A stretch of 64,000 nt of DNA, from contig CANGYJ010000001.1 of assembly GCA_947458455.1 (NCBI GenBank), positions 496,001 to 560,000 on the forward strand, written 5' to 3'. Shown here piece by piece: positions 1-64,000 of this stretch. A model generated the notes under the pieces. It searched no databases and was not told the DNA's origin. It saw nothing but the letters and a program-made list of their open reading frames with translations. This DNA is from Verrucomicrobiaceae bacterium. GTDB lineage: Bacteria; Verrucomicrobiota; Verrucomicrobiia; Verrucomicrobiales; Verrucomicrobiaceae. A program made the translations under genes and the position numbers. Numbering within the stretch: the stretch's first letter is position 1; each line of letters starts with the position of its first letter.

Positions 1-295
1 ACAGCACCGCCATCAGCGTGTAACCACCGGGCAGAATCGGCAGCGGGAAGGTCACATTGCCGATGTCCGCATACGCATTCAGCGCCAGGGCCCGCCAGCA
101 CGCGCCGATGTCGATGCGATCGACGAAGAAGGACTCAAAGTAACGCGCCTGACTGGCGACGAGGCCGAACTCCGCCTGCTCAAGCGTGCCCAGAAAGGTG
201 ATGAGCAGCAGCAGCGCCAGCGTGACGGTGGCGAGGCCGAAGCTGGAGAGAAAGCTGATGAGGCGTGATAGGGGGCTTGGAGAAGAGGAGGTCAC
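1..295 (-). CDS. ResB-like cytochrome c biogenesis protein, N-terminal part (runs off window)
   Basis: The reverse strand is open from a GTG at 295 through position 1, about 98 codons, so only the N-terminus is present. The translation has a membrane segment (LATVTLALLLLITFLGTLEQ) followed by a segment containing LPILPGGY. This looks like the first membrane span and start of the periplasmic region of ResB/Ccs1-type proteins, which help hold and deliver heme for c-type cytochrome maturation. Two multidomain c-type cytochromes lie just upstream, which suits that role. No ATG is seen in frame nearby; the sequence upstream of the GTG is a repeat element. The family call is from memory of the motif and the C-terminus is not visible. 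Confidence 0.6.
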   Translation of the reverse strand, partial: MTSSSPSPLSRLISFLSSFGLATVTLALLLLITFLGTLEQAEFGLVASQARYFESFFVDRIDIGACWRALALNAYADIGNVTFPLPILPGGYTLMAVL

Positions 296-308
296 GATGG
301 GAGATTCG

Positions 309-450
309 AGGCTGGGAAATGACGAAATCAGAATGGCGAATGACGAAAGAATGACGAAGGCTGAATGATGAACGCGATCAGCTCGTGCTTCGTCACTGGG
401 CATTTATTCGTCATTCTGAATTCTGGTTTCGTCATTCCTTGGGCACGTTG
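309..450. repeat. TGACGAAT-type inverted intergenic repeat, copy 1
   Basis: The gap between the ResB-like gene and the lipoprotein gene is built from variants of AATGACGAA in one orientation (about 316-357) and TTCGTCATTC in the other (about 407-441), giving an imperfect long inverted repeat. A second copy with the same arms lies at 3695-3825 and a fragment at 1135-1165. Short frames running through it are not genes. Confidence 0.6.
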
Positions 451-1103
451 GGCTTGATGGATTGGCAGAAGGTACCGAAAGCGGCGGTGTTTTGCTCGAC
501 GAGAGCTTTGGGGCCGGTGAGCTTCACGAAGATGGTGGCCTGCTCGGTGCTGTGGATGAGGCCGAGGAGGCTGTAGCCAGTCTTGGCGGTGTCGGCACCA
601 AAGCCTTTGAAGTCGCCATCGAAGGCCACAAAGGTGGCTTCACGGTTGAAAAACGGTTTCTTCGGCAGTTTGGCGAACTCGTCGGCGGTGTAGGCAGGCT
701 GCGCCATCTGCGTGCGCCAGCGGTTCACGTTGGCTTCAAGGCCACCGGCGGAGCCGGGCATGAGGGAGATGTAGCATTCGCCCTCCTTGTTGGGGCCAAA
801 GCGCAGATCGACGAGGCGCAAGCCCATGGGATCAGGCGTGGTGTTTTCGCTCCAGCCATCCGGCACGCCCCAAGTGAGAAGGCTGCGGAAGTCGGGGCGC
901 TGCTGTTGCTGCTCGTCCTTGGCGTCATCGAAGAAACGCGTGGCGCTGGGGATGTCGATGTTCGGCTTCGCGGCGTGGGTGGAGATCTCCCGTGATTCAG
1001 TGATGGCCTCACGTTCGCCAAGGCGGTCGCATGAAACGGAGAGAAGGCCGCACGCGATGGCCGCGCAGCAGTGGAAGGGGGATTTCATCGTGGGGAAACG
1101 CAT
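432..1103 (-). CDS. Putative lipoprotein of unknown function
   Basis: The protein has 223 residues. An N-terminal hydrophobic stretch ends in a lipobox (LLSVSC, Cys about residue 25), so it is probably exported and lipid-anchored. The mature part has no catalytic motif that I recognise. It contains a Gln run (EQQQQRP) and a patch, WGVPDGWSENTTPDPMGLRL, followed by a segment ending in ECYISLMPGSAGG that looks like a compact periplasmic domain. It sits upstream of the ResB-like gene on the same strand, separated by a repeat of about 140 bp, so a link to cytochrome maturation is possible but only inferred from position. Function unknown. Confidence 0.75.
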   Translation of the reverse strand: MRFPTMKSPFHCCAAIACGLLSVSCDRLGEREAITESREISTHAAKPNIDIPSATRFFDDAKDEQQQQRPDFRSLLTWGVPDGWSENTTPDPMGLRLVDLRFGPNKEGECYISLMPGSAGGLEANVNRWRTQMAQPAYTADEFAKLPKKPFFNREATFVAFDGDFKGFGADTAKTGYSLLGLIHSTEQATIFVKLTGPKALVEQNTAAFGTFCQSIKPNVPKE

Positions 1104-1130
1104 GAGGGGGAGGGATGATTAGCAGCGCGG

Positions 1131-1216
1131 GGGAAAATGACGAATGAGTAAATCCGAATGACGAAAGCCGACGGGCTGCCATCACGAACTAACTACGCCC
1201 GGTCTGGGAAATGGGA
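1131..1216. repeat. Fragment of the TGACGAAT-type repeat
   Basis: Between the lipoprotein and the antitoxin gene the sequence contains AATGACGAATGAGTAAA and GAATGACGAAAG, single-orientation units of the element found at 309-450 and 3695-3825. No gene is seen here. Confidence 0.4.
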
Positions 1217-1411
1217 TTACTTCACCCAACCGTGCTCTTTGGCTGCCTCCAAGAAAGAGCGGCCCTTCTGGTTCTTGGGATCTGAACGTGCCTCGCGGAT
1301 AGTACGGAGATCACGAAGATCCTCCAGCTCTTCCTGCATCTTCAAATACTGGCGATACGGAATCACCGCGAACTGTTTGCGGCCATTGCTTTCGATGATT
1401 TGGGCGTTCAT
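1217..1411 (-). CDS. Phd/YefM-like antitoxin
   Basis: The 64-residue protein begins MNAQIIESNGRKQFAVIPYR, with the short N-terminal strand-helix pattern of Phd/YefM antitoxins. It continues into a charged helix (QEELEDLRDLRTIREAR) that would wrap the toxin. It lies 6 bp downstream of a RelE-type toxin gene and would be co-transcribed with it. Its role would be to neutralise the toxin and repress the operon. The toxin-first order is the reverse of classical phd-doc and relBE operons. An antitoxin role is inferred from pairing plus the N-terminal pattern. Confidence 0.7.
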   Translation of the reverse strand: MNAQIIESNGRKQFAVIPYRQYLKMQEELEDLRDLRTIREARSDPKNQKGRSFLEAAKEHGWVK

Positions 1412-1417
1412 GGCAGG

Positions 1418-1663
1418 TTAATAGGCTTCTCGGCGGTGCTTGACGGTTTGAATGACGATCTTGTCTGGAAGGATGTCGAACAATACACGCCAATCACCAA
1501 CTCGCAGCCGATAAGCGGGCTCGTGATTGGTTAGCTTTTTGATGTCTCCTTTCAGCCCACCCTGCAAGGCCAGTATCGCCTCGACAATCCGCGTCGCGTC
1601 ACGTTTCGGAATCTTGGAAAGTTCCTTTTCAGCACGGGCGCGGATTTCGATTTCTCGAGCCAT
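1418..1663 (-). CDS. RelE/ParE-family toxin (mRNA interferase-like)
   Basis: The 81-residue protein starts MAREIEIRARAEKELSKIPK and carries the RelE core: a helical hairpin, then LTNHEPAYRLRVGDWRVLFD and a C-terminal IVIQTVKHRREAY. The YRLRVGDWRV(L/I)F pattern and terminal HRREAY are typical of RelE toxins that cut mRNA on the ribosome; Arg and His residues near the C-terminus usually take part in catalysis. The antitoxin gene follows after 6 bp. The pair is inserted among cytochrome genes. ParE-type gyrase poisoning is the alternative, but the C-terminal HRREAY favours RelE. Confidence 0.85.
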   Translation of the reverse strand: MAREIEIRARAEKELSKIPKRDATRIVEAILALQGGLKGDIKKLTNHEPAYRLRVGDWRVLFDILPDKIVIQTVKHRREAY

Positions 1664-1681
1664 AAGCAGAGGAAAGGCGGC

Positions 1682-3679
1682 TCACGATCCCTTGTGCTCG
1701 CTGTGGCAGGCTTTGCAGTTGGTGGCGGTTTTGAGGTCGGGGAGACCGGCGGCGTCCTTGGCTTGCACTTTCTTCACCGCACCGATCACGGCTTGGCATT
1801 TTTTCACCCAGGCGGCCTTGTCGCCTTTCGGCGGAGAGGCGGCGCAGATGTCCTGGTAGGCTTTGAGCAGCGTGGCGAGTTCCGCATCGCTCGCGGTGCC
1901 TCCGGTGGCCTTTTTCACAATGGCATCATCTGGCTTGTGATGCTGCTTCATGACGGTTTTGATGACATCACTGCCTGCGGCGGCGGGTTTCGCGGCTGGA
2001 GCAGCTTTCGGATCGGCTTTGGCAGGAGCGGGAGGTGCAGGAGGCGGCGCAGTGAGTTTGGCGATCTCTGCTTCGCTGAGGCCGACATTGACCTTGAGGC
2101 CGGAAACCTTGGCTTCGAGGGCTTTGGCGCCGTTTTGAGTCACGCCGGTCTGCCAGACGAAAAGCTTTTTCAAAGCCTTCGCGGTGCCGAAAGCGGCAAT
2201 GCCGGCATCGGTGACCTTGTCGCCGTAGAGGTTGAGGTATTCGAGCGCAGGCAGCGCAGCGAGTTTGGCGAGACCGGCATCGCTGATCTTGGTGTTTTCG
2301 AGGTGGAGACGCTCGAGGTTGGCGAATTTGACGAGTGTGTCAGCAGCGGCATCAGTGATCTGGCTGCGGGCGAGATCGACCCACACGACGTGCTGGGCGA
2401 TGGGGGCAAGGAGAGCGAGTTCCTTATCGCCAAACTTATCGGCGGCATTGATGACGCCGAGGCGGAGTTGCTCGGTGTCTTGCGCCAGCGGCATGAGCGA
2501 GGCGTTCAAAGCGGTCATCTTCGCGCTGATCTCGGCGACCTGCTTCTTTTCGGCATCGCTGAGAGGCTTGGCCTTTGGTTTTTCGGGCTTCGCGGGAGCG
2601 GCGACCTTTGGCAAACCTTTGGCGAGCATCGCGGCGAGAGCGCCTTCGACATCGGCGGTGGGCTTGGAGGCGGCCACGGTGGCGCTTTCGGAGGCACCGG
2701 TCTCGATCCACCATTTTAGGATCGCCACTTCTTCCTTCGTGAGCTGCGGCTCATCGCTCGGCGGCATGTGTTCGTCGTCGTCGGTAGGCAGATTCGCACG
2801 GACGAGCATGAGGCTTTCCTTGCTGTTCTTGGCAATGACGGTGTTCGCACCATCGCCGCCGCCTTTCATGATGGCGGCGAAGGTGTGGAGCTGGAGTTTG
2901 CCCTTCTTCTTTTCCTCGCCGTGGCAGGCATTGCACTTCGCGGCCATGATCGGGGCAATGACATCGCGGTAAACGACGGCTTTATCCGCGATGGCGGCAT
3001 CCAGTTTGCCACCGGCGGCAGGCGCGGCAGCCGCAGCAGGAGCGGCGGCGGCTGGTTTCGCCGCGGCGGGTGCGGCAGCAGCCGGAGCCGCAGCGACCAC
3101 GGCGACAGGTTTGGCATCGTCCTCGGCGCTCCAGCCGTTGTTGATGTGGGCATTGGGCAGCTTGGCCTTCAGAGCGGCCACGCCAGCCTTCGTCACGCCG
3201 CTTTGCCAGAGGTAGAGGGCTTTCAGTTTGCCCAGGCCGGCCAGCTTGGCGATGCCGGCATCGGTGACCTTGGTGTTGTAAAGATTGAGGTATTCGAGGG
3301 AGGCGAGGCCTTTGAGGTGATCGAGGCCCGCATCGCTGGTGGCGGTGTTTTCGAGGTGAAGCTCCTGGAGATTCTTCATCGCGGCCACTTTGGCGAGTCC
3401 GGCATCGGTCACCTTGCTGCGAGCGAGATCGAGCGAGGCGATCTTGTTGGCGATGGGTGCGAGCGCATCGAGTCCAGCATCGCTGAACTCCTTCGCCACA
3501 TTCAGCGCGGTGAAGCGGTAGGTCTTGCCATCGGCAGCGGTGGGCATGAGCGAAGCGCCGGTGGCGTTCACCTTCTGCATCGCGGCCTCGACGGCGGGAT
3601 CAGCGGCTTTTTTATCGTCAGCGGCGTTCGCGGTGAAGGCGAGTGCCAGGGCGAGGAGGTGGAGGTAGGTGGGTTTCAT
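1682..3679 (-). CDS. Secreted chimera: LRR domain, c-type cytochrome domain, second LRR domain, C-terminal heme motif
   Basis: The protein has 665 residues from the ATG at 3679; a TTG two codons upstream is less likely. A signal peptide (about 1-20) is followed by a leucine-rich repeat block (about 58-183) with repeated TDAGL units. Next come an Ala/Pro linker, a PVC-type cytochrome domain with CNACH (249-253) and a possible distal ligand in HMPPSDEP. A second LRR block (about 395-540) closely resembles the first, as though duplicated. A C-terminal CKACH (655-659) ends the protein. It is probably a periplasmic electron-transfer or heme-binding protein. Its downstream-domain neighbour at 3816-4943 carries a very similar CHGEE(K)KG cytochrome module. 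Substrate and partners are not visible. Confidence 0.85.
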   Translation of the reverse strand: MKPTYLHLLALALAFTANAADDKKAADPAVEAAMQKVNATGASLMPTAADGKTYRFTALNVAKEFSDAGLDALAPIANKIASLDLARSKVTDAGLAKVAAMKNLQELHLENTATSDAGLDHLKGLASLEYLNLYNTKVTDAGIAKLAGLGKLKALYLWQSGVTKAGVAALKAKLPNAHINNGWSAEDDAKPVAVVAAAPAAAAPAAAKPAAAAPAAAAAPAAGGKLDAAIADKAVVYRDVIAPIMAAKCNACHGEEKKKGKLQLHTFAAIMKGGGDGANTVIAKNSKESLMLVRANLPTDDDEHMPPSDEPQLTKEEVAILKWWIETGASESATVAASKPTADVEGALAAMLAKGLPKVAAPAKPEKPKAKPLSDAEKKQVAEISAKMTALNASLMPLAQDTEQLRLGVINAADKFGDKELALLAPIAQHVVWVDLARSQITDAAADTLVKFANLERLHLENTKISDAGLAKLAALPALEYLNLYGDKVTDAGIAAFGTAKALKKLFVWQTGVTQNGAKALEAKVSGLKVNVGLSEAEIAKLTAPPPAPPAPAKADPKAAPAAKPAAAGSDVIKTVMKQHHKPDDAIVKKATGGTASDAELATLLKAYQDICAASPPKGDKAAWVKKCQAVIGAVKKVQAKDAAGLPDLKTATNCKACHSEHKGS

Positions 3680-3694
3680 GTGCAAAAGTGGAGG

Positions 3695-3830
3695 GAGAAA
3701 TGACGAAATCAGAATGGCGAATGATGAATGGTTTCAGGCGTTCATACGGCGATGTGAAGCAGGTTTCGTCATTCAAGAATTGGACATTCTTTCGTCATTC
3801 TGAATTCGCCATTCGTCATTTGGAAATAGC
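3695..3830. repeat. TGACGAAT-type inverted intergenic repeat, copy 2
   Basis: The gap between the two cytochrome genes starts with AATGACGAAATCAGAATGGC and ends with inverted units (TTCGTCATTC, CCATTCGTCATT), the same arms as the copy at 309-450. The right arm reaches the last codons of the DUF2231-cytochrome gene. Confidence 0.6.
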
Positions 3831-4943
3831 CGAAGCGGCCGCTTGCAGGTCGGCGGGAAGCGCCGCGATGTCCAACTTCTGCGTGGCGCTAGCACCTTGC
3901 TCGATCCACCATTTGAAGATGGAGATTTCCTCTTTGGTCATCTGATCTTTGCCCTCGGGCGGCATGTGCATGTCCTCGTCCTCGGCGGAGATGACGAGCT
4001 GGTAGCTGAGGCTATCGGCGGGCTTGCCGGGAACGACATTGTTCTTCTTCTCGGCGCTTTCGGCACCGCCAGCCATGGTGAACTCGAACGTATCGAGACG
4101 GAGATCCCCCTTCTGCTTTTCCTCGCCGTGGCACTTGTTGCACTTTGCGGCAAAGATCGGCTGGATGAGGTTCGCGAAGACGAGTTTTTCACCGGCGGCG
4201 GGAGTGGGAGTCGAAGGCGGAGTCGGAGTGAGGGGAGTTTCGACGAGTTTGGGAGGCTCGGGGGCTTTCGGGGCCGCGGGGGCGTTTCCCTCGGTTTTCT
4301 CGGGCTTCGGCTTTTCGACGAAGCTGAGCATCCATTTCTCCATCGCGATCATCTGGCTCTTGATCGGCTCAGGGGCCTTTTCGGTCATGAATTTGCTGCC
4401 GTGGCTCATGTTTCCGCCGAAATGGGCCCCGAGGCTCATGATGCCGAAGCTGAGGAAAAAGAGGGCGCGGTAGGCATGGAGGAGTTCCCAGTTGCCCTGG
4501 CCCATCGCCATCAGGCGGATGACCAGCGCCAGCAGCACGCCCGCCGTGCCGATGATGCCCATCGTTTGATGCAGGCTGAAGTTTCCACCCGCGTAGCCGC
4601 CCTCGCGGGAGAGCATGATGCCGGCGATCACCGCCAGCACCGAACCCGCCGCGCCGACAAACAGCGCCAGCAGCGCGGTAGAGCCATGCTTGGCCTCGCC
4701 ACGACGGCCCATGCAGAGGACCTCCAGCATCGCCAAAAAGATCAGCGAGCCGATGGGGAGGTGCAGCAGGATGGGATGAAAACGGCCGAAAAAGATCACC
4801 ATGTCCGAGGCTTCCGCCTTCGGCGCTTCGTAGAGCGGCGGGAAGATCAGCAGCCCCGCGACAAAGCCGACGAGCAGCAGCAAGGCGGCGATCCAGGCGA
4901 GTGTGTAAGACTTGGAAGCTTCGGATTCGGTGTCGTAAGACAT
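3816..4943 (-). CDS. DUF2231-like membrane protein fused to a PVC-type c-type cytochrome domain
   Basis: The protein has 375 residues when started at MSYDTESEA (4943); an in-frame GTG at 4979 would add 12. Several membrane spans fill residues 15-175, including FHPILLHLPIG (55-65), which resembles the DUF2231 membrane domain. A Pro-rich linker follows, then a cytochrome domain with CNKCH (268-272) and DMHMPPEGKDQMTKEE, where a Met may be the distal ligand. It would sit in the inner membrane with a periplasmic heme. It is on the same strand as the LRR-cytochrome gene and just upstream of it, so the two probably act in one electron-transfer process. No quinone or metal site is evident. Confidence 0.82.
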   Translation of the reverse strand: MSYDTESEASKSYTLAWIAALLLLVGFVAGLLIFPPLYEAPKAEASDMVIFFGRFHPILLHLPIGSLIFLAMLEVLCMGRRGEAKHGSTALLALFVGAAGSVLAVIAGIMLSREGGYAGGNFSLHQTMGIIGTAGVLLALVIRLMAMGQGNWELLHAYRALFFLSFGIMSLGAHFGGNMSHGSKFMTEKAPEPIKSQMIAMEKWMLSFVEKPKPEKTEGNAPAAPKAPEPPKLVETPLTPTPPSTPTPAAGEKLVFANLIQPIFAAKCNKCHGEEKQKGDLRLDTFEFTMAGGAESAEKKNNVVPGKPADSLSYQLVISAEDEDMHMPPEGKDQMTKEEISIFKWWIEQGASATQKLDIAALPADLQAAASAISK

Positions 4944-5201
4944 GGGACAGGTTGGGGGTGCTGGAAAAACGTGGTTCACCGCCTGATTTGTTCACCTTTC
5001 CTTTCCCTGCAACCTCGCTTCTCCCTCGATTGCGCTCGGCATAGCCGATCTTGGCGGGATTTTCGCGTGAATCGGAGAGAATGTTCCATTTGGAACTTCA
5101 CCATTCAGCAATCGACATTCATCAATCGTCAATCGTCAATCCCTCCACGCCGAATCCAAAACGCCGCCCCGCACGCAAACCGCAGCTTCCTTCCACAGCC
5201 C
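4944..5201. other. Divergent intergenic region before the photolyase gene
   Basis: This 258-bp gap separates the minus-strand cytochrome gene from the plus-strand photolyase gene. It contains low-complexity units (ATTCATCAATCGTCAATCGT) near 5110-5145 that look related in style to the TGACGAAT repeats. An open frame reads through from far upstream but has no coding character. No clear promoter could be assigned. Confidence 0.4.
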
Positions 5202-6593
5202 ATGCCTAAAACCGTCCTCCACTGGTTCCGCCGCGATCTTCGCCTCACGGACAACACCGCCCTCCACCATGCAGCGAAGGCTGCGGAGCAGGTCGTGCCA
5301 GTATATGTGCTCAGTGATTGGAAAGCCAGCCACGGATGGACCGGGCCGAACCGTCAGAAGTTTCTCTGCGGGAATCTTGAATCGCTCGCAAAGAACCTCG
5401 AAACCCTCGGCAGCCGTCTCATCGTGCGTTGTGGCAAGGCGGATGTCGAGCTGGAGCGCCTCGTGCGCGAGACGCAGGCCTCGGCAATCTACTTCAACCG
5501 CGATTACGATCCCTTTGGCCGCAGGATGGAAAAGACAATCGCTGCGGTCTGCTCGCGTCTCGGCATCGAGTGCCATGGCTTTGACGACAGCGTCATGCAT
5601 GCGCCCGAGACCGTGCTCACCGGCTCCGCGATGCCTTATCGAGTCTATACGCCCTACTCGAAGAACTGGCTCGGACTCGAAAAAGCCGCTGCCCTGCCCC
5701 GCGTAACATCGCTGGGTCCAAAAGCCGCTGAAAGTATCACCAGCCTGCCTTTGCCCACTCTCGCTCACTGGAACCTAACCGAGCCAACCGCCCAGATTTT
5801 GCCCTCTGGCGAACGAGCAGCCCGAGACCGCATGAAGCACTTCATCGACCGCGGCATCCTCCAAGGCTACTCTGCGAACCGCAACACACCCTCCGGCCAG
5901 ACCACCTCGCTCCTCAGCCAGGACCTGCGCTACGGCCTCATCGGTATCCGCGACCTCTATGCCCGCTGCGCCGCCATCGAAAAGGGCAGCACCTACATCA
6001 AGGAGCTCGCCTGGCGGGAATTCTACTTTGCCATTCTGTGGTTCTACCCGGAGGTCTTCGAGCATGAGTTCGCTCCCGACTGGCGTGGCCTGCCATGGCC
6101 AGGCACGGACGCCGATTTCCAGCGCTGGGCCACAGGCACCACCGGTTTCCCGATTGTCGATGCCGGCATGCGCCAGCTCCTGCAAACCGGCCTCATGCAC
6201 AACCGCCTGCGCATGATCACCGCCATGTTCCTCACGAAGGATCTGCATTGCGACTGGCGCATGGGTGAGGCCTTCTTCATGCAGCAACTCGTCGATGGTG
6301 AAAACGCCAGCAACAACGGCGGCTGGCAATGGTCCGCCGGCACGGGGGCGGATGCCGCGCCCTATTTCCGCATCCAGAATCCCTGGCTGCAAAGCGCACG
6401 CTTCGATCCGGCGGGCACCTTCATCAAGAAATGGGTGCCCGAACTCAAAGACGTGCCCGCCCCGCTTCTCCACGAGCCACCAAAACCCGGCCTCCCGCTC
6501 GCCAAAGGTTACCTGCTCCCGATGGTCGATCACCACACGGAGCGAGATCGCTGCCTGGCGATCTTTGCCAAGCACAAAGCGCAACGGAGCTGA
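5202..6593 (+). CDS. phrB: Deoxyribodipyrimidine photolyase
   Basis: The protein has 463 residues. It repairs UV-induced cyclobutane pyrimidine dimers with blue light and FAD. The start MPKTVLHWFRRDLRLTDNTA is the canonical N-terminus of the photolyase/cryptochrome alpha/beta domain that binds the antenna cofactor. The C-terminal FAD domain shows WREFYFAILWFYP, RQLLQTGLMHNR and NNGGWQWSAGTGADAAPYFR, where the Trp residues usually form the electron-transfer path. The ATG at 5202 was chosen because the frame continues upstream for 450 codons only as an antisense shadow of the cytochrome gene. Class I CPD photolyase is the best fit; the antenna type cannot be read by eye. Confidence 0.93.
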   Translation: MPKTVLHWFRRDLRLTDNTALHHAAKAAEQVVPVYVLSDWKASHGWTGPNRQKFLCGNLESLAKNLETLGSRLIVRCGKADVELERLVRETQASAIYFNRDYDPFGRRMEKTIAAVCSRLGIECHGFDDSVMHAPETVLTGSAMPYRVYTPYSKNWLGLEKAAALPRVTSLGPKAAESITSLPLPTLAHWNLTEPTAQILPSGERAARDRMKHFIDRGILQGYSANRNTPSGQTTSLLSQDLRYGLIGIRDLYARCAAIEKGSTYIKELAWREFYFAILWFYPEVFEHEFAPDWRGLPWPGTDADFQRWATGTTGFPIVDAGMRQLLQTGLMHNRLRMITAMFLTKDLHCDWRMGEAFFMQQLVDGENASNNGGWQWSAGTGADAAPYFRIQNPWLQSARFDPAGTFIKKWVPELKDVPAPLLHEPPKPGLPLAKGYLLPMVDHHTERDRCLAIFAKHKAQRS

Positions 6594-6731
6594 GCAGAGC
6601 GACTGGGCGGTCGGCTTCTTCGGCTCAAAGTTGACTCATTTGCAAACTCCTCCGCATTCTGGCGAATGCGCTTACAGCCCTGGCTACGCCGCTGACTTAC
6701 TCGAAACCGCAGGCGTTTTCTTCGTCACCGC

Positions 6732-7562
6732 CTAGGTGGAGGAGGTCTTCACGGGCTTCTTGGTCTTGCTGCTCGCGGTGCTGGAAGATTTTGAGGTGGG
6801 CCTTTTCCTCGAGGACGAGGATGGCTTCACACTCGAAGGCTTGGCTGGACCGGCCTTTTCTTTGCTCTCGGCATTGGCACGCTCTTTGGGATCTTCGTTG
6901 AGCTTGGCGAGCTTGATGGGGAGAGCGTGGTCGTCGTGCTCGTCAGGCGTGGGTTTGACCTCGCCACCCTTCATTTCTGCAGGAGGAGCTTCACCTTTCG
7001 GTAGACCGCCGGAGGTGATGACGACCTTGGCACCCACGTTGACAACGTTGAAGACATTCACGACGTCCTTCATGCCCATGCGCACGCAGCCATAGCTGGC
7101 GGGTTCACCCAGGCGTCGCTCCTCGGGCGTGCCGTGGATGTAAATGAAGCGACCGTAAGCGTTCTTGTTGCTCTTCTCACTGCCTTTGAGCCAGAGGATA
7201 CGAGAGACGATGGGATCGCGACCAGGGGCGTTCGGCTTGATGACCTCGCCATTCCAGCGGCGACTCTTCAAAACAGCACCGGCAGGAAGTCCGTGGCCGA
7301 TTTTGGCCACCACCTGATGCTGGCCGAGCGGGGTGCAATTGCTGCCCGGCTTGTCGCCAAGGCCGAATTTCGAGGTGGAGATGTTGTAAGTCTTCCGAAG
7401 CTGGCCCTGCTCATAGAGGCCAAGTTTTTGATCCTTCACGCTGACGACCACATCCGCTTTTTTGACCGAGGTGCATTGGCTGAGGGATGTCGCGAGAGCA
7501 GCCATCAACGCCAACCTGGGCAGGTAACGGGCGATCTTTTGATGTCGGAAAAGTGACTGCAT
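6732..7562 (-). CDS. L,D-transpeptidase lipoprotein (YkuD domain)
   Basis: The 276-residue protein starts at 7562 (MQSLFRHQKIARYLPRL) with a lipobox SLSQC (Cys30). The YkuD domain runs about 38-200, with catalytic His143 in YIHGTPEERR and Cys159 in ASYGCVRM. Such enzymes make 3-3 cross-links in peptidoglycan or attach proteins to it. The C-terminal 75 residues are Lys/Ser/Pro-rich (KPSSVKPSSSSRKRP) and probably disordered or wall-binding. An in-frame start 68 codons upstream has no signal sequence and is rejected. A second, distantly related L,D-transpeptidase is at 34420-35196. Confidence 0.9.
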   Translation of the reverse strand: MQSLFRHQKIARYLPRLALMAALATSLSQCTSVKKADVVVSVKDQKLGLYEQGQLRKTYNISTSKFGLGDKPGSNCTPLGQHQVVAKIGHGLPAGAVLKSRRWNGEVIKPNAPGRDPIVSRILWLKGSEKSNKNAYGRFIYIHGTPEERRLGEPASYGCVRMGMKDVVNVFNVVNVGAKVVITSGGLPKGEAPPAEMKGGEVKPTPDEHDDHALPIKLAKLNEDPKERANAESKEKAGPAKPSSVKPSSSSRKRPTSKSSSTASSKTKKPVKTSST

Positions 7563-7736
7563 GTTTAAGAAGAATGATACAAACCAGAATTTAAGCAATC
7601 TTAAATTGTTAGAAGGATAACGATGCATCAGAACGGGCAGTTGCAGGTTTTGTGCCGAGGCTGGGAAAGGTTTCAAGCCATCGGAGAAAAGACGGCGCAA
7701 TGAACGTTTTCCGGCCTTCCTTTGTTCATTCTTGTC

Positions 7737-8219
7737 ATGCACGAGTCCCCCGTCTCCATCCGCCACTACCGCGCCGCCGACTTATTCATCCTCCGCCAAA
7801 TCACGACGGATTCCTTCGGCGGCGTCTCTTTGGATATGGCACTGGAGCAGAAGCTCGGCCGCTGGAATGAACGCGACTGGAAAGCCCGCAAAGCCGATCA
7901 CATCGACGACGACGTGAATCAAAATCCCGAAGGCTGCTTCGTGGCGGAACGAGACGGTGAGATCCTCGGCTACATCACCGTGCGGCTCGATCCGCTGAAT
8001 AGCCGCGGTCGCATCCCGAACATGGCCGTCGTTGAGTCCGCCCGTGGACTGGGTCTGGGCCGTCGGCTCATCGTGCATGCCCTCGACTACATGCGGGACG
8101 CGGGCATGAAAGTGGCGCAGATCGAGACGATGGCCTCCAATGCCATCGGCCAGCATCTTTACCCGAGCTGCGGCTTCGAGGAAGTGGCCCGGAAGGTCCA
8201 CTTCGCGATGAAGCTTTAG
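7737..8219 (+). CDS. GNAT-family N-acetyltransferase
   Basis: The 160-residue protein starts at MHESPVSIRHYRAADLF (ATG 7737); an in-frame TTG 15 bp upstream is less likely. It carries the GNAT fold: strand beta4 GEILGYITVRLD, then the acetyl-CoA loop MAVVESARGLGLGRRLIVHAL, and a final YPSCGFEEVARKVHF typical of RimI/YncA-like acetyltransferases. The acceptor (amino acid, antibiotic, ribosomal or other protein) cannot be deduced. It is transcribed divergently from the L,D-transpeptidase gene and converges with zwf. Confidence 0.85.
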   Translation: MHESPVSIRHYRAADLFILRQITTDSFGGVSLDMALEQKLGRWNERDWKARKADHIDDDVNQNPEGCFVAERDGEILGYITVRLDPLNSRGRIPNMAVVESARGLGLGRRLIVHALDYMRDAGMKVAQIETMASNAIGQHLYPSCGFEEVARKVHFAMKL

Positions 8220-8234
8220 AAGCTTCTCAAAGCC

Positions 8235-9776
8235 TCACAGCAGCCGCCACTCGTGCCCGTCCAGTCCTAGGAGATCATCGGCCTCCTTCGGTCCCCAGCT
8301 TCCGGCGGGGTATTCGCACATCGGAGGTGGGTTGTCGGATTGATGCCAAGCGTGTTCGATTTCGTCGATGAATTTCCAGGCGTTCTCCACCTCGTCGCGA
8401 CGGGCAAAGAGCGTGGCATCACCGGCCATCGCATCGAGCAGGAGGCGCTCGTAGGCCTCCGGGCTGGCTTTGCCAAAGCTCGACGAGTAGCGGAAGTCCA
8501 TCTTCACCTGCTGCATGTTCATCGCCTGGCCGGGCTGCTTGCACAGGATGCGCATCGCCATGCCTTCATCGGGCTGAATGCGGATGACGAGGGTGTTTTC
8601 GCTGTTTTTGATGAGGTTCTTCGTCGCGAAAGGCACCTGCGGCGGCTTCTTGAAGTGAATACTGATCTCGGTGGCCTTCTTCGGGAGTTGCTTACCCATG
8701 CGGATGTAGAAAGGCACTCCCTGCCAGCGCCAGGTATCAATGAACAGACGCAGCGCCACATAAGCCTCCGTCTTCGACTCAGGATTCACGCGGTCTTCCT
8801 GACGATAACCCACTCGGGACACGCCATCGACGCTGCCTGCGGTGTATTGGGCGCGGATCACATTCTTGCCCACGGCCTCTGGGCCGATGAGCGGACGCAA
8901 GGCGCGGATGACCTTCACCTTCTCGTCTCGCACGCTATCGGCGCTGAGATCCGTGGGCGGCTCCATGGCCACGAGGCTGAGGAGCTGGAAGAGATGGTTT
9001 TGCACCATGTCACGCAGGGCACCGGCGGTATCGTAGTAACCGCCGCGACCGCCCTCCATGCCGAGATTTTCGGCACAGGTGATTTGAATGTGGTCGATGT
9101 AGCGGCTGTTCCAATTCGGCTCGAAGAGCGCATTGGCAAAGCGCAGCACCATGATGTTCTGCGCCGTTTCTTTGCCCAGATAATGGTCGATGCGGTAGGT
9201 GTCTTCCTCTTTGAAGGTGGCATTCACCACGCTGTTGAGGCCGCGTGCGGTGGCCAGATCCTTGCCGAACGGCTTTTCGCAGACCACGCGGGCCCATTTG
9301 CCGCCCACGCCTTCATTCAGGCCGGTGGCACGCAGCATTTCGAGGATGGGTTTAAAGGCCTCAGGAGCCGAAGCCAGATAAAACAGCCGGTTCGCGGGCG
9401 TGCCGCGTTCTTGATCGAATTTATCCAGCTGGAGCTTGAGGTTCACATAACCCGCCGGGTCCTCGAACTCGCTGCGGTGGTAGTGGATGCACTGGGAAAA
9501 GCTGGCCCAAAGCTCGTCGTTGTGGCCTTGGCGGCTGTTTTTACGGTTTCCGGCCTCCAACTCCGTGCGGAAGACCTCATCCGTCTTCTCTCGTCGGGCA
9601 AAGCCCACCACCTTGAACTGCGGGGGCAGGTCACCGCAGGCGGCGATGTTGTAGAAGGCAGGAATGAGCTTGCGATTGGTGAGATCGCCAGTGGCGCCGA
9701 AGATGACGACGGTGCATGGCTCCGCCCGGTGACGGGAGAGCAGCGTTTCTTGGAAGGGGTTTTCCAGATCGGGCAT
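8235..9776 (-). CDS. zwf: Glucose-6-phosphate 1-dehydrogenase
   Basis: The 513-residue protein has the usual length. It oxidises glucose-6-phosphate to 6-phosphogluconolactone with NADP+, the first step of the oxidative pentose phosphate route. The N-terminal Rossmann motif is GATGDLTNRKL (27-37). EKPFG is at 167-171 and the catalytic substrate-binding RIDHYLGKE at 195-203, with His in the signature position. The C-terminal half has the dehydrogenase beta-sheet domain ending in AGSWGPKEADDLL. It stands alone here; no gnd or pgl is nearby. The gene converges with the GNAT gene at its 3' end, leaving only 15 bp. Confidence 0.96.
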   Translation of the reverse strand: MPDLENPFQETLLSRHRAEPCTVVIFGATGDLTNRKLIPAFYNIAACGDLPPQFKVVGFARREKTDEVFRTELEAGNRKNSRQGHNDELWASFSQCIHYHRSEFEDPAGYVNLKLQLDKFDQERGTPANRLFYLASAPEAFKPILEMLRATGLNEGVGGKWARVVCEKPFGKDLATARGLNSVVNATFKEEDTYRIDHYLGKETAQNIMVLRFANALFEPNWNSRYIDHIQITCAENLGMEGGRGGYYDTAGALRDMVQNHLFQLLSLVAMEPPTDLSADSVRDEKVKVIRALRPLIGPEAVGKNVIRAQYTAGSVDGVSRVGYRQEDRVNPESKTEAYVALRLFIDTWRWQGVPFYIRMGKQLPKKATEISIHFKKPPQVPFATKNLIKNSENTLVIRIQPDEGMAMRILCKQPGQAMNMQQVKMDFRYSSSFGKASPEAYERLLLDAMAGDATLFARRDEVENAWKFIDEIEHAWHQSDNPPPMCEYPAGSWGPKEADDLLGLDGHEWRLL

Positions 9777-10277
9777 TTTTTAGGGGTGGGGGGTGCGCCA
9801 GACTAGCCCTTGCCTCCCCGATGGCAACCCGTGATGCTCCACCACACCGTGAGGATGGATGAAATGCCTTCATCGCGTGCATGAAAAAGACCAAAGTTAA
9901 CCCCTGCATGGCGAATTTATGCCATTCACCCCAGAGCCCTGGAACTCATGGCGGCTCGATTGTGGGACAGGGAGTAAACTCCCTCAGATTCAGAGCGGCC
10001 CGCAGATTCTTCAGAAACCAATCTGAGGGTCGCTCTGAATCTGAGGGAGCTTTTCCGAACTTTTTGCCGTCCATCTTTTTGCCGGCCAAGTCAGTCAGGA
10101 ACCTGCAGCTTGTCGTTTGTAACGCGAATCCAAGCCCAACCCGCACTTATGCTGTAGCGTGTTCTAGCGCGGAATTTCGCTTCGGTTGCGAATTTAGTGC
10201 GTTGGACCACTCTCGCTTTCATTCTTGTTGGAGCGACAACAAGATCTGATGATTAAACGCACCTTAAGCTGCCACAT
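9777..10277. other. Intergenic region with one long hairpin, otherwise no gene seen
   Basis: This 500-bp gap lies between zwf and the ankyrin gene, so it must hold both promoters. A plus-strand open frame (9881-10249) has no recognisable content and includes both arms of the hairpin at 9979-10049, so I do not call it a gene. Base composition becomes more AT-rich after 10080. Confidence 0.5.
9979..10049. repeat. Long perfect inverted repeat (REP-like hairpin)
   Basis: The left arm CTCCCTCAGATTCAGAGCG (9979-9997) is the exact reverse complement of the right arm (10031-10049). Pairing can continue across one G-T wobble to 10001/10027 (23 pairs), and the loop can add CAGATT/AATCTG. It is not beside a gene end and lacks a clean T-tract, so a dispersed palindromic repeat is more likely than a terminator. 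Confidence 0.75.
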
Positions 10278-10655
10278 ATGACCTCTGCCGCCTTGCAGAA
10301 ATTTCTGGATGAAATTCGCACTCTACCTGAATTCATCTGCCAAAGCCCGGCACCAGTAGGCGTCTCGACGCGAGGATTGTTTGGCAATACACCGCTTCAT
10401 GTCGCAGCGATTCGAGGCGATGTGGATATCATCACATCGTTGCTTGCAGCCGGTGCGACCATCGACGCCCGTGGCGAACAGGGCGGCACACCGCTCCATG
10501 ATGCCACCAGCCAAGGACACGCGAAAGCCGTAGAGTTGCTCTTGGCAAGCGGTGCTGACCCAAGCATCGAAAATGAGATGGGGCACACGGCCGAGTTCAT
10601 CGCAAAGCTAGGGGGCCAACGAGAGATTGCCTTATTATTTCAGACTCAACTCTGA
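10278..10655 (+). CDS. Small ankyrin-repeat protein
   Basis: The 125-residue protein has two to three ankyrin repeats: GNTPLHVAAIRGDVDIITSL, then GGTPLHDATSQGHAKAVELL, then a degenerate MGHTAEFIAKLGGQREIAL. There is no signal peptide or membrane segment, so it is probably a cytoplasmic protein-binding module. Partners are unknown. It ends 84 bp before the TPR protein gene on the same strand. Codon use and composition look more AT-rich than the neighbours in its first third. Confidence 0.8.
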   Translation: MTSAALQKFLDEIRTLPEFICQSPAPVGVSTRGLFGNTPLHVAAIRGDVDIITSLLAAGATIDARGEQGGTPLHDATSQGHAKAVELLLASGADPSIENEMGHTAEFIAKLGGQREIALLFQTQL

Positions 10656-10739
10656 AGCTTGCACCACTCGCCTATCTCCGAAACTTCATGGACGCCCCGC
10701 ATTGCCAGTGTTTCAAACACAGCCTACACTCCCAGCCGC

Positions 10740-13367
10740 ATGCCCCGCCGCGCCCTTTTGATCCTGCTTGCTTGTAGCCGCATCCTGCCTTCCGCCCTCG
10801 CGGAGGGGCTGGAGGAGGCACCAGCCTTTCGCACCGCTCAGCAGGCCCTCGCCGACGGACTGCCGGAAGTCGCCGCCGTGAAGGCCGGACGGCTTTTGGA
10901 AGGCAAATCGTGGTCCAAATCGGAGCAGAAGCAGCTCGCCACCTTCGCCGCCGAGGCTTGGGCGCGAGCGGGAAAAGCCGCCGAGCTGCTCGCCCTCGCC
11001 GAGGCTCACGATCTGGACGAGGAGCACTTCTGGCGGGCCCAGGCCCATGCTTTGAAGGGCGATCTCGCCGAAGCACGCGAGGAACTCACCAGCGGCACCC
11101 CCCCCCTCTCCGCCCCAGCCAGCCTGCTGCTCGGCCAGGTGCTCGCCTCCCTCGGAGAAAACGATGCGGCACGCGAGGAGATCGAACCCCTGCTCGTCCA
11201 CGAACTCGCCGCCATCCGCCGTCACGCCCGCCTGTTACTCGCCGAGATCGAAACCGGCGCGGGCAAGGTACATGCCGCCCTCCAGCTTCTCGATCAAGAG
11301 CGTGATCCCGATGATGCCACCGCCGAGCTCATCCGCGCCCGCTGCCTGCTGCTCACCGCGAAGCTCGGCGAGGCTCGCGTGACCTTGGAAAAGGTCCTTT
11401 CGCTTTCCACAGGTGGTGAGCGTGCTCGCCATGCGGCGAGCGTCATGCTGGCGGAGGTTTGGCTTCAGGAAAAACAGCCGGAGAAAGCCTTCGCTCACCT
11501 CGTGAAGATGCTCGACACCACCGTGACCAGCGAGTCATGGCCGGATGCCTTTGATATGCTCGACCGCGCTTGGATGGCGCAGCCCGATCCCCGCGTGCTG
11601 CCAGAGGTCGTCACCCGCTGGGCCGTGCAGGGCAGCCAGGCCCAGCAGGCACCGGAGCCATCCCCTGCCCTCGAAAACGCCAGCGCCACCTTTCGCGGCC
11701 ACGCGGAATTCACCCTCGCCCGATGGCTTCGCGCTGAAAAACGCCCCATCGAGGCCGCCGGGTTACTTGAAGGCTACATCCAGCTTCATCCCGGCCATCC
11801 GCGACTCAGCGCCGCGCTGCGCCTGGCCATGGAAATCTATTCCGAACTCCGCGCCGATGTCCGCGTGCTTCAACTCTCGGAAATGTGGCGCTCCCAGTTC
11901 AGCGGCGATGAAGGCGGCACCCTCGTCGATTTCCTCGCCGGCAGCATCCAGTATGGCCGCGCGGAATTCCTCCCCGCTCAAGAATCCTTCGATGCCGCCG
12001 CCAATGTGGCTGGTTCCCTCTCCGAGCGCCGCCGTTCCCTTTTCAACTCCGCCATCTGCGCCTTCAAAGGAGGGGGTCTCGTGCTCTACCTCGGCCTCCT
12101 GGCCCAACTCGAAGCTGCGGGCGGCAGCCAGGACGCCACGGGGGATTCCGCGGCGGATCTCCAGCTCGAAAAAGCCCTCGAAGCCGCCGCACAGCATCGT
12201 GACGATGCGGAAGAAAGCCTGCGCACCTTCATCACCACACGTCCCTGGCATCCGCGCCTTCCTGAAGCCCAGCTCGCCCTCGCCGCGTGGCTGCTGCAAA
12301 GCCCGCCGCCGCGCACCGATGAAGCCCAAAAGCTCCTCGCCGCCATCCACCTACCCGCCGAACCTTCCGAAGCACGCGATAACCTATCCCAACGCATCGA
12401 TCACACACGCCTCTGGCTCCGTGAGATTAGCGGCGACCTCAAAAACCTCGCCCTCGACTGCGCCGCCTTTGCCAAAGCCTGGCCCAAGAGCCCGCTCCTC
12501 CCCGAAGTGCGCATGAAGGAAGCCGGAGCGCACTTCCAGCTCGAAGATTTTGCCAGCGCACGCACCAGCTTCGAGATCATCGCCAAAGAACATCCCGAAT
12601 CCCCCCAGGCGGATACCGCCCTCTACTTTGCCGCCCTTTCCGCCATGTCCGTCATGAGCGCCGAGGGCCGGGAGCGAGCCTTGGAAATCTGGGAAACACT
12701 CGCCAAAAAAGGCGGCCCGCTCGCCATTGCCTCACGCCGTCAGCAGGCGCTCGCCTTCCGCCGTCAGGCCGATCTTCCTTCCGCCCTCAAGGCACTCGAT
12801 CAAATCCTCGCCACGAAGTCCCTTGATGACGACATGAAGAACCTAGCCCTCTGCGAAAAAGCCGAGGTGCTGCTTCTACAGGGCAAAAAAGAGCCTCAAA
12901 GCCTCGAAACCGCCGCCAAGCTCCTCCGGCAGTTTGTGGATCAGGACAGCCGTTTGAGCTTTCTGTGGAAGGCACGGGCCGGTTACACCCTTGCCACCGT
13001 CCTCCACGAAGCTGGCAGCGATGCCGAAGCCCTCGAAGCCTGCTACGATACCCTCCGCGCTGCTGATACCTCCCCGCCATCCAATCCGGCGGACTACATC
13101 TGGTTCTCCAAAACCGGCTTCTTCGGCGTCGAGCTCCTCGAATCCGCCCATCAATGGGAAGCCGCCGCCAAGCTCGCCGAACAGATCGCCCAAGTAAAAG
13201 GCTCACGGGCCACGGACGCCCGCCAAATCGCCACCAAGATCCGCCTGGAGCACTTCCTGTGGGATGGCCCCAAGCCCACTCCGCCCGTGCAGCCCGCTCT
13301 CCCCGCCATCCCGGTGCCCGAAGAGCCAACGCCCGCCAAAAAATCCACCTCCAAGAAAAAGAAATGA
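10740..13367 (+). CDS. Large secreted TPR-repeat protein
   Basis: The 875-residue protein starts at MPRRALLILLACSRILPSA (ATG 10740), giving a signal peptide ending near ALA-EG; an in-frame start 27 codons upstream has no export signal. The rest is helical and rich in Ala, Leu and Glu, with many TPR-like pairs (for example ARTSFEIIAKEHPESPQADT and AAKLLRQFVDQDSRLSFLWK). It resembles periplasmic TPR scaffolds of the YbgF/BamD kind but much longer. The C-terminus is Pro/Lys-rich (PAKKSTSKKKK). No enzymatic domain is visible. It may organise an envelope complex; that is inference. Confidence 0.8.
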   Translation: MPRRALLILLACSRILPSALAEGLEEAPAFRTAQQALADGLPEVAAVKAGRLLEGKSWSKSEQKQLATFAAEAWARAGKAAELLALAEAHDLDEEHFWRAQAHALKGDLAEAREELTSGTPPLSAPASLLLGQVLASLGENDAAREEIEPLLVHELAAIRRHARLLLAEIETGAGKVHAALQLLDQERDPDDATAELIRARCLLLTAKLGEARVTLEKVLSLSTGGERARHAASVMLAEVWLQEKQPEKAFAHLVKMLDTTVTSESWPDAFDMLDRAWMAQPDPRVLPEVVTRWAVQGSQAQQAPEPSPALENASATFRGHAEFTLARWLRAEKRPIEAAGLLEGYIQLHPGHPRLSAALRLAMEIYSELRADVRVLQLSEMWRSQFSGDEGGTLVDFLAGSIQYGRAEFLPAQESFDAAANVAGSLSERRRSLFNSAICAFKGGGLVLYLGLLAQLEAAGGSQDATGDSAADLQLEKALEAAAQHRDDAEESLRTFITTRPWHPRLPEAQLALAAWLLQSPPPRTDEAQKLLAAIHLPAEPSEARDNLSQRIDHTRLWLREISGDLKNLALDCAAFAKAWPKSPLLPEVRMKEAGAHFQLEDFASARTSFEIIAKEHPESPQADTALYFAALSAMSVMSAEGRERALEIWETLAKKGGPLAIASRRQQALAFRRQADLPSALKALDQILATKSLDDDMKNLALCEKAEVLLLQGKKEPQSLETAAKLLRQFVDQDSRLSFLWKARAGYTLATVLHEAGSDAEALEACYDTLRAADTSPPSNPADYIWFSKTGFFGVELLESAHQWEAAAKLAEQIAQVKGSRATDARQIATKIRLEHFLWDGPKPTPPVQPALPAIPVPEEPTPAKKSTSKKKK

Positions 13368-13407
13368 GTGCGTTCACGAACTCGAAGCTCTTCCAAGCCT
13401 AACTCTC

Positions 13408-14082
13408 TTGAAGCCCTTCACCCTCCTCGCCCAAGCACACACGCCCGATGGCGCTGAACTCACGCTGCATGCGCATGACACGCACTTTTATCTGCGTGTA
13501 AACCGCCAGCCACTCATGGGCACCAATGCCTCGGAATCCGAGAAGGTGCTCGCCCAGCTCGCCTGTGCCCGCTCCCGCTCTCCGGCCAAGGCACGCGTGC
13601 TCATCGGCGGCCTCGGCTTTGGCTTCTCCCTGCGTCAGGTCCTGGAAATCGTCGGCCCGGAGGCCAGCGTGCATGTGGCGGAGCTGCTGCCGGAGGTCGT
13701 GGCCTGGAATCGTGAATACCTGAGCAGCGTCAATGGCCTGCTGCTTGATGACTCACGCGTCGAAATCTTCATCGAGGACGTCTTCAAAGTCCTCTCGCGT
13801 GCGCCCGCCGGGCATTACGACGCCATCTTGCTTGATGTGGACAATGGCCCCATCGCCATGGTGCAGGATGGCAATGCGCGGCTTTACCAGGCACAAGGCT
13901 TTGCCGCCATCACGCAGGCGCTCAAGCCCGGCGGCCGAGTCACCTTCTGGTCAGCCAGCACCGATCACGCCTTTGCCAAACGCCTCGCCAAAGCCGGCTT
14001 CAAAGTCGAAACCGTCGCCGCCAAAGCCTACCCCCAGGCCAAACGCGGCACCCACACCATCTTCGTCGCGGATCGAAAATAA
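13408..14082 (+). CDS. Spermidine synthase-like methyltransferase-fold protein
   Basis: The protein has 224 residues from a TTG start at 13408 (MKPFTLLAQAHTPDG); the frame upstream overlaps the TPR gene and has no ATG in a useful place. It has a Rossmann-type core: VLIGGLGFGFSLRQVLE (nucleotide loop), HVAELLPEVV, a segment with DSRVEIFIEDVF, and YDAILLDVDNGP. This layout matches polyamine aminopropyltransferase-like proteins. The usual catalytic Asp pattern is only partly present, so true spermidine synthase activity is uncertain. It may be coupled translationally to the TPR gene, 40 bp upstream. No other polyamine gene is nearby. Confidence 0.75.
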   Translation: MKPFTLLAQAHTPDGAELTLHAHDTHFYLRVNRQPLMGTNASESEKVLAQLACARSRSPAKARVLIGGLGFGFSLRQVLEIVGPEASVHVAELLPEVVAWNREYLSSVNGLLLDDSRVEIFIEDVFKVLSRAPAGHYDAILLDVDNGPIAMVQDGNARLYQAQGFAAITQALKPGGRVTFWSASTDHAFAKRLAKAGFKVETVAAKAYPQAKRGTHTIFVADRK

Positions 14083-14083
14083 C

Positions 14084-14347
14084 TCAGTCAGCTTTCGGGC
14101 CTGCGTCATTCCCCCGCTCCCCTTTGATATCCGGCAGCGCATCCAGATACAGTTCCTCCACCTTCGCCCGTGCCCACTCCGTGCGACGCAGAAAAGTGAG
14201 GCTGGATTTGATACTCGGATGCCAGTTGAAGCAATTGATCGGGATCATGCGCCCCAGCATCTCCCAGCCGAAATGCGCCACGAGTTGCGTGAGCATCATC
14301 TCGAGCGTGATGCCGTGAAGTGGATTTTTGGGACCGGCGGCGTGCAT
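14084..14347 (-). CDS. VF530-family (DUF2132) DNA-binding-like protein
   Basis: The 87-residue protein contains the family signature [15 protein letters not shown], then [14 protein letters not shown] and [20 protein letters not shown], then VEELYL. This small helical family was named from a Vibrio protein structure and is thought to bind DNA; its cellular role is unknown. The gene converges with the spermidine synthase-like gene, with one base between the stops. The match to the family pattern is strong over most of the length; the final 15 residues ([12 protein letters not shown]) are a variable tail. Confidence 0.88.
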
Positions 14348-14513
14348 GGCGGTTATGCCTTTGGCAGGGTGAAAAGGGAGATCGTGGGGCGCATGTCAGC
14401 GTAGGTTAGCCCTTGGATGGGAGGTGTGCAAAAGCGTTCTCGATTTCAGAACCTTGGCAGCGTATGGAAAAACATGCTCGCCACCTTCCCCACCACATTC
14501 AAAGTGATCCGAC

Positions 14514-15560
14514 ATGCTCCGACCACTCCCTGACCTTTCGCCCGAGGAACTGGCCGCCTGGATGAAAACCAGAGGCTTCAAGGAAGCCCATGCGCCGCGT
14601 GTCATCCGCCAGCTTTTCGAGACCGCCATCTCCGCCGATCAAATGCCCTCAAAGCTCGGCGAGCAGCTCACGCAGTCGTTTTCATCCAAAGCCGCCGAAC
14701 TCGCCCGCCAGCAAGTCTCCGAAGATGGCACCGCCAAGCTCCTCCTGCGCCTCGCCGATGGGCGCACCGTCGAATCCGTGCTCATGCCGGACTATCATCC
14801 CCTCCGCGCCGCCGGTTGCATCTCCAGCCAGGTCGGCTGCGCCATGGGCTGCGATTTCTGCGCCACCACTCAGACAGGCTTTGAGCGCAATCTGACCTCC
14901 GGCGAGATCATCGAGCAGTTCCTCCATCTCCGCCGCGAGGCACGCAACGCAGGCCGCACCCTTCGCACCCTTGTTTTCATGGGCATGGGCGAGCCGATGC
15001 TGAACCTCAAGAACGTCCTGGCCGCCGTGCGCCGCATCGCCGATCCGCAATTCGGAGCCTTTGGCTGGCGGCAAATCACCATCTCCACCGTCGGCATCGT
15101 CCCCGGCATCGAGGAACTGCGTCAGGCCGATCTCGGCGTCCACCTCGCCCTCTCCCTGCATGCCCCCGATGATGCCACGCGGGCGGATTTACTGCCCATG
15201 GGCCGTCGTTTCCCTGTCCAGGAAGTGCTGGAGGCCGCGGATCGCTATCAGGCGCAAACCGGACGCATCACCACCATTCAATACTGCCTCCTCGACGGCG
15301 TAAACGACTCCCTCGCCCAAGCCCGCGACCTCGCCCGCCTGCTCGCGGAGCGCCGCATGCATGTGAATCTCCTTCGCTACAATCCCACCGGCCTTAGCCT
15401 GCGAGGCCGTCACTACGCCCCCAGCTCCACGGAGCACACGGAAGCCTTTCTCGCCGAACTCCGCACCCATGGTGCCATCGCTCATCTGCGCCGTGCTCGC
15501 GGTCCAGACATCGACGCCGCCTGCGGACAATTGCGACGCCGCGAATGGCAGCCTGCTTGA
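14514..15560 (+). CDS. rlmN: Dual-specificity 23S rRNA/tRNA adenine-C2 methyltransferase RlmN
   Basis: The 348-residue radical SAM enzyme would methylate C2 of A2503 in 23S rRNA and A37 of some tRNAs. The [4Fe-4S] motif CAMGCDFC is at 109-116, with the extra Cys102 seven residues before it and a C-terminal Cys337 in DIDAACGQL. These correspond to the Cys pair used in the methyl-Cys mechanism. FMGMGEPMLN and the segment ending in LALSLHAPDD are SAM- and substrate-binding signatures. The start at 14514 gives a normal-length N-terminus. RlmN rather than Cfr is supported by the conserved GERGPDID-like end and chromosomal setting. Confidence 0.96.
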   Translation: MLRPLPDLSPEELAAWMKTRGFKEAHAPRVIRQLFETAISADQMPSKLGEQLTQSFSSKAAELARQQVSEDGTAKLLLRLADGRTVESVLMPDYHPLRAAGCISSQVGCAMGCDFCATTQTGFERNLTSGEIIEQFLHLRREARNAGRTLRTLVFMGMGEPMLNLKNVLAAVRRIADPQFGAFGWRQITISTVGIVPGIEELRQADLGVHLALSLHAPDDATRADLLPMGRRFPVQEVLEAADRYQAQTGRITTIQYCLLDGVNDSLAQARDLARLLAERRMHVNLLRYNPTGLSLRGRHYAPSSTEHTEAFLAELRTHGAIAHLRRARGPDIDAACGQLRRREWQPA

Positions 15561-15593
15561 AACCATCTTACACCACCGTACTCACGCCTCCCC

Positions 15594-16211
15594 ATGAGAA
15601 CCCTGCTCTTCCTCCTCGCCACCTCGCTCGTCCACGCCGACCCCGTGCCGCTTTTTGACGGCAAAACCTTCACCGGCTGGGAGGGCGACATCGGCAGCGT
15701 CTGGCGGATCGAGGACGGAGCCTTCGTCGCGGGTTCGCTGGAGAAAAAGCAGGAGAAAAACAACTTCCTCGCCACCGAGAAAATGTACGGCGACTTCGAA
15801 CTCACGCTGAAATGGAAGCTCGAAGGCACCGAAGGCTTCGTGAACGGCGGCGTGCAATTCCGCACCGTGCGTATCCCCAATCACCACGAAGTCTCTGGCT
15901 ACCAAGCCGACCTCGGCAAAGGCTACGACGGCGCTTTGTATGACGAAAGCCGCCGCAAAAAGATGCTGGCCCAGCCCACGCCCGAAGTGCTCGCCAAAGC
16001 GCAAAAACCCCTCGGCGAGTGGAATGACTACCGCATCCGCGCCGAGGGCAAACACATCCAAATCTGGCTCAACGGCGTGCAAACCGCCGATTTCACCGAA
16101 ACCGAGCCCAACATCGACCTCACCGGCATCATCGCCGTCCAAATCCACGGCGGAGCAACCTCCATCGTCCGCTACAAAGACCTCATGATCGAGGAACTGC
16201 CCGCCAATTGA
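15594..16211 (+). CDS. Secreted DUF1080 (3-keto-disaccharide hydrolase-like) protein
   Basis: The 205-residue protein has a short signal peptide (MRTLLFLLATSLVHA). It starts the mature domain with DPVPLFDGKTFTGWEG, the hallmark of the DUF1080 concanavalin-like fold. Further blocks are FELTLKWKLEGT, GGVQFRT, GYQADLGKGYDGALYDE, WNDYRIRAEGKHIQIWLNG and GIIAVQIHGG. Members of this family, abundant in Verrucomicrobia and Planctomycetes, include glycoside-acting enzymes. It lies 33 bp after rlmN on the same strand, but a functional link is unlikely. The exact substrate cannot be read. Confidence 0.88.
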   Translation: MRTLLFLLATSLVHADPVPLFDGKTFTGWEGDIGSVWRIEDGAFVAGSLEKKQEKNNFLATEKMYGDFELTLKWKLEGTEGFVNGGVQFRTVRIPNHHEVSGYQADLGKGYDGALYDESRRKKMLAQPTPEVLAKAQKPLGEWNDYRIRAEGKHIQIWLNGVQTADFTETEPNIDLTGIIAVQIHGGATSIVRYKDLMIEELPAN

Positions 16212-16302
16212 TCTTTCCCCCTCATCAGGATCGATTCCATAGAATCCATCCTTTACAGGAGGACACATTGGCCGAACTTTAGAGCCAGTCGATGCCTTGA
16301 CC

Positions 16303-17625
16303 ATGAGAGATGTGCTCCGCTTGATCCTCGAAGACTCCATCAGTTCCCCGTTGCGGGAGCTGACGCGGAGGGATGTCGCCCTGCCCCGGGTGCCCGGCAA
16401 GGTTCAGGCCATCATCGGCATGCGTCGCGCTGGAAAGACCTGCTTTCTGCAGCAGTGCATGGCGGAGCGGCTCGCGGCGGGGCATCCGCGTGATTCCATG
16501 GTCTATGTCAGCTTTGATGACGAGCGTCTCACTGGCATGGAGGCCGCTCAGCTTCACTGGGTGCTGGAGGAGTATTACCGCCTCTGCCCCAAGCACCGCG
16601 ACAGCCGCCGCGTCATGTTTTGCTTTGACGAAATCCAGGGCGTGCCGGGTTGGGAAACCTTCATCCGCCGTATAGTGGATTCTGAAAAGGTGGACATCTT
16701 TCTCAGCGGCTCCTCGGCAAAGATGCTCAGCCGCGAGGTGGCCACCTCACTGCGTGGTCGCGCCATGGAGTCCGTGGTGCATCCTTTCAGCTTCCGAGAG
16801 CACTTACGCCACCTAAACGATGAGCCTGCTCCCGACAAACCGTTCGGCAAAGCTCAGCGTTCACGCTTGGAGCGTGCCTTTGCCTCTTATCTCAAAACTG
16901 GCGGATTCCCCGAGGCCCAGAGCGTGCCGACAGCCGAGCAGGTTTCACTGCTCCAAGGTTATGTGGACACCGTCATCCTGCGGGACGTGATGGAGCGCCA
17001 TGGCGTGACGAATCTCACTGCGCTGCGCCAGCTCACTCGGCAATTACTCAACGCACCAGCGGGCTTGTTTAGCATGCACCGCTTTTTCAATGAGCAGAAA
17101 TCTCGAGGTGTCGCCGTCTCCAAAGACGCCCTGCATGCCATGCTCGGTTATTTGGAGGACGCATTCCTTGTGCGCCTACTGCCCATCCACACCAGCAGCG
17201 AGAGGCAGCGGCAGTCCAATCCGCGAAAGGGCTATCCCGTGGACCCCGGTCTCATCCATGCCTATGACCGCACCGGCCGCGCCAATACCGGCCATGCGCT
17301 CGAAACCGCCGTGATGATCGAGCTCGAGCGCCGGAGGCATACCCTCGCCTATGTGAAGACCACCGAAGGCTACGAAGTGGATTTCATGGCCTCGCCTTTG
17401 ACCGGCAAACCGCAGCTCATCCAGGTTTGCGCAGACATTTCCAATCCCGAAACCCTTCATCGCGAGTTCCGCGCCTTGGAGGCCGCCATGAAGGAGCAAC
17501 GCGGTCTAAAAGGCTGCCTGCTCACCCTCGATTCCACCGGCATCCTCCAAGCTTCCGCCGCCGCGCCTCGAAACGTCACGGTGCTGCCCGCCTGGGAATG
17601 GATGCTAGCGACACACTCTGACTGA
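16303..17625 (+). CDS. DUF4143-type AAA ATPase
   Basis: The protein has 440 residues from ATG 16303. Walker A is GMRRAGKTC, Walker B is VMFCFDEIQGVPGWE, and sensor I is FLSGSSAKMLSRE. These are the standard marks of the AAA_14/DUF4143 ATPases, with the C-terminal domain VKTTEGYEVDFMASPLTGKP resembling a restriction-endonuclease-like fold. The role of this widespread, horizontally mobile family is not established. An AGGAGG at 16257-16262 sits 4 bases before an in-frame ATT (16267), which could be a non-standard start adding 12 residues. The ATG itself has no Shine-Dalgarno sequence. It is unrelated to its neighbours. Confidence 0.88.
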   Translation: MRDVLRLILEDSISSPLRELTRRDVALPRVPGKVQAIIGMRRAGKTCFLQQCMAERLAAGHPRDSMVYVSFDDERLTGMEAAQLHWVLEEYYRLCPKHRDSRRVMFCFDEIQGVPGWETFIRRIVDSEKVDIFLSGSSAKMLSREVATSLRGRAMESVVHPFSFREHLRHLNDEPAPDKPFGKAQRSRLERAFASYLKTGGFPEAQSVPTAEQVSLLQGYVDTVILRDVMERHGVTNLTALRQLTRQLLNAPAGLFSMHRFFNEQKSRGVAVSKDALHAMLGYLEDAFLVRLLPIHTSSERQRQSNPRKGYPVDPGLIHAYDRTGRANTGHALETAVMIELERRRHTLAYVKTTEGYEVDFMASPLTGKPQLIQVCADISNPETLHREFRALEAAMKEQRGLKGCLLTLDSTGILQASAAAPRNVTVLPAWEWMLATHSD

Positions 17626-17640
17626 CCTCAAAAATTACCC

Positions 17641-20600
17641 ATGAGAAAACTTTTCCTCTTCCTCGCCTTCGCCGTCTTTGCCCAAGCGCAGCCCTTTGAA
17701 CTCAAGCCGAACGACGTCATCGCTCTCACCGGTGGCTCGAACATCGAGCGCACACGCTTCAACGGCTACCTGCAAACCAGCCTCATCGCTTCCAAGCCGG
17801 AACTGAAGATCAAAGTGCGCAATTTCGGCTGGGAAGGTGACACCGTCTTCGAACAGTGGCGCGATGGCGGTCACACCGAAAACCTCGATCCGAAACGCGC
17901 CGCCGCGGAAAAGCGCATCCAGGCCGAAACCGGCACCGATAGCTGGCGCCAGCAACGCGACTGGCGACAGCAGCTCAAAGAAGTCGGCGCGACGGTGGTA
18001 ATCGCGCAGTTCGGTCAGATGGAGTCGCTGAATGGCGTGGAGAAGCTGCCGCAGTTCATCGAGGCGTATGAGAAGCTGATCGCGGAGTTTGCGGATGAGG
18101 GGCGCAGAGTGGTGCTGGTGACGCCAGTGCCGTTTGAAGGTGGTCCCAATGCAGAGAACCCCAATTTGAAATTGCTGGCCTACTCAAGAGCGATCAAGGC
18201 ATTGGCGAAACGTTTGGGGATCCACTGCATCGACCTGTCATCATGGATTATTGCTACGATGCCTCAAAGGATGGAGAACGGCTATCAGCTCAACGATGCG
18301 GGGCACTACATGGCCGCGCACAGCATAGCTGAAGGAGTTGGTATGAAGCCCGTCACCAACGAAGCCGTCCGCGCGCAGGTCCTCGAATTCGAACGCCTGT
18401 GGTTCGACTACTGGCGGCCGATGAACTGGGCTTTCCTCACCGGAGATCGCACGAACGTGCCTTACTCGAAGGACTGGAAGGACTCGACGAAGCGCATCTT
18501 CCCGCAGGAGATGGAGGATTTCCGTCCGCTGCTCGATCAAGCCGAAAAAAACATCTGGGCGGCCATCGAAGGCAAACCGGTGACGCCAATTGGCGTGCGT
18601 TCGTCGATCCCGGTCGAGCCGCCGACAGCGAAGCCGCAGTCGCCGGAAGAAGAACTGGCGTCGTTTCAGATCATGGATGGCTTTGCGGTGAATCTTTTTG
18701 CCAGCGAGGCCGATGGCATCATCAAACCCATCCAGATGCGCTGGGATGAACGCGGTCGCCTGTGGGTCGCCTGCGCGGTGAGTTATCCGCAGATCAAACC
18801 GGGCGAAAAGGCCAATGACTACGTGCTCGTGTGCGAAGACACCGACGGCGATGGCAAAGCGGACAAGTTTCACAAGTTCGTCGAAGGCCTCTTCATGCCC
18901 GCGGGCCTCGAACTCGGCGATGGCGGCCTGTATGTCGCTCAAGGCACCGAGTTGCTGCACTTCAAGGACACCGATGGCGACGACAAAGCGGACACGAAGC
19001 GCATCGTGCTCGGCGGCTTCGGCACGGCGGACTCGCATCAGATGATCAACTGCATCAACTGGGGCTTCGGCGGCGAGCTGTGGTTCACGCAGGGGCATCA
19101 CATCTACTCGCGGGTCGAGACGCCGTATGGCGTGGAGACGCTGAACCGCGCCGGCGTGTGGCGTTACCGGCCGCGCACGGGCCATCTCGATCCCTTTTTC
19201 CAATGGTCCTCCGCCGGGGCGAATTGCTGGGGCGTCACCACCACCGAATACGGCCAGGCCTTCCACAAAAGCGGTGCCAACATCGGCAGTTGGTTCACCA
19301 CGCCCGGCATGGTGCGCTCGGATCTCGCGGTGAATGCTCAAGCGATGAACCTCTGCCTCGCGCCGATCAAGCAGGTGGGCCAGGAGTTCCTGCACAGCAG
19401 CATGTTCCCGAAGGAAATGCAGGGCCGTATCGTCATCGGCGGCTACTACGCGAACCTGCTCGAATGGCACGAGCTGAAGTTCGAGAACGGCCTGTTCAGC
19501 ACCACGCGGCTGCCGAACATCATCGAGACGAAAAACAACGTCTTCCGCCCCGTCGAAGTCCGCATGGGCCCCGACGGCGGCATCTACGTCGCGGATTGGT
19601 ATAACCCGATCATCGGCCACTATCAGGCCAGCTACCGCCACCCCGATCGCGACAAAGAACACGGCCGCATCTGGCGTGTGACGTGGAAGGGCGGTCAAGT
19701 GGTCAAGCCGGTCAATCTCGTCAAAAAGAGCGTTCCAGAGCTGTTGGAGCAACTCGATTCCAAAGAGCGCTGGGCCTGGTATCAGGCAAAGCGCCTTCTC
19801 ATGGAACGCGACACGAAAGAAGTCCTCGCCGCGCTCGAAACCTGGACGCCCAAACAAAACGACCTGCGCAAACTCCAAGCGCTCTCGCTTTACGAAGCCC
19901 ACGAAACACCGCGCCTCGAACTGCTGAAGGCCCTTCTGCGTAGCTCTGATGCCCGCATCCGCGCTTACACCACCCGCACGCTCTCCACCTGGGCCCGCGA
20001 TGGTCGTCTGCCAGATGCTCTCACACTCCTCGAAGCCCAAATCGCTGACGAAGACGCTCTCGTGCGACTCGAAGCCATCGTGGCCACCAGCTACATCACT
20101 GATGCACGCTCCGCCGTGATCGCGGCACGAGCACTCGACAAGGAATTCAACGGCTACCAGCTGCATGCGCTCACCAAGACGCTGCATGTGCTCAACCCGC
20201 TGTGGTCGGCGAAACCGGCCTTCGAGAAGGATGAGCACCTCATCTTCGCGCTGCAAAACGGCTGGGTAGAGAACAACCCGAACGATTTGAAGAACCTCAG
20301 CGGTGCCGCCATCGCCTACGAGCCGAATTCGAACGCCAAAGCCGCCGCCATCATGCGTGATCAGATCGCGAAGCATGAAGGCGATCCCGAACGCCAGACG
20401 AAGTGGCTCAAAGCACTCGCTGGAACCGCCAGCGGTGACGATGTGGCCTTCATTTTCGTACGCGCCGGTCAAAACGCCGCCGTGCTGGCCGCGTTGAAGG
20501 CTGCGAAGCCCGAGAATGCCGAAAAACTGCTCACGCCGCTATTTGAAGCCCAAAACCCGGCCTTGCGTGCGCAGGGCATCCGGCTTGCGGGAGCCTGGAA

Positions 20601-21372
20601 AGTCGGCGCATTCACCGAAAGCATCCGAAAGCTCGCTTTGGAGAAAAAACAGCCGCAGGCACTCGATGCGCTCATCAGTCTGAAGCCCGATGAAGTGGCC
20701 GCTTTGGCCCTCAAAGACACCGCGATGCTCTCCGCGCTCGTTTCACGCACGGAAGGCCATGCGGCGCTGATGCGTGCTTTGCAGAAGAAGGACGCGCTGG
20801 ATGCTGTGCAGGCCAAAAAGGTGCTCACCACACTCAACAACCTCGGCAAGAACGACGCGAAGCTCTCGCCGCTGCTCATGAAGCACGCAGGCATCAATTC
20901 GGCGCTGCCGACCTACACGAAGGAATACATCGCCAACATCGTGAAAGGTGCGAACACCTTTGGCAATGCCGCCGAAGGCAAAAAGATCTACGAAGCCGCC
21001 GGCTGCATCGCCTGCCACATCCCCGGACCCGCGAACAGCAAGATCGGCCCCGACCTGAGCGCCATCGCTCGCGGCCTGCCCATCGACATGATCGTCACCG
21101 AGGTCGTGTGGCCCGCGCTGAACGTCAAAGAAGGCTTCGAGGCCGCCACCGTTACCATGAAGGACGGCACCGTCATCACCGGCTTCAAACAGACCGACAC
21201 CGCCGACACCATCTCCATCCGCGATCTCACCGGAGCCATCAAACCCATCAAGAAATCCGATACGCAAAAGATCCAATCCGGCGGCACCCTCATGCCCGAC
21301 GGCCTCACCAGCACGATGAACGAGCAGCAGCTCGCGCATCTCATCAAATACCTCAGCGAGCTGGGGAAGTAG
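17641..21372 (+). CDS. Giant PVC-type fusion: SGNH hydrolase, membrane-bound dehydrogenase-like propeller, HEAT-like region, heme-binding domain
   Basis: The protein has 1243 residues. A signal peptide (1-16) leads into an SGNH/GDSL-like domain (about 20-240) with GGSNIER near the nucleophile position and a DAGHYMAAH block holding Asp and His. Residues about 330-690 match the PVC membrane-bound dehydrogenase propeller (CEDTDGDGKADKFHKFVEGL, LHFKDTDGDDKAD, GPDGGIYVADWYNPIIGHYQ). A helical HEAT-like stretch follows. The C-terminal PVC heme domain has CIACH at 1122-1126 and a Met in GTLMPDGL as likely sixth ligand. It is probably a periplasmic sugar- or polysaccharide-oxidising enzyme with esterase activity; substrate unknown. 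It starts 15 bp after the DUF4143 gene. Confidence 0.9.
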   Translation: MRKLFLFLAFAVFAQAQPFELKPNDVIALTGGSNIERTRFNGYLQTSLIASKPELKIKVRNFGWEGDTVFEQWRDGGHTENLDPKRAAAEKRIQAETGTDSWRQQRDWRQQLKEVGATVVIAQFGQMESLNGVEKLPQFIEAYEKLIAEFADEGRRVVLVTPVPFEGGPNAENPNLKLLAYSRAIKALAKRLGIHCIDLSSWIIATMPQRMENGYQLNDAGHYMAAHSIAEGVGMKPVTNEAVRAQVLEFERLWFDYWRPMNWAFLTGDRTNVPYSKDWKDSTKRIFPQEMEDFRPLLDQAEKNIWAAIEGKPVTPIGVRSSIPVEPPTAKPQSPEEELASFQIMDGFAVNLFASEADGIIKPIQMRWDERGRLWVACAVSYPQIKPGEKANDYVLVCEDTDGDGKADKFHKFVEGLFMPAGLELGDGGLYVAQGTELLHFKDTDGDDKADTKRIVLGGFGTADSHQMINCINWGFGGELWFTQGHHIYSRVETPYGVETLNRAGVWRYRPRTGHLDPFFQWSSAGANCWGVTTTEYGQAFHKSGANIGSWFTTPGMVRSDLAVNAQAMNLCLAPIKQVGQEFLHSSMFPKEMQGRIVIGGYYANLLEWHELKFENGLFSTTRLPNIIETKNNVFRPVEVRMGPDGGIYVADWYNPIIGHYQASYRHPDRDKEHGRIWRVTWKGGQVVKPVNLVKKSVPELLEQLDSKERWAWYQAKRLLMERDTKEVLAALETWTPKQNDLRKLQALSLYEAHETPRLELLKALLRSSDARIRAYTTRTLSTWARDGRLPDALTLLEAQIADEDALVRLEAIVATSYITDARSAVIAARALDKEFNGYQLHALTKTLHVLNPLWSAKPAFEKDEHLIFALQNGWVENNPNDLKNLSGAAIAYEPNSNAKAAAIMRDQIAKHEGDPERQTKWLKALAGTASGDDVAFIFVRAGQNAAVLAALKAAKPENAEKLLTPLFEAQNPALRAQGIRLAGAWKVGAFTESIRKLALEKKQPQALDALISLKPDEVAALALKDTAMLSALVSRTEGHAALMRALQKKDALDAVQAKKVLTTLNNLGKNDAKLSPLLMKHAGINSALPTYTKEYIANIVKGANTFGNAAEGKKIYEAAGCIACHIPGPANSKIGPDLSAIARGLPIDMIVTEVVWPALNVKEGFEAATVTMKDGTVITGFKQTDTADTISIRDLTGAIKPIKKSDTQKIQSGGTLMPDGLTSTMNEQQLAHLIKYLSELGK

Positions 21373-21378
21373 AAGGCC

Positions 21379-21801
21379 TCAAAGGGATTTCGGACGTCCC
21401 GTCGCCGAGAAGCTCGCGCGAGCATTGGCTCCCTCGACTTCGCGGCGGACGGTGGACTCGAAGGCATTTTGGTCCGCCGTGGAGGCAAAGGACGAAGCAT
21501 CATAGCTGATGTGGATATGCGGAACGAGCGTGCCGGGAAGCTTCAGATACATTGAGAGGTCTTCGGGATTCACCCGGACATTCAGATCCGCATTCTTCGG
21601 TGAAGTGAGCGTAAGCTTGCGGGAGTCACCCTCGTAGCGAGCATTGAAATCAGCCTCGTCAGCCCGGTTCACCGCACTTGAAAGAGTACTTGAGGCACCT
21701 CCAGCGGCCTTGTCGATAGATCCCAAAACGGAATCTCCAAACATATCCCAGGCAACATACAGAATGACGGCAACGACGGCGAAGGTGAGCAGCAATTTCA
21801 T
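21379..21801 (-). CDS. Small membrane-anchored protein of unknown function
   Basis: The 140-residue protein has one N-terminal hydrophobic segment (MKLLLTFAVVAVILYVAWDMF) that could be an uncleaved anchor. The remainder is a soluble domain with LNVRVNPEDLSMYLKLPGT and HIHISYDASSFASTADQNAF. No family is recognised. It lies 12 bp downstream of the penicillin-binding protein gene on the same strand, so it is probably in that operon and may act in the envelope. It converges with the giant fusion gene. Confidence 0.7.
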   Translation of the reverse strand: MKLLLTFAVVAVILYVAWDMFGDSVLGSIDKAAGGASSTLSSAVNRADEADFNARYEGDSRKLTLTSPKNADLNVRVNPEDLSMYLKLPGTLVPHIHISYDASSFASTADQNAFESTVRREVEGANARASFSATGRPKSL

Positions 21802-21813
21802 GACGCGCCCACT

Positions 21814-24006
21814 TTACTGGAACCAGCGTTTCACGCGACCCCAAAAACCACTGCCTTCTCCGGCAGGCTGGCCTTGCGGCTGCGCCACACGCGGAGCCAC
21901 ACCGCGATGCTCCAGGCAGAAGTCCTGCGGCACGAGTTCATAGGGCAAGGCATCGTCATAGGCCATGCCAGCATGATGACAGCCATCGGTGGCGAGCTGT
22001 GAGCTGAGTCGGCAAAGCGAAACGCGAGTGAGCGGCAGGCCAGCCTTCGCGACATCGGTCTTGTAGCCAATTTTGACGGCTTCCTTCATGAGATCCGCCC
22101 AAATCGGCAGCGAGAGACGGCCGCCGTAGCCTTCGTCGATGATTGTCTGCGGCTTGTCGAGACCCACCCAGACACCGCAGGTGAGGCGATCCGTGTAGCC
22201 AGCGAACCACGCATCCTTGTAATCATTGGTTGTGCCCGTTTTGCCACCGCCGGGTTCTTTGAAGCCATGCTCGCTGCGCACGGCAGCGGCGGTGCCGCGT
22301 TCCATCACCTGCCCGAGAATCTGCCGCATCACATGGGCGACGCCTGGATTCACCACCTCGGCCTCAAGGACGGGCGTCTGGTAAATGATGGTGCCAGTTT
22401 TATCGACGATGCGGTCGATCAGGAAGGTGCGGCGGCGAACGCCTTGATTTGGGAAGACGCTCATCGCGCTGGCCAGTTGGCGCACGTTGCCGCCGATGTT
22501 GCCGATGTAGATCTGTGGCGTGCGCACCTTGGGCATGTTGAAGCCGGAATCGGCGAGCAGATTGAGCACGCGGTCGAGGCCGGTGTAGTTGCCGAGGCGC
22601 GTGGTCATCGTGTTGCGACTGAGCACGAGGCCATCGGTGAGGGTTTTGAGGCCCAAAAATTTGCCGTCACTGTTCTGCGGGCTCCAGCCGGGATCGCCGC
22701 CCAGGATTTCACCGGGCTGGATGGGTGCGTCGTCGATCAACGTGCCAGGTAAAAAGCCCGCAGCGACGCCTGCGGCATAGACGAAGGGTTTGACGGTTGA
22801 TCCGATCTGACGCTCGCCCTGGATGGCGCGGTTGTATTTGCTGTGTCGATAATCACGACCACCGACAATGGCGAGGATGCCGCCGGTGGAGTTATCGAGC
22901 AAGGTAACGGCGACTTGCAGGTAAGGCGTGGTGCTGACCTCGGAGGTGTGATCCCAGGTGGAGTCAAACTCAGCCTTGGTGGGATGTTTGTAAGCTTTGA
23001 GCTTCTCCACAGCGGCGAGGCGTTTTTCCACCGCAGCCTCGGCGGCCACTTGCAGCTCTTTGTGGATCGTGGTGAAGACCTGGAGACCGCCGTCCTCGAC
23101 ATCGTGCTTCTCCAAAATGAGGTCGAGATCCTGCCGCACCATGTCGAGCGCATAGCCACCCTGACCTTGGAAGACGGGCTGCGCATGCAGGATCACATCG
23201 GCATAGCGTGCCTCGAGTTCCTCCTCCGGCGTGATCATCTTCGTGGCCAGCATGCGCTGGAGCACATCGTTTCGTTCTTTGATGGCTCCGTCGTAGTTTC
23301 GGAAAGGAGAGAAACGCACGGGGCTGCGCACAATGCCAGCGATGAGCGCTGATTCGCTGAGCGAGAGCTGGCTGGCGTGCTTGCCAAAGTAAACCTGGCT
23401 GGCCCGCTGGATGCCGTAGAGGCCGGTGCCGAAGAAAATGCGGTTCACATAGTGCTCAATGATTTGCTCCTTCGTGCTGTGCTTTTCGATGCGGCGGGCG
23501 AGCATCATTTCGAGTATCTTGCGGTGGATGTTGCGGTCATCGCCCAGCTCCGGGTAGCTGTTGCGGGCGAGCTGCATGGTCAGGGTGCTGGCCCCCTGCA
23601 CGATGCGGCCGTCCTTCACATTTCGCACCGCAGCGCGAGCCACGCCGACATAGTCGATGCCGCTGTGCGAGTAGAAGCGTGAGTCTTCACGGGCGAGCAG
23701 CGCCTTGACGAACCAAGGTGAAACTTCGCTCAGCGGTACCACGATGCGATTCTCCCCGTGCATGCGACCGAGCACCTCGCCTTTGAAATCATACACCACG
23801 GTGCGCTCCGGCATCTGGCCCAGCTTGGTGAGATCAAAATCCTTCGCCCAATGGCTGTACACCGCGATCACGATGGCGGCGGCGAGCGTGACGAGCAGCG
23901 TGCTGCCCATGATGAGAAAGAGTGCCAGCCGCTTCCATCGTTCCCAGCGTGACATGACCTTCGGCCTCTTGAAGGGCTTTTTGGACGTGGTGGGATTTTT
24001 ATTCAT
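21814..24006 (-). CDS. Class A penicillin-binding protein (PBP1A-type)
   Basis: The 730-residue protein starts at MNKNPTTSKKPFKRP (24006); a TTG 15 codons upstream is possible. A basic cytoplasmic tail and one membrane span (LALFLIMGSTLLVTLAAAIV) precede the glycosyltransferase domain, with EDSRFYSHSGIDYVGVARA (catalytic Glu) and GASTLTMQLARN. The transpeptidase domain has GSTVKPFVYAAG (SxxK Ser), SRNT (SxN) and GGKTGTTNDYKDAWF (KTG). It polymerises and cross-links peptidoglycan at the inner membrane. It is followed after 12 bp by a small anchored protein gene. A short Cys-containing C-terminal extension (LCRLSSQLATDGCHHAG) is present. Confidence 0.95.
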   Translation of the reverse strand: MNKNPTTSKKPFKRPKVMSRWERWKRLALFLIMGSTLLVTLAAAIVIAVYSHWAKDFDLTKLGQMPERTVVYDFKGEVLGRMHGENRIVVPLSEVSPWFVKALLAREDSRFYSHSGIDYVGVARAAVRNVKDGRIVQGASTLTMQLARNSYPELGDDRNIHRKILEMMLARRIEKHSTKEQIIEHYVNRIFFGTGLYGIQRASQVYFGKHASQLSLSESALIAGIVRSPVRFSPFRNYDGAIKERNDVLQRMLATKMITPEEELEARYADVILHAQPVFQGQGGYALDMVRQDLDLILEKHDVEDGGLQVFTTIHKELQVAAEAAVEKRLAAVEKLKAYKHPTKAEFDSTWDHTSEVSTTPYLQVAVTLLDNSTGGILAIVGGRDYRHSKYNRAIQGERQIGSTVKPFVYAAGVAAGFLPGTLIDDAPIQPGEILGGDPGWSPQNSDGKFLGLKTLTDGLVLSRNTMTTRLGNYTGLDRVLNLLADSGFNMPKVRTPQIYIGNIGGNVRQLASAMSVFPNQGVRRRTFLIDRIVDKTGTIIYQTPVLEAEVVNPGVAHVMRQILGQVMERGTAAAVRSEHGFKEPGGGKTGTTNDYKDAWFAGYTDRLTCGVWVGLDKPQTIIDEGYGGRLSLPIWADLMKEAVKIGYKTDVAKAGLPLTRVSLCRLSSQLATDGCHHAGMAYDDALPYELVPQDFCLEHRGVAPRVAQPQGQPAGEGSGFWGRVKRWFQ

Positions 24007-24085
24007 GGAGTTGTTTGAGCCATACGGAGCCTTCGCTGGGCCAAAGTTCAAGCCTCAGACGATGAACTCCATGTGAACTTCCATT

Positions 24086-25519
24086 TCACGGATGGGACAA
24101 AAAGCCCGGAGAAACCTCCACGCGGGCTTTTTGCTCGAAGGCATGGCCGAGGCGAAGGAGAAGTGGCTCAGTCCAGGCGGTGCTGAAGAAGGAAAGGTTC
24201 ACCGGGAGCTTGCCGATGAGGCCCATGGGCACGGTGAGATGCGGATAACCCGCCGTCGCAGGCACGGTGGAGCAGCCGCGACCGCCGCGATGACCGTTTG
24301 GGAGGTCGGTGACATCCGCGGGATCGCTGGTGGAGACGACGAAGGCATCGAGGCGATGCTCCTTGAGCACAGCGTCGATGCCCTCCTCGCGAGCGAGCCT
24401 TCGCGCGGTCTCGCGAGCGGTCTTGGTTTCGGCGATGACTTCTTCCGAATCGAGCACCGCAGCCATTTCGAGGAACTCCTGGCCGAAGTAAGGCATCTCC
24501 TTGTCGGCATTCGCTTTATTGAAGGCGATCAAATCGGCCATGGATCGCACCTGGCTCGTGGTGGAGGCGAGGTAGGCATTCAGATCCTCGCGATACTCAC
24601 CCAGCATGGCGCGGAAGCGCAGCTGGCTGATCTCGCGGGTGTGCGGCAGCTCCACTTCAATGACTTCGGCTCCGAGGGATCGTAGTACGTCGAGCGAGCT
24701 TTCGGTGAGCTTCTGCACGTCGTCGTTTTCGCCGTTCAAATGACGCAGAAAGCCGAGGCGAAGGCCTTCGAGCCTTTCGGTGGGTTTCCAGTCCACCGGC
24801 CTCTCGGCGATGGCGGTGAGCAGCAGCGCACAATCCTTCACGCTGCGAGCCATCGGCCCGGCGGTGTCTTGCCAGTGGGTGATGGGGATGATGCCTTTTC
24901 CGATGGTGAGGCCGAGGGTGGGCTTGAGGCCGACGATGCCGCAGGCGCTCGACGGACTCACGATGGAGCCATCGGTCTCTGTGCCGATGGCGGCAAAGCA
25001 AAGACTGGCTGAAACCGCCGCCGCGGAGCCGGAGCTGGAGCCGCTGGGATTGTGATTGAGCAGATGCGGATTCGCGGTGAGGCCGCCGCGAGCGCTCCAG
25101 CCGCTGGTGGAGTTTGGCGAGCGCATGTTGGCCCACTCGCTGAGGTTCGTTTTGCCAAGGATGACGGCACCCGCCGCCCGCAGCTTTTGCACCAGCGGCG
25201 CATCACCACGCGGTCGCGAGTCGAGCAAAGCCAGCGAGCCAGCGGTGGTGAGCATGCGGTCGCCGGTCTCGATGTTGTCCTTGATCAAAATCGGCTGGCC
25301 ATGCAGCGGACCACGCGGTTTTGGCTCTGCGTCGAGTTTCTTGGCGATGTCGAGAGCATCGGGATTCAATTCGATCACCGCGTGCAGCACCGGATCGAGG
25401 ATTTTGATGCGGTCGAGGTAGTACTGCGTGAGCTCGACGGCACTCACACGCCTCTTTTCACATCCCGGCAGCCCGACGAGGCTGCCGAGGGCGATTTTGG
25501 CAAGGGTGCGGCGGTGCAT
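24086..25519 (-). CDS. Amidase-signature family hydrolase, lipoprotein-like
   Basis: The 477-residue protein starts at MHRRTLAKIALGSLVGLPGC (25519), giving a Tat-like RR signal with a lipobox Cys. The amidase signature is complete: Lys in PILIKDNIETGD, GSSSGSAAAVSA with the cis-Ser, and the nucleophile Ser in GTETDGSIVSPSS. It cleaves an amide or nitrile-derived bond. Export makes GatA function unlikely, so a periplasmic peptide or aryl amide is more plausible. The frame extends 57 codons upstream through a palindromic repeat and overlaps apbE, so the longer version is rejected. It lies downstream of ldh-like and apbE genes. Confidence 0.87.
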   Translation of the reverse strand: MHRRTLAKIALGSLVGLPGCEKRRVSAVELTQYYLDRIKILDPVLHAVIELNPDALDIAKKLDAEPKPRGPLHGQPILIKDNIETGDRMLTTAGSLALLDSRPRGDAPLVQKLRAAGAVILGKTNLSEWANMRSPNSTSGWSARGGLTANPHLLNHNPSGSSSGSAAAVSASLCFAAIGTETDGSIVSPSSACGIVGLKPTLGLTIGKGIIPITHWQDTAGPMARSVKDCALLLTAIAERPVDWKPTERLEGLRLGFLRHLNGENDDVQKLTESSLDVLRSLGAEVIEVELPHTREISQLRFRAMLGEYREDLNAYLASTTSQVRSMADLIAFNKANADKEMPYFGQEFLEMAAVLDSEEVIAETKTARETARRLAREEGIDAVLKEHRLDAFVVSTSDPADVTDLPNGHRGGRGCSTVPATAGYPHLTVPMGLIGKLPVNLSFFSTAWTEPLLLRLGHAFEQKARVEVSPGFLSHP

Positions 25520-25677
25520 GCGGATCGATCTCCCCACCTCAACGTGATGTTTGGCAGCTTCTTCCGAACAGTCAGCGTGCGCAAAGGGCGAGGGTTTAGT
25601 TCGTAGTTCGGGCTTTAGCCCGCGCTTAGTTGCGGTGGGAAGCGGGCTGAAGCCCGAACTACGAACGACGATGCAAA
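25520..25677. repeat. Inverted repeat of the GTTCGTAGTTCGGGC family between amidase and apbE
   Basis: Arms at 25599-25623 and 25642-25666 are near-perfect reverse complements over 25 bases with one mismatch. Each arm also contains the smaller palindrome GGGCTTTAGCCC or its variant. Single-arm relatives occur at 30554-30577 and 43888-43912. The rest of the gap shows no gene. Confidence 0.75.
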
Positions 25678-26619
25678 TCAATCTCCCCACTTCAACGTGA
25701 TACCGGGAATCTTCTTGGCGATCTCGCCGCCCTTTTCTTGGCCGAGGACGACCATGGCAGTGGCGAGGGCATCACTCGTGGTGCAGTCGGGGACGATGAC
25801 GGAGCATGAAACGGTCTTCGTGAGGCCGAGGCCGGTGATGGGGGAGATGATGTGGGCGTAGCGGGTGCCGTCGATGGTGATGGCTTGATACAGGTCGCCG
25901 GAGGTGGAGACGGCGGCGTTTTTGAGCAAGACGGTGGTTTCGATATCGGCGGAGGATCGCAGCTTGACCTCCCAGCCTTCTTTGCCCGGTGGCGGATCAC
26001 CGATGGCAATATCGCCACCGGCGATGACGAGGGCGCGGGGGAGGTGGCGCTTGTCGCGAAGGAGTTTGAGCACGGCATCGGCGGCGTAACCTTTGGCGAT
26101 GCCGCCGAGGTCGAGGAGCATGCCGGGCTTGGTGAGCGTGATGGTGCTGGCCTGGGCATCAACCTTCACAGCCTGCCAATCCATGGCGGCTTTCGCGGCG
26201 GCAAGGCGTTCGGGCGGTGGGAGCTGCTTGCGGTTTTTCATGCTGCGCCACAGCCGCGTGAGATGACCGCAGGTGATGTCGAAGGCTCCGTCGGTGAGTT
26301 GGGAGATTTCGAGCGAGCGGGTGATGATCTCGACGAGTTCGGGGCTGGCTTTGAAGGGCACGTTGGGCTTCGTGGCATTGAGGCGGCTGAGCTCGGAGTA
26401 GGGCTCGTAGTCGGAAAATACGGCCGTGAGGGCTGCCACATGCGCGAAGGCATCCTCCGCGGCTTTTTCGGCGGTTTCGCGGTTTTCGGCGTGGAGGCTG
26501 AGCCGGAACTTCGTGGCCATTTGGACCGATTCGAAGTCGAAACGCTGCTGAGCGTGGCTTGGAAGGCTGAAAAGAACACCACAGAGGGCACCGAGGAACA
26601 CAGAGGACTGAAGTTTCAT
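25678..26619 (-). CDS. apbE: FAD:protein FMN transferase (ApbE family)
   Basis: The 313-residue protein has a signal peptide (MKLQSSVFLGALCGVLFSLP, cleaved near SHA-QQ). It carries the ApbE core: KFRLSLHAENRETAEKA, AVFSDYEPYSELSRLNA, DITCGHLTRLW, the flavin/Mg site LLDLGGIAKGYAADAVLKLL, and AVSTSGDLYQ. Such enzymes transfer FMN from FAD to a Thr of periplasmic redox proteins such as NQR or RNF subunits. No substrate is in the window. The start codon lies inside an inverted repeat (26578-26648), and the left arm of that repeat encodes the signal peptide. It is 44 bp from the upstream oxidoreductase gene on the same strand. Confidence 0.92.
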   Translation of the reverse strand: MKLQSSVFLGALCGVLFSLPSHAQQRFDFESVQMATKFRLSLHAENRETAEKAAEDAFAHVAALTAVFSDYEPYSELSRLNATKPNVPFKASPELVEIITRSLEISQLTDGAFDITCGHLTRLWRSMKNRKQLPPPERLAAAKAAMDWQAVKVDAQASTITLTKPGMLLDLGGIAKGYAADAVLKLLRDKRHLPRALVIAGGDIAIGDPPPGKEGWEVKLRSSADIETTVLLKNAAVSTSGDLYQAITIDGTRYAHIISPITGLGLTKTVSCSVIVPDCTTSDALATAMVVLGQEKGGEIAKKIPGITLKWGD

Positions 26620-26648
26620 GCTCTGTGCTTCTCGGTGAACTCTGTGGT
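26578..26648. repeat. Palindromic element straddling the apbE start codon
   Basis: The 28-base arms 26578-26605 and 26621-26648 are reverse complements at 24 positions. Each arm has the pattern ACCACAGAG-NN-CACCGAG-NNN-CACAGAG. The ATG of apbE (26617-26619, minus) lies in the 15-base spacer. A single-arm relative is at 30422-30448. Confidence 0.75.
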
Positions 26649-26663
26649 TAAACCTGCTTCAGC

Positions 26664-27785
26664 TTAGCACTCGTAAGTCCCCAGCGCTGCGACATCAAAT
26701 TTCGCTCTGCCGCACTCTTCAGCGATCTCGTTCAGCGCTTCGACCTCGGCGGTGGTGAAGAGGAGACCGCCGGCTTTGGCGGTGTGGGCGGCGTTTTGGG
26801 CCTCGGGCTGGCCGGGGAGCATGCAGGCTTCGTTGCCATGGCCGAGAATATCATCGATCACGGCTTTGACGTTCTGCGCGAAGGTGCGGCCCTGAGCGAA
26901 ACGGCCGCTGCTGATGGCATCGGGATGGATGACCTGGAAGTAGAAGCTGCTGGTGCGTTTTTCATCAGCTGGGAAAGGCTGCGATTTGATGTCGGGATGA
27001 CCGCCGCCGCCGCGAAGGGTAGGCAGCGAGCCGCCAATCATGCCGCCCATGATTTCGATGAGCAGCGAGAGACCGTAGCCTTTGTGAGCGCCGAAAGGAA
27101 GCAGCCACGCGGCTTCATTCGCATCGGTGGTGGGCTTGCCGTCTTTGTCCACGGCGGCACCGGGAGGGAGCGGCTTGCCTTCACGCTTGAGTTGTTGCAC
27201 GCGGCCCATGGCGACGGTGGACGTGGCCCAATCAATCACGACGGGAAAACCGCAGGCGTCCTGCGTGGGGATGCCCCAGGAGTGCGGATTGGTGCCGAGC
27301 ACGGGGAATTTGCCGCCAAAGGGAACGACCTCGCCGAGGGTGGAGGTGCAGTTTGTGTAGGCGATGTAGCCTTTCTTGGCGGCGTCCATGACGTAGCCGC
27401 CGCCCCAGAGGTAGTGGAAGGCATTGTCCACGCTGACCTGGCCCACGCCGTATTTGTCGGCGAGCTCCATGCAGCGCTCCATAGCGCGGAAGGCCACGCT
27501 TTGACCGAGCTTCAGCTTGCCGTCCCACACCTCGCTAGCCGCGAATCGCTTCTCGATGACCTCGATCTCGGCACCGGGCTTGCAGCCGCCGGTGGCGCTG
27601 CCGAAGAGGTGGTCGAGGTGGAGGGCCTTGATGGCGTTGTGGGTGCGAATGCCATGCGCGGAGGCCATTTCGCAGAACCGCGCGGCGTCATCGGCCTCGG
27701 CGGCGGTATAGCCGCGATGGAGGTAAGCGGCGCGGACGAGGTCGTTGTGGGCGGCGGTCGGGACGATGTGGTAGGTGGTGGGCAT
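26664..27785 (-). CDS. Ldh-family NAD(P)-dependent oxidoreductase (malate/L-lactate dehydrogenase type)
   Basis: The 373-residue protein starts at MPTTYHIVPTAAHNDL (27785). Family features are visible: GIRTHNAIKAL, ATGGCKPGAEIEV, NAFHYLWGGGYVMDAA, PFGGKFPVLGTNPHSWGIPT, and PFGAHKGYGLSLLIEIMGG, which contains the conserved His-Lys of the active site. Members reduce 2-oxo acids or cyclic imines (malate, lactate, ureidoglycolate, delta1-piperideine-2-carboxylate). The precise substrate cannot be chosen. The frame upstream of 27785 reads through repeat-like sequence and is rejected. It heads a minus-strand run with apbE and the amidase. Confidence 0.9.
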   Translation of the reverse strand: MPTTYHIVPTAAHNDLVRAAYLHRGYTAAEADDAARFCEMASAHGIRTHNAIKALHLDHLFGSATGGCKPGAEIEVIEKRFAASEVWDGKLKLGQSVAFRAMERCMELADKYGVGQVSVDNAFHYLWGGGYVMDAAKKGYIAYTNCTSTLGEVVPFGGKFPVLGTNPHSWGIPTQDACGFPVVIDWATSTVAMGRVQQLKREGKPLPPGAAVDKDGKPTTDANEAAWLLPFGAHKGYGLSLLIEIMGGMIGGSLPTLRGGGGHPDIKSQPFPADEKRTSSFYFQVIHPDAISSGRFAQGRTFAQNVKAVIDDILGHGNEACMLPGQPEAQNAAHTAKAGGLLFTTAEVEALNEIAEECGRAKFDVAALGTYEC

Positions 27786-27915
27786 GAGAAAGTTCTCGGT
27801 TCGCTGTTCGCGGTTCTCGGTTGGGGGAAGCTGTTGGTTTAAAGTTGAATGTTTCAAGTTCAAGGGGGGAGTTCGGGGTTGCTGGAAATGGCGCTGGCCG
27901 CTAGCCTCGCGCCCC
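27786..27915. repeat. Low-complexity TTCTCGGTTCG-type spacer
   Basis: The divergent gap between the oxidoreductase and transporter genes contains tandem degenerate units (GTTCTCGGTTCGC, GTTCGCGGTTCTCGG) followed by GTTGAATGTTTCAAGTTC. Similar units occur at 54634-54660 and 63848-63870 (CAGTTCTCAGTTCTCAG). Promoters for both genes must lie here. Confidence 0.45.
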
Positions 27916-29127
27916 ATGGAGCAAGCTATTGCGATTTTAGGCCTCGTTGTGTTTGTGGGACTGGCTTGGGGGCTGTCGGAAAACCGGCAGCGCTTTCCCT
28001 GGCGTATCGTGACGAGCGGGCTGGCACTGCAATTCGTGTTTGGCTGGCTCATGCTACGGACGAAAGGCGGCGAGACCTTCTTTGCGTGGCTGGACAAAGC
28101 CTTCCGCAAGCTGCTGAGCTTTGCCGATGAAGGTATGGTGTTTGTGTTTGGCAAAACGGACGCCCCGGTGGTGGCGCTGATCATCACCGGCAGCATCATC
28201 CTCGTCTCCGCACTGTCCTCGCTGCTGTATCACTTTGGCGTGCTGCAATGGGTCGTGAAAGGTGCGGCGTGGATCATGCGTCGCGTGATGCACACCAGCG
28301 GCAGCGAGACGCTGGCCGCCGCAGCGAATATCTTCATGGGGCAAACGGAGGCCCCGCTCGTGATCAAGCCCTACCTGGGCAAGATGACGCGGAGCGAGCT
28401 GCTGTGCCTGATGGTGGGTGGCATGGCCACCATCGCCGGAGGTGTGCTGGCGGCTTATGTGTCCTTCGGTGTCTCAGCCGGGCATCTTTTGACCGCTAGC
28501 GTGATGAGCGCCCCGGCGGCGATGATGATGGCAAAGATCCTCCTGCCGGAAACCGAAGTGAGTGAAACGGCCCACGGTGCCCACAAACCCATCGAACGCG
28601 AGACCGTGAACGCCATCGACGCGCTTTGCCACGGCGCCAGCGATGGCATGAAGCTCGCCATCAACGTGCTCGCCATGCTCGTGGCCTTTGTCGCCGTGGT
28701 GGCGTTGGCGAATTACCTGCTCTCGCTCGGCCTGCGACTCTGCGGTCAAAGCGTAGCGCAGCCGCTGAATGTGCTGTTGGGCTGGCTGAATGCGCCCTGC
28801 GCCTGGCTGATGGGCATCCCATGGGACGAATGCGGCAAGGCGGGAGCGCTTCTTGGTGAGCGGGTGGTTTTGAATGAATTCATCGCCTACATGCACCTCT
28901 CGGAGCAGAGCAAGGCGGCCACCCTCACGCCACGCACAGTGGAGATCCTGACCTATGCGCTGTGTGGCTTTGCCAACTTCGCCAGCATTGCCATCCAGAT
29001 CGGCGGCATCGGTGCGCTGGTGCCAGAGCGTCGGGCGGATTTAGCAAAGCTCGGCGTCAAGGCCATGATCGGCGGTCTGCTGGCCTGCTACTGCACCGCC
29101 TGCGTGGCCGGGCTGCTGATGCGGTGA
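27916..29127 (+). CDS. Concentrative nucleoside transporter (CNT/NupC family)
   Basis: The 403-residue membrane protein starts at MEQAIAILGLVVFVGLAWGL (27916). It has the CNT core with multiple spans and the signature GQTEAPLVIKPYL, preceded by GSIILVSALSSLLYHFG and followed by VMSAPAAMMMAKIL. The end region EFIAYMHL and GFANFASIAIQIGGIGALVPER is also typical. It would import nucleosides with Na+ or H+. No nucleoside catabolic gene is adjacent. It is divergent from the Ldh-type gene. The frame upstream of 27916 lies in repeat sequence. Confidence 0.93.
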   Translation: MEQAIAILGLVVFVGLAWGLSENRQRFPWRIVTSGLALQFVFGWLMLRTKGGETFFAWLDKAFRKLLSFADEGMVFVFGKTDAPVVALIITGSIILVSALSSLLYHFGVLQWVVKGAAWIMRRVMHTSGSETLAAAANIFMGQTEAPLVIKPYLGKMTRSELLCLMVGGMATIAGGVLAAYVSFGVSAGHLLTASVMSAPAAMMMAKILLPETEVSETAHGAHKPIERETVNAIDALCHGASDGMKLAINVLAMLVAFVAVVALANYLLSLGLRLCGQSVAQPLNVLLGWLNAPCAWLMGIPWDECGKAGALLGERVVLNEFIAYMHLSEQSKAATLTPRTVEILTYALCGFANFASIAIQIGGIGALVPERRADLAKLGVKAMIGGLLACYCTACVAGLLMR

Positions 29128-29199
29128 CTTCCCTGCCCCGCCAAGGAATGAGCTGGAATAGCCAGCGACATCTCCGGGCAACTCCTCCACGCTGCCTGC

Positions 29200-30129
29200 A
29201 TGCCCGCCCAGTTCAAAGACTACTACGCCACCCTCGGCGTGCCGCGTGATGCCAGCGCCGATGACATCAAGAAAGCCTTCCGCAAGCTCGCCCGGCTCTA
29301 TCACCCGGACACCGCGAAGGACAAAAAGACCGCCGATGAGAAGTTCAAAGAGATCAACGAGGCCAACGAAGTGCTCAGCGATCCCGAAAAGCGCCAAAAG
29401 TATGACAAGCTTGGAGCGAACTGGCAGCAGCCCGAATTGTCCACCGCTCACGAGCAAGATGTCCACTTTGGCGGCACCGGTTTTAGCGACTTCTTCGAGC
29501 AATACTTCAGCGGTGGCAGCCGCTACGGCTTCCAGGACGAATACATGCCCAAATCCACTGCCAAAGGCCGCGCCAGTCGCGGACACGACATCGAAGGCGA
29601 CATCCTCGTCACGCTGGAGGAGGCCATGAATGGCACCCAGCGGCCTATTTCCATGCAAACGGTCAATCGCCAGACCGGCGTGGCCCAAATGCATGAGTTT
29701 CAGGTGCGCATCCCGCCCGGAGCCACCGATGGCCGCCGCATCCGCGTTCCAGGTCAGGGTGAACCCGGCCGCAACGGCGGTGAAGCGGGTGATTTGTATC
29801 TCCGCGTGCGCCATGCCGCCCATCCCGAGTTCACCACGCGTGAGGCGGATCTGCATCACGAGCTCGACGTGGCCCCGTGGGAAGCGGTCCTGGGTGCGGA
29901 GGTCATCGTGCCAACCCTCGATGGCAGCATTAAACTTCGCATTCCCGCCGGGACAGAAAACGGCCAGCACCTCCGCGTGCGCGGCAAAGGCCTCCCCAAA
30001 GGCAAAACCGGCGAACGGGGCGACTACTTCGTCACGACCCAGATCGTGCTCCCCAAGCAGGTCAGCGATGCCGAACGCGAGCTTTGGGAGAAACTCCGCG
30101 CTACCTCCACCTTCACACCACGCGCCTGA
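29200..30129 (+). CDS. cbpA: CbpA-like DnaJ-family co-chaperone
   Basis: The 309-residue protein has an N-terminal J domain (about 5-70: [23 protein letters not shown] at YHPDTAKD). A short linker and the two beta-rich C-terminal substrate domains ([17 protein letters not shown], then [20 protein letters not shown]) follow. The Cys-rich zinc finger of DnaJ is missing, which is the CbpA/class II layout. It would stimulate DnaK ATPase and bind unfolded protein or curved DNA. The CbpM-like gene follows after 3 bp, which strongly supports the call. Confidence 0.92.
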
Positions 30130-30132
30130 GCC

Positions 30133-30384
30133 ATGAACGAAACCTACACCCTCGAACTGCTCGCGGAGATCACCGGGATCGAAACCACCACGCTCATCCA
30201 GTATCAGGAGCACGGCATCATTCGCCCGCAGTTCGATGATGAAACTGTCCGCCGCCTCCGCCGTGCCGAGCACCTGCGCGAGACCTGCGAGATGAATCTC
30301 GACGGGCTCAAACTCCTCACGCACCTCCTCGAAGAGGTGGAGCAACTCCGCGAGCAGTTAAGGCAGCATCAGCGGCCTCAGTGA
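30133..30384 (+). CDS. cbpM: CbpM-like chaperone modulator
   Basis: The 83-residue protein begins MNETYTLELLAEITGIETTT with a MerR-like helix-turn-helix (LAEITGIETTTLIQYQEHGI). It ends in a long charged helix (LEEVEQLREQLRQ). CbpM binds the J domain of CbpA and blocks its action with DnaK; the small MerR-like fold and its position 3 bp after cbpA match. A stand-alone MerR regulator is the alternative, but it would usually be longer. Confidence 0.87.
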   Translation: MNETYTLELLAEITGIETTTLIQYQEHGIIRPQFDDETVRRLRRAEHLRETCEMNLDGLKLLTHLLEEVEQLREQLRQHQRPQ

Positions 30385-30662
30385 GCCTTGACCTCGTCCT
30401 CGATCCAGCGGTGTTGATTTCACCACAAAGTCACTGAGGAACACAGAGCCCAAGCAAGGAATCGCAGCGAAGGATCGCAAGGACCGCAGAGCAGTGAGGC
30501 GTCAGAAGGGAGCGCGGACACTCCTGTCCGCTGTTCTTCGTTCTTGGTTCCTCGTTCGTAGTTCGGGCTTTAGCCCGTTCTGGAGGGCGGGATTGCATTC
30601 CCGCCGAATGTTCGCCTCGGAGAGGCGGTGTACGGATCGTCGAGGCGCACAGCGCCCAGGCC
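30385..30662. repeat. Mosaic of small dispersed repeats
   Basis: No gene is seen. The gap contains, in order: an ACCACAGAG-type arm (30422-30448), GATCGCAAGGACCGCAGAG (30473-30491), hairpin GCGGACACTCCTGTCCGC (30514-30531), a GTTCGTAGTTCGGGC-type arm (30554-30577) and hairpin GGCGGGATTGCATTCCCGCC (30586-30605). Several of these recur at 43888-44044. Confidence 0.65.
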
Positions 30663-31442
30663 TCAATGATACTCCGAAAGCGCCTTCGGCATGAAGGCGC
30701 GGAGATTCGCGATGCGCGTGGAATCCAGCGGATGCGTGCGGAGAAAGGCTGGGGCGCTGCTGGCCCCTTTCTGGCGGGCGAAGTTTTCCCAAAGCGTCAC
30801 GCTTTCCTCGGGATTGTAACCCGCCCGGGCCATGTAAAGAGCACCCAGCTTGTCCGCCTCCAGTTCCTGACCGCGACTGAACTTCAGCATGCCAAGGCCG
30901 AGCGCGGCGCTCGCCGCTGTGCTGGTGGCCACACGGGTGCCGGTGCTCTGGCGGGCGCCGAGCGCCGCATCCAGCACCGCAATGCCCACCGAACCCAGCA
31001 CTGCCGTGCTCATCCGCTCGCCACTGTGCCCGGCGACGACATGCGCCAGCTCATGACCGAGCACGGCGGCGAGTTGAGCGTCGTTGTGCGCTACTTTGAA
31101 GATGCCGGTATTCACGCCCACCTTGCCACCGGGTAGCGCGAAGGCATTCGGCGTGCTGTCCTCAAAAAGAACGAACTCCCAATTCGCCCCCGGCATCGGC
31201 ACGATGCGCTTTAGGCGAGCCGCCACGCGGTTCACGGCGGCGGTTTGCGTGCCATTGCCGGAGCGGCGCTTCTGCGATTTCATCTTCTCAAACTCCGTCA
31301 GCCCCATCTGGTTGAGGTGCGTGTTCGGGATGAAGTTGAAGGACTTTCGTCCGATGTCCGGCACGGTGGTGCAGGCGATCAGGATCATCGAAAGCGCGAG
31401 AACAAGCGGCAGCAGCAAGGTGGAGAAATGAGTTCGGCTCAT
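30663..31442 (-). CDS. M48-family metallopeptidase lipoprotein
   Basis: The 259-residue protein starts at MSRTHFSTLLLPLVLA (31442), with a lipobox ending at Cys24 (MILIAC). The zinc motif HELAH is at 130-134, and the third ligand Glu is probably in GQELEADKLGALYM. This is the BepA/LoiP-like periplasmic M48 layout, which degrades misfolded outer-membrane proteins. The upstream in-frame start (31493) lacks a signal peptide. It is convergent with the cbpAM operon, separated by repeats. Confidence 0.9.
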   Translation of the reverse strand: MSRTHFSTLLLPLVLALSMILIACTTVPDIGRKSFNFIPNTHLNQMGLTEFEKMKSQKRRSGNGTQTAAVNRVAARLKRIVPMPGANWEFVLFEDSTPNAFALPGGKVGVNTGIFKVAHNDAQLAAVLGHELAHVVAGHSGERMSTAVLGSVGIAVLDAALGARQSTGTRVATSTAASAALGLGMLKFSRGQELEADKLGALYMARAGYNPEESVTLWENFARQKGASSAPAFLRTHPLDSTRIANLRAFMPKALSEYH

Positions 31443-31541
31443 GCTCGCAGAGTGAATTCCACCTCGTCGGGAGACAACCGAAATTCCATCCACGTTGATG
31501 CCCCCGGTGGTGAAGGTTTTTTAAGGCGATGATCGGGGAAT

Positions 31542-31562
31542 GAACAGGATGCAATCCTGTTC
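31542..31562. repeat. Perfect 9-bp palindrome
   Basis: GAACAGGAT, then GCA, then ATCCTGTTC, a perfect short hairpin between the M48 and AlkD genes. It is not followed by a T-tract on either strand. The GGAtTGCAaTCC core resembles the hairpin at 30586-30605. Confidence 0.55.
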
Positions 31563-31576
31563 CACTTTCTAAAGGA

Positions 31577-32287
31577 TCACGATTTCATGGCCAGATAGGC
31601 CTTCCTCGTTTTTTCGGGGAGTTTTTCGAGGGCGTAGCGGAGCATGGTGCGGGGCATTTTGGCGGCGTGTTGATCGAGGAAGGCCAGTAGAAGCTTCACC
31701 TCGCGTTTGCCGACTTCGCGGAGCATCCAGCCGCAGGCTTTGTGCATGAGATCGTGCGGATGGATCAAAAAGAGGGCGCTGAGCCGGAAGGTGTCGGCGA
31801 AGTCGCTAGCACGGATGAAGGCCTGGGTGGCGAGGATGGCGATGCGCTGCTCCCAGAGACTGGTGGAGACAGCGAGGGTATCGAGCACGATGCGATCTCG
31901 ATAGAGCAACCAGGCACCGAGGAGGTGCGGGGCGCTGCTATCGACGAGGTCCCAGCTGTTGATCCATTTTGTGTTGGCGAGGTAGAGGCTGACGATGCGC
32001 TGCTGAGCGGCGGCGTCCTTTTTGGTCCGGTTGAAGCGCCGCACGAGGACCAGCAGGGCGAGAAGCCTCTCTTCATGCCATTCGGAGTGCAGGAGGTCCA
32101 AAATGTCCGCCTTGGGGAGGGTATCGGTGTGGGGGAGTTCCGCGCGGATTTGAGGCACTTTGAGCCCGAGAAAGAGATCGCCTTCGCCATACTCACCGGG
32201 GCCTGTTTTGAAGAATCGCCGAGAGATGGCCGCTTGGGAAGGTGTCGCAGCTTCGCGGAACTTTTGACGGAGGTCGGGGAGGTTCAT
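31577..32287 (-). CDS. DNA alkylation repair protein (AlkD-like, HEAT-like fold)
   Basis: The 236-residue protein starts at MNLPDLRQKFREAATP (32287). It matches AlkD: SRRFFKTGPGEYGEGDLFLG, VPQIRAEL, HSEWHEERLLALLVL, the WDLVDSSAPHLLG signature holding the catalytic Trp-Asp pair, and a final KLPEKTRKAYLAMKS. These glycosylases remove bulky or cationic alkylated purines. It starts 7 bp after the Na+/H+ antiporter stop on the same strand and is probably co-transcribed, though no functional tie is obvious. Confidence 0.92.
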   Translation of the reverse strand: MNLPDLRQKFREAATPSQAAISRRFFKTGPGEYGEGDLFLGLKVPQIRAELPHTDTLPKADILDLLHSEWHEERLLALLVLVRRFNRTKKDAAAQQRIVSLYLANTKWINSWDLVDSSAPHLLGAWLLYRDRIVLDTLAVSTSLWEQRIAILATQAFIRASDFADTFRLSALFLIHPHDLMHKACGWMLREVGKREVKLLLAFLDQHAAKMPRTMLRYALEKLPEKTRKAYLAMKS

Positions 32288-32294
32288 GGGTGAC

Positions 32295-33569
32295 TCATGC
32301 CACAAACCAGAAAAACACGACGGCGATGGCGGTGGGCATCAAGGCTCCGAGAAAGAGGCCGAGGGGGCTGATGCCTTCGCCTTTGAAGGCCTCGCTGGTT
32401 TGCAGGATACCGGCACCAGCGGGATTCGGAGCATTGGCGATGACGGTGAGGCCGCCACCGGTGACGGCTCCGGCGACGAGGGCGTATTTCAGCTCGGGGG
32501 TGATGCCTTCGACGAGGCTGCCGAGGTAGGTGAGCGCGGCGTTGTCCGTGAGGGCAGTGAGGCCGGTGGCTCCAAAGTAGAGCGTGGGGCCATCCAGGCC
32601 GGCGATGAGTGGTTTGAGCCACCAGGATTGCAGTGAGCCGAGCGTGACGAGTCCGGCGAGGAAGAAGCCGACAAGCAGGCCTTCTTTGAGTTTGAGCTGG
32701 TCCTGATACTCCCGCGTGGCGTTAACGAGGCCGAGGAAGATCATGAAGATGCCGAAAAACACATCGGGGTGATGGGCAAAGAAGACGATGGAGGCGAGGA
32801 AGAGCAGATGGAGGCCGGTGAGCCAGGCGGGCACGGGCTGCGGTGTCTGCTGCGGCACCTCGATAGCGAGGATTTCCTTCCGAAACGTCCACGCGACGAG
32901 GGCGGTGGAGGTCACACAACTCGCGGCGGCCTTCCAGCCAAAGGTGGTGAACATGAAGGCGATGTCCCATTGCCATTTGGCCGCTACCATGAGCACGGGC
33001 GGCGCGGCGAAGTGCGTGAGCGTGCCGCCGATGGAGACATTCACAAACAACAGGCCCAGCGTGGCATAGGCGAGCCGCGTGCCGATGCCACGATCGAAGT
33101 AGCGGCGCTTCAACAGGATGGCGAGGAGCGTCATGGCCGCGGGCTCGGTGATGAAGGAGCCGAGCAGACCACCAAGGGAAAGTGCGGCGATATAAAACGC
33201 CATGCTTTCCCGCATGGGCAGCAGCCTGGCGATGAGGGAGATGAGTGCCTCCGCGAGCTTCACGACGGGCCGCGTGGCAGCCACGACCATGACGACGAGC
33301 ACGAACTTAGGCTCGGTGAAGTTCAGGCTCTCGATGTAGTGCACGGCCTCCACCACGCTGCCCTTCAGCGCGGTGATGCCAGCAAACAACGCTGCGGCCC
33401 ACAGGCCAAAGACGACCTCGGTTTCTGCCAGGAAGTGCAGCAGATTCTCCTGAATCGAGCCACTCGGATAGCGATGTGCCCAGTGGGCGAATTTCTTCAC
33501 CGAGAAGGTGTGCAACACCGCCAGTGCAAAGAACGTGGTGGCGAGGAGTTCGGAAGGCGTGGCAGTCAT
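32295..33569 (-). CDS. Putative Na+/H+ antiporter (Na_H_antiport_3-like)
   Basis: The 424-residue integral membrane protein has roughly ten hydrophobic spans (for example FVLVVMVVAATRPVVKLAEA and LFLASIVFFAHHPDVFFGIF). GGTLTHFAAPPVLMVAA and TALTDNAALTYLGSL are the conserved polar patches of this antiporter-like family. The second resembles the sodium-antiporter TxLTDNAA motif. Transport of Na+ against H+ is assumed from the family. It precedes alkD by 7 bp. Confidence 0.82.
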   Translation of the reverse strand: MTATPSELLATTFFALAVLHTFSVKKFAHWAHRYPSGSIQENLLHFLAETEVVFGLWAAALFAGITALKGSVVEAVHYIESLNFTEPKFVLVVMVVAATRPVVKLAEALISLIARLLPMRESMAFYIAALSLGGLLGSFITEPAAMTLLAILLKRRYFDRGIGTRLAYATLGLLFVNVSIGGTLTHFAAPPVLMVAAKWQWDIAFMFTTFGWKAAASCVTSTALVAWTFRKEILAIEVPQQTPQPVPAWLTGLHLLFLASIVFFAHHPDVFFGIFMIFLGLVNATREYQDQLKLKEGLLVGFFLAGLVTLGSLQSWWLKPLIAGLDGPTLYFGATGLTALTDNAALTYLGSLVEGITPELKYALVAGAVTGGGLTVIANAPNPAGAGILQTSEAFKGEGISPLGLFLGALMPTAIAVVFFWFVA

Positions 33570-33581
33570 GCAATCTCAGAA

Positions 33582-34214
33582 TCAAAGCATGCCGGGCGTG
33601 TAGCGAGAGCGGTAACCGCCTCCGCTGCGGGGCTGGATTTGGGAGCGCATGGCGGGATCATCGACGGCCTGATCGACTGCGTCCTGGAGGGCACGGGAGA
33701 TGAGTTCCTGGAGAATGGGGACGGGTGAGCCGCTGCCTGGACGGTAGGCGGTGGTTTGACGCTCGGCTTTGTATACTTTCGAAAAGAGCACGCGGCCGCT
33801 GCCGATCTCGACGATATTCATGCGCAGGCTGACATTGGCGTAGGGATGCACAAGGAGCTCGCCTTGAAGGTCGAGGACATCACCCGTGATGAGGAAGGAT
33901 GCCTTGTTGGAATCGGTGAGCATACCGCGATGGTCCAAGGCATGGGCAAAGCAGTTCGCGGTGATGGTTTCGATCGGCGACTGGCTCTTCAAATGCTCGA
34001 TCGGCACGCCGAGGGGGAGTTTGACGGTGCCGAGTTGGTAGGAATCCACATTCCGCTTGTTGGCAAAGGCTCCGATGGTGAATTGCGCTGCTCCACGAAG
34101 CGGACCGCCAGGAGCGGGGACGTAATCCAGGGTGACTGAGGATTGGGTGGCGCAGGAAGCGAGGCCGAGGACGGCAGCGAGGCCCGAGAGGGCGAGGAAG
34201 CGACGGGAGGTCAT
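33582..34214 (-). CDS. Lipoprotein of unknown function (Tat-like signal)
   Basis: The 210-residue protein starts MTSRRFLALSGLAAVLGLAS with a lipobox Cys directly after, so the signal has both an SRRFLAL Tat-like motif and a lipoprotein site. The mature domain has TLDYVPAPGGPLRGAAQFTI, FANKRNVDSYQLGTVKLPLG, and VSLRMNIVEIGSGRVLFSK, a pattern resembling small envelope lipoproteins such as YajG. It ends 12 bp before the antiporter start on the same strand. Function unknown. Confidence 0.75.
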   Translation of the reverse strand: MTSRRFLALSGLAAVLGLASCATQSSVTLDYVPAPGGPLRGAAQFTIGAFANKRNVDSYQLGTVKLPLGVPIEHLKSQSPIETITANCFAHALDHRGMLTDSNKASFLITGDVLDLQGELLVHPYANVSLRMNIVEIGSGRVLFSKVYKAERQTTAYRPGSGSPVPILQELISRALQDAVDQAVDDPAMRSQIQPRSGGGYRSRYTPGML

Positions 34215-34419
34215 GGTGGTGAGGAAGATAGATATACGCCCAGGAAGGGCGATTCCAAGGACGAGATGCAGTGGAAAGGATTCACGCCATCTTCTAGGAG
34301 CAGCTTAGGCAAAAAAACAACCCTGCCGGATTTGGTGCTCAGGAAAAAAACCCCCAAAACCTGAAACCAAAATACCCGGCAGGGCTGATTTATTTGTTAT
34401 ATTCAAAAACCGCCCTGCT
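34215..34419. other. Divergent intergenic region with structured leader
   Basis: This AT-rich 205-bp gap holds promoters for the lipoprotein and L,D-transpeptidase genes. Its right half carries a long stem-loop (34321-34384), listed separately. A TATATT sequence at 34399-34404 could be a -10-like element but lacks a clear partner. Confidence 0.4.
34321..34418 (+). promoter_or_regulatory. Candidate structured 5' leader with two competing stems
   Basis: Stem A pairs CCCTGCCGG (34321-34329) with CCGGCAGGG (34376-34384), with further pairing of ATTTGGT/ACCAAAAT and CAGG/CCTG inside. Stem B could pair GCAGGGC (34380-34386) with GCCCTGC (34412-34418), which ends one base before the ATG at 34420. 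The two stems share bases and exclude each other. Confidence 0.4.
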
Positions 34420-35196
34420 ATGCAATACCAAAAATTTTCTTTCCAAAGAAAAGGCTCCCAAATGTCCGCCGCCTGCTTGCTGGCGCTGATTTTCGTAGCC
34501 TCTTCCGATGCCTCCGCCCAGATCGGGAGAGCCGTCCGACAAGTGATCGTAACCCAGACTAGATCATGGAACTCCAACACGGCCACGATGCAGTGCTACC
34601 AGCGAGCCTCCGCCCGGGATGCCTGGCAGCCAGTGTTTGGTAAGGCCGTCCCGGTCCTGCTCGGAAAAAAGGGGCTCGCCTGGGGCCGTGGCGTGTTTGG
34701 AGTGCCGCAAAACGGCATTCCGATGAAGGTGGAGAAGGATTGGCGCGCCCCGGCAGGTGTTTTTCAACTAGGAAGCCTCTTTGGCTATACCGCAACGCCG
34801 CCAGCGGGAGCGAGGTGGCCTTATGTACAGGTGGGTCTTTGGGATGCTTATGTGGATGATTCCTCGAATCCGTATTACAACCGCCACGTCCGCATCGACC
34901 CGCGCCAAGGCATCCCGCCTTGGTTTGAAAAGCAGCGCATGAGACTAGGCGATGCTGCCTACAAATGGATGCTGGAAATCAGACACAATCAGCAGCCACC
35001 CGCCGCAGGCTATGGTAGCGCGATCTTTTTCCATGTGCGACGCGGCCCGGACAAGCCGAGCGCTGGCTGCACCACGATGGCGGAGGCCGATCTCGCCCTC
35101 ATGCTGCGCTGGCTCGATCCGCAGGCCGCTCCGCACTATGTGCTACTGCCAAAGGCAGATTACGCCGCGCTGCGCGGAGCCTGGGGGCTGCCTTGA
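34420..35196 (+). CDS. Exported L,D-transpeptidase-like protein (COG3786 type)
   Basis: The 258-residue protein has an export signal (about 12-33, ending ASA-QIG). The YkuD-like active site is His205 in IFFHVRRGPDKPSAGCTTM with Cys217. Upstream are SWNSNTATMQCYQ, GKKGLAWGRG, and PAGVFQLGSLFGY, typical of the COG3786 L,D-peptidoglycan transpeptidase group. It would cross-link peptidoglycan or modify a peptide. It is alone on the plus strand between two minus-strand genes, and the 5' region can form competing stems. Confidence 0.85.
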   Translation: MQYQKFSFQRKGSQMSAACLLALIFVASSDASAQIGRAVRQVIVTQTRSWNSNTATMQCYQRASARDAWQPVFGKAVPVLLGKKGLAWGRGVFGVPQNGIPMKVEKDWRAPAGVFQLGSLFGYTATPPAGARWPYVQVGLWDAYVDDSSNPYYNRHVRIDPRQGIPPWFEKQRMRLGDAAYKWMLEIRHNQQPPAAGYGSAIFFHVRRGPDKPSAGCTTMAEADLALMLRWLDPQAAPHYVLLPKADYAALRGAWGLP

Positions 35197-35202
35197 GCTA
35201 TA

Positions 35203-35234
35203 AAAAAACGAAGCGCCGCAGATGCGGCGCTTCG
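35203..35234 (-). terminator. Intrinsic terminator of the response-regulator operon
   Basis: A 12-bp perfect stem CGAAGCGCCGCA / TGCGGCGCTTCG (35209-35234) is followed, reading on the minus strand, by a run of T (AAAAAAA on the plus strand at 35203-35208). It closes the minus-strand RR/HK unit and lies just after the plus-strand L,D-transpeptidase gene. Confidence 0.85.
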
Positions 35235-35261
35235 CGAAGGAGTTCGATCTGATTTGGAGGC

Positions 35262-35903
35262 CTATTTCTCCACCCAGCGCACGGCTTCCATGAGGAGCTC
35301 ACGAGCGGAGGCGAGGCCGAGTTTCTGACGGATGTTTGCCTTGTGAGCATCGATCGTCTTGGCGCTAAGGCCGAGCTTTTCAGCCATGGAGTGGGAATCG
35401 AAGCCGCGACCGACCATCTCGAAGATTTCGAGTTGGCGATCACTGAGCATGCGAGCGGGTTCACCGCGGGAGCCACCGCCACGAGCGCTACCGCCGGAGA
35501 CGATGCTACCGAGCAGGGCGGCGCTGAAGAAGAAGGTGCCGCTGACGATCTGGCGGATGCCCTGGAGCACGCGGACGGGCTGCTCGCCCTTCATGACGTA
35601 ACCCATGGCTCCGGCGCGGAGGCAGCGCTCGGCATACACGTTTTCATCGTGCATGGAATACACGAGGATCTGCATGTTCGGGTGGCTGGCTTTGAGTTTC
35701 TTAATCAGGTCCACGCCACTGCGGTCCTTCAAGGTGATGTCTAGCATCACGATATCCGGTTTTAGTTTACCGATTTGCTGGAGAGCAGTGTTGGCGTCTT
35801 CGGCGCTGCCGATGACTTGCATGTCCTCCTGCGAATCAATGAGTTTCTTAAGCCCTTCGATAACGATGGGGTGATCGTCCAATATATAGATTTTACTTTT
35901 CAC
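35262..35903 (-). CDS. NarL/FixJ-family response regulator
   Basis: The 213-residue protein has a receiver domain (1-120) with the acidic pair DD at 9-10, phospho-acceptor Asp55 in IVMLDITLKDRSG, and Lys in GYVMKGEQP. A Gly/Ser-rich linker leads to a LuxR-type helix-turn-helix (MLSDRQLEIFEMVGRGFDSH, SAKTIDAHKANIRQKLG). It is a DNA-binding regulator activated by the histidine kinase encoded 22 bp upstream. Target genes are not visible. A strong terminator follows. Confidence 0.93.
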   Translation of the reverse strand: MKSKIYILDDHPIVIEGLKKLIDSQEDMQVIGSAEDANTALQQIGKLKPDIVMLDITLKDRSGVDLIKKLKASHPNMQILVYSMHDENVYAERCLRAGAMGYVMKGEQPVRVLQGIRQIVSGTFFFSAALLGSIVSGGSARGGGSRGEPARMLSDRQLEIFEMVGRGFDSHSMAEKLGLSAKTIDAHKANIRQKLGLASARELLMEAVRWVEK

Positions 35904-35925
35904 GGTTCACCTAAATCGTTGGTGC

Positions 35926-37854
35926 TCAGTGGCTTGTCAACTTTCCTTCCTTAGTCAAAGCGATAGGAAAATAGCAACTCACGCGAACACCCCTACCCGG
36001 CTGAGAATGGACCTTGAGATGGCCTCCAAGCAGGTTTGCCCGGTACTCCATAACCCTCATACCGATACCAGAGCTGCGCGATTTCTTTTTAGATGTACAG
36101 TTTTCGAGGCCTTTGCCGTCATCCGCCACTTCGAGCACGGCGGAGCCAGCATTTTGCCTGCGTAGCGAGAGGCGGATATGTTGGGCACCACCATGGCGTA
36201 GCGCATTGTTCACCGCCTCCTGGGCGATGCGGAAGAGGTGAATATCCGCCCCCGACCCGGAGGAGGGGATGGTTTCATCGAAGTGGCACTCGCACTCGCG
36301 CAGGAAATTCAGCCGCACCGTCTCCGCCACGAGGCGCAACCCATCGACGAGTCCTCGATTCCATACGGCGGCGGGTGAGAGACTGTGCGACAGCCGCCGG
36401 GTCTCCTCCTGAGCCGTTTTGAATAGATGCAATATCCGCTCGGCATCCACTTTGGCCGTGCCCTCGAGTCCCTGGACGAGCGCCTCCATCAGGGCGGAGA
36501 CGCCCGTGAGCGTCTGCCCCACGCCGTCGTGCACATCCGCCCCGATGCGGATGTGCTCCTGCTCAGCCACGCGGATGATCTCCGCCTCCAAGCGCTTTCG
36601 CTCGGTCACATCGATGCCGGTGGTGACGAGGTAATCGATCTGACCATCCGGTTTTCTCACCGCCGTAGTCACCGTGGCGATGATACGCAGTTCGTCGGAT
36701 TTAGTGCGCATCGAGATCTCCGCCTCGACCGAGGCAGCGCCCTGCTGCAAAGCCAGAAAACGCTTCTTCGAGGAGGCCACCTCGTCGGAAACGAAGACAG
36801 GAATGTCCCACAGAAGCTTTCCGATGACCTCCTTGGAACGAAAACCGAACAATTCCTCTGCAGCTCGATTCACCCGCAGCAGGCGGGCAGAGGCATCCAG
36901 CAAGCCGAAGGCCACTGGCGAGTGATCAAAGAGAACGTTCTTCAATTCCAGCTCTCTTCGCCAGGCCATCTCCGCCTCCTTGCGAGCGGTCAAATCCGTC
37001 AAAATGAGCATGCCACGTTCCACCTGCTTATTCTTTCCGAACTGGCAGGTGATCGCCACCAGCACATCCAGCCGGGTGCCATCGGAGGCCTCCAGGCAGG
37101 TCTCGAAGCTAGCAGGCGATTTTTTTCCGTTTCTCAGCGCCGCCAGGGTGCGCTCCACCGCTGAGCGGCTGCCAGGCGCGATGATATCCGCCACCTCATG
37201 GCGGAGCAGCGCCGCCCGAGTTTGCTTCAGCATCCGGCAGAGCATCGGATTCGCATCGAGCAGACGAAAGGAGCCGTCAAAGGACAGCACGCCCGCCGTG
37301 TTACTCTGAACAAGCGCATGGCAGGCCGCTTGGGTCGTGCGCAAAGTTTCCTCCGCGAGCTTTTGTTCCGTGATGAGCGCCACCATCCCTACCTCCGTGA
37401 GCACGGCACCATCCTTGTCCCGCTCAAAAACCCGCTTCCGCACCTCCGCCCATTCATACCCACCCGTCTTCCTCAGCACCCGGATAGGCATGGCGAAGAT
37501 TTCATCCGCCGCCGCCTTCATCATACGATCATGAAGCGCTCGAAACTCCCCCACATCCTCCGGGTGAATGATGCTAAACCAGCCTTCCGGAAGCTGATCA
37601 ACCTCACCCTGCTTATATTCAAACAGGCCGGAGACATGATCGTGCCCGATGAGAAAGCGCCCCTCCGCATAGGAAAAGACATAAAAGGCCTGCTTCGTCG
37701 TCTCCAGAAGCACGTTCGCCAGCCGCTCCAGCAGGGAGGCCTTTTCCTCCAGCGCATGCAGCTCATCCAGCCCCACCTCGGGGCGTGCCAGCGGCGGCTT
37801 GGCGGCACGTTTTCGGGTGGCTGGAGACGGAGCGGCGGTAGGCTTCCTGGGCAT
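35926..37854 (-). CDS. PAS-domain sensor histidine kinase (HisKA_3, NarX-like)
   Basis: The 642-residue protein has no membrane span or signal peptide, so it is cytoplasmic. A basic Pro/Ala N-terminus precedes three PAS/PAC-like modules (about 50-165, 175-295, 300-420). The HisKA_3 phospho-acceptor is His442 in ADVHDGVGQTLTG. An ATPase domain follows with the N-box EAVNNALRHGG and G-box DDGKGLENC. It would phosphorylate the LuxR-type regulator downstream. Ligand or redox input is suggested by the PAS domains but the signal is unknown. Confidence 0.93.
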   Translation of the reverse strand: MPRKPTAAPSPATRKRAAKPPLARPEVGLDELHALEEKASLLERLANVLLETTKQAFYVFSYAEGRFLIGHDHVSGLFEYKQGEVDQLPEGWFSIIHPEDVGEFRALHDRMMKAAADEIFAMPIRVLRKTGGYEWAEVRKRVFERDKDGAVLTEVGMVALITEQKLAEETLRTTQAACHALVQSNTAGVLSFDGSFRLLDANPMLCRMLKQTRAALLRHEVADIIAPGSRSAVERTLAALRNGKKSPASFETCLEASDGTRLDVLVAITCQFGKNKQVERGMLILTDLTARKEAEMAWRRELELKNVLFDHSPVAFGLLDASARLLRVNRAAEELFGFRSKEVIGKLLWDIPVFVSDEVASSKKRFLALQQGAASVEAEISMRTKSDELRIIATVTTAVRKPDGQIDYLVTTGIDVTERKRLEAEIIRVAEQEHIRIGADVHDGVGQTLTGVSALMEALVQGLEGTAKVDAERILHLFKTAQEETRRLSHSLSPAAVWNRGLVDGLRLVAETVRLNFLRECECHFDETIPSSGSGADIHLFRIAQEAVNNALRHGGAQHIRLSLRRQNAGSAVLEVADDGKGLENCTSKKKSRSSGIGMRVMEYRANLLGGHLKVHSQPGRGVRVSCYFPIALTKEGKLTSH

Positions 37855-37905
37855 GCCACGATGAAAGCCGACAACAAATCCGCCTGCCAGACGTTTTTGC
37901 CCGCC

Positions 37906-38841
37906 ATGCGCCTTTCACCGCTCCTCCTCACCGCCCTCGTCACTCTCACCAGCGTCCACCAGCTCCCCGCACAGGCAAAAAGCCAAAAGAAGCTCATCGA
38001 GCTCACGCAGACTCCGGTAGAAAGCCGCGACGTCGTTTACAAGCAGACGCCGGAGGGCGAGCTGAAACTGCACTTCTTCCTCCCGCCCAAGGCTGAAATC
38101 GGCCTCACCGTGCAAAAGCCCTGCGTGGTCTTCTTTTTCGGCGGCGGCTGGAAATCGGGTTCCTACCTCCAGTTCGTCCCGCAGGCCAAGTACCTCGCTA
38201 GCCGTGGCCTCATCACCGCCTGCGCCGATTACCGCATCCTCAGCATCCACAAAACCCTGCCAGATAAAGCCGTCGAAGATGCCAAAAGCGCCATCCGCTG
38301 GGTGCGCAGCCACGCCGATGAATGGGGCATCGATCCCACCAAAATCATCGCCGCCGGTGGCTCGGCGGGAGGCCATCTCGCGGCCTGCACAGCCTTGGTC
38401 AAAGCCTATGACGCCCCCGGAGAATCTGCCGTGTCCTCCATCCCGAATGCTCTCGTGCTCTTCAATCCGGCGATGAACATCGCCACCCTTCACCAAGAAC
38501 GTGCAGGCAGCAGCACCTCCGCCATCACGCTGGAAATGGCGGAAGCCATCACGCCAAACAGCTTCCTCACCAAGGAAACACCGCCCGCGATTATCTTCTT
38601 CGGCACCGACGATAAACTCAAGTTAGGAGCCGATGAATACCTTCAAAAAGCCCGCGAACTCGGCCTCAAGGCCGAAATGTGGACCGCCGAAGGCCAGCCA
38701 CACGGCTTCTTCAACCGCGAGCCTTGGCTGCAAGTTACTGCTCATCGAATGGATCGCTTCCTCACCTCTCTCGGTTACCTCGGCGGAGAGCCTTCCCTCG
38801 TTCTTCCCGCCGACTCCCCTGCCCTGCGGCAGGAAAAGTAA
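37906..38841 (+). CDS. Secreted alpha/beta hydrolase (BD-FAE/esterase-like)
   Basis: The 311-residue protein starts at MRLSPLLLTALVTLTSVHQL (37906) with a signal peptide cleaved near AQA; an in-frame ATG at 37861 would add 15 residues. Features are the oxyanion motif FFFGGGWKSG, nucleophile elbow AAGGSAGGHLAAC, acidic residue in FFGTDDKLKLG, and His in GQPHGFFNREPW. It is probably a carbohydrate or aryl esterase or lipase of the BD-FAE type. It is divergent from the histidine kinase gene. Confidence 0.88.
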   Translation: MRLSPLLLTALVTLTSVHQLPAQAKSQKKLIELTQTPVESRDVVYKQTPEGELKLHFFLPPKAEIGLTVQKPCVVFFFGGGWKSGSYLQFVPQAKYLASRGLITACADYRILSIHKTLPDKAVEDAKSAIRWVRSHADEWGIDPTKIIAAGGSAGGHLAACTALVKAYDAPGESAVSSIPNALVLFNPAMNIATLHQERAGSSTSAITLEMAEAITPNSFLTKETPPAIIFFGTDDKLKLGADEYLQKARELGLKAEMWTAEGQPHGFFNREPWLQVTAHRMDRFLTSLGYLGGEPSLVLPADSPALRQEK

Positions 38842-38889
38842 TCTCCCGACAACCGTCACCCGCCCACCTTGCAAGGCATGCGTGCCACC

Positions 38890-39045
38890 TCAGCGTCCGA
38901 GCAGGATCAAAATGCCTGCGGCTAGGGCGAGGATCGGCAGTAGCACGCTGGCCGGGCCGAGTTGGATGCCGAAGACGCCGGTGATGCCGACGAGGATGAG
39001 GTAAATGGCGAGGACGAGCCGACCGGAGTTTTCGGGGATATTCAT
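38890..39045 (-). CDS. Tiny two-span membrane protein (51 residues)
   Basis: A short frame, MNIPENSGRLVLAIYLILVG to LLGR, has two hydrophobic helices separated by GVFGIQLGPASV. It starts at 39045 and stops at 38890. It follows 12 bp after the DUF3185-like gene on the same strand. The near-perfect hydrophobic pattern and operon position support a real gene. No family is recognised. Confidence 0.6.
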   Translation of the reverse strand: MNIPENSGRLVLAIYLILVGITGVFGIQLGPASVLLPILALAAGILILLGR

Positions 39046-39057
39046 GAGAGAATAGGA

Positions 39058-39276
39058 TCAGCTGCGGCGGCTGCCGATGAGAAGGAGGATGCCGCCCGTG
39101 ACGGCCGCGATGCCGACGAGCGGTGGGATCGGGAAGGTGTGTTCCTTTTCGGCGGTGACGTGGATGGGGCCGAGGTCGATGGCTTTCTCGGTCGTGGTGT
39201 AGCGGATGCCTTGATAGGCAAACGCGGCGATGCCGAGGACGATGAGCAGGATACCGATGATGCGGGAGGTGGGCAT
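39058..39276 (-). CDS. Small membrane protein, DUF3185-like
   Basis: The 72-residue protein has two hydrophobic helices: IIGILLIVLGIAAFAYQGIR at the N-terminus, and VGIAAVTGGILLLIGSR at the end. Between them is a conserved-looking TEKAIDLGPIHVTAEKE segment. This is the layout of DUF3185-like small stress-associated membrane proteins; that name is my recollection. It is in a run with another tiny membrane protein and LpxR. Confidence 0.7.
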   Translation of the reverse strand: MPTSRIIGILLIVLGIAAFAYQGIRYTTTEKAIDLGPIHVTAEKEHTFPIPPLVGIAAVTGGILLLIGSRRS

Positions 39277-39288
39277 GGTGGGTGGGGG

Positions 39289-40329
39289 TTAAAAGGTCCA
39301 GTTCAGGGAGACGGTGCCAAAGACCTGCGGCTCGATCTGGTTATCGAACTCCTTCGTGCGATAGACGAACGCGTAGGCGAGCTTGGTGTTCTTGTAGTTG
39401 AAGGCGAAGCCAGCGCTGATGTCCGCGACGAAGAGTCGGTGCCCCACGGAATGGCTGTCGCCGAAGGTGTTGCCATCGAGGAAGACATTCCGGCCCACCG
39501 CACGGCCATCCATGCGGGCAAAGACATACATGCCGAGCGGAAACCACGAGCGTGAGGCGCCCATGGAGCCATCGACGGGCGTGGAGGTGCTGCTGGCGGG
39601 ACCGATGACGCCCGTGCCAAAGTCATCCGGCAGATTGAGACCAAAGCGCAGCTCCGCGCCGAGGTTCGCGTGCGTTTTGACATTGCCCAAAGCGGCTCCG
39701 GCATGCGGCATAAACTCCCAATCAAAGCCGCTGCGCTTCACGATATGCGGAAAGCGCCAGGTGCGCTCGTAGGCGAGGATGAAGCCGACTTCATTGTGGA
39801 GCTGGTTGTCCCATCCATTCGGATGATCAAAGCCTCGCGCATCATGCACATAGCGCTGAGATTCCTGCGCATAGCTGTAGGAGCCGACGACGCCGATATC
39901 GAGCAGCAGCGAGTTCCTTACGCGATCGTTTTTCCACACCACGCCGAGGCCCACATAGAGCCATCCGGCATACGGACGATCTCCACCGCTGAGGGCATGG
40001 GTCTCGGTGTTGTCCGGCGTGTAGATGTTCTGGCCGATGCCAAAGACGAGGTTCTTCTGGTAAGAAGTCTCGTTGATGTAGGGCAGCAGATTGAAGAGCG
40101 GCAGAAACGGACTGGCGTAGGGCGAATCGCTGTATTGAGCGAGATCCGGCGAGCTCCAGCTCACCTTCGCGCCGCTGGTGTAGTAGCGATCCGTGCCAGC
40201 GAACATGTCATTTTCATAATAGACGCCGAGCGTGCCACCGGAGGCATTGGGATCGGCGGCAATCGCGGATGAGGCGATGGCGAGGAGGGAGAGAATTGCG
40301 AGAGCGCGGGAATATTTCGGGAGGTGCAT
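39289..40329 (-). CDS. LpxR-like lipid A deacylase family (DUF2219) outer-membrane protein
   Basis: The 346-residue protein starts at MHLPKYSRALAILSLLAIAS (40329), with a signal peptide ending near AIA. LpxR-family marks are YENDMFAGTDRYYTSGAKVSW, DRPYAGWLYVG, LHNEVGFILAYERTWRFPH and the terminal aromatic beta-strand ending in NWTF typical of outer-membrane barrels. LpxR removes the 3'-acyloxyacyl chain from lipid A. Whether the organism has a suitable lipid A is not known. It is in a cluster of envelope genes. Confidence 0.88.
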   Translation of the reverse strand: MHLPKYSRALAILSLLAIASSAIAADPNASGGTLGVYYENDMFAGTDRYYTSGAKVSWSSPDLAQYSDSPYASPFLPLFNLLPYINETSYQKNLVFGIGQNIYTPDNTETHALSGGDRPYAGWLYVGLGVVWKNDRVRNSLLLDIGVVGSYSYAQESQRYVHDARGFDHPNGWDNQLHNEVGFILAYERTWRFPHIVKRSGFDWEFMPHAGAALGNVKTHANLGAELRFGLNLPDDFGTGVIGPASSTSTPVDGSMGASRSWFPLGMYVFARMDGRAVGRNVFLDGNTFGDSHSVGHRLFVADISAGFAFNYKNTKLAYAFVYRTKEFDNQIEPQVFGTVSLNWTF

Positions 40330-40339
40330 GGGATGGGAG

Positions 40340-41863
40340 TTAAGGCTTGCCTGGCTTCTTCGGAACGCGGCCTTCGGGGCGTTTGCCACGCTGCGGCGGC
40401 GGTGGCTGCTGAGGAGGGGCGGGCTGAGGCACCACGGCTGGCGGTGCAGGCTGTGCAGGTAGTTTCATCCGTTCCAGCGGAGCCTGTGGCCTCGACCGCG
40501 GTGGGGCGCTGGGCGTGGGACGTTCACCGGGTCGGCGGGATTCAGGAAAACGCGGGACTTCAACCGGAACGCGAGGCTGTGGATGCTGCGGTGGAGGATA
40601 AGGCATGCGCACGCCGGGTTTTCCATCGGCATTCGGTCTGGCAGGAGGTGTGGCGGGACGCTCGACCTTGGGTGGAGTGTGTTTTTCGGGCCGTGGATCG
40701 CTGCGTGGAGCACTTGGCACGGGCTGGGGTGGCTGGATGACCGGTGCGGGCATTGGTGGACGATCAGCGGCTTGCGGCTTGCGCTCCGGTGGCCTGGGAG
40801 AACTGGGCGGCGTGTTCGGATTGCGTGGATTGTCTTCTCGCTTGGTGACGCCGGGAGCAGGTTGGATGATGGAAGGCTTGTGACCGGTGGTGTCCGCACG
40901 AGCTGCGGGAGGTTCCGAGAGACGCAGAAAGCGTGGCTGCGCAGGCAAAGTCTCAGGCACGCGGGCATCGCCTTTCATGCGTTCACGCAGCGCCTTCACC
41001 TCGGCGGTGCTGCCGACGTTTTTCCAGCCGCGATTGACCTCCGTGCGTGGTGCTTTTTCGGCGAGGCGAGGCGGTGGCGCATTGGAATGATCGCTGATGG
41101 CCGGAGCGAGCATGCTCAGTGAGCCGCCTTGCACGCGGGAACGCAGGTTCTCGGCGGATTGACGGCGCGGATCGCCCTCGAAGTCGTGACGACGTTCGAG
41201 TTTGTAGCGCTGGATGGGCATACGGCTCTGTTGCGAGAGCTGATCAAAGCCAGGACCGCCGTTGTGGATGACGTTGTTGACGTAAGTGATGTGGGTGATG
41301 TTCGTCGTCTGATTGATGATCTGGTAGTTCTGACTCGGATCGATGAAGACGGTATTCAGGCGGCGGGCGCCGAAATCGCGATTCTCGATGAAGCGGTAGT
41401 TGCCAGGGCCGATGTCGAAGTAGTGATCCACCCAGATGCTGAAGCCGATGTTGTGAAGAAAAGACGCCTCGGGAGGCAGCGGAGCCCAACCGGTGTAGCG
41501 CGGGCTGTGACGCCAGGAAACCCATCCAGGCCCCCATTCGGTGCCGGGCACCCAGATCCAGCCGTAGCGGTCCACATTCGCCCAGCGGCCGTAGTGATAC
41601 ACCGCCCAGCCAAAGGGCTCATCGGAGTCCCACGTCCATCCGGCATCCGTGTCCACCCAGCGCCCTTCGCTGTAGGGGCGCCAATCTTCCGCGACGTCCT
41701 GCGGCTGCCAGCAGTAGCCGTAATCTCCCACTTCCCGCCAGGTGCCGTAGGGATCGAGGTTGTCATAAAAGAAATCCATCGAGACGCTCTCGCGAGCACC
41801 GGCGGATGAAACGAAGCCGCTGAAGAGCAACGCGGTGAGAAAGAGGCAGTGGAGAGCTTTCAT
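40340..41863 (-). CDS. Secreted DUF6600-like Trp-rich protein with Pro-rich C-terminus
   Basis: The 507-residue protein has a signal peptide (MKALHCLFLTALLFSGFVSS). Its conserved segment begins at FFYDNLDPYGTWREVGDYGY, with repeated WRPYSEGRWVDTDAGWTW, AVYHYGRWANVDRYGW and GPGWVSWRHSPRYTGWAPL. This Trp/Tyr pattern is that of DUF6600-like extracytoplasmic proteins. The last 220 residues are Pro-rich and disordered. It is 10 bp upstream of the LpxR-like start on the same strand. Function unknown. Confidence 0.85.
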   Translation of the reverse strand: MKALHCLFLTALLFSGFVSSAGARESVSMDFFYDNLDPYGTWREVGDYGYCWQPQDVAEDWRPYSEGRWVDTDAGWTWDSDEPFGWAVYHYGRWANVDRYGWIWVPGTEWGPGWVSWRHSPRYTGWAPLPPEASFLHNIGFSIWVDHYFDIGPGNYRFIENRDFGARRLNTVFIDPSQNYQIINQTTNITHITYVNNVIHNGGPGFDQLSQQSRMPIQRYKLERRHDFEGDPRRQSAENLRSRVQGGSLSMLAPAISDHSNAPPPRLAEKAPRTEVNRGWKNVGSTAEVKALRERMKGDARVPETLPAQPRFLRLSEPPAARADTTGHKPSIIQPAPGVTKREDNPRNPNTPPSSPRPPERKPQAADRPPMPAPVIQPPQPVPSAPRSDPRPEKHTPPKVERPATPPARPNADGKPGVRMPYPPPQHPQPRVPVEVPRFPESRRPGERPTPSAPPRSRPQAPLERMKLPAQPAPPAVVPQPAPPQQPPPPQRGKRPEGRVPKKPGKP

Positions 41864-41894
41864 GGACGGTTATGGCGAAAGGAGAAACCCGTGC

Positions 41895-42044
41895 TCAAGC
41901 GTTACCGCGGCCTTGAATGATGCGGATGAGCACCATGATGACGGCCACCACGAGCAAGGCATGGATGAAGCCGCCGATCGTGTAGCTGGTGACGAGGCCG
42001 AGAAGCCAGAGGATGATGAGAACGAGGGCGATGGTGTAGAGCAT
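41895..42044 (-). CDS. lmo0937-family small membrane protein (49 residues)
   Basis: The short frame MLYTIALVLIILWLLGLVTS, then YTIGGFIHALLVVAVIMVL and IRIIQGRGNA, matches the small lmo0937 (DUF5670-like) membrane family almost end to end. It starts at 42044 and stops at 41895. The family is common in stress-related loci; a molecular role is unknown. It lies upstream of the DUF6600 gene on the same strand, 31 bp away. Confidence 0.85.
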   Translation of the reverse strand: MLYTIALVLIILWLLGLVTSYTIGGFIHALLVVAVIMVLIRIIQGRGNA

Positions 42045-42181
42045 GCACGCTGATACCGTGCCGCCGAGCCGCCTGCGATGGGGTGAAACCCTACTCCGGC
42101 GGGGATTCTATTTGATCATGCCCTCGCAGGGACGAAGAGAGCAGCGGGCTTCGCATGGAGTGGTGTCCACTCACACACGCC

Positions 42182-42961
42182 ATGATCCTCGATACCACCT
42201 GCCAGCTCGCTTATCACACCACGGAGGAGTTGCCCGCCATCTTCATGCTGCGCCCACGCAGCGGCTGGGCACAGTGGATCATGCGCGAGGAGTTTCTTTT
42301 ATGCCCACGCGTGCCCGTGATCGAGTTCACCGATGGCTATGGGAACCTGTGCCAGAGGATCGTCATGCCAGCGGGCAATTTTCAGCTCACCGTGCATTGC
42401 CGCGCTGAGGTGGCGGACCAGGTGGATGAGGACTTCCTAGCTCCACTCACGCCCGTGCAGCATCTGCCCACGGACGTGCTCCAGTTTCTGCTGCCGAGCC
42501 GCTACTGCCAGTCCGATGAACTGATCTCCCTGGCTGACTCCATCGTGGGCCATGCACCTCCAAACTATGGGCAGGTGGCTCTGATCCGCGATTGGGTGCA
42601 TCAGCAGGTGCGCAATGAGCAAGGAACGAGCAACAGCTTCACCACCGCCTTGGAGACGCTGAACACCCGCCGGGGTGTTTGTCGTGATTTTGCGCATCTT
42701 GGTATCGCGCTGTGTCGTGCGATCAATGTGCCCGCACGCATGGTGGTGGGCTTTTTGCATGAGTTGTATCCGATGGACCTCCACGCCTGGTTTGAGGCCT
42801 TCATCGGCGGTCGATGGTTCACCTTTGACGCCACCTACGACCGGCCTCGCGGCAATCGCCTCGTCGTCGCCTATGGCCGCGATGCCGCCGATGTGGCCTT
42901 GGCGACGATGTTTGGAAACTTCACCATGCAGAGCATGCAGGTGACGGTGAGGCCTGCGTGA
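42182..42961 (+). CDS. Transglutaminase-like domain protein
   Basis: The 259-residue protein starts at MILDTTCQLAYHTTEEL (42182). The core transglutaminase triad is visible: Cys167 in NTRRGVCRDFAHLG, His201 in MDLHAWFEAF, and Asp216 in TFDATYDRPRG. The N-terminal domain (LRPRSGWAQWIMREEF) is typical of bacterial proteins of this type, which act as cysteine proteases or amidases. No signal peptide is seen. It is divergent from the small membrane gene. Confidence 0.88.
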   Translation: MILDTTCQLAYHTTEELPAIFMLRPRSGWAQWIMREEFLLCPRVPVIEFTDGYGNLCQRIVMPAGNFQLTVHCRAEVADQVDEDFLAPLTPVQHLPTDVLQFLLPSRYCQSDELISLADSIVGHAPPNYGQVALIRDWVHQQVRNEQGTSNSFTTALETLNTRRGVCRDFAHLGIALCRAINVPARMVVGFLHELYPMDLHAWFEAFIGGRWFTFDATYDRPRGNRLVVAYGRDAADVALATMFGNFTMQSMQVTVRPA

Positions 42962-42972
42962 TCGCTGCCCAC

Positions 42973-43012
42973 AAAAAAGGCCGTTCAGAGGCGTTTCCGC
43001 CCCCAAACGGCT
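42973..43012 (-). terminator. Terminator-like hairpin after the BON gene
   Basis: GCCGTT (42980-42985) pairs with AACGGC (43006-43011), with an inner GGCG/CGCC stem; on the minus strand the stem is followed by TTTTTTG. It lies just after the stop of the BON gene. Confidence 0.7.
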
Positions 43013-43027
43013 GTGATGGAGGTGCGC

Positions 43028-43795
43028 TCAGTTCGAGACGCTGGCGAGCTCGACGACCATGTTGTTCATCACGCTCTTCACGCCGTGGATGTCCGTGGCG
43101 ATCTTCGTGACGAGATCCTTTTCAGCCGTGTTTTTGGCACTGCCACCCACGGTCACGACGCCGTCGGTGGTTGAGACGCTGGTCTTGAAGGCACTGGTGG
43201 AGCGGTGCATGAAGAGGGCGCCACGCACCTGCGCGGAGATGGAAGCATCATCAATCATCACTGCCAAGCTGAGTACCGGAGCTGGCGTGGCGGCGGCCAC
43301 CGTCATCTCGTTTTTCACCGAGGTAATGCCTTCCACATCTGCCGTGTAGGCCGTGGTGAGTTCCTTCTGCGCTTCACTGCTGGCCTCGCCCGTGAGCGTG
43401 GCCACGCCTTGATTCACGGCGACGGTCGTGTTCATGGCGCTGACGCTTCGATGGAAGGCCAGGGTGTTCTTCACCTTCAGGAACAGCCAGGTGTCCGAAT
43501 GCTCGGGCGGGCTATCCTTGATCTCGATCTTGTTTTCCACGCTTTTTACACCGGGCAGCTCTGCCACGGTGTCTTGAGCGAGCTGCTTGTGATCGGCATC
43601 CTTCACGGTGCCGGTGAGGGTGACGGCACCGTCCTTGGACGAGGTGGTGATCGGATCTTCCTTGAGGAAGGTCTTGAAGACATAAGAGGACTTGGCGGCG
43701 GCCTCAATGCGGTCATCCGTTTCCGACGCGGGTAGCGTGGCGGTGGTGAGCACAAGCATCGAAGCGAGGAGGACTGACGTGTAGGGTGTTTTCAT
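43028..43795 (-). CDS. Secreted BON-domain protein (OsmY-like)
   Basis: The 255-residue protein starts at MKTPYTSVLLASMLVLTTAT (43795) with a signal peptide near LPA-SE. Three BON domains follow, each with the VTLTG or VTVGG core: DGAVTLTGTVKDADHKQLAQ, QGVATLTGEASSEAQKELTT, and DGVVTVGGSAKNTAEKDLVT. Such proteins bind membranes or phospholipids and are often osmotic-stress induced. It lies at the end of the envelope/stress group. A terminator-like hairpin follows. Confidence 0.93.
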   Translation of the reverse strand: MKTPYTSVLLASMLVLTTATLPASETDDRIEAAAKSSYVFKTFLKEDPITTSSKDGAVTLTGTVKDADHKQLAQDTVAELPGVKSVENKIEIKDSPPEHSDTWLFLKVKNTLAFHRSVSAMNTTVAVNQGVATLTGEASSEAQKELTTAYTADVEGITSVKNEMTVAAATPAPVLSLAVMIDDASISAQVRGALFMHRSTSAFKTSVSTTDGVVTVGGSAKNTAEKDLVTKIATDIHGVKSVMNNMVVELASVSN

Positions 43796-44145
43796 GGATT
43801 CCAGTCTCATCGTCCCACGCCAAGCACTCCATGGGGTCTAACCCTACTGCTCAACCGTTCGTTGTTCACGAAGGGCAGTGGTTCTTCGTTCGTGGTTCGG
43901 GCTTTAGCCCGCGTCTGGCCCAAACCGTCCACCACAAAACCCGCCCGCAGGGCTGCGCTCAGCGATGCGGGCATGGGATCGCAAGGACCGCAAAGAGATA
44001 GACTTGGAGATAGGGGGAAAAGGAGCGTGGGCACTACTGCCCGCTGTTCTCGATTCCTCGTTTGCGAAGCCGGGCCAATGGCGGCTCGGCTCGTGGTTGG
44101 GAATCGTGATAGACAAAAAGAGCCGTTTCGCTCACTCCGGCGGGG
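43796..44145. repeat. Mosaic of small dispersed repeats before a decayed gene
   Basis: No intact gene is seen in this 350-bp gap. It holds a GTTCGTGGTTCGGGC-type arm (43888-43912), GATCGCAAGGACCGCAAAG (about 43978-43996), and the hairpin 44027-44044 (stem GTGGGCA/TGCCCGC). The second and third modules are shared with the 30385-30662 gap. Confidence 0.6.
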
Positions 44146-44593
44146 ATGCAACGCTTTCTGGTCTCCGCCCTCTGTCTCCTCTTTGCCTCGTTCACTTTTG
44201 CTGCGGATGAAAAAGGCTCGCCGGGCGAGGTGGCGAAGGCGTTCATGGACAGCTACATCTAGGACGCCAATCGCGCCGGGAAGTCCGATCCTGAGAAGCT
44301 CATCCAAAGCTCGTCGCACCTCACGGCGGCACTAAAAAAAGGCTCACGCGAAGGTTTTTCAGCAGGAACTCGTGGATGCCGATCCCATCCTGTGTGCGCA
44401 GGACTTTCCCGAAAAAGGTTTCAAGGTCTCGAAGGTGAAGATCGAGGGCGAAAAAGCCAAGGTCACCTACACCGCCCGCCAAGAAGGCTGGGACCCGCCG
44501 ATCAAGGCGGAGCTGGTTTTGATGAAGGGAACTTGGCTCATCGCCCACATCGGATCGCTTGGACCCCCGCCGGGCGATTTGGGTGGTCTATGA
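44146..44593 (+). pseudogene. Decayed small secreted-protein gene
   Basis: A frame starting at ATG 44146 encodes a clear signal peptide (MQRFLVSALCLLFASFTFA) and an ADEKGSPGEVAKAFMDSYI segment, then hits TAG at 44260-44262. The same frame continues to an A7 run (44334-44340), beyond which coding resumes in another frame through KGFKVSKVKIEGEKAKVTYT and ends at TGA 44591-44593. The two lesions break one ancestral gene of about 150 codons. The C-terminal part resembles lumazine-binding/NTF2-like periplasmic domains in style only. Sequencing error at A7 could explain the frameshift, but not the stop. Confidence 0.65.
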
Positions 44594-44633
44594 GCGTTGC
44601 AATTGCCCTTCACCCGGCCTCTACTCGCGGCCC

Positions 44634-45524
44634 ATGACCCAGATCGGCAAGCGTAACTCTCTCAAGGTGCTCTATAGCACGCCGCACGGCGTGTATCTCG
44701 ATGCGGGGGATCTCGGTGAGATCCTGCTGCCGAACCGCTACATCCCGCATGGCACGGATATCGACCAATCGCTGGATGTCTTCATCTACCGCGACTCCGA
44801 GGACCGGCTGGTGGCGACGACGGAGCACCCCTTGGCGATGGTGGGGGAATTTGCCACGCTGCAAGTGGTGAGCGTGAACCGGAACATCGGGGCCTTCCTG
44901 AACTGGGGCTTGGCGAAGGATCTGCTGCTGCCGTTTCGGGAGCAGGGCGAACAACGCGTGATGCCCGGCGAAAAGGTGGTCGTGTATGTGATGCTGGATG
45001 ATAAAACGGATCGCATCATCGCCACGACGCGACTGAACCGGCACCTGAGCAAGGAACGCCCGCCCTTTAAGCTGAAGCAGGAGGTGCGGCTGCTCATCGC
45101 CGCCCGTACGCCGCTGGGCTATAACGCGATCATCGAAGGCACGCATGTAGGGCTGCTTTACCATACGAATGTGGGCGCTCCGCTCCAGATGGGGCGGCAG
45201 GTGAAGGGCTATGTAATGATGATCCATCCCGGCGGGAAGATTGACCTGAGCCTCGACGCCTCCGGCTACCAGCGGGTGGCCTCGCTGACGGATAAAATCC
45301 TCGACGCCCTGAAACAGAGCGGCGGCCGACTGCCCTTCGATGACGACAGCTCACCGGAGCAAATCCGCGCCGCCTTCGAGGCAAGTAAGAAGGCCTTCAA
45401 GCAGGCCGTGGGGGCGCTTTATCGCCAGCGGCGCCTCGAATTCACGAACCCCGGCATCGCCCTGGTGAACCCCGGAGAAGCCAAGGCGGGCGATTGGAAG
45501 CCCGGCACTTCTCGACCCGCCTGA
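44634..45524 (+). CDS. CvfB-like S1 RNA-binding protein
   Basis: The 296-residue protein starts at [20 protein letters not shown] (44634). It has tandem S1-like OB folds: [20 protein letters not shown], then [20 protein letters not shown], then [22 protein letters not shown]-terminal winged-helix-like region ([20 protein letters not shown]) follows. This matches CvfB, an RNA-binding virulence/regulatory protein of Firmicutes found widely. The frame upstream of 44634 overlaps the decayed gene, so the later start is chosen. Confidence 0.87.
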
Positions 45525-45570
45525 ACTTTTCGCGTCCAATCCGAACCCGCAGCCTCCTTTTTCCTGCTCC

Positions 45571-46821
45571 ATGAACCGCCGCCACTTTATCCAGTCCTCG
45601 CTCCTCGCCGCCATCTCCGCCTCAGCAGCAGAAGGAAAAACGCCTCGTGTGCTCCTCCGCTCGTCGTGGCAGACGGTGAACATCGGTGACATCGCCCACA
45701 CGCCCGGCGTGCTGGCGCTTCTCGAAAAGCATCTGCCTCATGCGGAGATCCGCCTGTGGCCCTCGAAGGTGGACAATGGCGTGGCCGAGATGCTTCAGGC
45801 GAGGTTTCCGAAGGTTCAAATCGTGCGTGGCGAGGCGGTGAAGAAGGCTTTTGAGGAATGTGACTTCCTCCTGCATGGCAGCGGCCCTTCGCTGGTGGCG
45901 CAAAACGATGTCGAAAAGTGGGCGAAGGTCACCGGCAAGCCTTACGGCATCTACGGCATCACCTTCAGCTCCCAAGGCTCCACCTCCACGAAGCCCGAAG
46001 CGGATGCCTCGCTCGCCAAAACGATCTCGATCCTCAGCGGGGCCAAATTTGCCTACTTCCGCGATTCCGCTTCGCTCGGGCTGGCGAAGCAAAAAGGCTG
46101 CCACTGCCCGCTGATGGACTTTGGTCCCGATGGAGCCTTCGCGGTCGATCTGGCGGATGATGCCAAGGCGGAAGCTTTCCTGAAGGCCAACGGCCTCGAA
46201 CATGGCAAATTTCTCTGCTGCATCCCGCGTCTTCGTTTCACGCCTTACTGGACCATCCCTGAAAAGAAGGCCAAGCCTGATCCCGTGAAGCAGGCCCGCA
46301 ACGATGCGATGCGAGACCACGATGGAAAGCCGCTGCTCGATGCCATCGTGAAGGTCATCGAAGGTACCGATTTGAAAATCCTCCTCTGCCCGGAGGACAA
46401 GACGCAGATGCTCGTGGGCAAAGAAATGCTCTACGACAAGCTGCCGGAGGCGGTGAAAAGCCGCGTCGTCTGGCGTGAGAGCTACTGGCTCACCGATGAG
46501 GCCATCAGCACCTACCGCCGCAGCGCGGGACTCTTTGGTCATGAGATGCACAGCCCCATCATGTGCATCGGCAATGGCATCCCCGCCATCGTCTGCCGCT
46601 GGGCGGAGCAGACCAGCAAAGGCCTCATGTGGCGCGACATCGGCCTCGGTGATTGGCTCTTCGATCTCGACAAGGATGACGAGCACGCCCGCGTAGCCGA
46701 TGCCGTGCTCGCCATGGCCAAAGATCCCGCTGGCTCGAAGGCCAAGGCCGCCAAGGCTCGTGACTTCGTGATGAACCGCTTTGCCACCAGCATGGGCGTG
46801 CTCGCTGGGCATTTGCGCTAG
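45571..46821 (+). CDS. Polysaccharide pyruvyl transferase-like protein with Tat-like signal
   Basis: The 416-residue protein starts [20 protein letters not shown], a Tat-like RR-x-F-I motif and hydrophobic core. The body resembles the polysaccharide pyruvyl transferase family: [45 protein letters not shown], and [20 protein letters not shown]. Such enzymes add ketal-linked pyruvate to sugars, normally in the cytoplasm, so an export signal is unusual. The active function is therefore uncertain. It is transcribed convergently with the Gfo/Idh gene. Confidence 0.8.
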
Positions 46822-47005
46822 ACCCTTCGGGATCGAAACAGCGAAGCAAAGTAGGCCTCTCGCTCCGCGAGAGGCACATGGCGCATCGCGAGCTCAACGG
46901 TCCTCCAACGACTGACACGCTGGGAGAAAGCGCCAGCGCTCTGCTCCTCTTGCGGAGCAAGATGGCTACCGTGCTGACGCCATTCTCGCGGCTGAGCGGC
47001 GTGAC
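46822..47005. repeat. Intergenic repeat-like element with two hairpins
   Basis: It contains the perfect hairpin CCTCTCGCTCCGCGAGAGG (46856-46874) and TGCTCC/GGAGCA (46942-46959), plus AGCGCCAGCGCT nearby. Its sequence is unlike the flanking coding DNA. It lies between converging genes, and no coding content is recognised. Confidence 0.5.
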
Positions 47006-48013
47006 TCAACTCCAGATGCCCGAGGCCCGCAGCAGTGTCTCATGCACGGCGATGTCATGCGCCGCATCCCAGGCGAGCTTTTTCTCGCCACGGACAATCT
47101 TGGCGAGGTCGATGAATTCGCGGTCGTAGCGGCCTTTCGGCACCTCGAGTTGGAAGGTTTGCGTGCCCTTCTTGTAGCTACCAAGGGCTTGGGTGAGGGA
47201 AAGGATCACGCGACCACTTTCGAGCGGGACGATCTCCAACGTGCCCTCGGTGCCGGTCACATTGAAACGACGACGCGGGCCGCCGAAAGGATCGGCGTGA
47301 TTGCAGCGGATGATGGCCGTGGCCTTGGCGTATTGCAGGACGGCCATCTGGTTGTCCTTCACGCCATCACTTCCCGCAGGCGTGGAGAAGCCAGAGACGG
47401 CGACGGGCTTGCCGAGAATGGTCAGCACCGCGTCGATCACATGGCCGCCAAGCTCAAACAAGCCACCCCCCTCCAATTGGCCGATTTTTTGGCGGGTACC
47501 AGGATCAGCCAGCTTGCCCATGGCGGCATCGATCTCCGTGATCTCACCGAGCCAGCCATCACGCACGGCCTGGAAGAGCAGCTCAAAGGCCGGGTTGTAG
47601 CGCAGCATGTAGCCCATCTGCACGGTGAGGCCTTTTTGCTCTGCCGCGAGGCGCATGGCTTTAAATTCCGCATGCTGCAAAGCGCCCGGTTTATCGAGAT
47701 GCACATGCTTTCCAGCCTCGATGCAGCGCTGCGCCATCTCACACGAGGCCTCGATGGTGGTCTCGACGGCCACCGCTTTTAAATCAGGCACAGCGAACAG
47801 TTCCTCAACCGTCATCGACTTCACGCCCTCATAGCCTTTCGGCCCGGTGACGCCCACCACCTCCCACAGCTCAGTCAGCGAGCGTATCGCCTCCATCTTG
47901 CCACCCGCGTGGGCATGCTCCGTGCCGATCTGGCCAATGCGAAGGCGATCCGAGGCGGCGTTGGCAAAAGCCGCCGAGGCACTGGCGGCAGCAAGGAAGG
48001 TTCGGCGTGTCAT
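47006..48013 (-). CDS. Gfo/Idh/MocA-family oxidoreductase (Tat-like signal)
   Basis: The 335-residue protein starts MTRRTFLAAASASAAFANAA, a Tat-like export signal. The Rossmann region has [15 protein letters not shown], and the family lysine is in HVHLDKPGA, in place of the usual EKP. C-terminal blocks include GGGLFELGGHVIDAVLTILG and GTEGTLEIVPLESG. Members oxidise or epimerise sugars with NAD(P). The Tat signal suggests a periplasmic sugar enzyme, common in PVC bacteria. It is divergent from none and converges with the pyruvyl transferase-like gene. Confidence 0.88.
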   Translation of the reverse strand: MTRRTFLAAASASAAFANAASDRLRIGQIGTEHAHAGGKMEAIRSLTELWEVVGVTGPKGYEGVKSMTVEELFAVPDLKAVAVETTIEASCEMAQRCIEAGKHVHLDKPGALQHAEFKAMRLAAEQKGLTVQMGYMLRYNPAFELLFQAVRDGWLGEITEIDAAMGKLADPGTRQKIGQLEGGGLFELGGHVIDAVLTILGKPVAVSGFSTPAGSDGVKDNQMAVLQYAKATAIIRCNHADPFGGPRRRFNVTGTEGTLEIVPLESGRVILSLTQALGSYKKGTQTFQLEVPKGRYDREFIDLAKIVRGEKKLAWDAAHDIAVHETLLRASGIWS

Positions 48014-48029
48014 ATCATCTCACAGTAGA

Positions 48030-48239
48030 TCATTGACCCGTGAGGGACCGATAGGCCATCCAGGGGATCTGCACGGGCAGCGTCACCAGATCGAGCAGCG
48101 CCGCCCCGCCGAGGCCGCCGGTGGGTGGCATTTCATTGGGATCAGAACTCGCGTTTTTCTCCATGGCCCGCATGCTGAAGCAACTGCTAAGGCAAAGGCA
48201 TCCAAGGAAGGCGGCGAAGGAACGAAGGTAAATTTTCAT
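48030..48239 (-). CDS. Small lipoprotein of unknown function
   Basis: The 69-residue protein begins MKIYLRSFAAFLGCLCLSSC, a signal peptide with a lipobox. A short mature part follows (FSMRAMEKNASSDPNEMPPT and GGLGGAALLDLVTLPVQIPW). The start at 48239 was chosen over an upstream frame that overlaps uvrB. It lies between uvrB and the Gfo/Idh gene on the same strand. No family is recognised. Confidence 0.7.
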   Translation of the reverse strand: MKIYLRSFAAFLGCLCLSSCFSMRAMEKNASSDPNEMPPTGGLGGAALLDLVTLPVQIPWMAYRSLTGQ

Positions 48240-48303
48240 AGCGGCGGCGATGTTGAGCCATCTCGCGGCTTTTTGCCACAGCCAATCCACAGAGGGAGCT
48301 TTT

Positions 48304-50487
48304 TCAGCGCTTTTTACGGCCACCGCCGCGCTTCGGTTTGTCATACCGAACCTCTTGGCGAGGCGGCAGATCGCCGGTGGTGCCTTCGACGCGCTTTTTG
48401 AGCTCGCGGATCTGATCACGCAGCAGGGCGGCGCGTTCGTATTCGAGCTTCATAGCGGCCTCGGCCATTTCTTGTTCCAGTTCGCGGATGGTTTCGGTGA
48501 CGGCGAAATCGCCGCCGCCTTCGCGGACGATGCTTTCTTCGACTTCGCGGGCTTTGCCGAGGATATGAAGGCTTTCCTGCACCGCACGACGGACGGTCTG
48601 CGGGGTGATGCCGTGCTTCTCGTTGTGATCGAGCTGCACCTGGCGGCGGTGGGCGCTGATGTTGATGAGGGCCTGGATGCTCTGCGTTTGAATATCCGCA
48701 AAGAGCACCACTTCACCGGCCACATGACGGGCGGCACGACCGGAGGTTTGAATGAGGGAGGTCTCGCTGCGGAGGAAGCCTTCTTTATCGGCATCGAGGA
48801 TGCAGACGAGGCTCACCTCGGGCAGATCGAGGCCTTCGCGGAGGAGATTGATGCCGATAAGCACATCGCAATCGCCCGCTCGCAGGCTGCGGAGGATTTC
48901 GACACGCTCAATGGCATCGATATCGCTGTGCAGGTAGCGGACTTTGAAGTTCAGATTCCGCAGGTAGTCCGTGAGATCTTCGGCGGTGCGTTTGGTGAGC
49001 GTGGTGACGAGCACGCGCTCGCCTTTTTCAATGCGCTGGCGGCACAGCTCCATGGTTTCATCGATCTGGCCATTCAGCGGCTTGATGGTGATGATGGGAT
49101 CGAGCAGGCCGGTGGGGCGGATGATCTGCTCGACGACGAGGGCGCGGCCCTTGGTGGTCACATCAAAGGATTCGAGGCTTTGAGCGTTGCCGCTGACGCG
49201 GATGGATTTCCCCGGCAAAGCGGCGGGGATGCCTTCATCACGCTTTTTGTTCGGGATGTAGCCCGTGTTACCCACGACGCTGTTTTCCATCTCAAAGCGG
49301 GCGGGCGTGGCGCTGACGTAAACGAGCTGGCCCACCTTGCCCATGAACTCCTCAAAGCGCAGCGGGCGGTTGTCGAGAGCGCTGGGCAACCGAAAGCCAT
49401 GATCCACGAGCACGGTTTTGCGGGATTTATCCCCTTCATACATGCCGCCGATCTGTGGGATGGTGGCGTGGCTTTCATCGACGAAGACGACGGGCGGCTC
49501 CGGGAAGAAATCGAGCAGCGTGCCGGGTGTGGCACCTGGCTCGCGACCGGTGAGATGGCGGCTGTAGTTCTCGATGCCCTGGCAGAAGCCCATCTCCTGC
49601 ATCATCTCGATGTCATACTGCGTGCGCATCTTGATTCGCTGGGCTTCGAGCAGTTTCCCTTCCTTCTCAAACCACGCCACGCGCGCCTCCATCTCCTCGC
49701 GGATTTTGACGATGGCCTTGCGCAGTTTATCGCCCGGCGTGACGAACTGCTTCGCGGGAAACAGCGTGTAGCTGGGCATCTTGAGCGTCACCGTGCCGGT
49801 GAGCACGTCCACGGCGCTGATGCGCTCAATCTCATCGCCGAAGAACTCGATGCGGATGGCTTCGTTTTCGAGATAAGCGGGCACCACCTCGATCACATCG
49901 CCCCGGGCGCGGAATTTTCCCCGCTGGAGCTGGTAGTCATTCCGCTCGTAGAGCATGTCCACGAGCTTGGTGAGCAGTTCCTCACGCGACATCTGCTTCC
50001 CGGTGTGCAGCGGCACCATCATGCCCTCGTAATCCTCCGGCGAACCGAGGCCATAAATGCAGCTCACACTGGCGACGACGATGGTATCCTTTCGCGTGAG
50101 CAGAGTGCCCATGCTGGAAAGGCGGAGACGCTCGATCTCATCATTCACCGCCGAATCTTTTTCAATGTAGGTATCCGTGCGGGCGATGTAGGCCTCCGGC
50201 TGGTAGTAGTCGAAGTAACTCACGAAATACTCGACCGCATTGTTGGGGAAGAAGTTCTTAAACTCCGAGTAGAGCTGCGCAGCGAGCGTCTTGTTGTGCG
50301 AAAAGACCAGCGAAGGCTTCCCGATTTGCTCGATGACATTCGCCATGGTGAAGGTCTTGCCGCTGCCTGTGACGCCGAGCAGCGTCTGATGCCGGTTCCC
50401 TGCCCTGACGGACTTCACCAGCTTGGCGATGGCCTGCGCCTGATCGCCACGCGGATGAAATTCGGGATTGAGCTGGAAGACGGACAT
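48304..50487 (-). CDS. uvrB: UvrABC excinuclease subunit B
   Basis: The 727-residue protein starts at MSVFQLNPEFHPRGDQAQAI (50487); an upstream ATG at 50508 is in frame but lacks the GAGA-type spacing. It is the DNA-damage recognition helicase of nucleotide excision repair. Walker A is GVTGSGKTFTMAN; the beta-hairpin region is YFVSYFDYYQPEAYI; helicase motifs include VFVDESHATIPQIGGMYEGD and GINLLREGLDLPEVSLVCIL. The C-terminal UVR motif is LEQEMAEAAMKLEYERAALL. Length is slightly above the usual 660-680. Confidence 0.97.
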   Translation of the reverse strand: MSVFQLNPEFHPRGDQAQAIAKLVKSVRAGNRHQTLLGVTGSGKTFTMANVIEQIGKPSLVFSHNKTLAAQLYSEFKNFFPNNAVEYFVSYFDYYQPEAYIARTDTYIEKDSAVNDEIERLRLSSMGTLLTRKDTIVVASVSCIYGLGSPEDYEGMMVPLHTGKQMSREELLTKLVDMLYERNDYQLQRGKFRARGDVIEVVPAYLENEAIRIEFFGDEIERISAVDVLTGTVTLKMPSYTLFPAKQFVTPGDKLRKAIVKIREEMEARVAWFEKEGKLLEAQRIKMRTQYDIEMMQEMGFCQGIENYSRHLTGREPGATPGTLLDFFPEPPVVFVDESHATIPQIGGMYEGDKSRKTVLVDHGFRLPSALDNRPLRFEEFMGKVGQLVYVSATPARFEMENSVVGNTGYIPNKKRDEGIPAALPGKSIRVSGNAQSLESFDVTTKGRALVVEQIIRPTGLLDPIITIKPLNGQIDETMELCRQRIEKGERVLVTTLTKRTAEDLTDYLRNLNFKVRYLHSDIDAIERVEILRSLRAGDCDVLIGINLLREGLDLPEVSLVCILDADKEGFLRSETSLIQTSGRAARHVAGEVVLFADIQTQSIQALINISAHRRQVQLDHNEKHGITPQTVRRAVQESLHILGKAREVEESIVREGGGDFAVTETIRELEQEMAEAAMKLEYERAALLRDQIRELKKRVEGTTGDLPPRQEVRYDKPKRGGGRKKR

Positions 50488-50594
50488 ATTCTCTCGCTTC
50501 GCCGTCATGGCTTCGCTGTCAAGGGATGGTCGTGGCGCTCCGCGTGATGTGAGTGAAAGGAATCCGCCCTGCGCTTCGATTTGCTTCGCCCCTC

Positions 50595-52106
50595 ATGTTT
50601 CGTCCCCTTTGCCTTCTCGCCTTCGTTTGCTCCAGCCTGCCAGCTTTCAGTCAGGTGGAGGCAGACTATTATAAGATCACCACCTTTGAGACGCCGAAGG
50701 AAACCGCCCTCGAAGTCGGCTCCATCGACCTGCTGCCAGATGGCAAACTGGCTCTTGGCACCCGCCGGGGTGAGATCTGGATCGTCAGCGGTGCTGGCAG
50801 CAGTGAGCCCTCCGCGGTGAGCTACCAGCTTTTTGCCAGCGGCCTGCACGAGGTGCTCGGCCTAGCCTACAATCCGAAGGACAAAAACCTCTATGCGACG
50901 ACCCGATACGAGATCACCCGGCTGAAGGACACCGATCAAGATGGCCGGGCGGATGAGTTTGAGAATGTGAACGACGGCTGGGGCGTCTCCGGCGATTACC
51001 ACGAGTATGCCATCGGCAGCCGCTTTGACCCCAAAGGCGACCTCTGGGTGACGCTATGCCTGACAGGTTCGTTCAGCAGCCAGGTGCCGTTTCGCGGCTG
51101 GGCGCTGCGCATCACGCCGGAGGGAAAAATGATCCCCACCTGCTCCGGCATCCGCAGCCCCGGCGGTGTGGGCTTTGATGCCGATGGCGAGGCCTACTAC
51201 TGCGACAACCAAGGCCCCTGGCATGGCTCCTGCACCCTCCAGCATCTCGTGCCCGGCAGCTTCCAAGGTCATCCCGGCGGCAATATCTGGTATGATCAGG
51301 CACCGAACATGGGACCGCGCCCTGTCGATCCCATCCCCGAGGCCTTTCAAGGGGACCGCGGCCGCAAAGAAGCCCGTCCCGGTGGTGATCCCGGCCGCAT
51401 GGTGAAGGAACGTGAGCGCATCAAAGAGCTGCTGCCGCCCGCTGTGTATCTCGTGCATGGCAAAATCGGCAATTCCGCCTCGGCGATCATTTGCGACACC
51501 AGCGGCGGCAAGTTCGGTCCCTTCGCGAAACAGCTTTTCGTGGCCGATCAGAGCCACAGCAACCTCAGCCGCGTGTTCTTGGAAACAGTCAACGGCATCA
51601 AGCAAGGCGTCGTCTTTCCCTTCCGCAGCGGTTTCACCAGCGGTCTCATCGGCGGTCGCATGGATGAGGAAGGTCGCGTCTTCACCGGCGGCAGTGATCG
51701 CGGCTGGGGGGCTCGTGGCGGCAAGCCCTTCTGCTTTGAAAAGTGCGAATGGACCGGCAAAACGCCCTTCGAAGTACATGAGATGCGGGCGAAGCCGGAT
51801 GGCTTTGAGCTGACCTTCACCCAGCCCGTCAATCCCGCGACCGCCGCCGATGTGAAGAGCTACTCGATGCGCGAGTTCACCTATGCCTACCGCGAGCAAT
51901 ACGGCGGCGATGAGATCGACGAGATCCTGCCGAAGATCACCGCGGCCAAAGTCGCTGCCGATGGTAAGTCCGTTCACCTCACCATCTCGCCACTGACGAA
52001 AGGCCACATCCACGAGCTGCACCTCGACGGCGTGAAAAACACCGAAGGCCAGTCGCTGCTGCATGCCGTGGGCTATTACACGCTCAACGAGATCCCGGCG
52101 AAGTAA
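50595..52106 (+). CDS. Secreted beta-propeller (sorbosone dehydrogenase/PQQ-like) protein
   Basis: The 503-residue protein starts at MFRPLCLLAFVCSSLPAFSQ (50595), a signal peptide. It folds as a propeller with YKITTFETPKETALEVGSID, YEITRLKDTDQDGRADEFEN, FDPKGDLWVTLCLTGSF, SPGGVGFDADGEAYYCDNQG and NLSRVFLETVNGIKQGVVFP. This resembles the dehydrogenase module of the giant fusion at 17641 but has no heme motif. A C-terminal segment (VTFTQPVNPATAADVKSYSM-like) resembles an Ig-type domain. It is probably a periplasmic sugar-oxidising or binding protein. Confidence 0.8.
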   Translation: MFRPLCLLAFVCSSLPAFSQVEADYYKITTFETPKETALEVGSIDLLPDGKLALGTRRGEIWIVSGAGSSEPSAVSYQLFASGLHEVLGLAYNPKDKNLYATTRYEITRLKDTDQDGRADEFENVNDGWGVSGDYHEYAIGSRFDPKGDLWVTLCLTGSFSSQVPFRGWALRITPEGKMIPTCSGIRSPGGVGFDADGEAYYCDNQGPWHGSCTLQHLVPGSFQGHPGGNIWYDQAPNMGPRPVDPIPEAFQGDRGRKEARPGGDPGRMVKERERIKELLPPAVYLVHGKIGNSASAIICDTSGGKFGPFAKQLFVADQSHSNLSRVFLETVNGIKQGVVFPFRSGFTSGLIGGRMDEEGRVFTGGSDRGWGARGGKPFCFEKCEWTGKTPFEVHEMRAKPDGFELTFTQPVNPATAADVKSYSMREFTYAYREQYGGDEIDEILPKITAAKVAADGKSVHLTISPLTKGHIHELHLDGVKNTEGQSLLHAVGYYTLNEIPAK

Positions 52107-52110
52107 CGAC

Positions 52111-52809
52111 TCACTCCGTCGGCCACTCTTCGAGCAAAGAATAGCCGATGCCGCGATGCGTCACGATGGGATCAATGCCGCCCTTCACGGCACGCATGCG
52201 GGCGCGAAGCGTCTTCACATGCGTGTCGATCGTGCGCTCCATGCTCGCATCCGGCTCCTCGCTGCTCGCTTCCATCAGTTGCTCCCGCGTGAAGACGCGA
52301 CCGGGATGCGAGGCAAAGGCCTTCAGCATACGAAACTCATAACGCGAGAGCACCAGCGCCGTGCCGAAGTAAACCGCCTGGCAGCGGATGTCGTCGATCA
52401 CCAGCGGCAGCACCGCGCCCGCCTTCCCCGGCGGCAGCGGCATCGTCGAAACACGCCGCAGGATGGCCCGCACGCGGGCGGCCAGCTCGCGAGGGCTGAA
52501 AGGCTTCACCACATAGTCATCGCCGCCGATTTCGAGGCCGACGACCCGGTCCACCTCCGAGGAACGAGCCGTCAGGAAGAGGATCGGCAGTGTTTTGGTA
52601 AGACGGAGCGTTTTGCACACCTCAAAGCCGCTCATGTCCGGTAGCCCCACATCGAGGATGATGAGCTGAAACTCCTGCTGCGAGGCCATTTCGAGCGCCT
52701 CACGGCCCGTGGTCACGGCCGTGACGGCAAAACCATCCGTCTCCAGCGCATACACGATGTTTTCAGCGATGGACGGCTCGTCTTCGACGATGAGGATTTT
52801 GGGAGACAT
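52111..52809 (-). CDS. CreB-like OmpR/PhoB-family response regulator
   Basis: The 232-residue protein starts at MSPKILIVEDEPSIAENIVY (52809). The receiver has phospho-Asp53 in LIILDVGLPDMSGFE, the Thr in LFLTARSSEVDR, and Lys in VVKPFSPREL. The winged helix has LSRYEFRMLKAFASHPGRVF, TREQLMEASSEEP and THVKTLRARMRAVKGGIDPI. The LFLTARSSEVDRVVGLEIG stretch and the RIGDTH-type recognition helix are especially like E. coli CreB. The cognate CreC kinase is not in the window; a CreD-like gene is upstream, separated by hicBA. Confidence 0.85.
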   Translation of the reverse strand: MSPKILIVEDEPSIAENIVYALETDGFAVTAVTTGREALEMASQQEFQLIILDVGLPDMSGFEVCKTLRLTKTLPILFLTARSSEVDRVVGLEIGGDDYVVKPFSPRELAARVRAILRRVSTMPLPPGKAGAVLPLVIDDIRCQAVYFGTALVLSRYEFRMLKAFASHPGRVFTREQLMEASSEEPDASMERTIDTHVKTLRARMRAVKGGIDPIVTHRGIGYSLLEEWPTE

Positions 52810-52840
52810 GGCGGGGGTGAATGACAAACGCGTTCAGAGA

Positions 52841-53056
52841 TCACAGAACATCGAGCAATTGCTCGATGGATACACCGGCCTGACGCAGAATGCTTTTCAG
52901 AGTTCCGATGCGCACCGGCGAATGAAAAGGGACGGTAACATGGCGCCCAGAACTTGAGAGTTGCACATGGCTGCCTGTTTGACGTTGAACCACGAAGCCC
53001 AGCCGAGACAAAGCTGTGATGACCTCCCGGCCATCCAGATCTCTCGGGAATTTCAT
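52841..53056 (-). CDS. hicA: HicA-like toxin (mRNA interferase)
   Basis: The 71-residue protein has the HicA signature: GREVITALSRLGFVVQRQTG, the catalytic His in GSHVQLSS, and VTVPFHSPVRIGTLKSILRQ. It would cleave mRNA when its antitoxin is lost. Its start overlaps the stop of hicB by 4 bp (ATGA-type), so the two are translationally coupled. Confidence 0.9.
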   Translation of the reverse strand: MKFPRDLDGREVITALSRLGFVVQRQTGSHVQLSSSGRHVTVPFHSPVRIGTLKSILRQAGVSIEQLLDVL

Positions 53057-53283
53057 GCAGCCTGCAGGGCCATTTCGCCCGTGAATTTCAGCGTGATGCG
53101 TCGCGGACGGGCCTGCTCGCCAAAATGGCAGAGCACAGCATCCGTGATATTGGCCTCAAGCTCGGAAAGCGTGCCGCCATTCGTGGTGATCCCACCACCG
53201 GCGGGATCATCCCACGAGGCATAATAGCCCTCGCCGTCTTCTTCCTCGGCGACCACGAAGGTGATTTTTTCGAGTGTTGTCAT
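53053..53283 (-). CDS. hicB: HicB-like antitoxin
   Basis: The 76-residue protein has the HicB partial RNase-H-like fold: ITFVVAEEEDGEGYYASWDD, then GGGITTNGGTLSELEANITD. It should neutralise the HicA toxin encoded directly downstream. The usual C-terminal DNA-binding domain is missing, so self-repression may need another factor. hicB-first order differs from the E. coli hicAB order. Confidence 0.85.
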   Translation of the reverse strand: MTTLEKITFVVAEEEDGEGYYASWDDPAGGGITTNGGTLSELEANITDAVLCHFGEQARPRRITLKFTGEMALQAA

Positions 53284-53353
53284 GTGAACATTCTAAAAGC
53301 TCGTCACGGCGCTGCCAAGGAAGAATCTCGACGGAGGAAGAAATGACGAAGGG

Positions 53354-54538
53354 TCACGCGAGTTTCGGCGAAAGACCTCCAAGCCGCTCGCTCCAGTCCA
53401 CTTTCGCGGTGAGGGCCATGAGCACGGCGAGGGTTGAAATGCCGCCAAGCGTGAGGGTGAGACCGGTGAGGCCTTTGAAGAAGAAACTGGCGCTGAAGAG
53501 CACCATGTAGGCAAACTGCGCCGGAAGGGCGATGCGGAACATGAACTCGTCTGCGGCGGCACGCAGGTAACCGCTCACCAGCGCCAGCGACACGACGGCG
53601 GCGATGGCAAAGCTAGCATACACCGGGAAGATATCGAGCATGTAGCTGAAGAGCAGCGGGAAGGCAAAGAAGCCACCGGCGAGGAAAACGTAATTCACCG
53701 GGTGAAGACGGATGCCACGCACGATGACGGTGATGACCAGCACACCAAAGAACAGCAGCAGCGAAAGCGGCGACCAGAAGGCAATCTGAGCGGCGACGGG
53801 GCCAGCATTCAACTCACGCGGCATGTCGATGGCGATGCCGGGAGCGGAGATGGCGTCGTCATACTTCCAGATGAACTTCATCCCCTTCCCTGCGAGGTCA
53901 CGATCGGTCGGCGAGCTGACGGGGAAGTTCACGTCGGTGAAATCGGTGGTCAGGGTGAGCTGAAAATCGCGGATGCGACTGGCATCGGCAAAGGCATAGC
54001 GCCAGGAATCGGTGCCACGGCACTCGTAGCTGATTTTCACGGGCACAGACTGGCCGGGAGCGAGTTCCACGTTTTCGGTCATGATGCCCTGCTCCGGCGT
54101 GACGAGCGATTTGTGGGCCTTCTCGCCCTCGCCGATCACAAAGCTGACCTTGTCGAGCATGCTTTTGGTGGTCGGCAATTCGAGATCAATGTGCAGCGTT
54201 TGCGTGATGGTGGTGTCATTCTTGAAGGTGTAACCGCCATCAAAGATCGTGCCGTAGGTCCGCTGCCAAAAGAGGCCCATTTTCACCGGCTGGTAGTTGA
54301 GCGACACCTTCACGTCGCTCGTGGCCGGTTGGAGCAGGACACGATTGCCGTCGCTGGCTTTGTAACTGGCGGTGGGATGCTTTTGCACAAGGTTGGGGCC
54401 CCAGCGGTCATGCACGCCATCGGTGGTGATGTCACGGATGTGAGCAGTGCGGGTGGTGATCGTGCCGCCAAGGAACAACCAAGCAAAGGAGGTGACGACG
54501 AAGATGATGGCGATGCAGATGAGGTGGCTGGTTTTCAT
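53354..54538 (-). CDS. CreD-like inner membrane protein
   Basis: The 394-residue protein starts at MKTSHLICIAIIFVVTSFAW (54538). An N-terminal span is followed by a large periplasmic region with VQKHPTASYKASDGNRVLLQ and SLNYQPVKMGLFWQRTYGTIF, then several C-terminal spans. The span region RGIRLHPVNYVFLAGGFFAF and the end TLGGISTLAVLMALTAKVDW are strongly CreD-like. CreD is an inner membrane protein of the Cre regulon linked to envelope stress and colicin or beta-lactam tolerance. Repeats lie just upstream of the start. Confidence 0.83.
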   Translation of the reverse strand: MKTSHLICIAIIFVVTSFAWLFLGGTITTRTAHIRDITTDGVHDRWGPNLVQKHPTASYKASDGNRVLLQPATSDVKVSLNYQPVKMGLFWQRTYGTIFDGGYTFKNDTTITQTLHIDLELPTTKSMLDKVSFVIGEGEKAHKSLVTPEQGIMTENVELAPGQSVPVKISYECRGTDSWRYAFADASRIRDFQLTLTTDFTDVNFPVSSPTDRDLAGKGMKFIWKYDDAISAPGIAIDMPRELNAGPVAAQIAFWSPLSLLLFFGVLVITVIVRGIRLHPVNYVFLAGGFFAFPLLFSYMLDIFPVYASFAIAAVVSLALVSGYLRAAADEFMFRIALPAQFAYMVLFSASFFFKGLTGLTLTLGGISTLAVLMALTAKVDWSERLGGLSPKLA

Positions 54539-54571
54539 GGAGTGATGGAAGAGTGGAGTGGTGGTGGGCGG

Positions 54572-54633
54572 CAAGGAGCGGGACTTGCCAAGTCCCGTGA
54601 GAAAGCCCGGCACTTGGCAAGTGCCGCTCCTTG
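54572..54633. repeat. Cloverleaf-type palindromic repeat
   Basis: An outer stem CAAGGAGC (54572-54579)/GCTCCTTG (54626-54633) encloses two perfect hairpins, GGGACTTGCCAAGTCCC (54580-54596) and GGCACTTGGCAAGTGCC (54609-54625), with a 12-base linker. It lies just upstream of the CreD-like start. Confidence 0.75.
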
Positions 54634-54645
54634 ATGGTTGAATGT

Positions 54646-55764
54646 TCAGCGTTGGATGTTGGGCGTTTGCTTGCGGTAGCTGACGCGTGCCTGGGGTTGT
54701 TGGTCGCGGCAGAGGGATTTGCGGAGGTGGAGGCCGGGTTTGGCGTCGGCAGCGGGAGGGAGGGTTTCGATGTTGCCGATGGCGGTGGTGTCGAAGCCGG
54801 TGGGTAGTTGCACCTGCCAGTCGATCTGCTTTGCAAAGAGCGGTGTCTGCGGCAGGGCGAGATTGATCTCGCCTTCGGTGGGTTGAAGGGCGGGCAGCGT
54901 GCTGGTGAAGGAGAGTTCGATCTTCGATTCGCTGCCGTCGGTGGATGGATCATTAAGCGGGATCTCAAGCTGTGTGCCGTTTTGCACGGCGGGGCGGATG
55001 AGTTCGTCATTCACGCGGCATTGAAGAAGCTGCGAGGACTCCGGCAGCGTGACGAGGATGCGTAGCGGGGGATCATGACGAACGAGCGGCGCGCCCTCGG
55101 TGAGCACCGCTCCATCGCGAACGACCTGCGTGGCATAGGTGGCGGAGGTGAGGATGGCTTCATCGGCCAGCGGCGTGAGCTCCTTCTTCGCATCCACCAA
55201 GGTTATCGTAACCTCACCGCCGCTCGCAGGCAGCGCATGGCGACCGTTTTGCCGAATGATCGTGCCGCTCGAAAGACGCAAAACATGATTTTCGGGCAAT
55301 GAAGCCACTTCGAGGGCCGCGACGGCACTCGGAGCCAGATGAAGCGTTTGCGGCCAAACGGCCGGAAAGGTCAGTTTGAGGCTCATGAAGCCGGGTTGAT
55401 CCGTGAGGAGGCAAAGTGGGTCGTTTTGCACCACCACGCGGGCATCGGCGGGATCAATGCTCACGGCTCCCGTCGAGGCTCCGGCAAGCGGAATGGCCTG
55501 CCAACCTTCCGCGAAGCTCTGCGCCTGCATCTCAGCGATGATTTCGCCCGTTTTCGCCTCTAGCCGATACACGGCGGAAAGCAGTGAGGCAGGTACGGGC
55601 GGGGGCGCTTTGACCTTCACCTCCGCAGCGGGTTGGGTGGCGGCGAGGAGGCGTTTGAGCTCGGCGTAACTGATGCGGACTTCGCTTTCGTCGAGTTTGG
55701 TTTGAGCCGTGGCGGCAGTGGAGGCCAGCACGACTCCCAGCAGGGAGAGGAGGATGATTTTCAT
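54646..55764 (-). CDS. Secreted protein of unknown function
   Basis: The 372-residue protein starts at MKIILLSLLGVVLASTAATA (55764) with a signal peptide cleaved near ATA-QT. It has beta-rich segments (SFAEGWQAIPLAGASTGAVS, VTLPESSQLLQCRVNDELIR, INLALPQTPLFAKQIDWQVQ) and no recognised enzyme motif. It ends 107 bp before the CreD-like gene on the same strand, so it may be in that operon. It is divergent from the TIM-barrel gene. Function unknown. Confidence 0.7.
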   Translation of the reverse strand: MKIILLSLLGVVLASTAATAQTKLDESEVRISYAELKRLLAATQPAAEVKVKAPPPVPASLLSAVYRLEAKTGEIIAEMQAQSFAEGWQAIPLAGASTGAVSIDPADARVVVQNDPLCLLTDQPGFMSLKLTFPAVWPQTLHLAPSAVAALEVASLPENHVLRLSSGTIIRQNGRHALPASGGEVTITLVDAKKELTPLADEAILTSATYATQVVRDGAVLTEGAPLVRHDPPLRILVTLPESSQLLQCRVNDELIRPAVQNGTQLEIPLNDPSTDGSESKIELSFTSTLPALQPTEGEINLALPQTPLFAKQIDWQVQLPTGFDTTAIGNIETLPPAADAKPGLHLRKSLCRDQQPQARVSYRKQTPNIQR

Positions 55765-55938
55765 CGGCCCCATGCTGTCGGGGCCCCGTGAAACCTTGTT
55801 GAACCGGGCATGGAATGACGATGGAAAGGCATTTCACGCAGCCGAAGGCTTTCGTGGCTGAAATGACGCACTTTTTTGGTGCGTTCCGAGAAGCAGCCGC
55901 TAGCCTCGCGGCCTCATTTCTCAACCCACCTACTACTC

Positions 55939-56967
55939 ATGAGCAAATCCGCCCCCAAACTTCACAACGCAATGTGGCCAGGTCTCGTCGGCAAAGGCGA
56001 CGGCGAAGGCCAAGAACCCGCCATCAGCCTCGAGCGCATGCTCGACCTCACCGCCGCCGCGAATGTGAACGGCCAGAAGTTTGAAGGCATCGACTACTTC
56101 CTCTTCCTCCCGCACACCGATCCGAACGCCAGCGACGACGAGATCAAAAAGATCGCCGATCAGATCGCCAGCCGCGGTTTCTCCGTCGGCTCCCTCGTGG
56201 CTCCTGTGTGGCCCGGCACCGTGGGTGACAGCGCCATGGGCGATGACGCCCAACAAGCGAAGTTCCTCGACGCCGTGAAGATGGCCTGCCGCATCGCGAA
56301 GGTCTTCAACAGCACCGGCATCCGCAAATACGGCTGCATCCGCATCGACTCCGCTGAGTTCGGCATCGCCAAGTGGAAGGAAAACCCGAAGGCCAACACC
56401 GCCCGCATCGTGGACACCTTCAAAAAAGCCGCCGCCATCGCCAAAGACCACGGCGAGCGCCTCGCTGCCGAAGGCGAAATTTGCTGGGCTGGCATGCACT
56501 CCTGGAAGGACATGCTCGACGTCCTCGAAGGCGTGGGCATGCCAGAAGCTCTCGGCTTCCAGGCCGACCTCGCCCACACCTACCTCTACACGCTCGGCTA
56601 CAACGCTCCTGAGCATGCCCTCGTCAAAGAAGGCTACTCCGACGCCGAATTCTGGGCCGCCTACGAGAAGATGACCGATGCCCTCCGGCCCTGGACCATC
56701 GACTTCCACGTCGCCCAGAACGATGGCACCGTCCACGGTGCCGGCAGCCACGACAAGACCGGCAAGCACTGCCGCGCCGACGATCCCAATGGCAAGCTCG
56801 ACGTCGTCAAGGCCTCCGGCTACTGGCTCAAGGATGCCGCCGCTCGTGGCATCCAGCACATCTGCTGGGATGGCTGTATGTTCCCGAACGCCGTGCTCGA
56901 AACCCCCGGCACCTGGAACACCATCCTCGACACCATGATGAAGGTACGTGACGCCCACGGCTGGTGA
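55939..56967 (+). CDS. Sugar phosphate isomerase/epimerase-like TIM-barrel protein
   Basis: The 342-residue protein starts at [20 protein letters not shown] (55939). It has the AP-endonuclease-2-like TIM barrel pattern: [57 protein letters not shown]-like and [13 protein letters not shown], then [20 protein letters not shown]. Glu, His and Asp residues in these blocks are probable metal ligands. It is common in Verrucomicrobia near sugar metabolism. Substrate unknown. A bidirectional terminator follows. Confidence 0.85.
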
Positions 56968-56994
56968 TCGCCGCTTCTCGATTGAACGCAAAAA

Positions 56995-57025
56995 CGCCGC
57001 AGAGTTTCCTCTGCGGTGTTTTTTT
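56995..57025. terminator. Bidirectional intrinsic terminator between convergent genes
   Basis: Stem CGCCGCAGAG (56995-57004)/CTCTGCGGTG (57009-57018), loop TTTC. It is followed by TTTTTTT on the plus strand and by TTTTT on the minus strand, so it can stop both the isomerase transcript and the citramalate synthase transcript. Confidence 0.9.
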
Positions 57026-57034
57026 GTTGGCTGC

Positions 57035-58600
57035 TTACGCCGCCTGCTTGCTCAGGAAATACTCGATGCCATCGACGAGGGCTTTCCAGCTCGCGTCGAT
57101 GATGTTGTAGCTCACGCCGACAGTGCTCCAGGTGGCATTGCCATCGGTGCTGGTGATGAGGACGCGAGTCTTGGCGGCGGTGCCGCTGCTGCTGTCGATG
57201 ATGCGCACCTTGTAATCGGCGAGACGCATTCGTTGGATGGCGGGATACGCGGGGATGAGGGCTTTGCGAAGGGCATTGTCGAGGGCGTTCACCGGGCCGT
57301 CCCCTTCATCTACGGTGTAAACAAGCTGGCCGTTGACGTCGATCTTGATGGTGGCCTCACAGCTTTCAAAGCCGTGCTCGCCACCACGGAAACGGTGGGT
57401 GCTGTGGTACTCGTGAAGTGAAAATGCAGGCGTGTATTGACGGAGCTGCTTGCGGATGAGCATCTCGAAGGAGGCCTCGGCGGCTTCGAATTCGCAGCCT
57501 TCGCTTTCGAGGCGTTTCACCTCGGCGAGGATGCTCTGCACCTTGGGATCGCCCTTGGCAAATTTGAATCCCATGCCTTCCGCCTTCACGAGGACGTTCG
57601 ACTGGCCGGACATGTCTGAGATAGTGATGATGCGCTCATTGCCGACGAGGGTGGGATCGACGTGCTCATAAGTGCGAGCGAGCTTTTGCACCGCGTGAAC
57701 GTGCAGGCCGCCTTTGTGCGTGAAAGCGGCGAGGCCGACGTAAGGCGCACGAATGTCATGCGGCACATTGGCGAGTTCATCCACGAAATGGGCGAGCTCG
57801 CGGAGGTGCGTCAGATCAATGCCGAGCAGGATGCCCATCTTGATCTGGAGGTTCGGCATGATGGTGACGAGGTTGCAGTTCCCGACGCGTTCACCGTAGC
57901 CATTGATGGTGCCTTGCACCTGGCAGGCTCCCGCACGCACAGCAGCGAGTGCATTGGCCACGCCGACGCCGCCGTCGTTATGCGTGTGAATGCCCACGGG
58001 CTTGCCGAGATGGGCGATGGCCTTCTTCGTGACCTCTTCGACGAATTCCGGCAAGGCTCCGCCATTCGTTTCGCAGAGCACCACGAGGTCTGCGCCGGCA
58101 TCGGAAGCGGCTTTGATGGTCTTGAGCGAGTAATCGGGATCTTCGCGGAAGCTGTCGAAGAAGTGCTCGGCATCATACAGCACCTCGCGACCGTGCTTTT
58201 TGAGGTAAGCAACCGTATCCGCGATCATCGCGAGGTTTTCCTCCAAAGTGACCTGGAAGACTTCCGTGACATGCAGCGGCCAGGTTTTGCCCACGATGGT
58301 CACGGCGGGCGTTTTCGCATCCAGAAGCATTTTGACCTGCGGATCGTCCTCGACCTTCATTTTCCCACGGCGGGTCATGCCAAAGGCGGTGATCCGGGCG
58401 GTTTTCCAGGTGCGCTTCGCGGCTTCTTCAAAGAAAGCGGCGTCCTTGGGGTTTGAGCCGGGCCAGCCACCTTCGATGTAGTGAACACCGAATTCATCGA
58501 GCTTTTCGGCCACGCGGATTTTATCGAGGGTGCTGAAGGAGATGCCGGTGCCCTGGGTGCCGTCACGGAGGGTGGTGTCGTAGATGGTAACTGGTGTCAT
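57035..58600 (-). CDS. cimA: Citramalate synthase
   Basis: The 521-residue protein starts at MTPVTIYDTTLRDGTQGTGI (58600). It condenses pyruvate and acetyl-CoA to (R)-citramalate, the first step of the threonine-independent isoleucine route. The catalytic DTTLRDGTQG is at the N-terminus, the metal-binding HTHNDGGVGVAN follows, and the end matches the LeuA-type regulatory domain (FRGGEHGFESCEATIKIDVN). The GTGISFS run and the length favour citramalate over isopropylmalate synthase. The 5' region holds a leader ORF and stems suggesting attenuation. Confidence 0.92.
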   Translation of the reverse strand: MTPVTIYDTTLRDGTQGTGISFSTLDKIRVAEKLDEFGVHYIEGGWPGSNPKDAAFFEEAAKRTWKTARITAFGMTRRGKMKVEDDPQVKMLLDAKTPAVTIVGKTWPLHVTEVFQVTLEENLAMIADTVAYLKKHGREVLYDAEHFFDSFREDPDYSLKTIKAASDAGADLVVLCETNGGALPEFVEEVTKKAIAHLGKPVGIHTHNDGGVGVANALAAVRAGACQVQGTINGYGERVGNCNLVTIMPNLQIKMGILLGIDLTHLRELAHFVDELANVPHDIRAPYVGLAAFTHKGGLHVHAVQKLARTYEHVDPTLVGNERIITISDMSGQSNVLVKAEGMGFKFAKGDPKVQSILAEVKRLESEGCEFEAAEASFEMLIRKQLRQYTPAFSLHEYHSTHRFRGGEHGFESCEATIKIDVNGQLVYTVDEGDGPVNALDNALRKALIPAYPAIQRMRLADYKVRIIDSSSGTAAKTRVLITSTDGNATWSTVGVSYNIIDASWKALVDGIEYFLSKQAA

Positions 58601-58638
58601 TTGAATCAAAGAAAGGAGGTGGTGCCGATGGCCCTGGC

Positions 58639-58792
58639 AAAAGGGGAGAGTGCAACGCCCCTGGTGCATCATCCGGCCATCGTGCGGGAAGGTCACCAGA
58701 TCAAAACGAAACGGACTCTCCCGGCTGCGTTACGCGCTGAGGAGTCCGCTGATAATTCGGATGATCTGGAGGCTGGTGGAAGGCATTCCCAT
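58639..58792 (-). promoter_or_regulatory. Attenuator-like leader of cimA
   Basis: A leader ORF (58792 to 58730) encodes 20 residues with four Ile and three Leu codons. Antiterminator-like stem CGGACTC (58748-58742)/GAGTCCG (58718-58712) and terminator-like stem GGGAGAGT (58722-58715)/ACTCTCCC (58651-58644), followed by CTTTT, share bases and exclude each other. The 5' arm of the first stem lies in the leader codons Ser15 to Leu17, just after the last Ile codons. Confidence 0.6.
58730..58792 (-). CDS. Putative Ile/Leu-rich leader peptide
   Basis: The frame reads MGMPSTSLQIIRIISGLLSA, 20 residues, then TAA. Ile residues are at 10, 11, 13 and 14, Leu at 8, 17 and 18. A start at Met3 (58786) is also possible. 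No strong Shine-Dalgarno sequence is visible. It is too short and too biased for a typical protein, and its place before cimA suggests a regulatory leader. Confidence 0.55.
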   Translation of the reverse strand: MGMPSTSLQIIRIISGLLSA

Positions 58793-58880
58793 GAACAGCG
58801 ATGATTTTAGACACCGTTCAAGCCGATGGCAAAGAGAAGTTTCCCGCCTGGAACCGAAGCGACCACTAAATGCCCGCGTC

Positions 58881-59273
58881 CTATTTTGAATCTTTCAGGT
58901 CAGAGATCGGAATGGCGACCCCATTGGGCTTATTTTGAAGCTCGTTCTTCTCTTCCGCCTTCTTTTTGGCGTCTTCGACCTTGGTAACAGCCTGGGCGGG
59001 CTGAGGGGCAGCTTCGTTGAAGCCATTGAGCATGACGGCCACGAGGGCGATCACGGCTGCGGCAGCAGCCAAGCCCCATTTGGGATTGAGGAAGGCTTCG
59101 AATTTATCACCGAGCATTTGGAGGAAGCGGTCCAAGCCGGACTGCTGCTGCGCGATGTCACGCTGGCGGCGGTGAAACACTTTGATGAAGCTATCCGTGA
59201 AGCCCTCACCGGGTGTTTCATGGCGCTTGAGGCGCATCAGCTTGCGAATGTCTTCGAACTCTTCGTCGTTCAT
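58881..59273 (-). CDS. Putative anti-sigma-factor-like membrane protein
   Basis: The 130-residue protein has a cytoplasmic N-terminus (MNDEEFEDIRKLMRLKRHET, then GFTDSFIKVFHRRQRD), one membrane span (WGLAAAAAVIALVAVMLNGF) and a short charged periplasmic tail. Its position 34 bp after a sigma factor gene suggests an anti-sigma role. A zinc-binding HxxxCxxC motif is absent, so it would not be a typical ZAS protein. The assignment is mostly by context. Confidence 0.6.
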   Translation of the reverse strand: MNDEEFEDIRKLMRLKRHETPGEGFTDSFIKVFHRRQRDIAQQQSGLDRFLQMLGDKFEAFLNPKWGLAAAAAVIALVAVMLNGFNEAAPQPAQAVTKVEDAKKKAEEKNELQNKPNGVAIPISDLKDSK

Positions 59274-59307
59274 GGCGTGGGTATCGTTGGTTATCGCGGG
59301 AGTAAGG

Positions 59308-59955
59308 TTATTTTACAAAGTCTTCGAGGTAGGCTTGTAACTGGCGGTGAGCGTAAAACAAGCGGGAGCGAACGGTGCCTTCGGAGACTCCTAGCATCCT
59401 GCTGATTTCGGCATGCTGGTGACCCTGAACGTCATACAGAGTCACCACCGTGCGGTGATCCACAGACAGCTTCATCATGGCTTCGTTCAGTCTTTTTTGC
59501 AGCTCATGGATGTTCACTTCGCGGCCCACACCGGTCTTTGCGGTGGTCACGGCGATAAAGTCTGGATCGTTCTCAATCCCTGTATCTACATCGTCCAGAC
59601 TTACCTTCATGTGACGCCCACGCTTCTTAATGTGATTAAGCGTCATGTTGACGGCGATGGAATAAATCCAGGTATAGAACGAGGATTTCCCCAGGAAGCG
59701 GCCCAGCGAGCGATAAGCCTTGGCAAAAACCTCCTGGAGTAGGTCTGCCGTGTCCTCGCGATTCGAGGTCATGTTATAGACGAGGCCGTAGAGCTTGTTG
59801 GTGTATTTACGGATGAGGTCGTCAAAGGCGCGGGTATCGCCATTTTGAGCGCGAGCCACAAGATCACGATCCTCGGCGGCGCTGCTTCCCGCGGGAGGTT
59901 CGGAAGGAATGGCGGGTGAGGCGGCTGAAGGTGCGCTGAGGGTGGATTCTTCCAT
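59308..59955 (-). CDS. ECF-type RNA polymerase sigma factor
   Basis: The 215-residue protein starts at MEESTLSAPSAASPAIPSEP (59955). Region 2 is DLVARAQNGDTRAFDDLIRK, KLYGLVYNMTSNREDTADLL, QEVFAKAYRSL, and FYTWIYSIAVNMTLNHIKKR; region 4 has VTLYDVQGHQHAEISRMLGV and SEGTVRSRLFYAHRQLQAYL. A long Ala/Ser/Pro-rich N-terminus is unusual. It directs transcription of stress or envelope genes. The membrane protein gene downstream is a likely anti-sigma factor. Confidence 0.92.
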   Translation of the reverse strand: MEESTLSAPSAASPAIPSEPPAGSSAAEDRDLVARAQNGDTRAFDDLIRKYTNKLYGLVYNMTSNREDTADLLQEVFAKAYRSLGRFLGKSSFYTWIYSIAVNMTLNHIKKRGRHMKVSLDDVDTGIENDPDFIAVTTAKTGVGREVNIHELQKRLNEAMMKLSVDHRTVVTLYDVQGHQHAEISRMLGVSEGTVRSRLFYAHRQLQAYLEDFVK

Positions 59956-60023
59956 GAGATGATCGAAGCAAAACAGGTTTACTCGGTGGCGACAAGGACT
60001 TCTTGCCGGGGCGAGCGTCAGGC

Positions 60024-60626
60024 CTACTGCCGGGCCAGCCAAAGATGATCAATGCAAATTTGGGACCAAGTTTCCAGTCGGTCGCGGCTCCCGTGGAGAT
60101 CCTCCAGCGTCTCAAAGCGAAGATCCTGAATGGCGTCCTCGTTCGATTTCACGTCATCGCTGGAGAGTTCAAAGAAATGCACCACACCGAGGTGAACGCT
60201 GCCAACCTCCGTCGAATCGTCATTGATGAGGCCGATCACACGTTGCGTGTACGTGCCACCGAGGACGAGTTCCTCGGCAATCTCACGTTCGACGCCGTTG
60301 TAATACATCGTCTCACCAAGGCTGTCCTGAGCGGCGTCGATGGGATTGATGTGACCACCAATGCCGATGGAGCGCTTCGCGACGAGGCGCTTCTCACCGG
60401 AACTGCCTCCACGTGTGTAAGTGAGGTAGCGGCCCGCGTGATGAAACACGGCATACGGGATGAGCTGCTTGTGCGAGGGATCATTTTCGGCAGCGGGACG
60501 CTCCATGAAATGGTTCGCGCCGGAGGCGAGCATGGCATGCAGATAACGATCCGCGTCCGGCTGGAAGCCTTGAAAGCTGCCGAGTTGATCCAGAAGGGCG
60601 CGGGTGATGACGAGGACGTGTTCCAT
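60024..60626 (-). CDS. NUDIX-like hydrolase
   Basis: The 200-residue protein starts at MEHVLVITRALLDQLGSFQG (60626); an ATG at 60644 is also in frame. It has GGHINPIDAAQDSLGETMYY and GVEREIAEELVLGG, where the REIAEEL resembles a NUDIX box (RExxEE), with a non-standard spacing before it. Family members hydrolyse nucleoside-diphosphate-linked compounds. It lies just after moeA on the same strand. Substrate unknown. Confidence 0.8.
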   Translation of the reverse strand: MEHVLVITRALLDQLGSFQGFQPDADRYLHAMLASGANHFMERPAAENDPSHKQLIPYAVFHHAGRYLTYTRGGSSGEKRLVAKRSIGIGGHINPIDAAQDSLGETMYYNGVEREIAEELVLGGTYTQRVIGLINDDSTEVGSVHLGVVHFFELSSDDVKSNEDAIQDLRFETLEDLHGSRDRLETWSQICIDHLWLARQ

Positions 60627-60672
60627 GATGAGGGCAGTGAGCATGGAGCGGCCCCAAAGTGGCGCAACTGTT

Positions 60673-61857
60673 TCAATCCAGCCGCCACACGGTGCCGCAG
60701 GCACCGGTCGCAATCGTTTCCCCAGCCTCCAGCCTCAGCAGGGCATCGGCGCGGGCCAACGCATGCAACGCGTGACTCTGCTGCATGCCGCTGGATTCAA
60801 AGCGGCCCTTCACCAATCGGCCCCGGATGTAGTGCGGGCGATCCCCGTCATTGCTCATCGACTCCGCGAGCGGCACCTGAAGCATCAGCGGCTCGATTTC
60901 AGCCTCGCAGGCTCCCATCAGGCGCAGCATGGCGGGACGAACAAAGAGCAAAAAGGCCACGAAGGACGAGACGGGATTGCCAGGCAGTCCGAAGACGAAA
61001 GCACGCGAACTTTTGGCAAAGAGGAAGGGCTTGCCGGGCTTCACTTTCACCCGCCACAGGTCCGGCTCGAGGCCGAGACGCTTGAGAGCGGGCTTCACCT
61101 GATCGTGATCACCCACCGAGACACCGCCGCTGAGGATCACGGCATCGTGCGAGGCCGTGAGACGTTCCAGACAGCTTGTCGTGGCCAGCAAATCATCGGC
61201 GCAGTGCTCCGTCGTGATGTCGGTGATACCCAGACGGCGCAGGAGGCCTGCTAGCATGATCGCATTCGAATTGTAAATCTGCCCCGCCGCCAGCGGACCA
61301 CTGCCAGGGGCGATCAATTCATCGCCCGTGCTCAAAACGGCCACCTTGGGTTTTCGCGTCACTTCGACCTCCACCAGCCCCTGCGAGGCCAAAAGGCCCA
61401 AACGAGCCGCTGTGAGCCTTTCGCCGCGTCGCAGCACGAATTGACCCGCGCAGACATCGGCCCCTGCTCGACGCACATTTTCACCTTTCACCACGCTTTC
61501 GTGGCAGCGAATGGCCTCGCCCTCGCGGCGCACATCTTCCTGCATGATAACGGCATCCGCTCCGGCAGGCAGCGGAGCACCCGTGAAGATACGAAGGCAG
61601 GTTCCCGGCTCGCAGACGAGCCCCAGATCAAGCCCCGCAGGCTGCTCGCCGATCACGGGCAGAGAATCGAGAGCTACATCCGCCGCCCGCAGCGCATAGC
61701 CATCCATGGAGGATTGGTCAAAACCGGGAATTGGCACGCGGGCGATCACATCACCGCCTGCGAAAGCATCGAGCGAATCTTGAAGCGGCCGCTTTTGAGC
61801 CTCCATCGGCTTCACCGCAGCCAGCACGCGTTGCAAAGCCTCGTGTTCGGAAATCAT
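60673..61857 (-). CDS. moeA: Molybdopterin molybdenumtransferase
   Basis: The 394-residue protein has the MoeA motifs: [67 protein letters not shown] and [20 protein letters not shown]. It inserts molybdate into adenylated molybdopterin. It overlaps the upstream lipoprotein gene by 4 bp (stop/start ATGA). No other moa/mob genes are in the window, so molybdoenzymes must be encoded elsewhere. Confidence 0.95.
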
Positions 61858-62411
61858 CGGATCTCTGGAAGTAAAGGGACTGTCTCCAGCGGCTTGGGCA
61901 GTGGAAGGTCTCCGCTGGTGGAAGGAGCAGGAGAAGAAGAGGCAGGCTTCGAGGGAAACTGGATCTCCGGGATGGGGGGTGGACGCTCACCAGGCATCTC
62001 AAACGCCGGTGCCGCCGACGCGGGCTGTGTCGTGGCTTCAACAGCCGGAGCCTCACTGGGTGGAGCAGGCAGTGTATCGGAATCGCGGATCTTTTGCAGC
62101 GCCAGGCTGCCGACGGAGGGCATGCCTTCCTGGATGTCCGCCGTGAGATAATTCCCCTTCCGCTCCGGCGTGACGACGAGCTTCGATTTCTGCCCGTTCG
62201 CATCGAGGCCGATCAAAACCGTGCCCGCATCCAGCGTGGGCCGGGCGTCGCAATTGATGAGTACATAGCTTTGCTCCGGGTTCACCATCTCGATCACGCC
62301 GATGAGCCGCGCCTGACCGGTGCGGTTATCCTTGGGGGGGGGCGTTTTCTTTTTCAGCAGACCACAGCCCGTGAGGGGCAGCAGCAGGCAGAGGAATAAA
62401 ATCAATCGCAT
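61854..62411 (-). CDS. Lipoprotein with Pro-rich C-terminus, function unknown
   Basis: The 185-residue protein starts at [20 protein letters not shown] (62411) with lipobox LTGC. The middle part has [20 protein letters not shown] and [20 protein letters not shown], a small beta domain. The last 80 residues are rich in Pro, Ser and Ala. The stop overlaps the moeA start by 4 bp, so translation is probably coupled. No family is recognised. Confidence 0.75.
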
Positions 62412-62518
62412 CCGCCGATGGAAGCGCACCCGCCGCTGGATGTCCAGCGTGGCACGCAGTCCCCCATGGTGGAAAAGTGCTTTCGCAATGCCCGGCCTCC
62501 GCCATACTCCGCCCCCCC

Positions 62519-63304
62519 ATGTCCTCCGCAGCCCCTCAGCGCATCGTTTTGAAGTTCGGTTCCGGCATCCTCACCCGCGTGAGCACGCCCGAGCCAGACC
62601 CCGTGCAACTGCGCAAGCTCGTCGAAGCCGTCGCCCTGCTCAAACAGGCCGGTCACGCCGTCGTCGTCGTGAGCAGCGGTGCCGTCGCCTCCGGGTTGAA
62701 GCCGCTGGAGTTTTCTCAGCGCCCCACCGATGTCACCACGCTCCAGGCACTCGCCGCCGTGGGTCAGACGCACCTCATGCATGCCTACGAGAGCTTGCTC
62801 CGCGATCATGGCCTGCATGTGGCGCAGCTTCTGGTCACCCATGAGGACTTTGAAAATGCCGACCGCTCTCCACGGGTGAAGGCCGTGCTCGACAAGCTGC
62901 TGGAGTTCCCCCAGGTCGTCCCCGTCATCAATGAAAACGACTCCGTCGCTGTCGAGGAACTCCGCTATGGCGATAACGACAAGCTCTCCTCCCGCGTGGC
63001 GCAGTTCTGGGGAGCCACCACTCTCATGCTCCTCACCAGCGCCCCCGGCCTGCTGCGTGACATGAAAAAGCCCGAGGAAGGTCCCATCCCCGTCGTCACC
63101 AATATCGACGATGTGCTCCACCACGCCGAGCAGGAAAAATCCACGCTCGGCACCGGCGGCATGATTTCCAAGCTCCAAGCCGTGCAGGACGCCGTCAATG
63201 CCGGCATCACCTGCATCATCGCCAGCGGTCGCCACGCCGAGCAGCTCCCCGCCATCATCGCCGGTGGCGGCGTTTGCACCCGCTTTCCCGGCCGGAAACT
63301 CTGA
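62519..63304 (+). CDS. proB: Glutamate 5-kinase without PUA domain
   Basis: The 261-residue protein starts at MSSAAPQRIVLKFGSGILTR (62519). It catalyses ATP-dependent phosphorylation of glutamate, the first step of proline synthesis. Amino-acid-kinase motifs are VVVSSGAVASGLKPL, VPVINENDSVAVEELRYGDN, and KSTLGTGGMISKLQAV. It ends after the kinase domain, lacking the C-terminal PUA domain of E. coli ProB (367 aa). No proA is in the window. Confidence 0.93.
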   Translation: MSSAAPQRIVLKFGSGILTRVSTPEPDPVQLRKLVEAVALLKQAGHAVVVVSSGAVASGLKPLEFSQRPTDVTTLQALAAVGQTHLMHAYESLLRDHGLHVAQLLVTHEDFENADRSPRVKAVLDKLLEFPQVVPVINENDSVAVEELRYGDNDKLSSRVAQFWGATTLMLLTSAPGLLRDMKKPEEGPIPVVTNIDDVLHHAEQEKSTLGTGGMISKLQAVQDAVNAGITCIIASGRHAEQLPAIIAGGGVCTRFPGRKL

Positions 63305-63775
63305 TCAAGGCTTTGCCACAGGCGCAGGCGGGATCTCCACCTTCGACGAAGCCGCCGCGTGCATCGTCATGCGGTAGCAGAGGATCTTCTGGCGGGGCGA
63401 GAGAGCGCGGCCATCCAACAGGTGATCGTAAAACGCCAGCAGGTGAGGCAGCGGCTTGTTGTTCACGCCCTTCTTCAGCGCATTCATCACCCGCGAGAGC
63501 TCCTCGTAGCTGAGACCCGTTTCATCTTGGCGGAAGGCCACCAGCTCCTCCGGGGTCAGCACAAAGGGATCCTTCACCGCATTCATCTCACGCACGACTA
63601 GGTTCAGCGTCTCATCCACCTCCTGCACGGGCGGGGTGTAGCCTTTCGGAGCCAGTCGGATGATGGCACCGCGCACATCCACCCGGAGCTGACTCACCAC
63701 CACCTCCGGCAGCTCGGCCAGGGCACAAAAAGGCAGCAGAAAAAGAAACAGACTCGTGAGGGCTGGAAAACGCAT
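63305..63775 (-). CDS. Secreted protein of unknown function
   Basis: The 156-residue protein has a signal peptide (MRFPALTSLFLFLLPFCALA) and a soluble domain with VVVSQLRVDVRGAIIRLAPK, EVDETLNLVVREMNAVKDPF, and LTPEELVAFRQDETGLSYEE. No family is recognised. Its stop abuts the stop of proB (63304/63305), so the two genes converge with no gap. Confidence 0.7.
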   Translation of the reverse strand: MRFPALTSLFLFLLPFCALAELPEVVVSQLRVDVRGAIIRLAPKGYTPPVQEVDETLNLVVREMNAVKDPFVLTPEELVAFRQDETGLSYEELSRVMNALKKGVNNKPLPHLLAFYDHLLDGRALSPRQKILCYRMTMHAAASSKVEIPPAPVAKP

Positions 63776-64000
63776 GGTGACAGATCGTAGCGGCTCACCG
63801 CCGCCTTCTCAAGCCTCCACCTGCGCCAAAATCATCCTCGCCGCTCCGTTTCAGTTCTCAGTTCTCAGTTTCTCCATATTTGAGCATCACGTTTGCACCA
63901 GCGCTCACCGCCTTCTTAATTCGCGCAAACCTACATTTTTGTTGCCGCACTCCAAATCTCTTCCTCCCTCGAAAATCGAAGGCTCATTCATCCTCCATCA
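63776..64000. other. Intergenic tail of the window
   Basis: This 225-bp stretch has no recognised gene. It contains short tandem CAGTTCTCAGTTCTCAG units (63850-63868) similar in style to the low-complexity spacers at 27786 and 54634. Confidence 0.4.

Follow-up and report, generated by a model that had tools for sequence, protein, structure and literature searches.

The cimA locus and its upstream region

The window, by which we mean the whole stretch of 64,000 nucleotides of verrucomicrobial DNA analysed here, carries on its minus strand a citramalate synthase gene, cimA, preceded by a short Ile-rich open reading frame (ORF), a promoter-like site and several potential RNA structures. An initial annotation had proposed that this upstream region is a ribosome-mediated attenuation leader, and all of its coordinates were confirmed by reading the minus strand. 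The features of the locus are as follows.

57035-58600, minus strand: cimA, citramalate synthase, 521 aa.
58832-58804, minus strand: promoter-like site TTGCCA-17-TAAAAT (TTGCCA 58832-58827, TAAAAT 58809-58804), 10/12 matches.
58792-58730, minus strand: leader ORF MGMPSTSLQIIRIISGLLSA and its stop codon, 20 residues, without Shine-Dalgarno sequence.
58769-58696, minus strand: helix P0, CCAGATCA (58769-58762) with TGATCTGG (58703-58696), enclosing P1.
58759-58754, minus strand: CGA-ATT (Arg-Ile), a codon pair kept without change, whose C precedes the first base of P1 by 11 nt.
58748-58712, minus strand: hairpin P1, CGGACTC (58748-58742) with GAGTCCG (58718-58712) and an inner hairpin; the P1 loop contains the leader stop codon.
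58733-58727, minus strand: site 3, GTAACGC, in the P1 loop and containing the stop codon TAA (58732-58730).
58722-58639, minus strand: terminator of the initial annotation, GGGAGAGT (58722-58715) with ACTCTCCC (58651-58644) and CTTTT, not conserved.
58682-58626, minus strand: hairpin H5, arms CGATGGCC (58682-58675) and GGCCATCG (58633-58626), enclosing site 5.
58658-58652, minus strand: site 5, GCGTTGC, complementary to site 3.

The downstream gene had been called a citramalate synthase, and its product scores 718 bits against TIGR00977 (cut-off 450), which bears out that identity. The leader ORF also reads as it had been described, with four Ile codons arranged as Ile-Ile-Arg-Ile-Ile and three Leu codons. 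A threonine dehydratase regulatory domain (PF00585) is encoded in the window's genome (G000:C4:207252-207737; L215, L216), so citramalate is probably not its sole route to Ile. Just before cimA, CCACCTCCTTT (58612-58622) becomes AAAGGAGGTGG when read from the plus strand, where the ATG (58628) of an unlisted frame follows five bases later; since L004, a near relative, has another sequence there, this arrangement is probably due to chance.

The promoter-like site ends 11 nt upstream of the leader ATG, so that the RNA would begin almost at the leader ORF, and from its position we expect transcription to start a few bases before the ATG. The same arrangement is found in related leaders, 56/58 of which have a two-hexamer site whose second hexamer lies 7-17 nt before the nearest leader ATG, with a mean promoter-site score of 8.5 compared with 3.4 in 177 control stretches. 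No Shine-Dalgarno-like core was detected before the leader ORF in any of the 58 leaders, in line with the earlier remark that the window's leader has no obvious one; this is likely because the transcript would begin almost at the ORF itself. A stretch like AAACTTCYCTTTGCCA, just upstream of and across the -35 hexamer (58827-58842), is common to groups A and B and is perhaps an extra promoter element or a regulator site.

Conservation of the leader within the family

We identified cimA in 64/68 genomes of the window's family and took 63 upstream loci from 62 genomes, leaving aside the partial genes in G030 and G056. Four loci that did not reach the leader (L035, L037, L041, L053) were dropped, which gave 59 leaders; L184 (G001), whose leader lies at a contig end, was counted only in the covariance-model figures given below. 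An open ATG in frame with CGA-ATT, 27, 30 or 33 nt upstream of it, is present in 58/59 leaders. The sole exception is L057, which has no leader though cimA is present. The frame closes at a stop codon in the P1 loop in 51/58 leaders and just past the Ile codons in five (L056, L058-L061); in L050 a one-base insertion breaks the frame after CGA-ATT, and the leader of L063 is degenerate.

Isoleucine makes up 212 of 1017 residues (20.8%) in the 57 closed leader peptides (L050 and L057 left out), compared with 4.9% in CimA. An ATG-initiated ORF with at least three Ile within six codons occurs in 44/59 leaders against 0.65 expected from shuffled sequences, and the Ile cluster therefore exceeds chance. 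Synonymous and non-synonymous changes in the leader ORF give a clear coding signal in group C only, not in groups A or B. The same leader is carried by two Prosthecobacter sp. MAGs (L067, L068). Conservation of the Ile-rich ORF and of the first stem among homologous cimA leaders, which the initial annotation had named as a check, was found, and an Ile-sensing leader peptide before cimA is well supported by these sequence comparisons.

By eye, the MAG locus L069, which is labelled Chthoniobacter sp. and has a CimA 79% identical, contains neither CGAATT nor a leader, and a promoter-like TTGCCA..TAGGTT sits immediately upstream of its cimA start codon, which would fit a loss of the leader. L057 and L069 thus speak against a universal presence of the leader.

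The most constant part of the leader is CGAATTA, which is identical in 46/46 aligned leaders; the unaligned, degenerate L063 has CGAATTT. Both codons are rare in cimA itself, where CGA accounts for 52/1426 Arg codons and ATT for 171/1430 Ile codons. The A that follows ATT is kept even where the amino acid of the third codon differs, which implies a constraint at the nucleotide level, beyond what the peptide needs. Spacing to P1 may be part of the reason for this constraint on CGAATTA (58753-58759 and the corresponding positions in relatives). With the C of CGA 11 nt before P1, a ribosome whose P site holds CGA would come right up to the base of P1, given the position of the front edge that we assume from general knowledge of ribosome footprints.

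A hairpin around the leader stop codon

P1 follows the Ile codons at a fixed distance in the family's leaders, and its loop holds the leader stop codon. The initial annotation had proposed its CGGACTC/GAGTCCG stem at this place, and had suggested folding 58600-58800. This segment folds better than shuffled sequences (z -2.96; 1/200 as good), and its minimum-energy structure contains P1 but not the terminator stem that had been proposed with it. Taken alone, P1 has a predicted energy of -19.8 kcal/mol. Across the leaders, with L057 and L063 left out of the structure counts, 91.7% of P1 cells are paired, above all 500 shuffles. Pairs changed on both sides were as frequent in 28/500 shuffles, and 154/500 shuffles reached the covariation score of P1, for which reason we rejected its covariation as proof by itself. 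In the divergent group E the hairpin is kept with other letters (GGGCTTCC / GGAAGCCC). The 5' arm of the enclosing helix P0 spans the first Ile codon of the window's leader; P0 appears in the minimum-energy fold and in the consensus fold of group B, and is shorter in L004-L006.

From its position and its conservation we infer that P1 is the structure that a stalled ribosome would spare and an advancing one would open. It has to be asked whether P1 could instead be the terminator in the window's clade, where TTTCGTTTT follows it, with translation as far as the stop codon opening it. The strength of P1 and the U-rich sequence after it in most of group B are in favour of this. However, Ile starvation would then lower cimA expression, group C and most of group A have no U-rich tail, and site 5 would be left unexplained, and we consider this reading very unlikely.

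Covariation of the stop-codon loop with a downstream site

The leader-stop region, of the form TRAYGC, has a complement 45-73 nt downstream, which in the window is site 5, with the covarying bases at 58658-58654. We tabulated the two sites in 49 loci; group E (L054-L056, L058-L061, L065) was left out of this table and of the covariance model because its stop region differs. GACGC is paired with GCGTC in 27/27 loci, counting L015, which reads GACGT. AACGC is paired with GCGTT in 15/20 loci; four of the others have no GCGTY, and L008 breaks the rule by combining AAACGC with GCGTC. GATGC is paired with GCATC in 2/2 loci. When only clean TRAYGC sequences were considered (47 loci, L008 and L015 left out), the exact complement of site 3 was found downstream in 43/47 against 6.7 expected from shuffles, and the complement of the other variant in none. 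The triplet within site 3 is TGA or TAA in all 49 loci (out of frame in L050). In L051, one of the loci without GCGTY, there is instead a perfect 7-nt match, CTTAACG:CGTTAAG; it shares bases with the 5' arm of a hairpin that has a T-tract and looks like a terminator.

Counted by eye on the cimA tree, there have been about three independent paired changes: in the clade of L001 (the window's locus), L004 and L005, whose member L008 is the exception; in the large group C; and in L027/L028. In L027/L028, site 5 has changed to the Watson-Crick partner, while the inner hairpin of P1 merely tolerates a wobble. The duplex formed by slightly longer segments around sites 3 and 5 has a predicted energy of -12.2 kcal/mol. 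Judged from these paired changes, the stop-codon loop of P1 appears to pair with the downstream site 5, which could be a loop-loop contact or could compete with the inner hairpin of P1.

Structures around site 5 and a proposed OFF step

Hairpin H5, which encloses site 5, is a candidate antiterminator or masking hairpin. One of its pairs is changed on both sides in L004 (TGATGGCC/GGCCATCA), and arms of differing sequence still pair in L006, L012, L020, L025 and L026. As good a hairpin was found in 3 of 300 shuffles for the window locus, 8 for each of L004 and L005, 1 for L006, 3 for L008, 1 for L012, 2 for L020, 9 for L025 and 1 for L026; L017, with 158, was not above shuffles. Overall a hairpin around site 5 reached p of at most 0.05 in 12/49 loci, so that the case for H5 is strong in group B but weak in the other loci. 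In group A even the best hairpin enclosing site 5, taken alone, does not exceed shuffles, and the reading of site 5 as a loop within a hairpin is accordingly strong in group B only.

Related lineages also contain what we call an antiterminator/terminator pattern, in which the 3' arm of the hairpin enclosing site 5 also belongs to the T-tract hairpin that comes next. This was present at no more than 10/200 shuffles in 19/49 loci (8/14 of group A, L031, L033/L034/L040, L036/L039, L038, L051, L064, L004 and L005); in group A, L033, L036 and others it was seen first by eye and then compared with shuffles, and related loci are not independent. In L033/L034/L040, ACCCGGC:GCCGGGT becomes ACCTGGC:GCCAGGT. 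The pattern in L004 and L005, the window's near relatives, has a weak terminator stem of 4 pairs, and in the window locus the pattern is absent. A general intrinsic-terminator score was equalled by at most 1/30 shuffles in 14/57 loci and by at most 3/30 in 24/57; at the window locus it was not above shuffles, 23/30 being as good. These sequences suggest that the step that would turn cimA off (the OFF step) resembles intrinsic termination in several related lineages, and that in the window it may be Rho-dependent or translational. Given the terminator score of the window locus, transcription attenuator is only a provisional label for it.

The initial annotation had drawn a textbook attenuator here, with P1 as the antiterminator and GGGAGAGT:ACTCTCCC plus CTTTT as the terminator. 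Its Ile leader and P1 are supported, and both stems exist in the sequence at the places it gave, but the second stem does not stand as a conserved terminator. We tested that stem as a class, namely any stem in which the 3' side of P1 forms 5 or more pairs with a strand further downstream that is followed by a T-tract. It was nominally above chance in the window (14/500 shuffles as good) and borderline in L008 (31/500; AGGAGA:TCTCCT-TTTT), but it was poor in the near relative L004 (268/500) and none was found in L005. Only 4/57 loci had p of at most 0.05 (L001, and L010, L015 and L024 of group A), which is about chance, and we rejected the stem as a feature of the family. Its loop would moreover span 63 nt, and the terminator score of the window has been given above; the attenuator as originally drawn is in our opinion unlikely.

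A different OFF step can be envisaged from the sequence just before cimA. There is no Shine-Dalgarno sequence upstream of the cimA ATG, where a G-poor, pyrimidine-rich stretch is found instead. In the relatives, the final 60 nt before cimA consist of 36% C, 37% T and 10.6% G, compared with 28% G upstream of 48 long ORFs in the window, although these control ORFs were chosen by length only and may include spurious ones. A Shine-Dalgarno-like core precedes the cimA start in 0/59 loci, and such cores are rare upstream of the long ORFs too (2/48). The leader peptide might thus act not through an intrinsic terminator but on Rho-dependent termination or on cimA translation, with the pyrimidine-rich stretch as a Rho entry or ribosome standby site gated by H5 and by the pairing of sites 3 and 5. 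The G-poor composition, the lack of a Shine-Dalgarno-like core and the failure to find a terminator at the window's own locus would fit such control. On the other hand, several sister lineages have terminator-like hairpins with T-tracts, and pyrimidine-rich leaders may simply be the way in which these bacteria start translation. We regard this alternative as possible, though rather unlikely.

Distribution of the leader and of other Ile-rich leaders

To describe the distribution of the leader we used a covariance model consisting of the CGAATT anchor and P1, built from an alignment of 36 rows (close duplicates and L027, L028 and L033 are among the rows left out). The model gave one match each in 49/288 genomes of the order, and all 49 belong to the window's family; the stricter filters of this search may lose weak matches, and several divergent leaders of the family were missed. 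In 48 of the 49, the match is on the cimA strand, 76-167 nt ahead of the gene; the remaining one is at a contig end. One copy was found in the window's genome. Searching the same genome for further copies with a pattern that allowed up to two mismatches returned 21 matches, including the true site, compared with 23 for a reversed control. L147, one of two sites with a single mismatch, was considered as a second leader and rejected, as it does not look like one.

Outside the family, we inspected 40 cimA upstream regions, picked by hand among the matches listed (10 from family f4, 18 from f3, 1 from f5 and 11 from f2). In f3, which belongs to the same order, an ATG-initiated ORF with at least three Ile within six codons precedes 14/18 sampled cimA genes, where 0.93 would be expected from shuffles; the corresponding figures are 1/10 in f4 and 0/11 in f2. 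The f3 leaders, for example MDRTISRSIIINAIIIG and MSYFFIISIISNAIITD, differ in sequence from those of the window's family, and many are followed by a different, shared RNA sequence. This suggests that control of cimA by an Ile leader either predates these families or evolved more than once.

Several further observations were made on these loci. In several f3 leaders among L227-L243, sequence resembling GGTGATTGCGAATCGGTCTTTTTT comes after the Ile-run ORF, together with a partner resembling CCGAATCGGGATCACC; in some of them ACCCTGTTGA is repeated immediately upstream of cimA. The cimA leaders of two deltaproteobacterial MAGs (L132, L137) look, by eye, like textbook attenuators, with Ile-run ORFs containing KNIIIIISATGISISLL and TATIIIAGIIIRP and with a hairpin and a long T-tract between leader and gene. 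In an Abditibacteriaceae MAG (L093), the ORF MMYQESRIIARISKSAVEPVRRC lies far upstream of cimA, with two copies of CGAATTA, and a sequence that by eye is tRNA-like lies between this ORF and cimA.

Comparison with the Rfam covariance models gave no match, neither for the window (gathering thresholds) nor for 58500-58900 (E up to 5) nor for 13 relatives (E up to 0.5), and by these searches the leader does not belong to the T-box or any other Rfam family. This also bears on whether the region might be a riboswitch-like RNA that binds a metabolite or protein through CGAAUUA, P1 and a pseudoknot, the ORF being incidental. The nucleotide invariance of CGAATTA (46/46) and the riboswitch-like manner in which the P1 loop pairs downstream would be accounted for. 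Such an RNA would, however, leave unexplained why the frame is kept in 58/59 leaders with the ATG at 27, 30 or 33 nt, why Ile is enriched four-fold, why the covarying triplet remains a stop codon and why another family has Ile-run leaders of different sequence; together with the lack of an Rfam match, this makes a riboswitch very unlikely.

A proposed model for the control of cimA

We consider it likely, with some reservation, that this leader is a ribosome-mediated attenuator through which cimA responds to isoleucine. The frame and Ile content of the ORF, the position of the promoter, P1, the covariation of its loop with site 5 and, in the window's clade, H5 all support this reading at the level of sequence comparison. 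We infer from them translation of the ORF, Ile as the signal, a pairing that favours expression, and the direction of control and the OFF step set out here. It is apparently an unusual version of ribosome-mediated attenuation, one that would make use of pairing at the leader stop codon.

Transcription would begin just before the leader ATG, and a ribosome would start on the short peptide immediately. A shortage of charged tRNA-Ile would make it pause at the Ile codons, chiefly at the invariant CGA-ATT, where its front edge would just touch P1, which would remain folded. The stop-codon loop of the folded P1 would then be free to pair with site 5, and this pairing would keep the downstream RNA in its ON form, so that cimA is expressed. 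When Ile is plentiful, the ribosome would reach the stop codon, open P1 and cover the loop; the pairing of sites 3 and 5 would be blocked and the downstream RNA would adopt its OFF form.

Only tentatively do we put forward the most specific form of this model, in which the loop of the stop-codon hairpin pairs with the loop of a second hairpin. A ribosome at the stop codon would be read by the breaking of this contact, which otherwise would hold an antiterminator or open form, stop codon and pairing would co-evolve, and the whole would have been built on an older Ile-leader control of cimA.

Comparison with known systems

The initial annotation knew of no described attenuator for cimA in Verrucomicrobia, and neither a cimA leader nor a verrucomicrobial attenuator was found among the best-ranked literature matches, judged by titles and abstracts and drawn mostly from the open literature. 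Most known cases of leader-peptide attenuation come from Proteobacteria, Actinobacteria and some Firmicutes. In the portion of its text available to us, a 2010 survey states that, to its authors' knowledge and ermC aside, none had been shown outside Proteobacteria and Actinobacteria before their own case in Firmicutes (PMC2965389). If the proposal is true, an Ile leader across this verrucomicrobial family and family f3 would widen the known range of attenuation, and cimA would gain control at the RNA level. A stop-codon loop with a covarying distant partner would be a new and testable way for an RNA to read the position of a ribosome, and the natural variants TGA/GCGTC and TAA/GCGTT already provide compensatory pairs.

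In the enterobacterial ilv/leu attenuators (ilvL, ivbL, leuL), the leader peptide is rich in the amino acid of the operon, alternative RNA structures lie beside the control codons and the position of the stop codon decides which of them forms. The leader described here is similar in its Ile-rich peptide, in the RNA structure beside its control codons and in a stop codon that would decide the outcome. It differs in that the gene is cimA, in that its RNA probably begins only a few bases ahead of the ATG and in that the conserved element is the stop-codon loop with its distant site, whereas the terminator is not conserved. The leaders of L132 and L137 share with it an Ile-rich peptide before cimA, but neither P1 nor site 5 was recognised in them.

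Among the described systems that we found, the nearest in anatomy is the LEU element of Actinobacteria, which, in the part of the report available, comprises a leader peptide and a pseudoknot before leuA with no clear terminator, and a base stem in which Leu codons pair with a Shine-Dalgarno box (PMC1262725). Compared by that partial description, the cimA leader would have Ile rather than Leu as its control codons, and no Shine-Dalgarno-like core precedes cimA. Without the Shine-Dalgarno box that the LEU base stem uses, the cimA leader would not be a member of the LEU element. In the ilvB-II, ilvB-OMG and ilvB uORF motifs, as far as the available section of their description goes, the conserved RNA proves to be a leader ORF with many branched-chain residues, placed ahead of a biosynthetic gene (PMC10272879). 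On that description the cimA leader resembles them in that a conserved RNA motif is a leader ORF, and is unlike them in that the gene which follows is cimA, not ilvB.
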